The position numbers and the translations under genes are program-made. A DNA stretch of 35,686 nucleotides. Origin: Rhodospirillaceae bacterium. GTDB taxonomy: Bacteria; Pseudomonadota; Gammaproteobacteria; Steroidobacterales; Rariloculaceae. The stretch lies in NCBI GenBank assembly GCA_024640685.1, contig JAHEEN010000011.1:1-35686 (forward strand). Direction: 5' to 3'. The notes under the pieces are model-generated. The model was not told where the DNA came from and ran no database searches. It was given only the letters and a program-made list of their open reading frames with translations. Positions 1 to 35,686 of the stretch are shown piece by piece (position 1 is the stretch's first letter; each line of letters opens with the position of its first letter).

Positions 1-794
1 CGCACCCACGGATGCGGCTCGCCCCGTCGCCGCTCTGCCAGAAGCTCGGCGCGCTCGAACAGCGTCGGCGCCCCGTACGGCGTGATGTCGTAGTGATTGA
101 CGATCTGCACGTCGATCTCCGAGCCTGCCATCGCCTTGATACGCTCGCAGTCGGCGATGAACTCGCGAACGATATCGGGCTCATCGATGCGCAGCGCCGT
201 GCCGCCGTGAAAGTACGCGTTATGGCGCGTACCGTTGTCGTAGACCGGGAACTTGAACGATGTCGTGCCTCGCGTGTGACCGGGCGTGATCTCGAACTCG
301 AGCGTCAAGTCGCCGAGACGCAGCGTATCGCCTTCCTCGATGACGATATCGCGCGGTGGCGCGTAGTCGCCAAGGTCCGCCTCGATCATCTCCCAGTCGG
401 CCTCGGCGGCTCCCCACTGAACGTCGAGAACGTCCTTGAGCGCGACCGCGCCGCGATAGTGATCGCGGTGGCCTTGCAGAATCAGCACGTAGCGGATATC
501 GCGAGGCCGCAATCCGACCTTGCGGATGTTGTTTAGCAGGTACTCGAGATATCCCGGCAGATCGTACATCGTATCGATCAGGATGTGGCCTTCGTCGGTT
601 GTGATCACGTAGCTTGCGACCTCGCCTTGACCGACGAAGTAGAGGTTGTCGAACACTTGAAACGGCTCTCTCGCCATCGTCGAGAGGTCGTTGCGCGGCG
701 AGACGCGGCTCGGTGTCGGTTGGGCGGTCGCTATGCTCAGCGATACTGTCAGGGCGATGCCGGCAACGGCCGTCGCAAGTCGGAGTCTGCGCAT
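1..794 (-). CDS. Secreted metallo-beta-lactamase-fold hydrolase, subclass B3-like (partial, C-terminus beyond window)
   Basis: Reading the minus strand from ATG at 794: MRRLRLATAVAGIALTVSLSIATAQ...FQVFDNLYFVGQGEVASYVITTDEGHILIDTMYD...RYVLILQGHRDHYRGA...EFEITPGHTRGTTSF. Has a signal peptide and MBL motifs (QGHRDH, PGHT). Open to the window edge, so absent from the ORF track. Confidence 0.85.
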   Translation of the reverse strand, partial: MRRLRLATAVAGIALTVSLSIATAQPTPSRVSPRNDLSTMAREPFQVFDNLYFVGQGEVASYVITTDEGHILIDTMYDLPGYLEYLLNNIRKVGLRPRDIRYVLILQGHRDHYRGAVALKDVLDVQWGAAEADWEMIEADLGDYAPPRDIVIEEGDTLRLGDLTLEFEITPGHTRGTTSFKFPVYDNGTRHNAYFHGGTALRIDEPDIVREFIADCERIKAMAGSEIDVQIVNHYDITPYGAPTLFERAELLAERRRGEPHPWV

Positions 795-800
795 CTGTCG

Positions 801-1466
801 TTATTCTCTCGTCACGGTTTCACGGGTTTGCTTGATGAGCTCGTTGTTCTCGCCCCAGTCATAGCGAATGCGGCGTCCTTGCTCGTCGATAAATCTCAGC
901 CCTTGCTGGAACATGCCCTGCGGCGGAGTATTGCGGGGCACCGTCGCCTCGACGATGTAAAGGCGATTCTCGTGCAGGTAGATGCCCGCATAGGTCCGCG
1001 AGCCATTGTCGTTCGTCAGCTGGATCTGGTGACCGGGGACGCGGTCGATGTGATGCCACGCGTCGAACGTGATCTCGCCTCCGCGCTGGCGAAACTGTGC
1101 GGCCGCATAGGCCACCGATGCGACGATGTCGACTCGCCAGTAGTTGTATCGCTGCGGTGAATCCGCCTCGGTGTAGTTCGTGCGCGCCAAATGAATCGCT
1201 TCGGCATCGCGGTAGTCGATGATCGTCACGGCATAGTAGCGGCCGTCGACGTCGAGCGAATAGACGCGTCCAGGGAAGACCGCGCCGTATTCCGAATCCC
1301 ACTCGATCTCGCGAACAGTCGGCGTGCCCGGGAACACCGTTGCAAAGCCGTCCTCGATACTGATGACGTCTTGCCAGCCCTGCGCGGATGCTAATTGAGC
1401 GACGAGCGCAACGGTAAGCGACGCCAGTGCCACGAAGACTGGGAGCGTAGGGCGGTTACTGGCCAC
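801..1466 (-). CDS. Hypothetical secreted protein
   Basis: Subset of ORF 801..1703. GTG at 1466 gives VASNRPTLPVFVALASLTVALVAQLASAQGW, a signal peptide. This start overlaps the upstream stop codon by 1 nt (TAGTG). Confidence 0.7.
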   Translation of the reverse strand: MASNRPTLPVFVALASLTVALVAQLASAQGWQDVISIEDGFATVFPGTPTVREIEWDSEYGAVFPGRVYSLDVDGRYYAVTIIDYRDAEAIHLARTNYTEADSPQRYNYWRVDIVASVAYAAAQFRQRGGEITFDAWHHIDRVPGHQIQLTNDNGSRTYAGIYLHENRLYIVEATVPRNTPPQGMFQQGLRFIDEQGRRIRYDWGENNELIKQTRETVTRE

Positions 1467-1843
1467 TAATCCCACTCTTTTTCGACGCCGCCCGGCGGCG
1501 TCACGAAGCCGAGCAAACAGCCGTTTGAGCCATCCCTCAGCTGGTGGCAGCGTACCTTGATCGTATCGCCGTTCTTGACGCTGTCCGGCTGCCAGCCGCC
1601 ACGCGTCAGCGAAGCTGGGCTGCCGCCTTCCAGCGCCCAAATCGTCGGCTCGCCGCTGTCGTCCATCACTTCGAGATAAATCCAGGTATGCGGATTGACC
1701 CACAAGAGCTCGCTGACGCGGCCCTCGAGGTGTGTGTAGTTGTTGACGTCGTAATTACCGTGTGAGTGATGCGCGGTCACCGGCAGTGCAAGCATCGCAG
1801 CGACTAGCGCGACTGTCGCGGCTGCTCTGTGTGTCGCATTCAT
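1466..1843 (-). CDS. DUF6152-like small secreted protein
   Basis: MNATHRAAATVALVAAMLALPVTAHHSHGNYDV...LEGRVSELLWVNPHTWIYLEV...WALEGGS. Signal peptide then HHS, with a GRV...WVNPH.WIYLEV core; a paralog lies at 17351. Confidence 0.75.
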   Translation of the reverse strand: MNATHRAAATVALVAAMLALPVTAHHSHGNYDVNNYTHLEGRVSELLWVNPHTWIYLEVMDDSGEPTIWALEGGSPASLTRGGWQPDSVKNGDTIKVRCHQLRDGSNGCLLGFVTPPGGVEKEWD

Positions 1844-1990
1844 GGGCTCACCGATTCGAGATCGTAACCGACTGATTCTAGCACCCCGCCGAAGATGCGA
1901 CTATTCGCTGAACGGTGCCGCATTCTCGATTCAAGCTACACACTCATTTGCAATTATTGCCCTGAAATATCAGCGCGGCGGGCCGCGCCG

Positions 1991-3490
1991 TCAACTCGTC
2001 ATCGAGCTGATGCGGCCGTTTTCGATGTGCATTTCACGGTTGAACTCCGCGCCATTGATCGCGACGTGCGTCGCGCATACGAGCTGACTGCCGCGTGCGA
2101 TGACCTGGCCGAGCTCGCGCGTCACGAGGTCGAGATGCCCTGGATCCAAACCCTCCCAAGGCTCATCGAGAAGCAGGATCTTCGGCGAATGCACGACGGC
2201 TCTTGCAATCAGGACGCGGCGAAACTGTCCGTACGAAAGCGCCTTGACGTTGCGCTTCTCAAACTGCGCGAGCTCGAATTGCTCGAGCAGCTCATCGACG
2301 ATGCGATTCTCGTCGGGCTTCAGCCGGCGTGTCTGGCCGATGCTCGAGTCGAATCCCGACGCGATGCACTCGCGCACGTTCGACGGGTACCAATAACCGG
2401 CCTGAAGCTCCGGCGACACCCAAGCGATTTGTCGGCGCAACGACCAGACGTTCTCGGGGTTATCGATGCCGACGAAGCGAACCGAGCCTCCCTTCGCTGG
2501 GCGGACCTGGCCATGCAGCAGCCGCAGCAACGTGCTCTTACCGGCGCCGTTCGGCCCGGTGATCTGCCAGTGCTCGCCCTCATAGAGGGTCCAATCGATA
2601 TCGACGAGCGCACGACGATGGTCGAGCCACACGCTGGCGTGCTCAATCTCGACGATCGGTCGCGCCGTCATGTTGCGCGGCGTTGCGTTCGCTGTCGGAA
2701 TTGCAGCAGCAGGGAGTTCGCCGCTCGCTGTCGTCGGCATTTTCGCTGCCGCCGGTACTGGGCCGGATTCGACGATGTGCCCGGCCTCGATCCGCAGCAG
2801 TCGATTCAGAGAGCGCGGCAGATTCGCGGCCGCATGATACGAGCAGATGACGGTCGTCTCCGACGTGACGTCGTCGATCATTTCGTTGAGCGCGCGTCGC
2901 GACTGCGGGTCGAGCCCGGCTAGCGGCTCGTCGAGAATCAGCACGCTCGGCTTGAATGCGAGGCCGCGGGCGATCAGCACGCGACGTTGCTCGCCGCGGG
3001 AAAGCTCGAGGAAGGGGCGCTCGGCAAGGTGCAGCAGCTTTAGCTTGCGTAACAGTCCCCGCGCCCGAATTCGATCCGGCGCGTTCGGTTCACGGCGTGG
3101 CACGTCAGTACGCGCGAGGCCCGAGATCACGACGTCGGTTGCATCGAAGTTCCAGCCGAGCCGCGTGTAACGATCTTGCAGCTCGTGACCGACCAGTGTG
3201 ATCTTGCCGAGCGCCTCGACCGCATCGGTTTGCAGGTCGCCGCCGAAGTCGTAGCGGCGCGTGCCGCCTCCGGGCGCAGGCCATAGGTTACCCGCAAGGA
3301 GGCGTAGAAACGTGGTCTTGCCGCTGCCGTTGGCGCCGATGATTGCCCAGTGCTCACCGGCGCCGAGTTCCCAGCTGACGTCGTGCAGCACGGTATTGCC
3401 CGCGAGCGCTACGTTGACGTTTCGCAGAATGATCATCGGGCGTGCCATGGTCGGCGTCGGAGCGGCCTCGCTCCGGTCGGAATCGGTCAT
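1991..3490 (-). CDS. ABC transporter ATP-binding protein with two nucleotide-binding domains (ModF-like)
   Basis: Two Walker A motifs (GANGSGKTT, GPNGAGKST), two signature motifs (LSRGEQRRVLIARG, LSYGQFRRVLIARA) and two Walker B motifs (VLILDEPLAGLDP, ILLLDEPWEGLDP). No membrane domain. Confidence 0.85.
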   Translation of the reverse strand: MTDSDRSEAAPTPTMARPMIILRNVNVALAGNTVLHDVSWELGAGEHWAIIGANGSGKTTFLRLLAGNLWPAPGGGTRRYDFGGDLQTDAVEALGKITLVGHELQDRYTRLGWNFDATDVVISGLARTDVPRREPNAPDRIRARGLLRKLKLLHLAERPFLELSRGEQRRVLIARGLAFKPSVLILDEPLAGLDPQSRRALNEMIDDVTSETTVICSYHAAANLPRSLNRLLRIEAGHIVESGPVPAAAKMPTTASGELPAAAIPTANATPRNMTARPIVEIEHASVWLDHRRALVDIDWTLYEGEHWQITGPNGAGKSTLLRLLHGQVRPAKGGSVRFVGIDNPENVWSLRRQIAWVSPELQAGYWYPSNVRECIASGFDSSIGQTRRLKPDENRIVDELLEQFELAQFEKRNVKALSYGQFRRVLIARAVVHSPKILLLDEPWEGLDPGHLDLVTRELGQVIARGSQLVCATHVAINGAEFNREMHIENGRISSMTS

Positions 3491-3498
3491 CGTGCGTA

Positions 3499-4476
3499 TT
3501 ATACGGGCGGACCGCCGGCGGGGTCGTCGCAGCAGCGGTGCACTTCAACCGCGACGTGCACGAGGCCGAGTCCGGACGGCACCAGGGCCTTGTAGTGATC
3601 CGGCGCCTCGGGTGCATGCGTGACGATCGAGATGATCGCCGAGTAGATTTCCGGACCAACGGCCCAGACGTGCAGATCGACGATGCGGTTGTCGGCCTGG
3701 CTTTCGATGCTTTCCTTGACCGCGCTACGGATACGCTCGGGCGCCTCGCGGTCCAACAGCACGGTCGACGTCGTGTGCAGCAGGCCGATCGACCAGCGTG
3801 CCACCAAGAGCGCGCCGACGATGCCCATTAACGGGTCGGCCCAGATCAAGCCGAGATACTTCGCACCGAGGAGCGCAAAGATCGCGAGCAGCGACGTCAA
3901 CGCGTCGGCCAGCACATGTAGGTAGGCGGCGACGAGATTGTGGTCATGATGATGATGGTGATGCGCGCCGTGGTCGTCTGAGTGTGCGGCGTTCGCGCCA
4001 TGCGAATGGTCGTGGTCATGATGGCCGAGTATTACGACCGAGACGCCGTTGACGATCAGCCCAATGACTGCGACGGCGATCGCTTGATTGAAGGCGATCG
4101 GCACCGGTGCGATGAACCGCCCAATACTCTCCCAGATCATCGCGACCGAAAAGCCTGCGAGCAGTATCGCGCCGGTGAAGCCTCCGAGTGTATTGACCTT
4201 GCCGGTGCCGAAGCTAAAGCGCTCGTTGTGTGCGTTGCGCCGCGCATAGACGTAGGCGAACGCGTTGATGCTGAGCGCCGCGGCGTGCGAGGCCATGTGC
4301 AAGCCGTCGGCGAGCAATGCCATCGAGCCATAGACGATGCCGGCGGCGATCTCGACGACCATCATCGTGCTCGTCAGCGCGATGACGATGAACGTGCGTG
4401 ATTCTCCAGGGCGCTTGCGGTGCTGACCGAAAGCGTGCGAATGCTGCCACTGCTCGAGATTATGTTGGTGTGCCAT
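3499..4476 (-). CDS. dmeF: Cation diffusion facilitator (CDF), DmeF-type divalent metal efflux protein
   Basis: MAHQHNLEQWQHSHAFGQ N-terminus, six-helix CDF pattern, and a His-rich cytoplasmic loop GHHDHDHSHGANAAHSDDHGAHHHHHHDHN. Confidence 0.8.
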   Translation of the reverse strand: MAHQHNLEQWQHSHAFGQHRKRPGESRTFIVIALTSTMMVVEIAAGIVYGSMALLADGLHMASHAAALSINAFAYVYARRNAHNERFSFGTGKVNTLGGFTGAILLAGFSVAMIWESIGRFIAPVPIAFNQAIAVAVIGLIVNGVSVVILGHHDHDHSHGANAAHSDDHGAHHHHHHDHNLVAAYLHVLADALTSLLAIFALLGAKYLGLIWADPLMGIVGALLVARWSIGLLHTTSTVLLDREAPERIRSAVKESIESQADNRIVDLHVWAVGPEIYSAIISIVTHAPEAPDHYKALVPSGLGLVHVAVEVHRCCDDPAGGPPV

Positions 4477-5248
4477 TGTCCAGTCGCGACCACGGTAGGA
4501 CGTAGCGGGTCGATTTGTTAATGCCTTCGAGCGTAGAGATGCGATAGACGTCGCGCAAGTTGGCCGGCGTCAGGACATCGGCCGGCGCGCCATGCGCTGC
4601 GATGCGGCCGTCGTGCAGCAGCACGACCCGATCCATGAAGCGCATTGTCAGCGTCAAGTCGTGCAGCACCGCAAGCACGCCGGTGCCCGAATGGGCCGTG
4701 TCACGCAGGATTTCCATGACGTGCAGCTGGTGATAGGGATCAAGGCCTGCGACAGGCTCGTCGACCAACAGCAGCGGTGCCTCGACGGCAAGCGCGCGCG
4801 CCAGCAGCACGCGTGTGCGCTCGCCACCCGACAACACCGTTGCGCGTCTAGCAGACAGCGGCGCGGCATCGACGGCTGCCAGTGCGCGCGTTGCGACTTC
4901 GTCGGACCGGGCATCGGGCGGGGCTAGCCTCGATCGATGCGGATAGCGTCCGAGCATGACGATTTCGCTGACTGGCAGAGGCCACTCAATCTGTCGGTCT
5001 TGCGGCAAGTAGGCCAGTGCTCGTGCGCGTGCCCGGGTGTCGAAGTCGTCGATCGCGCGGCCATCGAGACGCACGCTGCCGCCGGTTATGCGTTGGCTGC
5101 CGACAATCGCACGCAACAACGTCGTCTTGCCGGCGCCGTTGGGCCCGATCAAGCCGACGAGCTCACCGGGGGCGACGGACAGAGCGACGTGATCGAGCAA
5201 TACGCGCTCCTGTGCTCTGACGACGAGGCTGTCGACGTCGAGTTGCAT
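4460..5248 (-). CDS. btuD: Cobalamin/iron-siderophore family ABC transporter ATP-binding protein
   Basis: GPNGAGKTTLLRAIVG, LSGGERTRVLLARALA, LLLVDEPVAGLDP. Located between a FecCD permease gene and dmeF. Confidence 0.85.
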   Translation of the reverse strand: MQLDVDSLVVRAQERVLLDHVALSVAPGELVGLIGPNGAGKTTLLRAIVGSQRITGGSVRLDGRAIDDFDTRARARALAYLPQDRQIEWPLPVSEIVMLGRYPHRSRLAPPDARSDEVATRALAAVDAAPLSARRATVLSGGERTRVLLARALAVEAPLLLVDEPVAGLDPYHQLHVMEILRDTAHSGTGVLAVLHDLTLTMRFMDRVVLLHDGRIAAHGAPADVLTPANLRDVYRISTLEGINKSTRYVLPWSRLDNGTPT

Positions 5249-5257
5249 TACGCTCTT

Positions 5258-6259
5258 CTAGCTCGCGCCGTAGGCGCTACGACTGCGCACGACGAGGTAG
5301 AAGAAAAACGGCACGCCGATCAGTGCCGTGACGACGCCGAGCCTAACCTCGCTTTCGGTGCTGAGCAGGCGCACGCAGACGTCCGCGGCCAAGAGCAGCG
5401 CCGCGCCCCCGAGCGCGCTGACCGGCAACAAGCGGCTCGGATGAAAGCCGACGAGCGGGCGCAGCAGATGGGGCACGACGAGGCCGACAAAGCCGATTAC
5501 GCCGGCGACCGCCGTCGCCGCACCGACGCAACATGCCGCGCCGAGCGTTACGAGCCATTGTAGGCGCGCTAAGTCCACGCCGAGGCTGATCGCCGTCTCT
5601 GGGCCAAGCGTCAGCGCGGCCAGTTGCCCTGAGGTCGCGGCTAGCAGTCCCCAGCCGAGCGCGACGAATGGCAGGATCAGCCAAACGTCCGCCAAGCTGC
5701 GATCCGTTATCGAGCCGAGCATCCAGTAGACGATCTCCAGCGATGCGAACGGATTCGATGACAGCGACAGTGCCAGCGCGGTCAGCGCGCCGCAGAGGCT
5801 AGAGATTGCGACGCCAGCCAGTATCAGCGTCAGCGCGCCGCCGCGCGCTGCGAGTGGCTGCAAGACCGATACTGCGGTCAGCGAGCCTGCGATCGCGAGC
5901 AGCGGCAGGACGACCGGGAAGCGCATTGCGATGCCGCTATAGATCGCTATGACCGCGCCGAGCGCGGCCGCGCTTGAAATGCCGATGATGCCGGGCTCGG
6001 CCAGCGGATTTCGAAGGAAACCCTGCAAGCTTGCGCCGGCGAGCCCGAGGCTTGCGCCGACAATCAACGCGAGTAGCGCGCGGGGTAGGCGCAGCTCCCA
6101 AATGATCAGCGACCACATTTCGCGATCGCGACCCGCAGCGAGATCGACGAATGCGCGCAACCCCGTGCCCGTGGGTCCGACTGCGAGTGATACAGCAAAT
6201 AGGACTGCGGTGAGTCCGACCAATGCGGCGAGCAGCGTGCCGAATCGGATCGGGTTCAC
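5258..6259 (-). CDS. btuC: FecCD-family ABC transporter permease (cobalamin, BtuC-like)
   Basis: LRLPRALLALIVGASLGLAGASLQGFLRNPLAEPGIIGISSAAALGAV and GFVGLVVPHLLRPLVGFHPSRLLPVSALGGAALLLAAD are classic FecCD permease motifs. Confidence 0.9.
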   Translation of the reverse strand: MNPIRFGTLLAALVGLTAVLFAVSLAVGPTGTGLRAFVDLAAGRDREMWSLIIWELRLPRALLALIVGASLGLAGASLQGFLRNPLAEPGIIGISSAAALGAVIAIYSGIAMRFPVVLPLLAIAGSLTAVSVLQPLAARGGALTLILAGVAISSLCGALTALALSLSSNPFASLEIVYWMLGSITDRSLADVWLILPFVALGWGLLAATSGQLAALTLGPETAISLGVDLARLQWLVTLGAACCVGAATAVAGVIGFVGLVVPHLLRPLVGFHPSRLLPVSALGGAALLLAADVCVRLLSTESEVRLGVVTALIGVPFFFYLVVRSRSAYGAS

Positions 6260-7149
6260 GGCGAGCCTGCCTGCTGCTGGCCGATGATCTCGTCACGCGC
6301 CGCGCGCAAAGTTGCCAGCGCATCGAGCGTGTGCGGCGTGCCGCAGAGCCACGCGCTATCGGGTATGTCGACGAGGTGCGCGCGATCGATGACAGCGCGC
6401 AAGATTGGATGGCGCCACAGTCTCGACGCCAACGCCGGCGGGTCTTCCCACGGGTAGCCGAGGTCGACGATTTCCGGCTCGGCGTGCAACAAGCCCTCGA
6501 GGCTGAGTCGCATCGACTCGGTAAAACCGAATCGATCGCCTGGCGTTGCGAGTCCGGCCCGATGCACGATGTCGGCCAATAAGCCCGTTTGGCCCGTCGT
6601 CCAGCCGTTGGCGTCATAGTTGACGAACAGCGGTCGCTCCGCAGCATCGGCCACGCTGAGTTTCCGAAGCCGGGCTTCGAGCGCATCGACGATGACACGC
6701 GCCTTGTCTCGCTGATCGAGCGCAGCGCCGAGATGCAGAACATTGCTCGCGATGTCTGCGACAGTCTCGGCCATCGGCAGCTCGAGCACGGTAAAGCCGA
6801 TTCGCCGCAGCAGAGCGACGGTCGAGCGCATGCCGAACTGCCCTGTCACGATCAAGTCGGGCTCGAGCGCGATGATCTCCTCGGCCGTGCCGCGGTTCAG
6901 CGCGATGCCTTCGATCTCTGTGGCGATCGCCGACGTGCGCGGATCGGCTGCAATGTAGGATAGCGATGCAATGCGCTCGCGCGGTGCTAGTGCGGCAACG
7001 AGCTGATCGGTGCAGACGTTGATCGACACAATGCGCTCGGGGCGCGCGTCGGCGACCGAGATGTAGCTGAGCGTTGCCACTAGCGCGCACAGCGGCGCGA
7101 GCGTCCGTCCCCGAACACGGCCGTCAACACCACGCGCAATCCCATCCAT
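6256..7149 (-). CDS. btuF: Periplasmic cobalamin-binding protein (BtuF-like)
   Basis: PERIVSINVCTDQLVAALAPRERIASLSYIAADP...LEPDLIVTGQFG. The ORF track start (7359) lies inside the riboswitch; ATG 7149 (MDGIARGVDGRVRGRTLAPLCALVATLSYISVADA) or 7191 is more likely. ATGA overlap with btuC. Confidence 0.8.
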   Translation of the reverse strand: MDGIARGVDGRVRGRTLAPLCALVATLSYISVADARPERIVSINVCTDQLVAALAPRERIASLSYIAADPRTSAIATEIEGIALNRGTAEEIIALEPDLIVTGQFGMRSTVALLRRIGFTVLELPMAETVADIASNVLHLGAALDQRDKARVIVDALEARLRKLSVADAAERPLFVNYDANGWTTGQTGLLADIVHRAGLATPGDRFGFTESMRLSLEGLLHAEPEIVDLGYPWEDPPALASRLWRHPILRAVIDRAHLVDIPDSAWLCGTPHTLDALATLRAARDEIIGQQQAGSP

Positions 7150-7302
7150 CGCAGCCCCATCGCCAAATCTCTCGGACGTCGACGGCGGCATGTCGAGCTC
7201 GCGAGTGATCGGGTAACCACGTTGCGCACCGACGGCCGCGCCGGTGTCGCCACTGCGGTGTAGACCGCTCCGCTGGGTTGACCCGACCCATGGAAGGACG
7301 AC

Positions 7303-7455
7303 TCGACGGCAGGTCTCCTGGCTTGCGGCTCTGCGCCATCCGCTCGCCTTCCCAGGCAAACGCCCAGTGGCTCCGTGAACGGTGGCTCGTCGCTTACAGT
7401 TGCGGGTACAGCCACGGTGTCCGCCGCGTCGCGGCGACCGTGTTCCCTTTCAAAC
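7303..7455 (-). promoter_or_regulatory. Cobalamin (adenosylcobalamin-type) riboswitch
   Basis: Minus strand reads AAAGGGAACACGGT...GTGGCTGTACCCGCAACTGTAAGCGACGAGCCACC...GAGCCACTGGGC...CCTGGGAAGGCG...AAGCCAGGAGACCTGCCG, matching the conserved core and B12 box. Sits directly upstream of btuFCD. Edges approximate. Confidence 0.93.
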
Positions 7456-7479
7456 CCCAACGGGGTACCGTCTGGCTTG

Positions 7480-7508
7480 ACTATAGTCTCGGGTCGTCAA
7501 GCCAGCAA
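7480..7508 (-). promoter_or_regulatory. Putative sigma70-like promoter for the riboswitch transcript
   Basis: Minus strand TTGCTG-N17-TATAGT about 25-30 nt upstream of the riboswitch 5' end. The -10 matches well; the -35 is weak. Confidence 0.4.
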
Positions 7509-7522
7509 GCGAGCTCGGTTCA

Positions 7523-8605
7523 GTGTGCGGCAGCGTCAACGCGACGCGCATCGAGCTGCATGCAAACCGCGGAATCGATCAGGGATCGGAGGAGGCAGCC
7601 ATCGTCGTCGACGAACTTGCAACGGTATTGCCGACGGTCGAGTCCGTCGACGAGGCCGCCGTGCGTATTGGCGATTGGCTAATCGCGACGCCGATACTCG
7701 AGCACGACGAGCTCAACGCTCGGGCCGGTGCGCGCGTGCTCGTCAAAGCCGAGTCGCTGCAGCATACCGGTAGCTTCAAGATTCGCGGCGCGCTCAATCG
7801 CCTGTTGCGCGTCACTCACGATGAGCGTGCGTTCGGCGTCGTCGCGTACTCGTCGGGCAACCATGCCCAGGGCGTCGCAATGGCGGCGCAATGGCTCGGC
7901 GTCGATGCAACGATCGTCATGCCCGAGGATGCGCCGGAGGTCAAAAAGACCAACACGCGTGCACTGGGTGCCGAGATCGTCCTGTACGATCGGTACAGCG
8001 AGGATCGTGAACAAATCGCAGCCGACATCGTCGAGCGTCGCGGTGCCGTGCTCGTGCCTGCATTCGATCATCCCGACGTCATTGCCGGTCAAGGCACGGT
8101 CGGACTCGAGACCGCGCGATTCGCTGCGCGGCGACGCCTCGCGCTCGACGGGTTTTTTGCGCCGTGTGGCGGCGGTGGCCTGATCGGAGGATCGGCACTG
8201 GCCATCAATCGCGCATTCCCGCACTGTGACATCGTTGCCGTTGAACCGAAGTCCTACGACGATACCGGGCGATCGTTGGCCGCCAGCTCCAGGCAGAGCG
8301 TCGAGGGCCATCCGGCAACGCTGTGCGATGCGCTGATGGCGCCGACGCCAGGGGCGCTGACGTTCGCGCTCAATCGCGAGTTGCTGGCGCGCGCGGTCAC
8401 TGTGACCGATGCGCAGGCTCTACACGCGATGGCGTTTGCTGCACGCTACTTGAAGACCGTGCTTGAGCCGTCGGGCGCCGTCGCACTGGCTGCTGTGCTC
8501 GACGGCGCGGCAGCGTCGATGTCGTGCGTCGGTCTCGTATTGAGTGGCGGCAACGTCGATCGAGCCGTGCTCGAACGTGCGCTAGCCGAGTATCCGGAGC
8601 CTTAG
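7523..8605 (+). CDS. PLP-dependent threonine/serine dehydratase (IlvA / serine racemase-like)
   Basis: VLVKAESLQHTGSFKIRGALNRLL (PLP lysine), AYSSGNHAQGVAMAA, PCGGGGLIGGSALAI, LVLSGGNVD. Exact start uncertain (GTG at 7523 or downstream). Confidence 0.88.
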   Translation: MCGSVNATRIELHANRGIDQGSEEAAIVVDELATVLPTVESVDEAAVRIGDWLIATPILEHDELNARAGARVLVKAESLQHTGSFKIRGALNRLLRVTHDERAFGVVAYSSGNHAQGVAMAAQWLGVDATIVMPEDAPEVKKTNTRALGAEIVLYDRYSEDREQIAADIVERRGAVLVPAFDHPDVIAGQGTVGLETARFAARRRLALDGFFAPCGGGGLIGGSALAINRAFPHCDIVAVEPKSYDDTGRSLAASSRQSVEGHPATLCDALMAPTPGALTFALNRELLARAVTVTDAQALHAMAFAARYLKTVLEPSGAVALAAVLDGAAASMSCVGLVLSGGNVDRAVLERALAEYPEP

Positions 8606-8624
8606 CCCGCTCGGGTACGGCAGC

Positions 8625-11600
8625 ATGTCGTTGCGACTGCTGACAACAGCTGATCCGTATGCGGCCACCGGGCGCGAGCCGGTGCTACTGACGGGCCTGC
8701 AAGGGCTCGTGCGCTTGTTGCTGCTGCAGGCCGAGCGCGATCGCAACGAGGGCCGCAACACCGCGGGCTTTGTCTCCGGCTATCGCGGCTCGCCGCTAGG
8801 CGGCTTGGATATCGAGCTATCGCGGGCATCGGCCGCACTAGAGTCGGCAAACATCCGCTTCGTGCCGGGTCTCAACGAGGAGCTTGCAGCCACGTCAATA
8901 TTGGGCTCACAGCAGGCGAGCCTGGACCCCGATGCTCGCTTCGATGGTGTATTTGGGCTCTGGTACGGCAAAGGCCCCGGCGTCGATCGGTCGGGCGACG
9001 CGTTCAAGCACGCGAATGCCGCGGGCACATCGCCATATGGCGGCGTGCTCGCGATCGCCGGCGACGATCACGCCTGCATATCGTCGACGATCGTGCAGCA
9101 AAGCGAGTTCGCGTTCATCGACGCGATGATCCCGGTGCTGATCCCGGCGGATGTCACGGACATGATCGAACTCGGGCTCTACGGCTACGCGATGTCGCGC
9201 TACAGCGGCTTCTGGGTCGGCATGATCGTGACCGCCGAGACAGCCGACTCGACGCAGTCGCTATCGCTGGCACAGTTGGCAGTCGACATCGCGCTGCCAT
9301 CGCCGCCGGACCTCGATGTCGGCATCCGCTGGCCCGATACGCCGCTCGCCCAAGAGCAGCGCATACACGAGCTTAAAATGCCCGCCGTCGTCGAGTTTGC
9401 GCGGAGCAATCGACTCGATCAGATCGTATGGGATACGTCGCGGCCGCGTGTCGGCATCGTGACGGCCGGGAAGTCGTTCGGCGACGTTATGCAAGCGCTC
9501 GCGATGCTCGGCATCGATGCGAGCCGGGCTGCCGAGATTGGATTGCGCCTCTTGAAGGTTCGTATGAGCTGGCCACTCGAGCCGTCGGTCGTCGCCGGGT
9601 TCGCTGACGGTCCAGCCGAGATCATCGTCGTCGAGGAGAAGCGCGCGATCATCGAGCCGCAGCTCAAGGAACAGCTGTACGGCACTGCGTCGACCGGACC
9701 GGTCATCGTCGGTAAGCACGACGAGCGCGGCGCAGTGTTGCTCAAGGCGACTAGCGAGCTGTCGGTACTCGAGATCGCAGAAGTGCTCGCCCGGCGTTTG
9801 GCGCCGTTCGACGCAACGGGAGCCCTGCGAGCGCGCAGTCAAGCGGTGCTGTCGCAAGTGGCTGCGACACCGGCGGTTGTTCCGGGCAGCGGTCGGAGAC
9901 CGCATTTCTGTTCGGGCTGCCCGCACAACACGTCGACGCGCGTGCCGGAAGGCAGCCGTGCGCTCGCTGGAATCGGCTGTCATTTCATGGCGTTGTGGAT
10001 GGATCGATCGACGGCGACGTACACGCAGATGGGTGCGGAAGGTGCGACGTGGATCGGCCGTGCGCCGTTCGTCGAAACCGCGCACGTCTTTCAGAACGTC
10101 GGTGACGGCACTTATACGCATTCGGGTCTGTTGGCGATTCGCGCGGCGATCGCCTCGGGCGTCAACATCACGTTCAAAATTCTTTACAACGATGCCGTCG
10201 CGATGACCGGCGGTCAGTCCGTCGAGGGTGGCTTCACGCCGGCGCAGATCGCCCAGCAGGTGATTGCCGAGGGTGCGGGCCGCGTTGCAATCGTCAGCGA
10301 TCATCCGGGGCGCTACGCTCGCACGGACTTGCCGGCTGCGGTCGGCGTGTTCCCGCGTGAGGCACTCGACCGCGTGCAGCGCGGTTTGCGCGAGCATACC
10401 GGCGTCTCTGTGCTGATCTTCGATCAAGCCTGCGCCGCCGAGACCCGGCGCAAGCGTAAACGCGGTCTGATCGCGACGCCAGGTCGCCGGGTCGAGATCA
10501 ACACGCTCGTCTGTGAGGGCTGTGGGGACTGCAACGAGCAGTCGAATTGCCTGGCCGTCGTACCGGTGGAGACCGAGCTCGGCCGCAAGCGTGCTATCGA
10601 TCAATCGGCGTGCAATCGCGACTACAGTTGCCTGAAGGGATTCTGTCCGAGTTTCGTAACCATCACGGGCACGAGGCACGAGCGACAGCTTTTCACGCTG
10701 CCGGTCGCGATTCCCGATCCGCCGGCACCGACCGAGGCGCCATGCAATATTGTCCTTGCCGGTGTCGGCGGGACCGGTGTCGTTACGGCAGGTAGTCTGC
10801 TCGGGCTTGCAGCATTTCTCGAGGGTAGAGAAGTGCTCGAGCTCGCACAGACGGGGCTCGCGCAAAAATTCGGCGCCGTGCTCGCGCATGTGCGCGTCGC
10901 AGCGCGCGGCGCTGAGCTGACTGGCGGGCCGCGCGTGGCCGAAGGGCAGGCTGACGTCGTGCTCGCCGCAGACTTGCTCGTTGCGGCGTCGCAGCCGGCA
11001 TTGACGCGATTCTCGACGACGCGCACGGCGGTCGTAGCGAACTCGCACGACGTGCTGCCGCCGGAGTTCATTCACGATCGCAACCTCGAGTATCCAGGCC
11101 AGGCACTGCTTGCGGCATTGCAGCAAGCGAGCCGCCCGGGGCGATTGACGGCATTGGATGCGAATCACTATGCGGCGACGCTGCTCGGTGATGCGACGTT
11201 CGCGAACATCGTCGTGCTCGGTGCGGCGTTGCAGCTCGGCCTGCTGCCGATATCGGTTGCGGCGTTCGAGCGTGCGTTCGAGACGCTCGGCGACCGCGCG
11301 GCTGACAACAGCGCGGCGCTCGCACTCGGCCGGTACATCGCTCACGATCCGCAAGGCGCGGCCGCGTTGTGCCTGCGACAGCGTCCGGCATCGCAACGGC
11401 TCGACGGTCTAGCCGACATTGTCGCGCATCGTGTCGCGCACCTGACCGCGTACCAGGACGCGGCCTATGCAGCGAGATACGCGGAGCTCGTGCAACGCGT
11501 TCAGCGCGTTGAGGCAGCGATCGATTCGACGAGCGAAGTGCTCGCAACGGCCGTCGCCGAAGCGTATTTTCGTCTTCTCGCCTACAAGGACGAGTACGAG

Positions 11601-12071
11601 GTCGCGCGCTTGTATACCGAGACCGACTTCGTGCCGCAGCTGATGGCCGAATACGACGGACGGGCGCGCATCGCGTTCGAGTTCTCGCTGCCGTTCGTCA
11701 GCCGAATCGATCCCGCGACGGGTCGGCCGCGCAAGCGCAGCTTCGGCCCATGGGTTCTGCCCGTGTTGCGTTTGCTGGCACGCCTGCGATCGTTGCGCGG
11801 CAGCGCGCTCGATGTGTTCGCGCATACGCGCGAGCGCAAACTCCAGCGACGGCTGATTGCCGAGTACGAGGCGTTGATTGCGCGGCTGCTCGACGAGATC
11901 GATGCGACGCGACTGGCGTTAGCCGTCGAGCTTGCGGCATTGCCGAACGAGATTCGCGGCTTCGGCCCGGTCAAGGCTGCGGCGGCTGCGGCTCAAGCCG
12001 AGCGACGCGAAGCGCTGCTGGCGCAGTGGGTTCATGGAGCCGAGCCCGCGGGTCAGCGGCCAGCGGCGTGA
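8625..12071 (+). CDS. Indolepyruvate ferredoxin oxidoreductase family protein (single polypeptide)
   Basis: 1148 aa. N-terminal GFVSGYRGSPLGGLD; TPP region GIGCHFMALWMDRS...GDGTYTHSGLLAIRAAI...YNDAVAMTGGQ; Cys cluster CEGCGDCNEQSNC...CNRDYSCLKGFCPSF; C-terminal gamma-like GVGGTGVVTAGSLLG. Confidence 0.92.
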   Translation: MSLRLLTTADPYAATGREPVLLTGLQGLVRLLLLQAERDRNEGRNTAGFVSGYRGSPLGGLDIELSRASAALESANIRFVPGLNEELAATSILGSQQASLDPDARFDGVFGLWYGKGPGVDRSGDAFKHANAAGTSPYGGVLAIAGDDHACISSTIVQQSEFAFIDAMIPVLIPADVTDMIELGLYGYAMSRYSGFWVGMIVTAETADSTQSLSLAQLAVDIALPSPPDLDVGIRWPDTPLAQEQRIHELKMPAVVEFARSNRLDQIVWDTSRPRVGIVTAGKSFGDVMQALAMLGIDASRAAEIGLRLLKVRMSWPLEPSVVAGFADGPAEIIVVEEKRAIIEPQLKEQLYGTASTGPVIVGKHDERGAVLLKATSELSVLEIAEVLARRLAPFDATGALRARSQAVLSQVAATPAVVPGSGRRPHFCSGCPHNTSTRVPEGSRALAGIGCHFMALWMDRSTATYTQMGAEGATWIGRAPFVETAHVFQNVGDGTYTHSGLLAIRAAIASGVNITFKILYNDAVAMTGGQSVEGGFTPAQIAQQVIAEGAGRVAIVSDHPGRYARTDLPAAVGVFPREALDRVQRGLREHTGVSVLIFDQACAAETRRKRKRGLIATPGRRVEINTLVCEGCGDCNEQSNCLAVVPVETELGRKRAIDQSACNRDYSCLKGFCPSFVTITGTRHERQLFTLPVAIPDPPAPTEAPCNIVLAGVGGTGVVTAGSLLGLAAFLEGREVLELAQTGLAQKFGAVLAHVRVAARGAELTGGPRVAEGQADVVLAADLLVAASQPALTRFSTTRTAVVANSHDVLPPEFIHDRNLEYPGQALLAALQQASRPGRLTALDANHYAATLLGDATFANIVVLGAALQLGLLPISVAAFERAFETLGDRAADNSAALALGRYIAHDPQGAAALCLRQRPASQRLDGLADIVAHRVAHLTAYQDAAYAARYAELVQRVQRVEAAIDSTSEVLATAVAEAYFRLLAYKDEYEVARLYTETDFVPQLMAEYDGRARIAFEFSLPFVSRIDPATGRPRKRSFGPWVLPVLRLLARLRSLRGSALDVFAHTRERKLQRRLIAEYEALIARLLDEIDATRLALAVELAALPNEIRGFGPVKAAAAAAQAERREALLAQWVHGAEPAGQRPAA

Positions 12072-12096
12072 GTGATCGGACCGTGACTAACCGGCG

Positions 12097-12441
12097 TTAG
12101 CGCGCCTCGCCGGTTTCTTGCGCTGTCGCACAGCGGATGCAGCGATCGGCAAACGGCTGCGCGTTCAGACGGGCGAGCGGTATCGTGTCGCCGCAGGTGA
12201 CACAGGTTCCGTAGGTCCCGTTCTTGATTTGGTCGAGTGCACGTGCGACTTGGCTCAGCTCGAGACGCGCCTCGTTACCTAGTGCATCGACGACTTCAGC
12301 GTTCTCGAGCTCCTGCGCCTGCTCTTGGGAGTCGGCGCTACGCCCCGAGGTCAGGTTTTCTTTGATCCGCGCAAGCCGATCGGCAAGTTCCTCGCGTCGT
12401 GCGATGAGCTGCTCATGGATCTCTGAATAATCGTCTTGCAT
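12097..12441 (-). CDS. DksA/TraR family C4 zinc-finger protein
   Basis: MQDDYSEIHEQLIARREELADRLARIKE...LDQIKNGTYGTCVTCGDTIPLARLNAQPFADRCIRCATAQE; CxxC-x17-CxxC. Confidence 0.9.
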   Translation of the reverse strand: MQDDYSEIHEQLIARREELADRLARIKENLTSGRSADSQEQAQELENAEVVDALGNEARLELSQVARALDQIKNGTYGTCVTCGDTIPLARLNAQPFADRCIRCATAQETGEAR

Positions 12442-12609
12442 ATCGTCCCGTCCTTTGCCTCCAACGGGCTTTTTCGCTATCGCGGGTCTCTTTGACGCGG
12501 CGCAATCGGCGCCTCGTGCTCGCCGTTGCCAAACAGCATAGCTTGTCTAGGCGGTCCGCCCAAGGGGGCGACGGCTGGAAATCCGACTCAGGCTGCCGTC
12601 GAGCGCGAT

Positions 12610-13443
12610 CTATTGATCGTCGCTGCTCAAGGCCCTGAATCGGGCCAGGTGACGGGCCGCGCGCTCGCGATCGCCGCGCCAGCCGTAGAGGCGGGCGAGG
12701 TTGTAGTGCGCATCCGGTAACGATGGATCGAGATTGAGTGCGTTGGCGTATTGCTCGATCGCTGCGTCGTTGGCGCCCTGGTCCTCGAGTACGACACCGA
12801 GATTGAACGCGGCGATCGCATGGCTAGGCTCGCGCTCGAGCGCGGCCCGGTAGCATGCCTCGGCTTCCGAATGATGCCGCGCAGCGTGCAATAGACGGCC
12901 GAGATTGATGCGTGCGTCGACGCAATCCGCATCGATCCTGATCGCTCTGCGATACGCGTGCATCGCGTCCTCATCGAGGCCTTGGCGGTCGAGCTTCAGC
13001 CCGCGTGCAAACCAATAGTCCGCAGAATGCGTCGCGACGACCGTTGCGGTGTTGGTCTCGGCCTGTGTGCCGCTAGCCGTGCTCGGCGAATCGATCGCTG
13101 CGAAGTCGAACAGCGCCTGCCCCGATTCGGGCTCCCAGCTCGTGTTGGCGTCGCGAACCAAGATGCGTCGATGCGCGCATACGACTCGAACCGAGCTCAA
13201 CGGGCGCTCGGCCGGCAATACGGCGCGCAGTGCGCGCAACGCGCGCCAGATGCGGCGGACATCGACTGCGCGATTCTCGAGCGCTTTCGCCGAGCGCAGG
13301 AACACCAGATCCTGAAATGAGAAACGCAGTCGGCCGTGCGATGTTTTCGATGGGGAGACGATGCCGGCACGCGCGGCCGCGCGAACGCGTTCTTGGGATT
13401 CGCCGACGAGACCGGCGACCTCTCGGGTGGAGTAGGCCCGCAT
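12610..13443 (-). CDS. MerR-type helix-turn-helix protein with C-terminal TPR repeats
   Basis: N-terminal YSTREVAGLVGESQERVRAAARAGIVSPSKTSHGRLRFSFQDLVFLRSAKAL (MerR-like HTH). C-terminal TPR units: DEDAMHAYRRAIRIDADCVDARINLGRLL, SEAEACYRAALEREPSHAIAAFNLGVVLEDQGANDAAIEQYANALNLDPSLPDAHYNLARLY. Confidence 0.8.
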   Translation of the reverse strand: MRAYSTREVAGLVGESQERVRAAARAGIVSPSKTSHGRLRFSFQDLVFLRSAKALENRAVDVRRIWRALRALRAVLPAERPLSSVRVVCAHRRILVRDANTSWEPESGQALFDFAAIDSPSTASGTQAETNTATVVATHSADYWFARGLKLDRQGLDEDAMHAYRRAIRIDADCVDARINLGRLLHAARHHSEAEACYRAALEREPSHAIAAFNLGVVLEDQGANDAAIEQYANALNLDPSLPDAHYNLARLYGWRGDRERAARHLARFRALSSDDQ

Positions 13444-13479
13444 GGAGCGCCATTATCTAGCACCGTTCGCGCCAAATCC

Positions 13480-13492
13480 AGAGAATTTCTCT
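13480..13492. promoter_or_regulatory. Inverted repeat AGAGAA-T-TTCTCT, possible operator
   Basis: Perfect 6-1-6 inverted repeat in the intergenic region 37 nt upstream of the MerR-TPR start codon. Confidence 0.35.
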
Positions 13493-13597
13493 TTAATTTC
13501 CATAGGTTTGCAGGCCTGCTCGAAAAACGGCGCAGATTCATGCTCGGTTCAGGCCACGACGGTTACTCTGGCGCCGTAGGATCGAAGGAGAACCACG

Positions 13598-13915
13598 ATG
13601 TTGCGAATTATCATGATTACTGGCACAGCGATTTGTCTGTCGATGGGCAGCGGTCTAGCGCGGGCGGATCATGACGACGGGCTCAGATATGTCCTGGGCG
13701 GTGCCCTGATCGGTGCGGCCATTGGCGAGCTCGCATACTCGAGCGGCCATCGCGGTCACGTCGTGGTCGACTACGGATACAGCCCGTACCGGATGTATCC
13801 GCGCCGTTTTCGCGGTCATGCGCGCGGTTTCCGGCACGGCTATCGCGGTCCTGGGCTCAGGCACCGCCACGGCCTCCGGCACGGCCATCGCCACAATCGC
13901 TATTGTTGGTACTGA
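13598..13915 (+). CDS. Small secreted protein with Gly-rich hydrophobic segment and His/Arg-rich tail
   Basis: MLRIIMITGTAICLSMGSGLARADHDD...LGGALIGAAIGELAY...RHGYRGPGLRHRHGLRHGHRHNRYCWY. RBS-like AAGGAG upstream, strong terminator downstream. Confidence 0.7.
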   Translation: MLRIIMITGTAICLSMGSGLARADHDDGLRYVLGGALIGAAIGELAYSSGHRGHVVVDYGYSPYRMYPRRFRGHARGFRHGYRGPGLRHRHGLRHGHRHNRYCWY

Positions 13916-13950
13916 TCGACCGCGCCAATCTCGAAGTGCCATCGATGTGG

Positions 13951-13982
13951 AAGCCGCCTGCCGATGCAGGCGGCTTTTTTTT
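13951..13982 (+). terminator. Rho-independent terminator
   Basis: AAGCCGCCTGC-CGAT-GCAGGCGGCTT (perfect 11-bp stem, 4-nt loop) ending in an uninterrupted run of 8 T (13975-13982; the first two T are also the last stem bases). Confidence 0.93.
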
Positions 13983-14105
13983 CGTAACCGAGCGCCACTC
14001 CGGGGACGGTGGAGCCATGACACTTAGCTAGTAGCCGCGTCGCTGTAGCGCTTATAGTCAACAGGAACTGAGACGCAAAACGAGGAGCGGAGCGTGCGTG
14101 GACGG

Positions 14106-15722
14106 ATGATGTCGAAGCCGTTGACGATCACCGAGATCATGGCGTTCGCAGACCGCCATCACGGCAATTCGGAGATTGTCTCGATCACGGCTGACGAAGG
14201 CCTGCACCGTGCGACTTACCGCGACGTTTTTGCGCGAGCCGCGCGCGTCGCAGCAGTGCTCGAGTCGATGGGCTTCAATGAAGGTGACCGAATCGCGACG
14301 CTCGCGTGGAACGATCACCGACACCTGGAGCTTTACTACGGCGTATCGTGCAGCGGCCGCGTGCTGCATACCGTCAACCCTAGGCTGTTCGGCGAGCAGC
14401 TCGTATACATTATTAATCATGCCGAGGATCGGGCGCTGTTTTTCGATCCGATGTTCTTGCCGCTCGTCGAAGGGCTTGCGGACAGGCTACCGACGGTCGA
14501 GCAGTTCGTCGCGCTGTGCGGCCGTGCTGCGATGCCCGACTCGAAGCTGCCGCGACTGGAGTGCTACGAGACGTTGCTCGACAACGCGACCGCCAACGTC
14601 GATTGGCCCGCGCTAGACGAGCAGTCAGCGTCGGCGCTGTGCTACACGTCGGGTACGACTGGCCATCCGAAAGGCGTGCTGTACAGCCATCGTTCGACGG
14701 TATTACACGCCTATGCGAGCGCGCTCCCCGACGTCATGCAGCTATCCAAGCGCGACGTTGTGCTGCCCGTCGTGCCGATGTTTCACGTCAACGCTTGGGG
14801 CACGCCGTACTCGGGGCCGCTGACCGGCGCGAAGCTCGTTTTGCCGGGGCCGAAAATGGCCGACGGCGAGACGCTACACAGCCTGATCGACGGTGAGGGC
14901 GTCACGATCGCGCTCGGCGTGCCGACCGTCTGGCTCGCACTGCTCGAGCACCTGCGCACGACCGGCAAGACGGTACCTAGCCTCGACCGTACGCTCGTCG
15001 GCGGTGCCGCTTGTCCGTTGAGCATCATGCGCGAGTTCGAGGAGCGCCATGGCGTGACGACCCGTCACGGTTGGGGCATGACCGAGACCAGTCCGCTCGG
15101 TTCCGTCAACGTGCCGGTCGAGGATCCGAGCTCGCTGAACGAGCGCGAGCACGACGAGCAACGCGTCAAGCAGGGGCGCGCGCTGTTCGGCGTCGATTTC
15201 AAGATCGTCGATGACGCGAACCGAGAGCTGCCGTGGGACGGCAAGGCGTTCGGCGATTTGAAGATCCGTGGCTACTGGGTATGCGACGGCTATTTCAAGG
15301 CAGGTGACGGAGCAGTGCTCGACGCCGACGGCTGGTTCTCGACAGGCGACGTCGCGACGATCGATGCGTCGGGCTTCATGAAGATCACCGATCGCACGAA
15401 GGACGTTATCAAGTCCGGCGGAGAATGGATCAGCTCGATCGAGCTCGAGAATCTGGCGATCGGGCATCCGGACGTTGCCGAGGCCGCGGTCATCGGTGTC
15501 GATCACCCGAAGTGGACCGAGCGGCCGCTGCTGATCGTCGTACCGACGGACTCGAGCACGATCGACAAGGCGGCGCTGCTCGACTGGTTCAAGGGCAAGG
15601 TCGCTGACTGGTGGATTCCGGATGACGTCGTCACGGTCGCGACGATTCCGCATACGGCGACCGGCAAGATCTCAAAGCTGACGCTGCGCGAGCAGTTCAA
15701 GGAATATCGTTTTCCGACCTAG
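14106..15722 (+). CDS. AMP-forming acyl-CoA synthetase / long-chain fatty-acid-CoA ligase
   Basis: [83 protein letters not shown]. Confidence 0.92.
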
Positions 15723-15803
15723 CGCGATCGGCGCCGTCCAGTCGGCTTGAAACGCCCCACGATTTCGGGTCGAATCGGGCCGTCAAGCGCTGCGGGAGAT
15801 CTC

Positions 15804-17348
15804 ATGCGACTCGTCTTGTCACTGATAAGCCTCTTTGCCGCCGGTAGCGTCGCTGCGCAGGATGTGCCGCGCGCGGCCAGCGGCCGACCCGATCTTCAAG
15901 GCATCTGGCAGGTCGTCGAGCGTGCTGGTTACGATCTCGAGGCGCATGCGGCGCGGCACGACATGAAGGCTGGCTTGAGCGTCGTCGATGGCGGGGAGAT
16001 TCCCTATCAGCCGTGGGCCGCCGCGCAGAAGGCCGAGAACTTCGCGAGCCGCGCGACGGCCGATCCGCTCGCGAGCTGCTATCTCCCGGGCGTGCCGCGC
16101 GTCATGGCATTGGACTATCCGTTCCAGATTTTTCAAACGGACGATCAGGTCGCCCTCACGTTCGAGTGGCAACAGGTGTACCGCTTGATCTACGTTTCCG
16201 ATGAGCCATCGCCATATGCGGGCGTTGAGTCGTGGATGGGCCATTCGCGTGGACGTTGGGACGGCGACGTTTTCGTCGTCGACGTAACTGACCAAAACGA
16301 TCGCACGTGGCTCGATTCGGCCGGCAACTTTCATAGCGCCGCAATGCAGGTCACGGAGCGCTTTCGTCTCGAGGATTCCGATACCCTCGCCTATGAGGCG
16401 ACCATCGACGATCCGGACGTATTCACGCGCCCCTGGACCCTGCGGCTGACGATGAAGCGCCAGTCGCACGGCGATCGCCTTCTCGAATATCAGTGTCAAG
16501 CCGAGAAAGAAGAGGCCAACGGCGCGTTCGAGCGCGACGAGCGCACGTGGTATCCGGCGCCCGTGCCCGATGACGGTGTCGCCTTCGACGCCGATGCCGG
16601 CATCGATCTGCCGTTGCCTGCCGCGGGCGAGGATGTCCGCCGGCTGGCCGACGGCACGCCCGACATCAGCGGCTGGTACATGGCTGACGGTGGCGGCGCC
16701 AACTACGGGCTCGAGGCGCATCCGGGGCACGAGCTCTTGCCGCCGAGTCGTGGTCACGTTGTCGATCCGGCCGACGGGACGTTGCCGTACCGCACATGGG
16801 CGCGCGCCGAGCGCATCGAGCGCGAAATGCCTTATCGAGGCTACGACGACCCGACCGCGCATTGCTTCGTCGCGGGACTGCCGCGTTCGCACTACGTGCC
16901 CGCGCCGTTTTTCGTCGTGCAGACGCCGACGCACGTCGTGTTCCTGCACGAGCGCATGGCTTGGCGCCTGATCAGGCTCGACGGCGAGTTTCTTCCCGAT
17001 ACGATTCGCCTGTGGCAAGGTGACTCGATCGGCCGCTGGGAAGGCGACTCGCTCGTCGTCGAGTCGCGAAACTTCAACGGCAAGGCGTGGCTCAACGAGA
17101 CTGGTGACGTCATCAGTCACATGGAGACGCTGGTCGAGACCTACACGCCCGTTAGTCCGACGCAGGTCCATTATCGGGCCACGGTCACCGATCCGATACC
17201 GTATACGCGGCCGTGGACGATGGAGATGCCATTCAATCACATGGACGATGAATTGCTCGAGGTGGCCTGCCTCGAGGACAACAACGATCTACAGCATTTG
17301 AAGGACGTTCGCGACGAGCATCGCGCGAGCCAGAATCAAGGAGACTAG
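15804..17348 (+). CDS. Secreted protein with two tandem copies of an uncharacterised domain
   Basis: Signal peptide MRLVLSLISLFAAGSVAAQD, then two homologous units: RPDLQGIW...IPYQPWAAAQK...DPLASCYLPGVPR...IFQTDDQV...GHSRGRWDGDVFVVDV...WLDSAGN and TPDISGWY...LPYRTWARAER...DPTAHCFVAGLPR...VVQTPTHV...GDSIGRWEGDSLVVES...WLNETGD. Confidence 0.75.
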   Translation: MRLVLSLISLFAAGSVAAQDVPRAASGRPDLQGIWQVVERAGYDLEAHAARHDMKAGLSVVDGGEIPYQPWAAAQKAENFASRATADPLASCYLPGVPRVMALDYPFQIFQTDDQVALTFEWQQVYRLIYVSDEPSPYAGVESWMGHSRGRWDGDVFVVDVTDQNDRTWLDSAGNFHSAAMQVTERFRLEDSDTLAYEATIDDPDVFTRPWTLRLTMKRQSHGDRLLEYQCQAEKEEANGAFERDERTWYPAPVPDDGVAFDADAGIDLPLPAAGEDVRRLADGTPDISGWYMADGGGANYGLEAHPGHELLPPSRGHVVDPADGTLPYRTWARAERIEREMPYRGYDDPTAHCFVAGLPRSHYVPAPFFVVQTPTHVVFLHERMAWRLIRLDGEFLPDTIRLWQGDSIGRWEGDSLVVESRNFNGKAWLNETGDVISHMETLVETYTPVSPTQVHYRATVTDPIPYTRPWTMEMPFNHMDDELLEVACLEDNNDLQHLKDVRDEHRASQNQGD

Positions 17349-17350
17349 CT

Positions 17351-17755
17351 ATGCAGCGACTAGGGAAGGCGGCCCTCACGATCCTCGGCATTGTTACGAC
17401 CTGTATCGCCAACACGGCGTCGGCGCATCATGCATTTGCCGCGGAGTTCGATCGTGAAAAGCCCGTATCGTTGCGAGGCCGCGTGACCGAGATGCGGTGG
17501 GCGAACCCGCACGCGTGGATCTACATCGACGTCGAGAACGACGACGGTTCAGTGACGAATTGGGCGCTCGAGACACGCGCGGCCAACAATTTGATCCGAT
17601 TGGGCTGGCGTCGTGAGGACCTGCCGGCCGGCACGGAGCTCGTCGTCGAAGCTTGGCAGGCGCGCAATGACACGCCGACCGCGAGTATCGAGTCGGTGAC
17701 GTTCTCCGATGGGCGGAGCCTGTTTGTCGGCTCGCCGGACCAGCCGCAGCCGTAG
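17351..17755 (+). CDS. DUF6152-like secreted protein
   Basis: Signal peptide ...TASAHHAFAAEFDREKPVSLRGRVTEMRWANPHAWIYIDVENDDGSVTNWALET; paralog of 1466..1843. Confidence 0.8.
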   Translation: MQRLGKAALTILGIVTTCIANTASAHHAFAAEFDREKPVSLRGRVTEMRWANPHAWIYIDVENDDGSVTNWALETRAANNLIRLGWRREDLPAGTELVVEAWQARNDTPTASIESVTFSDGRSLFVGSPDQPQP

Positions 17756-17936
17756 CCCGGTTATCTCGCTAAGCGACCACAGCGCGGAGAAAGCCCTGAA
17801 GTTGCGGCCGCTTACCGTGCAGATTCGCCACGCATGGAACTTCCGTGGCCTGTCTTGACCAACCCCCGGCTGCGACGCTAGGGTGCGCGTTGCGCCCGGC
17901 ATGGAACCGGCGCTCGAACACGAATAGGAAACTGTT

Positions 17937-18332
17937 ATGAAATTGATGACGTCCTTGAGGCACGCCTCCATGATTTCGCTGCTGGCCATTGGCTGCACAA
18001 TCGTCGCAACGGCGCAGAGCCAGCAGGACCCGAGGCTCGCGCAGCTTGCAGATGCTGCTGGCTGCGAGTTCCCGGAGGTGCCAACCATTCCAGCGGCCGA
18101 GGGCGCCACGATGGAGCAAATGGTCGCGACGCAGGGCGCGATTCAGGCCTACATGGGCGAGAGCAACGTGCTGCTCGCTTGCCTCGGGTCCATCGCCCAA
18201 AATACTGAGCTGACGGAAGAGGACCGTCAGCTCGCGCTCGACGCGTACAACGCCGAAGTGGCCAACCAGGAAACCGTCGCCGAAAACTGGAATGTTCAGC
18301 GCACGGCGTTTCTGGAGGCGCAGGAGCAGTAG
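17937..18332 (+). CDS. Hypothetical secreted protein
   Basis: MKLMTSLRHASMISLLAIGCTIVATAQSQQDPRLAQLADAAGCEFPE...; signal peptide, Ala/Gln/Glu-rich; no family recognised. Confidence 0.6.
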   Translation: MKLMTSLRHASMISLLAIGCTIVATAQSQQDPRLAQLADAAGCEFPEVPTIPAAEGATMEQMVATQGAIQAYMGESNVLLACLGSIAQNTELTEEDRQLALDAYNAEVANQETVAENWNVQRTAFLEAQEQ

Positions 18333-18381
18333 ATCGCTTTCAGGCACAGTGGCTGCCTGGTTGGATTATTAGGGCTCGGTC

Positions 18382-19842
18382 TCAACGGTCACCCGCAATG
18401 TCCGGGCGACGTTCGAGGTGATCGGTGATCTGCGCATAGCGGCTCGCAAACTCGAGCACGGCGCAGTCGGCTCCCGGTGGGCCGATGAACTGAATGCCCA
18501 TCGCGCGACCGCGCGCATCGAATCCGGCCGGCAGACTGACGACCGGCAGCCCGGCCATCGTCGCGCCGATCACGACCTCCATCCAGCGATGATAGGTATC
18601 CATGCGCTGGCCTGCGATCTCGGCCGGCCAGTGGGTCTCGATGTCGAAAGCAAACGTTTGCGCGCTTGGCAGCGCCAGTAGCGCATAGCGGTCGAATAGC
18701 GCGTGGACGGCGTGGAACCAGTCGGTGCGAACGCTCGCCGCAACGGCCAGTCGTGGCACCTCGAGATCGAGGCCGCCTTCGATTTCCCAGACAATCTCGG
18801 GTTTGAGCTTGATGCGCGTCGTCGCATCCTCATACAAGCCGCGGTATCGCAACGAGCTGAAATGGCGCAGCGCGAGCCATGCGTCCCACAGTGCCGACAT
18901 GTCGAACGGCGGGCGCACCGACTCGACGATCGCGCCGTCATCGACGAGCGACTTAAGGCTTTGCTCGCATAGCTCGAGTATGCCTGGCTCGGTTGCAAGA
19001 TAACTGTCGTAGTCGCCGAGCCAGCCGATGAGCAGCTCGTTAAGGTTCGCTGCAGTGAACTCATCAGGACTCGGCAGCCGGTCTCTGGCGCTCAGCGGCA
19101 CGCGTGCGTCGTAGCCGGACTGCGTGACGAGCAGGCGAATCGTGTCCTCGACGTTGCGGCCGAGCGGCCCATCGGTCGACAGCTGTTGGTAGTACAGATC
19201 ATCGCTAAGGCTCGGCACGCGCCCTTGGCTCGGCCGAAACCCGACAATGTTGTTGTATGCGGCCGGGTTGCGCAGCGAGCCCATGTAGTCGGTGCCGTCG
19301 GCTGCCGGCAGCATCTGTGTCGCGAGCGCGACTGCACCGCCACCCGTGCTGCCGCCCGCTGTCAAAGTCGCGTCGTAGGCGTTGCGGGTCGCGCCAAACA
19401 CGCTGTTGTAGGTTTGCGATCCCACGCCGAGCTCCGACGTGTTGGTCTTGCCGATGAAGATGGCCCCGGCCGCACGCATGCGCGCAACATGCAGGCTGTC
19501 GGTCGCGGCGATCTGGCCAACGTAGATCGGCGAACCGCGGCTGGTCGGCAGCTCCTTGACGTCCGCAAGATCTTTTACGGCGTGCGGCAAGCCGTGCATC
19601 CAGCCACGGTACTCGCCGCGTGCGAGCGCCGCATCGGCCTCGTTGGCAAGCTCGAGCAGCCGATCGTCGTCGCGTAGGCTGACGATCGCGTTGTAGGTCG
19701 GGTTCAAGCGATGTATGCGCTCGAGGTACGCCTGCATGACCTCGGTGCAGCTGACGGTGCGGTCGTGGATCGCGGCCGACAGGGCCGTTGCGGAAAAATC
19801 GGTGATGTGCGTGGCGTCGCTCAGCGCGACCGAGCTGCTCAC
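18382..19842 (-). CDS. Amidase-signature family protein
   Basis: HAVKDLADVKELPTSRGSPIY (catalytic Lys), AGGSTGGGAVALATQMLPAADGTDYMGSLRNPAAYNNIVGFRPSQGRVP (Ser-rich signature). GTG start at 19842 overlaps the upstream stop (GTGA). Confidence 0.85.
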   Translation of the reverse strand: MSSSVALSDATHITDFSATALSAAIHDRTVSCTEVMQAYLERIHRLNPTYNAIVSLRDDDRLLELANEADAALARGEYRGWMHGLPHAVKDLADVKELPTSRGSPIYVGQIAATDSLHVARMRAAGAIFIGKTNTSELGVGSQTYNSVFGATRNAYDATLTAGGSTGGGAVALATQMLPAADGTDYMGSLRNPAAYNNIVGFRPSQGRVPSLSDDLYYQQLSTDGPLGRNVEDTIRLLVTQSGYDARVPLSARDRLPSPDEFTAANLNELLIGWLGDYDSYLATEPGILELCEQSLKSLVDDGAIVESVRPPFDMSALWDAWLALRHFSSLRYRGLYEDATTRIKLKPEIVWEIEGGLDLEVPRLAVAASVRTDWFHAVHALFDRYALLALPSAQTFAFDIETHWPAEIAGQRMDTYHRWMEVVIGATMAGLPVVSLPAGFDARGRAMGIQFIGPPGADCAVLEFASRYAQITDHLERRPDIAGDR

Positions 19843-20528
19843 CGCGTCGCAGTCGCGCGCCAAATTGCGGAGCGCGCATCGCTGAGTCGCAAATCGGGTT
19901 CGCTCGTCACTTGGCGCGCCGCTGTGCGTTCGTCGAGCGGCCCATAGCAGTAGCCGTCGAATCCGTTGAGTCGGAGCAATCGATTCCAAAGCGCGGTGCG
20001 CCGGTCCACGCCTAGCGATTGAGCCCATGCCCAGGCGTTCTCGTACTCGTCATCCCAGACCGACTCGCCTTCGATACGCCGAGCTGCGAACGCATCGCCC
20101 CAGACGTCGGCCCAGACCCGGTCGAGAATTAGGTACAGCGTCATGTGGGTATTGACACCTGGGAGCCGCTCGCTGAAATGCCAGAGGTGTCGATGGCCGA
20201 GCTCGTGGACGAGGGTCGACGCTTTGACCTCGCGATCGTAACTGGCGCGTAGCCGCATCGGGTGGTTGGGGCCGCCGGAGTTGCTGACGGCCTCGGCGAC
20301 GCGCGCCCAGACGACCGGCTCGGCAAACGGCATGCACGTTCGCGACTCCAGGGCGGCGACGATTCGGTCACCATAGTCGTTCCAGATCGACCGATACGTG
20401 TCGGCTGCGTAGAGCTCACCGCGCGACGCCGGAATGAACAGGACGTCGGGTTGTGCGCGCCCGGTCGTCGCAGCAAGCCACGTCGCGGTAAGTAGGAGCG
20501 ATAATACGATTTTGCGGTCGTTCGTCAT
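19839..20528 (-). CDS. Secreted putative zinc metallopeptidase-like protein (HELGH)
   Basis: MTNDRKIVLSLLLTATWLAATTGRAQPDVLFIPASRGELYAADTYRS...KASTLVHELGHRHLWHFSERLPG; signal peptide plus an HExxH motif. Confidence 0.65.
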   Translation of the reverse strand: MTNDRKIVLSLLLTATWLAATTGRAQPDVLFIPASRGELYAADTYRSIWNDYGDRIVAALESRTCMPFAEPVVWARVAEAVSNSGGPNHPMRLRASYDREVKASTLVHELGHRHLWHFSERLPGVNTHMTLYLILDRVWADVWGDAFAARRIEGESVWDDEYENAWAWAQSLGVDRRTALWNRLLRLNGFDGYCYGPLDERTAARQVTSEPDLRLSDARSAIWRATATR

Positions 20529-20638
20529 GGCCGTTCCGAGTCGTCTAAACATTAGCGCGCTGCCGCGACGGCTGCCGAGACTGCGATCGCAATTCTGCAC
20601 GGCTCCGTAAACCGATGCTCACGCCAGGCCTTGGGTCT

Positions 20639-21499
20639 CTAGACCGATGCAGGCCGGTGCGCGCGCAAAAACGTGCGAATGTGACGCACGGCCAGCGGAA
20701 CTCGCTCGGCCGGCTCCTTCCACGGATACAGACTGAGCTCGGCGTGCGGCGCGAGCAGCGCGGATTCGACGGCAACCTCGTACGGATGCGCTGGAATATC
20801 GTCGGGCAGGATCAATACCGGCGTCTGGCAGTTGCGCACGAAGTCACGGTCGACCGTGAACACGAAATCGGCGTTCGCGCGATACATGTTGTGCAAGAAC
20901 CGCTCGACATCGTTCATCGTGATGTCGGGCCGGCGCGCCGCAAGCTCGGGCCCCCAGTTATTCATGTTGCCTTCGTAGAAGAGCTCCGGTTGCTCCGGGC
21001 GAAATCCGCTGGGCTGCGCGAGCACCGCTGCGGGGATTCGGTCTTGTGCACGCTCGAGTAGGTTCCAGATGAACGGGCCGCCGATGCAAAAACCCAGGAC
21101 CATGAACTCGTCGATGCCGAGATGATCCATGAGCCCGAGATGATCGTCCGTATACGAATCCCAAGGCCGATCGACTTCGAGAGGGCCGGACGACTGGCCG
21201 ATATTGGCGTTTCTGAGGTCCATCGCTACGCAACGAAACTCGTTGCCGAACTCCGCGATCGGATTGAACGGTGCGCGGTCGTCGAAGTACGCCATGACCG
21301 AGTTCAAGCCGCCGCCGGCAATCAGCAGCAACGGGAAACCCGAGCCTGCCTCCTGGTAGTGAATTCGGACATCGCCTCGTTCGTAAAATGCCATCGATCT
21401 GTCTCCCTGGGCGAGCGCGCGCGGTGCGGCTGCGGCCGCTGCAGCGGTCGCGAGCAGCGCGCGGCGCGTGGAATCGACTTTCGGCTTGTCCTCGTCCAT
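20639..21499 (-). CDS. Alpha/beta hydrolase with Tat-like signal and Cys nucleophile
   Basis: DSTRRALLATAAAAAAAPRALA (twin-Arg signal); GSGFPLLLIAGGG; nucleophile elbow VLGFCIGGPF; IDEFMVLGFCIGG in place of GxSxGG. Confidence 0.82.
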   Translation of the reverse strand: MDEDKPKVDSTRRALLATAAAAAAAPRALAQGDRSMAFYERGDVRIHYQEAGSGFPLLLIAGGGLNSVMAYFDDRAPFNPIAEFGNEFRCVAMDLRNANIGQSSGPLEVDRPWDSYTDDHLGLMDHLGIDEFMVLGFCIGGPFIWNLLERAQDRIPAAVLAQPSGFRPEQPELFYEGNMNNWGPELAARRPDITMNDVERFLHNMYRANADFVFTVDRDFVRNCQTPVLILPDDIPAHPYEVAVESALLAPHAELSLYPWKEPAERVPLAVRHIRTFLRAHRPASV

Positions 21500-21724
21500 A
21501 TCGGTCTGCCTGTCTGTCGGACGACGGACAGACTGCTACCGTGCCCCGAGCGAGTCAAGCCGGCGCGAGACTGGCTCGCGACGCCGCTGCGCCCCGGAGG
21601 ATTCGCGGCGCGCGCCCGGTGCGACTGGCCGTTGCGATCCCGACCTTCCTGCGAGACGGTCGAGACTGTAAGCTTCGAGATGTCGAGACAAATCTCCGCT
21701 AGGACCTCAGGGGGGGGACGGACC

Positions 21725-23212
21725 ATGATCACAAGAATTCTCGCAGTGGCCGGCGTCGTTGTTGCGCTGACGAGCGCTTCGAGTGCGCTGGCTCAGAACG
21801 GCGGCTCGACGCTCGGCGCGACGGCTGTGTACTCCGATGACGTCGTGCAGCAGATCGCCGAACGCTCGGCGCCGCGACTGCCGTCCGGCGCGCGATCGCC
21901 GAGCTTCGTCGTCGATCCGAGCTGGCCCAAGCCGCTGCCGAACAACTGGCGCATCGGTCAAGTTGGCGGCATGACGATCGACTCCCACGACAACATCTGG
22001 GTCTATCACCGGCCGCGATCGCTGGAGCCTAGTGCCGCTGCAGGCCTCGGTGCTGCCGGGACGAACGATGCAGGCGTGCCGATCGACGGTCTCGGCAATC
22101 CGCGCCCGTTCGCCGATCAGTCGGCCGGCTGCTGCGTGCCGGCGCCGTCGGTGCTGAAGTTCGACCGCGAGGGTAATTTGCTCGACGCGTGGGGCGGCCC
22201 GCAGGATCCCGGGTTTCTCGAGACGAACTGCCGCGAGGAGGACGGCTGCTACTGGCCCGGCCGTGAGCACGGCATTGCCGTCGACGACGACGACAACGTC
22301 TATATCTCCGGTAACGGCACGAACTGGACGGGCCAATTTCCGTTTGCGGCAACCTACGGCGACGATTCCCATATCCTGAAATTCACGGCAAGCGGTGAGT
22401 TCATTTACCAGATCGGTCATGCCGGTCGAGAAGGACCGGACAGCGAGAATATCGACGGCGGGCCGAACGGTACGCCGCAGCCGTATCTCGTGGCCGATAT
22501 GAGCGTGGACTCGGAGAACAACAGGATGTACATCGCCGATGGCTACGGCAATCGCCGAATCCTGATCATCGATACCGAGACCGGCCAATACGTCGGCCAT
22601 TTCGGCGCCTATGGGCAAAATCCGGTCGACGATCTCGATGGCGGTAACGTCGACCCTTACGACTCCGGGCCGTGGGCCGGCGACTATTCCAGAGGCAACA
22701 TGACGCCGATGTTCTTCCGCAGCCCGTTGCATTGCGCGATCATCAGCGACGACGGTTATCTGTACGCGTGTGACCGCGGCAATAACCGCATTCAGGTCTT
22801 CGATCTCGACGCGGTCGGCGGGACTTGCTCGAATCCGAATGCCGAGCCGGGCAAATGCGGCTTCGTGCGCGATATTCACGTCGCGCCGCAGAGCTATGCG
22901 AATGGCACGGCGGTGACGGCGACATTGTCGACAGATCCCGGTCAGACGTGCCTGTACGTCGGCGATCTGGCGAACGGTACGTTTTACATCATCAACCGCG
23001 CCAACGCCCACGAGCTCGATCGGATCGGCCGAGCGGGCCGCCAGATCGGCGAGTTTCACTGGATTCACACGCTGGCCGTAGATACCGACGGAAATGTCTA
23101 CACGGGCGAGGTCGACAGCGGCCAACGTGTGCAAAAATTCGCTCGATATGGCGACATCAGCTGCAGCGGCGAAGGCAATCCCGACATCGGGCTCTACAGC
23201 GGCAATCGCTGA
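21725..23212 (+). CDS. Secreted NHL-repeat / 6-bladed beta-propeller protein
   Basis: MITRILAVAGVVVALTSASSALAQ signal; repeated GNRRILIIDTETG, DRGNNRIQVFDLDA, VDTDGNVYTGEVDSGQRVQKF blades. Confidence 0.82.
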   Translation: MITRILAVAGVVVALTSASSALAQNGGSTLGATAVYSDDVVQQIAERSAPRLPSGARSPSFVVDPSWPKPLPNNWRIGQVGGMTIDSHDNIWVYHRPRSLEPSAAAGLGAAGTNDAGVPIDGLGNPRPFADQSAGCCVPAPSVLKFDREGNLLDAWGGPQDPGFLETNCREEDGCYWPGREHGIAVDDDDNVYISGNGTNWTGQFPFAATYGDDSHILKFTASGEFIYQIGHAGREGPDSENIDGGPNGTPQPYLVADMSVDSENNRMYIADGYGNRRILIIDTETGQYVGHFGAYGQNPVDDLDGGNVDPYDSGPWAGDYSRGNMTPMFFRSPLHCAIISDDGYLYACDRGNNRIQVFDLDAVGGTCSNPNAEPGKCGFVRDIHVAPQSYANGTAVTATLSTDPGQTCLYVGDLANGTFYIINRANAHELDRIGRAGRQIGEFHWIHTLAVDTDGNVYTGEVDSGQRVQKFARYGDISCSGEGNPDIGLYSGNR

Positions 23213-23234
23213 GCGCCCGTTGGGCCGATCCGGC

Positions 23235-24056
23235 GTGCGACTCCTCGGGTCTCGTGCCGGGTCGCTCGTGCGTGTAGTCGCTGCTGGTTTAGGCGCGTAC
23301 GCCGCTGGCGACGCCGCTGCCGCGGACGATGAGCCGCTGCCGGGCGGCGAGATCGGGCTCGTCCGCGTGCAATGCACGAGCGAGTCCGGTTACCGCCAGG
23401 TTTTTCGCGGCGCCGTCGTCGATCTCGAGGGTGAATCTCGTTATGACGTCATCCTGACGGCTGGCCACGGACTGCCTAGGGATCTCGAAACCGTCAAGGA
23501 GTATTGTGCCGTCCTCGACGCCGACGGGCGGCGCTACCCACTGCGTGGCATGTGGCGCCCCGCGGACGGCGGTCGCGGCATGGTCGACGACTGGGCCGTG
23601 CTCGCGACGTTTCGGCGCATGCGCGGAAACCAAGCGCGGCTTCCGGTCGCGGCGCCGTTCGTCGTCGAGCGCCGATCGCTAGAGGATAGCGACACGTTGC
23701 TACGGCTACCTTTGATGACTCTCGCCGAGGAGCACGATTGCGTGCTGCTCAACGACGGGCTTCGGCAGCGGGAGATCGAGCGCGGCTTGTTCTCGCACTC
23801 ATGCCGCTCGTGGTACGGCCACTCGGGGTCGCCGATACTCGCTGCCGCCAACGGTCGCACCGTCATCATTGGCTTGCACCTCGCGAAGCGGTGGTTTTAC
23901 GAGGAGCACAGAACGGTCAAGATCGGCCGTTACATCGACGCGGCGATCATCGATGCGATCGATACGGCGGCAGGCGAAAACACACCGTCCTACGTGCACG
24001 TGGCGCCGCAGCCGCGGTGCAACGTCGAGCCGTCGGGATGCGCGTTACCGCAGTGA
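23235..24056 (+). CDS. Trypsin-like serine protease (secreted)
   Basis: Candidate triad: VILTAGHGL (His), MVDDWAVLATF (Asp), WYGHSGSPILAA (Ser; GHSGSP instead of GDSGSP). Possible GTG start at 23235. Confidence 0.65.
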   Translation: MRLLGSRAGSLVRVVAAGLGAYAAGDAAAADDEPLPGGEIGLVRVQCTSESGYRQVFRGAVVDLEGESRYDVILTAGHGLPRDLETVKEYCAVLDADGRRYPLRGMWRPADGGRGMVDDWAVLATFRRMRGNQARLPVAAPFVVERRSLEDSDTLLRLPLMTLAEEHDCVLLNDGLRQREIERGLFSHSCRSWYGHSGSPILAAANGRTVIIGLHLAKRWFYEEHRTVKIGRYIDAAIIDAIDTAAGENTPSYVHVAPQPRCNVEPSGCALPQ

Positions 24057-24088
24057 GCCTCGCTCGATAGACCAGTCAGCGATCTCGC

Positions 24089-24769
24089 TCAGTCGATCGC
24101 GAAGCAATAGAACAGACCCACGCCGCCCCAGCTCTGCAGCGTCGCTTGGCTGCAGCCGTCGGTCGCATGTGAGGAGTTCCACGACGTGTTGCCGTTGCCG
24201 GCACGATCGGAATGGCCGGCCTGCGCAGCGCCTTCGCCGTTGCTCGTCCAGTTATTGCAAGTCCGATCCTCACCAGGTGGGAACGCCGTGCCGTCGGGTT
24301 GCGTGCCGGTCAAGATATCGTGGCGCATCGGCAGCGGATCGCCGACGCCGTTGATCATCTCGCCTTTCTCGGTCAGCGTGTAAAGCTTGAACATGTTGCT
24401 GCCGCGCTGCGCCTCGAGCAGCGTATCGCCGTGAATCTCCGATTTGATCAGCGGTCGGTCACTGCGTCTGACGGCCGAGTACCATGGTCCGTCGCCAATC
24501 CTGTCGCGCGCGCTGACGCCCGGCTGACCCGGCCGCGACTGCGTGCTCAGATAAGCGCGCCACGTACGCTGGCCTTCGCCAGCAGCTGCGGCCAAACGTC
24601 GACAATGGGCATCGGCGCCTTCGAGGCCGCCGAGGTTACCGCCGTCACCGATCGGCTCGCTGGTGACGAAGAACGTCATCGGCGCCTCGTTGTTGTTCTG
24701 CGCTAACACCGGCTGTGTGAACGCGATTACCGCTGCGAACGCGACTACGGGGATCGTCAGTTTAGTCAT
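24089..24769 (-). CDS. Secreted lectin-like (DUF1554-like) protein, copy 1
   Basis: MTFFVTSEPIGDGGNLGGLEGADAHCRRLAAAAGEGQRTWRAYLSTQSRPGQPGVSARDRIGDGPWY...SWNSSHATDGCSQ...LFYCFAID; signal peptide. Confidence 0.7.
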   Translation of the reverse strand: MTKLTIPVVAFAAVIAFTQPVLAQNNNEAPMTFFVTSEPIGDGGNLGGLEGADAHCRRLAAAAGEGQRTWRAYLSTQSRPGQPGVSARDRIGDGPWYSAVRRSDRPLIKSEIHGDTLLEAQRGSNMFKLYTLTEKGEMINGVGDPLPMRHDILTGTQPDGTAFPPGEDRTCNNWTSNGEGAAQAGHSDRAGNGNTSWNSSHATDGCSQATLQSWGGVGLFYCFAID

Positions 24770-24781
24770 CGCGGCCGGCCC

Positions 24782-25546
24782 TCAGTCGATTGCAAAGCAA
24801 TAGAGCTGGCCGATGCCATGCGTCAGCACGAGCGCGTACTGACTGCAGCCGCGGGTGCCATGGGACGAGTTCCACGAGCCATTGCCACCGCCCATCCGAT
24901 CGGTAAAGCCGATCTGGACGTTGGGCCGCCCTTCGCCGCCGTACTGGCGTGGCGCGCTTTCCTCGGGGTCGGCATTGCTCGTGTAGTTGTCGCAGGTGTA
25001 GTCGATATCGGGCGGAAACGCCGTGCCGTCGGGCTGCGAGCCGGTCAGGATCTCGTGGCGATTGCTATACGGCGTGCTCTTCGCGTAGTCCCAATCACGC
25101 GAATGAGGGCTCGGAAAATCGCCTAGACCCGGCACGATCTGGCCTTTCTCGGTCAGCGCCGTCTGTTTCGTCAGGTTATTGCCGATACGCGCTTGCTCGA
25201 TCGTGTCGCCGTGCAGATGCGCAACGTCGCGCGCGATCATCTCGCCGTTGACGTTGTGCCACGGGCCCGCGCCAATCCGGTCGCGGGCATTGATCGCCGG
25301 GCGACCGGGGCGTGCCTGAGTGCTCAGGTAGGCATGCCACGTGCGGTGTCCGGCGCCGACGTTCGTAGCGAGCCGCTGGCAGTGCGCGTCGGCGCCTGCA
25401 AGACCACCGAGATTGCCGCCGTCGCCGATCGGCTCGCTGGTGACGAAAAACGTCATGTGCGACTCTGGCGCGCCTTGGGCCGCAGCGCTGGCAGACAGTG
25501 TCAGCGCGCATGCGGCGGCCGACATCAAGACGAAGGATTTGATCAT
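24782..25546 (-). CDS. Secreted lectin-like (DUF1554-like) protein, copy 2
   Basis: MTFFVTSEPIGDGGNLGGLAGADAHCQRLATNVGAGHRTWHAYLSTQARPGRPAINARDRIGAGPWH...SWNSSHGTRGCSQ...QLYCFAID; tandem paralog of 24089..24769. Confidence 0.7.
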   Translation of the reverse strand: MIKSFVLMSAAACALTLSASAAAQGAPESHMTFFVTSEPIGDGGNLGGLAGADAHCQRLATNVGAGHRTWHAYLSTQARPGRPAINARDRIGAGPWHNVNGEMIARDVAHLHGDTIEQARIGNNLTKQTALTEKGQIVPGLGDFPSPHSRDWDYAKSTPYSNRHEILTGSQPDGTAFPPDIDYTCDNYTSNADPEESAPRQYGGEGRPNVQIGFTDRMGGGNGSWNSSHGTRGCSQYALVLTHGIGQLYCFAID

Positions 25547-25654
25547 CGTGCTCCTCGCATCGATCTCATGTTCTCTCGTGGCTGCGATCTTATCCCAGAT
25601 TGTTTGTGCTCGCAGGCGGGTCGTCTGCAGGGCTTGCGCGAGCTTGAGCGTCGC

Positions 25655-26563
25655 TCAGTAGCCGCGGCCATGGACGAAGTTGGCGATCCACTCGAGTCCG
25701 GTTGCATCGCGGCCGATTGCGTTGAGCCCGTCCAGCACGGCGCTGTGAAGTGCCTCCGCGCGCTCACGCGCGGCTTGGACGCCGAGCAGCGACGGGTACG
25801 TCGACTTATCGTTTTCGGCATCGGATTGCGCGCTCTTCCCAAGCGTCGCCGTGTCGTGATCGACCTCCAGAAGATCGTCGCGGATTTGGAACATCAGGCC
25901 GATGTCGCGTGCGATTTGCTCGAGCGACGCACGATCTCGTTCGCTGGTTGCTGCGAGCTCGGCCGGCATCATGATCGACGCACAGATTAGTTCGCCGGTC
26001 TTGCGCCTATGGATATCCTCGATGCGCGGTTCGTCGAGGGTCTGTCCTTCGGCTTGCAAGTCGAGCATCTGCCCGCCGACCATGCCGGCAGGACCGGACG
26101 CCCGCGCGAGCCACTTGATGACTCGCATCTGCGCGACTGGGTCAGCGCCTAACGCTTCGTCGCCGCACAGAAGCTCGAACGCGAGCGCCTGCAGACCGTC
26201 GCCTGCAAGTATCGCTGTGGCCTCGTCGAATGCGCGGTGCGTTGTCGGTCGCCCGCGACGCAGATCGTCGTCGTCCATTGCTGGCAGATCGTCGTGAACG
26301 AGTGAGTACGCATGCACGAGCTCGACTGCAGCAGCAATTGCATCGAGGGGCTCTAGCGCAACGTCGAACATCTCCCCGGTTGCATAACACAACAACGGTC
26401 GAATGCGTTTGCCGGGACCGAGTACCGAGTACTCGATCGCATCGACGAGACGGGGCGGTATCGCGCGTCGGTCGCGCAGCTCGGTCGCGAGTTTCGTCTC
26501 GACGCGCGCCCGATACGGCTCGACGCGATCGGAAAATTTTCGCCGATTCTCGCGTGCTATCAT
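25655..26563 (-). CDS. ispA: Polyprenyl (farnesyl/geranylgeranyl) diphosphate synthase
   Basis: VHAYSLVHDDLPAMDDDDLRRGRPTTH (first Asp-rich motif), GLMFQIRDDLLEVD (second), GPGKRIRPLL. Confidence 0.93.
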   Translation of the reverse strand: MIARENRRKFSDRVEPYRARVETKLATELRDRRAIPPRLVDAIEYSVLGPGKRIRPLLCYATGEMFDVALEPLDAIAAAVELVHAYSLVHDDLPAMDDDDLRRGRPTTHRAFDEATAILAGDGLQALAFELLCGDEALGADPVAQMRVIKWLARASGPAGMVGGQMLDLQAEGQTLDEPRIEDIHRRKTGELICASIMMPAELAATSERDRASLEQIARDIGLMFQIRDDLLEVDHDTATLGKSAQSDAENDKSTYPSLLGVQAARERAEALHSAVLDGLNAIGRDATGLEWIANFVHGRGY

Positions 26564-26619
26564 GATGACCCATCCTAACACCGATCCCACGTGCATCGCG
26601 TCGCGCTGGGACAGCCCAT

Positions 26620-27702
26620 ATGCACCGAGACCGTGGCGACTTGAAGGCCGATTTCGAGTTCCAAGCCGCGATCCTGCCGCACGTTTCGCGAACGTTTGCG
26701 CTGACGATTCCGGTGCTGCCGGGTGGGCTCGCCGATACCGTGGCCAACGCTTATCTTCTGTGCCGTCTCGCCGACACGATCGAAGACGACGCGGCGCTCG
26801 CCAGCGAGCAGAAGTCGGCGTTTCATGCCCGACTGACCGCTGTCGTGCAAGGCGACGCCAATGCTTGTCAGCTCGCGGCGGATCTCGCGCCGCTGCTTTC
26901 GGCCCGCACGCCGGATGCGGAGCGGCAGCTCGTCGAGAACATCGACCGTGTCGTGCGGATTACGCAGTCGTTCGCGGAGCGAGATCGCGGGGCGATTCTC
27001 CGTTGTCTCGACGAAATGTGTCGTGGCATGCCAGTGTTCCTGCGCCAGCGCAGTTTGAGTGGGCTCGTGGACATGGACGCGATGTCGGCTTATTGCTATG
27101 TCGTCGCAGGCGTCGTCGGTGAGATGTTGACCGAGCTCTTCTGCGCGCATCGTTCCGCCGTCGCACCGCTGCGACACGAGCTGATGCGACTTGCGCCTTC
27201 GTTCGGACAGGGCTTGCAAATGACGAATATCCTCAAGGACGTCTGGGAGGACCGAACGACGAGCACATGCTGGTTGCCACGCTGCGTATTCGGCGCAGGC
27301 TTCGATCTTGCAAAGCTCGAGGACTTGTACTCGACGCGCGCGTATCGCGAAGGCATCGAACGCTTGATCGGCATTACGCATCGACATTTGCGCAACGCCG
27401 TCGATTACGCATTGTTGATTCCGAGGCAGGAGCCTGGGCTGCGACGTTTCTGCTTGTGGGCCATCGGTCTCGCCGTGCTGACACTGCGCAAGGTTCGGCG
27501 GCAATGCGATCGCGAAATTGGCGTGCGTATCAAGATCTCTCGACGAACGGCCGGCATCGCCGTTCGGACGATCGATAGAATTCACGAGCGCGACCGGCTA
27601 CTGCGAGGGGTGTTCGGCTTGTCTAGCGTCGGGCTGCCGTTGGTTACCGAGCGAGCCTTTCCGGCGTTCGGCTCCGAGTTGTTGCACGGGCAACTCGATT
27701 AG
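26620..27702 (+). CDS. Squalene/phytoene synthase family protein
   Basis: SRTFALTIPVLPGGLADTVANAYLLCRLADTIEDD, YCYVVAGVVGEMLTELF, GQGLQMTNILKDVWEDR...CWLPR; C-terminal ALLIPRQEPGLRRFCLWAIGLAVLTLRKV. Confidence 0.9.
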   Translation: MHRDRGDLKADFEFQAAILPHVSRTFALTIPVLPGGLADTVANAYLLCRLADTIEDDAALASEQKSAFHARLTAVVQGDANACQLAADLAPLLSARTPDAERQLVENIDRVVRITQSFAERDRGAILRCLDEMCRGMPVFLRQRSLSGLVDMDAMSAYCYVVAGVVGEMLTELFCAHRSAVAPLRHELMRLAPSFGQGLQMTNILKDVWEDRTTSTCWLPRCVFGAGFDLAKLEDLYSTRAYREGIERLIGITHRHLRNAVDYALLIPRQEPGLRRFCLWAIGLAVLTLRKVRRQCDREIGVRIKISRRTAGIAVRTIDRIHERDRLLRGVFGLSSVGLPLVTERAFPAFGSELLHGQLD

Positions 27703-27752
27703 AAACGGGGTTCAGCGGTGTCGATTCGTCCAATGCGTGAGACCCTCCGCGC

Positions 27753-28724
27753 ATGAGAGCCACTGCTCGAGCGCGAGCGAACATAGCGCTCGTGAAGTAT
27801 TGGGGAAAGGCGGACGCCGGGCTCAACGTGCCCGCCGTAGGGTCGCTGTCAATCACGCTCGATAGTCTCCATTCCGAAACGTCGGTCGAGTTCGAGCCTA
27901 CGTTGGAGTGTGACACGCTGACTCTAGACGGTCAGGCCGATGCCGCTGCGTTGGAGCGTGTCACGGCCTGCGTCGACCTGTTGCGCGAAAGCGCCGGCAT
28001 AGCGACGCGAGTGCGTGTCGTCAGCCGCAACAATTTCCCAACTGGTGCCGGACTCGCATCGTCGGCATCGGGGTTCGCGGCGCTCGTGGCGGCGGGCGCC
28101 GCGGCGCTGGATCTATCGATATCGCCGCAGGCGCTCAGTATTCTCGCGCGCCGTGGCTCGGGATCTGCGGCGCGCTCGATATTCGGCGGTTACGTCGAGA
28201 TGCATGCCGGCTCGCGCGACGACGGCAGTGACAGTTTCGCCGAGCCGTTGCTCGAGGCTGCGGCCTGGCCGTTGCGCGTCGTCATTGCGATCACGTCGCG
28301 CGATCGCAAGCGCGTAGGGTCGACCGCCGCAATGGGCGTGACTGCTGCGACTTCGCCTTACTATCCTGCATGGTTGGCGACGAGCGCGGCCGATATCGAC
28401 TCAGCCAAGTCTGCAATCGGCGATCGCAATGTCGCTGCGCTCGGCGCGATCGCCGAAAGCAGTTGCCTGAAGATGCACGCGCTTGCGATGTCGAGCTCAC
28501 CGCCGATCATCTACTGGAACTCAGCGACGATTGCGTGTATCGATGCGGTCAGAGCGCTGCGCAACGATGGCGTCGGCGTCTTTTTTACGATCGACGCAGG
28601 ACCGCAGGTCAAGGCTGTCTGCGTGACGGAAGACGCTGCGACCGTTGCTGACGTATTGCGCGAGATTCCCGGAGTCGTCGACGTCATTGAGACGGGGCTC
28701 GGCGCCGGCGTCGAGATCTGCTGA
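27753..28724 (+). CDS. mvaD: Diphosphomevalonate decarboxylase
   Basis: ANIALVKYWGKADAGLNVPAVGSLSITLD, FPTGAGLASSASGFAALV, RRGSGSAARSIFGGYVEM, FFTIDAGPQVKAVC. Confidence 0.95.
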   Translation: MRATARARANIALVKYWGKADAGLNVPAVGSLSITLDSLHSETSVEFEPTLECDTLTLDGQADAAALERVTACVDLLRESAGIATRVRVVSRNNFPTGAGLASSASGFAALVAAGAAALDLSISPQALSILARRGSGSAARSIFGGYVEMHAGSRDDGSDSFAEPLLEAAAWPLRVVIAITSRDRKRVGSTAAMGVTAATSPYYPAWLATSAADIDSAKSAIGDRNVAALGAIAESSCLKMHALAMSSSPPIIYWNSATIACIDAVRALRNDGVGVFFTIDAGPQVKAVCVTEDAATVADVLREIPGVVDVIETGLGAGVEIC

Positions 28725-28728
28725 GCGA

Positions 28729-29727
28729 ATGACAGTCGTCGCGCGAGCACCCGGCAAGCTCGTCGTGCTCGGCGAATATGCTGTGTTGACTGGTGCTCAG
28801 GCCTTGGTCATGGCCGTCGATCGGTATGCCGTTGCGACGATCGACGGGTCTGCGGCTGCCGACTGCACGCTAACAACGCATACGGACGTCTCGACAACGA
28901 CAGCATTTGCGCCGGGCGAGCGCAGCGGTGCCGCGCTCGTCGATCTCGTGAACACGCACTGGCCGGCACGCGCTGCCGGCGTTTGGACTGGTAACCTAGA
29001 CAGCAGGCAGTTGTTCGCGGACGGCGGCAAACTCGGGCTCGGCTCCAGCGCAGCGGCACTGTGTGCGTGGTCGGGCGCATGGCAGGCTTTCAACGGCGCA
29101 CGGCTGCCTGACGCATCCGAGCTCATTACGTTGCATGCGGCGGGCCAGGGCGGCGGTAGCGGTCTCGATGTCGCCGCGAGCCGAGCCGGTGGCATGATTT
29201 GCTATCGTCGCAATCGATCCGCGGGGCCGACGATCGGTTCAGGTCGATTGCCGGACGGTGTAGCATTCGTGGCGATCTCGACGGGGCGGGCGGCATCGAC
29301 GCCCGATCTCGTCCGGCGCTTCGACGCGTGGCGTGCCGCGGAGCCGCAGGCGGCGCTGCTGCGGCTCGAACGCCTCGCCGCGATCGCCGAGACCGGGGTC
29401 GCGGCGGCTCAAGCCAACGCGGCGAGCGATTTCTTGGCCGCGATCGAGCACTATTCCGTGGCCCTTGGCGAGCTAGGACAGGCGATGCATGCAGACATCA
29501 TGACCGACGAGCACCGCGCGATCGCTGCCGTTGCGCGCCGTAGCGGTGTCGTCTACAAGGTCAGTGGCGCCGGCGGTGGTGACATCGGCCTCGCGCTGTC
29601 GGAGTCTTTACCGGACCTGGCTGCGTTCGAAGCGGCGCTTCCGCGCGGCTGCAAAGCGCTGTCGCTCGAGCTCGACCGAGGCGGGCTGCAGGTCCACGGC
29701 AATCCGACAACAGGCGACGGCGAATGA
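28729..29727 (+). CDS. mvaK2: Phosphomevalonate kinase (GHMP family)
   Basis: MTVVARAPGKLVVLGEYAVLTGAQALVMAVDRY, LGLGSSAAALCAW, YKVSGAGGGDIGLAL. ATG at 28729; ATGA overlap with the next gene. Confidence 0.9.
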   Translation: MTVVARAPGKLVVLGEYAVLTGAQALVMAVDRYAVATIDGSAAADCTLTTHTDVSTTTAFAPGERSGAALVDLVNTHWPARAAGVWTGNLDSRQLFADGGKLGLGSSAAALCAWSGAWQAFNGARLPDASELITLHAAGQGGGSGLDVAASRAGGMICYRRNRSAGPTIGSGRLPDGVAFVAISTGRAASTPDLVRRFDAWRAAEPQAALLRLERLAAIAETGVAAAQANAASDFLAAIEHYSVALGELGQAMHADIMTDEHRAIAAVARRSGVVYKVSGAGGGDIGLALSESLPDLAAFEAALPRGCKALSLELDRGGLQVHGNPTTGDGE

Positions 29728-31979
29728 GGATCCCGGAATTCTACAAGCTCAGCATCGAAGAGCGCTTGAAGGCCGTCGGTAAACGCCAATTGCTGGGTCC
29801 CGAGGAGCTCAACGCGCTCGCGACCGGCGCCCATACGCTCGATCTCGAGTCGGCCGATAAGATGATCGAGAACGTCGTCGGCGTCTTCGGCTTGCCGCTC
29901 GGTCTAGGCATGAACATGTGTGTCAATTCCAAGCACTATATCGTGCCTATGGCGATCGAGGAGCCATCGGTCGTCGCGGCGATGAGCTCGGCATCGAAGC
30001 TCGTCGGCGAGCACGGCGGCTTCGAGGCCGAGGCGTCCGATCCGGTGCTGATCGGGCAGGTTCAGGTCGTCGAAGTCCCCGACCTAGAGCGCGCAAAGCA
30101 AGCGCTGCGCGCCAATGCTCGCGAGATCCTCAATCTCGCGAACAGCTTCCACCCGAACATGGTCGCACGCGGCGGTGGCGCGAAGGATCTCGAGCTGATC
30201 GTGCATCCGTTGCCCTCACGCGCGGCGTCTATGCTCGTCGTGCACTTGCTCGTCGATACACGCAACGCGATGGGAGCCAATCTGGTTAACGGCATGTGCG
30301 AAGGCGTCGCGCCACTAATCGAATCGTTGACGGGCGGCCAAGTCTTTCTGCGAATTCTGTCGAACCTGACCGATCGTGCGTTGGTCCGAGCGCGTTGCCG
30401 CATTCCGGTCGACGCTCTTGCCGGACGCGGTTACACAGGGGAGCAGGCGCGTGACGGCATCATGCTCGCAGCGGAGTTCGCCGCGGTCGACCCGTATCGA
30501 GCGGCCACGCACAACAAAGGCATCATGAATGCGATCGATCCGATCGCGATTGCGACGGGCAACGACTGGCGCGCACTGGAGGCCGGCGCGCACGCGTATG
30601 CGGCGCGCGGCGGGCGTTATACGTCTCTGACGACGTGGACCGCGGATGCCGATGGCAACTTGTGCGGGTTTCTCGAGATGCCCGTCAAAGTCGGTATCGT
30701 CGGTGCGCAGCAGGCGTCGAACCCCACGGTCGCACTGAACATGAAGCTGCTCGATGTCGAGCGTGCGACGGATCTCGCCGAGATCATGGCTGCAGCAGGA
30801 CTGGCACAGAACTTCGCAGCCATTCGAGCGCTTGCGACCGAAGGCATTCAAAAAGGCCACATGACGCTGCATGCGCGTAGCGTCGTCACGGCCGCCGGGG
30901 CGCCCGAGGCGGTGTTCGACGACGCCGTGGACCGGCTGATTCAGAGCGGTGAGATCAAGGTCTGGAAGGCACGCGAGATCGTCGCCGAGCTGACCGCAGA
31001 CGAAGGCAGTACCGATACTGCCGCCACTGCGCTCGATACGAGCGATATGAGTGTCGGTTACGGCAAGGTCGTCTTGCTTGGCGAGCACGCCGTCGTCTAC
31101 GGTCGCCACGCGATTGCCGCGCCGATTCCGTTTGCGATTCGCGCGCGTATCGAGGATTGCGACAGCGGAATCCACATCATGATTCCGCGCTGGGGCGTCG
31201 AGTACCAGCTTGCCGAGAATCCGGCCGATCGCCGCTCGTTCGAGCGCGCAGCCGGTGCGATTCTCGACGAGCTCGGCCTCAAGGGCCGCGCGATGCGGAT
31301 CGAGGTGTTTCCGGACGTGCCGCGTGGCATGGGGCTCGGCGGCTCGGCTGCGATGGCGGTCGCGATCGTGCGAGCATTGGATGCTCACTTTCGCCTCGGC
31401 CTGGCCGACGAGCAGGTCAACCGGTTCGCATTCGAGTCGGAGAAGCGCGCGCATGGCAATCCGAGCGGCATCGACAACACGGTTGCGTGCTATGGCAAGC
31501 CGCTGATCTTCAGGACCGGGACGCCGCCGCTCATCGAGCTGCTCAACATCAGCCGTCCAATCGACATCGTCATCGGGATGACCGGAACCGAGGGCCTGAC
31601 AGCCAGCACCGTCGCGAGCGTCGGCGATGCTTGGCAGCGCGATCCAAAGCTCTATGAGCGCATTTTCGATCAGATCGATGGGCTCGTGCTGCGCAGCGTG
31701 CAGGCCATCCAAGATCACGACCTCATCGCGCTCGGCGGCTTCATGAACATCTGCCAAGGCATGCTGAATGCGTTGGGCGTCTCGACGCCGGAGCTCGAGC
31801 GGCTGATCTCGGTCGCACGCGAGGCAGGGGCGTTGGGTGCGAAGCTTACCGGAGGCGGAGGCGGAGGCTCGATGATCGCGCTGTGCGACGGCAACGCGAC
31901 CGAAGTCGCCGATGCAATCAGAGCCCAGGGGTATCAAGCGCTCGGCGTCACGCTTGACGGTGGGCACGATGGAAAATAG
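29724..31979 (+). CDS. Fused class II HMG-CoA reductase :: mevalonate kinase
   Basis: 751 aa continuous ORF. N-terminal HMGR (about 29724-31000): AIEEPSVVAA (Glu), THNKGIMNAID (Lys), ATGNDWRALEAGAHAYA (Asp), KGHMTLHARSV (His). C-terminal MVK (about 31047-31979): GKVVLLGEHAVVYGRHAIAAPIP, PRGMGLGGSAAMAVAIV, GAKLTGGGGGGSMIALC. Confidence 0.94.
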   Translation: MRIPEFYKLSIEERLKAVGKRQLLGPEELNALATGAHTLDLESADKMIENVVGVFGLPLGLGMNMCVNSKHYIVPMAIEEPSVVAAMSSASKLVGEHGGFEAEASDPVLIGQVQVVEVPDLERAKQALRANAREILNLANSFHPNMVARGGGAKDLELIVHPLPSRAASMLVVHLLVDTRNAMGANLVNGMCEGVAPLIESLTGGQVFLRILSNLTDRALVRARCRIPVDALAGRGYTGEQARDGIMLAAEFAAVDPYRAATHNKGIMNAIDPIAIATGNDWRALEAGAHAYAARGGRYTSLTTWTADADGNLCGFLEMPVKVGIVGAQQASNPTVALNMKLLDVERATDLAEIMAAAGLAQNFAAIRALATEGIQKGHMTLHARSVVTAAGAPEAVFDDAVDRLIQSGEIKVWKAREIVAELTADEGSTDTAATALDTSDMSVGYGKVVLLGEHAVVYGRHAIAAPIPFAIRARIEDCDSGIHIMIPRWGVEYQLAENPADRRSFERAAGAILDELGLKGRAMRIEVFPDVPRGMGLGGSAAMAVAIVRALDAHFRLGLADEQVNRFAFESEKRAHGNPSGIDNTVACYGKPLIFRTGTPPLIELLNISRPIDIVIGMTGTEGLTASTVASVGDAWQRDPKLYERIFDQIDGLVLRSVQAIQDHDLIALGGFMNICQGMLNALGVSTPELERLISVAREAGALGAKLTGGGGGGSMIALCDGNATEVADAIRAQGYQALGVTLDGGHDGK

Positions 31980-32529
31980 CGCGGTTGTCTCGAGTCCGGC
32001 GGAGTCGTTGATTCTGGTCGACGATTCGGATCGTGAGATTGGTGCTGCCAGCAAGCACGCGTGTCACGTCGGCGAGGGCACGTTGCACCGGGCATTCTCG
32101 ATTTTCGTCTTCAACAGCGCTGGCGAACTGCTGTTGCAGCGGCGTAGTGCGGATAAGCCGCTGTGGCCGATGTACTGGTCGAATACGTGCTGCTCGCATC
32201 CGCGCGTCGGTGAGACGATGGAAGTTGCGACCGAGCGGCGTCTCGACGAGGAACTCGGCCTAAATTGCCAGTTGCAGTTCCTCTATAAGTTCAAGTATCA
32301 CGCGCCGTACGAAGATCGTGGCTCGGAGCGCGAGTTCTGCTGGGTCTATGCAGGTCGCTGCGACGATGAGCCGACGGTCAACGTCAATGAGATCGCCGAG
32401 TGGCGCTACGTCGGCGTTGCCGATCTCGACGCGGCGCTCGTCGATGCGCCGGAGAGCTTTACGCCGTGGCTGAAGCTCGAGTGGGCGGAGCTGAGGTCGC
32501 GCTTTCTCGACGATCTGCTCGCGGACTGA
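31969..32529 (+). CDS. idi: Isopentenyl-diphosphate delta-isomerase, type 1 (Nudix)
   Basis: ATG at 31969: MENSAVVSSPAESLILVDDSDREIG...LHRAFSIFVFNSAGELLLQRRSADKPLWPMYWSNTCCSHPRVGE...ATERRLDEELG. Overlaps the HMGR-MVK stop by 11 nt. Confidence 0.95.
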   Translation: MENSAVVSSPAESLILVDDSDREIGAASKHACHVGEGTLHRAFSIFVFNSAGELLLQRRSADKPLWPMYWSNTCCSHPRVGETMEVATERRLDEELGLNCQLQFLYKFKYHAPYEDRGSEREFCWVYAGRCDDEPTVNVNEIAEWRYVGVADLDAALVDAPESFTPWLKLEWAELRSRFLDDLLAD

Positions 32530-32554
32530 TGCCGCGACGAGCATACGCCGGCGT

Positions 32555-34018
32555 TCAGGTCAGGAAGCGGTAGTACTCGATACCCTCGTCGTGAATCCCG
32601 GGCGTTGCGCTACGGCCGACGTCGCTGACGATGAAGCCTGAGTTCGGCGCCAGCAAGTCGGGGGCGTTACCCGTGTCATGAAGCGTTTCGTACTGTGCTC
32701 GGGTCAGCGACTGATACGGCTCGAGCGTGTTTCGGAACGCGATGCTGCTGGCCGCTTCGGCCCAGCGCTCCGCCACGCGCATCGGGATCGCCTCGGCCGC
32801 ATCGCCACTGCCGTAACCGACCGCCAGTACCTCGCGGCTTGCGATGTCGATCTCCTGCGAAAACGCGTCGTCGAGACCGGCCGCCATCCATGCCGGCAAC
32901 GCTGCGCAGTAAACATTGCCGATGTCCTTCATGACATCGGCGCCTAGCGACAGCTTGTCGGCGACGAGCGCGTTGAACTTAGAGCTGTTTCTGAACTCTT
33001 TAGCAAGCGCGATACTGAGCGGATAGACGTCCGTCTCTATGCTGCCTGTGCGAACGAGTTCTCGTAGGTCTGGCTTTAGCCGCATCTCCGCAAGCACTTG
33101 CTCGACGTCTGTGCGTGCTGCGCGGCAATGCGCAGCGAGCTCTTCACGTCCCGCTTCGCCATTTTTCGCAAGCCCGACCAAGTAGCTCAGCGCGAACGAC
33201 GTCAGCGGCATGCGATGGTAAGGCCGATGCATGAATACTGCGGCGAGGCTGTCGTAGTAGTCGGCCGGCTGACGGTTCATCCGCTGCAACATGTCATCGA
33301 GCGCATGCAGCGTCTGATCGAGATAGCACGTCGTCGAGTACTTGCCGTTGAAAACGGGCAAATCCTGGAAATGGCAGTTCAGCGTGCCACGGATCAGGTT
33401 GCGCATGACGGGCTTGCGAAAGTCGACTGCGCGGTAGTCGGATGCGCTGCCGATATTCGGCAGATCGACCTCTAGCAGGGCGGGGTCCCGCTCGAGCAGC
33501 ATCGCGACGGCGCCCGCGCCTTGCGTCGGCTCGCCGGTGCTGCCGCGCGCGTACTCGGCGATATCGGCGCTGACGACGATCGCGCACGTGTCTTTTCGCT
33601 CCAGCGCGAGGTATCTGAGGCCTTGCTTGAGCGCGTAGATGCCGCCCAGGCATGCATGCTTGAGTTCCGGTACCTCGCAGTTTCGCGATATGCGCGGCAG
33701 GCCCTTGGCCGTCAATCCCTCATCGAGCATGCCCTTGACGATGATTGCGCCGGCGGAGTTGTCGGTGCTCGATTCGGTGCCGAGTCCCAGAAACCCGACG
33801 CGCGCCGGATCGACGTCATACTGCTCGATCAAGCGCATGACTGCGTTGCCGGCCATCGTGTAGACGCTCTCGTCCGGCCCGCGCATCCGGAAGCTGCGGC
33901 CGATGACCGTGCTGGTCTTGTCCCAGGCGGCGCCTGTCCACTGACACCAGTCGGCTAGATCGACGCGGTACGGCGGAAAGTAAGCACTGAAGCCGCTGAT
34001 GCCGATCGGGTTGTGCAT
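32555..34018 (-). CDS. mvaS: Hydroxymethylglutaryl-CoA synthase
   Basis: ELKHACLGGIYALKQGLRYL (catalytic Cys), ADIAEYARGSTGEPTQGAGAVAML, FMHRPYHRMP (His). ATG at 34018; the track start at 34024 is TTG. Confidence 0.92.
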   Translation of the reverse strand: MHNPIGISGFSAYFPPYRVDLADWCQWTGAAWDKTSTVIGRSFRMRGPDESVYTMAGNAVMRLIEQYDVDPARVGFLGLGTESSTDNSAGAIIVKGMLDEGLTAKGLPRISRNCEVPELKHACLGGIYALKQGLRYLALERKDTCAIVVSADIAEYARGSTGEPTQGAGAVAMLLERDPALLEVDLPNIGSASDYRAVDFRKPVMRNLIRGTLNCHFQDLPVFNGKYSTTCYLDQTLHALDDMLQRMNRQPADYYDSLAAVFMHRPYHRMPLTSFALSYLVGLAKNGEAGREELAAHCRAARTDVEQVLAEMRLKPDLRELVRTGSIETDVYPLSIALAKEFRNSSKFNALVADKLSLGADVMKDIGNVYCAALPAWMAAGLDDAFSQEIDIASREVLAVGYGSGDAAEAIPMRVAERWAEAASSIAFRNTLEPYQSLTRAQYETLHDTGNAPDLLAPNSGFIVSDVGRSATPGIHDEGIEYYRFLT

Positions 34019-34234
34019 AGGCAATCGATCCAGCCGCCTACATTCGCGGTCGAGGCGAACGCGGGGACGTAATATTATCGGTGAACGGACGCATTATAGA
34101 GCGAACGCGGGCCCAGCACCTATTTCTGGCCCTCGCGTCAGCGGCGAATACGCCCCTGGCGCGATACGGGCGTAGGTCCGATGGACGAGCCGTCGGGTAA
34201 AATAGCCGTGTCCCAAAGTCTCGGCCCACGACCC

Positions 34235-34600
34235 ATGAAGCTGCGAACTCGCGAAAACTCCATTCGACTGCGGCTTGCGCAACCCGATGTTGCGAAGCTG
34301 CTCGAGTACGGTGTCGTCGAGGAGCGCGTCGAATTTCCGGGCGGCAGCGTTCTAGCCTATAGGCTAGAAAGCACGTCGTCGTCGGTACCCGACGCCGCGT
34401 ATACCAATGGCACAGTGACTGTGCGGTTTCCAAAAGACGCGATAGCCGCGTGGGCCGATCCGGCCGAGGTCGCGCTCAGCGCCGAGTGTCAGATCGGCTC
34501 CGGTACGCTGCAGCTGCTCGTCGAGAAGGACTATCGGTGCCTGTCGCCGCGCGAAGGCGAGGACGAACAGGGACTGTTTCCGAATCCGGCGGGCCGTTGA
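34235..34600 (+). CDS. DUF7009-like uncharacterised protein
   Basis: MKLRTRENSIRLRLAQPDVAKLLEYGVVEERVEFPGGSVLAYRLES...VTVRFPKDAIAAWADPAEVALS...LQLLVEKDYRCLSPREGEDEQGLFPNP. Confidence 0.65.
   Translation: MKLRTRENSIRLRLAQPDVAKLLEYGVVEERVEFPGGSVLAYRLESTSSSVPDAAYTNGTVTVRFPKDAIAAWADPAEVALSAECQIGSGTLQLLVEKDYRCLSPREGEDEQGLFPNPAGR
34350..34369. repeat. 20-bp perfect palindrome TTCTAGCCTATAGGCTAGAA
   Basis: Self-complementary across all 20 nt. Extends to 26 nt (GCG...AGC) with one mismatched pair. Lies inside the DUF7009-like CDS. Confidence 0.9.
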
Positions 34601-34683
34601 GGCATTTGGCGGCCATGGGGCGCGGGTCTTTACGGCAGAGGTTACAATTGGCGCGTTTCTAAAGGCCCGGGAGATTTCTTGCA

Positions 34684-35157
34684 ATGACGAGCGCACCTGC
34701 CGCAGACGCACCCAGCGCCGCGATAGAGGCCATTGCGCGCGCCCGCGCGGAACTTCCGGGTGCGCTTTTGCCGATCCTGCACGCGATTCAGGACGAGCTC
34801 GGTTACGTCCCCGACGAGGCCGTGCCGATTGTCTCCCGTGTCCTCAATCTGTCGCGCGCCGAGGTACACGGCGTGCTGACGTTCTATCACCTGTTTCGTC
34901 GCACGCCTCCGGGCCAGCACACGATCTACGTCTGTCGCGCCGAAGCCTGCCAGGCGATGGGCGCGCGTGAGCTCGAGGCGCACGTCAAACAACGGCTTGG
35001 CGTCGACTTCCATGGCACGACCGACGACGGTCGATTCAGCCTCGAGCCGATTTACTGTCTCGGCAACTGCGCATGCTCGCCCGCGGTCATGATCGACGAA
35101 GCGGTGCATGGTCGCGTCACGGCTGAGAAGCTCGACGCGCTGCTAGACAGTGAGTGA
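34684..35157 (+). CDS. fdsG: NAD-dependent formate dehydrogenase gamma subunit / NuoE-like 2Fe-2S protein
   Basis: [72 protein letters not shown]...[16 protein letters not shown]; thioredoxin-like 2Fe-2S Cys pattern. Confidence 0.88.
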
Positions 35158-35163
35158 TGCGCG

Positions 35164-35686
35164 ATGACTGAGACTGTAAGAATCTTCGTTCCTAGCGATA
35201 CGACCGCTCGCTCGGTCGGTGCCGATGCCGTCGCGGCCGCGATTGAGTCTGAAGCCGGCAACCGTCGTATCGACATCGACATCGTGCGCAACGGCTCGTT
35301 GGGTCTGTATTGGCTCGAGCCGCTCGTCGAGGTGGACGTCGGGGGTGAGCGCATCGCGTATGGCCCAATCACGGAGAACGACGTCGAGGGTCTGTTTGCG
35401 GCCGGATTCGTTGCAGGCGCAGAGCATCCGAAACGTCTCGGTCCAACGGAGTCGATTCCGTATCTCGCGGCACAGGACAGGTTGACGTTCGCACGCGTCG
35501 GCCGCATCGATCCATTGTCTTTGGGCGACTATCGAGCCAACGAAGGCTATGCGGGGCTCGAGGCTGCGCTTGCGCTCGACGGGCAGGCCATCGTCGACGC
35601 GGTCAAGGAGTCGGGTCTGCGCGGTCGTGGCGGCGCAGCATTCCCGACCGGCATCAAGTGGCAGACCGTGCTCGATACTCCGGGTG
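35164..35686 (+). CDS. fdsB: NAD-dependent formate dehydrogenase beta subunit / NuoF-like (partial, C-terminus beyond window)
   Basis: MTETVRIFVPSDTTARSVGADAVAAAIESE...DPLSLGDYRANEGYAGLEAALALDGQAIVDAVKESGLRGRGGAAFPTGIKWQTVL; GLRGRGGAAFPTGxKW is the NuoF-family NADH/FMN site motif. Open to the window edge, so absent from the ORF track. Confidence 0.88.
   Translation, partial: MTETVRIFVPSDTTARSVGADAVAAAIESEAGNRRIDIDIVRNGSLGLYWLEPLVEVDVGGERIAYGPITENDVEGLFAAGFVAGAEHPKRLGPTESIPYLAAQDRLTFARVGRIDPLSLGDYRANEGYAGLEAALALDGQAIVDAVKESGLRGRGGAAFPTGIKWQTVLDTPG

Follow-up and report, generated by a model that had tools for sequence, protein, structure and literature searches.

A fusion of HMG-CoA reductase and mevalonate kinase, apparently undescribed, is widespread among bacteria

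Fusions of isoprenoid enzymes named in the literature that we found are MvaE and IspDF only (PMC10070635, PMC13001223). Enterococcal MvaE is a bacterial two-enzyme mevalonate-pathway fusion with a class II HMG-CoA reductase (HMGR), in which a thiolase lies N-terminal to the reductase and the steps joined are non-consecutive (PMC10070635), while IspDF, commonly present in bacteria as a natural fusion, unites two enzymes of the MEP pathway to isoprenoids and also joins non-consecutive steps (PMC13001223). Otherwise, the class II HMGR of P. mevalonii is a stand-alone, NADH-dependent enzyme, and the mevalonate kinases (MVK) of M. mazei, S. aureus and Leishmania are separate enzymes. The locus described here shares with P. 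mevalonii HMGR the fold, the catalytic Glu/Lys/Asp/His, the flap and approximately 48% identity (structural alignment), and with the stand-alone kinases the GHMP fold and its three motifs, but combines both in one protein, with MVK C-terminal to HMGR, such that, unlike in MvaE and IspDF, consecutive steps are joined. Although the architecture is detectable by any domain scan, no published HMGR-MVK fusion was found in the open-access literature, with prior mention in older key work possible, and a preprint network of 6,924 bacterial HMGRs describes none; a sequence-only reading of the same DNA likewise named thiolase-HMGR (MvaE) as the known bacterial HMGR fusion. The fusion is real, widespread and apparently undescribed, and extends the known mevalonate-pathway fusions rather than representing a new kind of system.

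The window, the whole stretch of 35,686 nucleotides that was analysed, contains the fusion as one continuous frame with the following parts:

29724..31979, + strand: HMGR-MVK fusion gene, 751 aa, ATG to TAG
29724..31001, + strand: class II HMG-CoA reductase domain, residues 1-426 (TIGR00532, PDB matches; boundary from the predicted structure)
30846-31001, + strand: HMGR C-terminal flap domain, approximately residues 375-426 (predicted structure)
31002..31046, + strand: interdomain linker, residues 427-441, predicted disordered (pLDDT <50 at 427-440)
31047..31976, + strand: mevalonate kinase domain, residues 442-751 (TIGR00549, PDB matches)

With the ATG at 29724, the TAG ending at 31979 and no internal stop, the single 751-aa frame without frameshift proposed in the sequence-only reading is borne out, as is its linker assignment, which lies near to the linker found here. 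Both curated equivalog models of NCBIfam exceed their cut-offs on this single ORF, TIGR00532 on the HMGR half with 389.6 bits (cut-off 259.95) and TIGR00549 on the MVK half with 234.9 bits (cut-off 163.05), and Pfam assigns HMG-CoA_red to residues 11-384 (343 bits), GHMP_kinases_N to 507-590 and GHMP_kinases_C to 659-737; a thiolase domain was found in neither the Pfam nor the NCBIfam scan. The AlphaFold model consists of two confident domains separated by the disordered residues 427-440 (mean pLDDT 84.7, pTM 0.59). The HMGR half, which starts at the catalytic domain, lacks a transmembrane anchor and carries the flap helices 375-426 in the model, has its best PDB matches in the enzymes of P. 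mevalonii, Delftia and Burkholderia, and the MVK half matches 2hfs, 6mde, 4hac and 2x7i; among the structure-search matches listed, no solved chain covers HMGR and MVK together. Between close relatives, changes at codon position 3 are approximately 3-9 times as frequent as at position 1 or 2 in both halves, an excess which argues for purifying selection on HMGR and MVK alike.

Residues required for both activities are in place:

29961..29963, + strand: HMGR catalytic Glu80 (P. mevalonii Glu83), in 107/108 fusions
30150..30170, + strand: cofactor helix H143-P-N-M-V-A-R149, NADPH-type motif, with H in 105/108 and R in 106/108 fusions
30516..30518, + strand: HMGR catalytic Lys265 (P. mevalonii Lys267), in 108/108 fusions
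30564..30566, + strand: HMGR catalytic Asp281 (P. mevalonii Asp283), in 108/108 fusions
30858..30860, + strand: HMGR catalytic His379 on the flap (P. mevalonii His381), in 108/108 fusions
31065..31067, + strand: MVK Lys448, motif 1, in 108/108 fusions
31344..31346, + strand: MVK Ser541 in GLGGSAA, motif 2, in 107/108 fusions
31473..31475, + strand: MVK catalytic Asp584 in NPSGIDN, in 107/108 fusions

The four HMGR catalytic positions recognised earlier align with those of P. mevalonii, and the claim of a full MVK agrees with the above-threshold family match, the GHMP motifs and the location of Lys448, Ser541, Glu573 and Asp584 at kinase active-site positions; the catalytic residues of both enzymes are kept in at least 106 of the 108 aligned fusions. 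In HMGRs, the motif (H/Y)xSxxxR denotes NADPH and Dx(V/L)xxxL NADH usage (preprint, PMC13370337), with Asp146, Leu148 and Leu152 as the cofactor determinants of the P. mevalonii enzyme (PMC10070635). Across the fusions the helix reads H-P-(N/R/K)-M-V-A-R, which retains the NADPH-type His and Arg with Asn, Arg or Lys replacing Ser, and in place of the D...L of the NADH-dependent P. mevalonii enzyme. From this helix motif, the HMGR half is predicted to probably use NADPH, which fits a biosynthetic role.

The fusion belongs to a full mevalonate operon, a context absent from the sequence-only reading, with the neighbouring genes:

25655..26596, - strand: polyprenyl (farnesyl-type) diphosphate synthase, divergent (PF00348, 183.8 bits)
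26620..27702, + strand: squalene/phytoene synthase-like gene on the 5' side of the cluster (PF00494, 177.8 bits)
27753..28724, + strand: diphosphomevalonate decarboxylase, upstream in the operon (TIGR01240, 282 bits, cut-off 171)
28729..29727, + strand: phosphomevalonate kinase (PMK)-like GHMP kinase (TIGR01220, 83 bits, below the cut-off of 165.7)
31969..32529, + strand: type 1 isopentenyl-diphosphate isomerase (TIGR02150, 154.5 bits, cut-off 105.8)
32555..34024, - strand: divergent HMG-CoA synthase in convergent orientation (Pfam HMG_CoA_synt_N/_C above, NCBIfam below cut-offs)

The stop of the PMK-like gene overlaps the start of the fusion by 4 nt (ATGA) and the end of the fusion overlaps the isomerase gene by 11 nt, which suggests translational coupling. 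Elsewhere in the window, a metallo-beta-lactamase-fold protein with a QGHRDH metal motif is encoded at 3-794 (- strand, cut by the window end), whose top-scoring NCBIfam model, CAR family subclass B3, reaches 143.8 bits and stays well below the cut-off of 500. Further genes encode a TPR repeat region joined to a MerR-type HTH (12610-13443, - strand), a secreted 533-aa protein of two similar halves with no Pfam match (15747-17348, + strand) and a tandem pair of secreted paralogues whose matches to DUF1554 are weak and do not reach the cut-off (24089-25546, - strand).

A domain search, as proposed in the sequence-only reading, recovered the same architecture in several phyla. In genome contigs and whole genomes, 120 fused loci were detected, of which approximately 106 are distinct, and the architecture occurs in hundreds of bacterial genomes, with counts that are not independent as MAGs are incomplete and genomes phylogenetically related. 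A strong match, nearly always covering both domains, is present in 184 of 298 genomes of the window's order; 39 of 41 Calditrichota genomes carry the fusion, as do three of 199 Acidobacteriota genomes, Cryobacterium isolates, Dyella monticola, one Planctomycetota MAG and a handful among approximately 195 Myxococcota genomes, most others of which possess separate or adjacent HMGR and MVK genes. A first-scan impression of a full-length fusion in Bacillaceae was rejected, as it represents two overlapping genes, and so were apparent internal stops in G038 and G051, which lie past the protein end and leave both fusions intact. That a sequencing or assembly error merged two neighbouring genes could draw on the adjacency of HMGR and MVK genes in Myxococcota and Bacillaceae, and genome G016 (L134:2880-3080) does carry a short deletion with a frameshift where HMGR meets MVK, by which the ATP-site Lys region is gone. 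G016 has neither a second MVK above cut-off nor Dxr, and the lesion is either an assembly error or a recent loss. An artefact as the source of the fusion itself is nevertheless rejected as next to impossible in view of the approximately 106 distinct fused loci, which include single-contig genomes and isolates such as Dyella monticola and Cryobacterium, and of the fused sequences forming one clade in both domain trees.

Dependence on the mevalonate route was assessed with Dxr type I as the sole MEP marker. The Dxr model matched in 112 of the 298 genomes of the order, 110 above cut-off and one cut at a contig end. The lists of strong fusion/HMGR matches (184/298) and of Dxr (111/298) share only G904, whose Dxr match is far below cut-off, and G988, while four genomes have neither a fusion match nor Dxr. 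G988 is the sole order-mate with Dxr and a strong HMGR match, which may be either fused or stand-alone. Exclusion of Dxr (type I) by the fusion is near-perfect in the order, with a Fisher test value of about 5e-78, which, as the genomes are related, is not an independent-sample probability. Among the nearest 59 genomes, 43 have the fusion, 15 Dxr, one neither and none both, and the fused MVK is the only MVK above cut-off in the fusion genomes. Since Dxr is missing from the fusion genomes of the order but present in almost all the rest, the fusion seems to be the cell's sole source of HMGR and MVK. Most fusion genomes tested beyond the nearest set are also without Dxr, the exceptions being three Cryobacterium, one Acidobacteriota MAG and a few Calditrichota, so that the fusion usually accompanies loss of the MEP route, judged by this marker.

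These observations also bear on a possible role of the HMGR half in mevalonate catabolism, which the name of TIGR00532, a 'degradative' HMGR family, implies and to which the NADH-dependent P. mevalonii, Delftia and Burkholderia enzymes among the closest solved structures would lend some weight. Such a role appears very improbable for a gene that shares its operon with PMK, decarboxylase and isomerase and its reading frame with MVK, in genomes where Dxr is absent, and whose cofactor helix is of the NADPH type. The gene is very probably a bifunctional biosynthetic HMGR-MVK enzyme, with both activities deduced from domain matches and conserved residues.

Intact fusions form a single clade in the HMGR tree (SH-aLRT 100) and in the MVK tree (SH-aLRT 96), and the fusion most likely arose once; repeated independent fusions are rejected for the sample, as there is one clade in each tree. 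Apparent exceptions in the trees are explained by contig ends (L041, L137 and L108) and by the junction deletion of L134. In Myxococcota loci L186-L194 HMGR and MVK are adjacent in the same frame with one stop codon between them, and in Bacillaceae loci the two genes overlap, arrangements that plausibly represent the state before fusion. The fusion was probably formed by stop loss between adjacent genes, followed by cross-phylum transfer. Transfer of the fused gene across phyla is indicated by Cryobacterium, which groups with a Salinisphaera MAG in both the HMGR and the MVK tree, and by the Acidobacteriota sequence L230, which groups with a gammaproteobacterial family; misbinning of MAGs could account for single transfer cases, but not for the Cryobacterium isolates.

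Whether part of the MVK is made as a separate protein by internal initiation at Met442 (31047) had been raised in the sequence-only reading. The Met at the domain junction is indeed residue 442, and its ATG falls exactly where the MVK fold begins. Of 106 distinct fused loci, however, just 20 have an ATG at this codon, with an SD-like sequence upstream in few of these, and many fusions are without any start codon at this position; the window has no SD there, though other operon genes are without SD as well. Production of a free MVK from this site seems very unlikely and is not supported as a general trait of the fusions, and a single bifunctional chain is the preferred reading.

Fusion has proceeded further in one genus of the window's order, in which G041 and G028 encode PMK in frame with HMGR-MVK:

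L132:1665-5063 (G041) and L133 (G028), - strand: triple fusion PMK-HMGR-MVK, with PMK reading into HMGR uninterrupted by a stop in both genomes

The G041 protein has 1133 aa and the two proteins are 96% identical; among the 298 genomes of the order, the triple fusion was found in none besides these two. Internal initiation is possible at the PMK/HMGR junction of G041, where a GTG is preceded by GGAG.

In the bifunctional enzyme, the N-terminal class II HMGR would convert HMG-CoA to mevalonate, probably with NADPH, a reaction of two hydride transfers during which the flap domain of HMGRs covers and uncovers the active site (PMC10070635). The MVK, flexibly tethered to the end of this mobile flap, would then phosphorylate mevalonate with ATP, and the fusion would act as the apparent only HMGR and MVK in a Dxr-less genome. 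The linker of relatives ranges from approximately 9 to 78 aa (median 22 by alignment), is poorly conserved in sequence and, between close relatives, evolves almost freely at the amino-acid level with the frame maintained. Disorder, poor conservation and variable length fit a flexible tether better than a rigid tunnel. The likely benefit would thus be a fixed 1:1 dosage and co-localisation with a high local kinase concentration, whereby the nearby ATP-driven kinase may pull the reversible HMGR reaction forward and limit loss of mevalonate; we infer this advantage of tether and proximity. Channelling, a possibility raised in the sequence-only reading, would here mean direct handover of mevalonate from the reductase site to the kinase site via a structured interface. 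It would be in line with the consecutive steps, with the single origin retained and kept in many lineages and with a few residues that set the fusion clade apart, namely Asn333, Trp414 where the flap ends and, in MVK, Trp490 and Arg534. A disordered linker of such variable length, a pTM of 0.59, which gives no fixed domain arrangement, and the free diffusion of a molecule as small as mevalonate make this handover doubtful, and the flexible tether is favoured. A bolder and similarly doubtful scenario makes the fusion the core of a natural single-chain mevalonate metabolon, in one genus PMK-HMGR-MVK, that might lead from HMG-CoA to mevalonate 5-diphosphate with measurable channelling, and whose one-time formation might have helped lineages to drop the MEP route.

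Control of the mevalonate pathway usually acts at HMGR and MVK, and an old, natural and transferable fusion of the two provides a test of whether tethered consecutive enzymes improve flux, as well as a candidate part for terpenoid engineering. The fusion marks most of one gammaproteobacterial order and nearly all sampled Calditrichota as apparently mevalonate-only, which bears on the predicted sensitivity of these groups to MEP inhibitors such as fosmidomycin.
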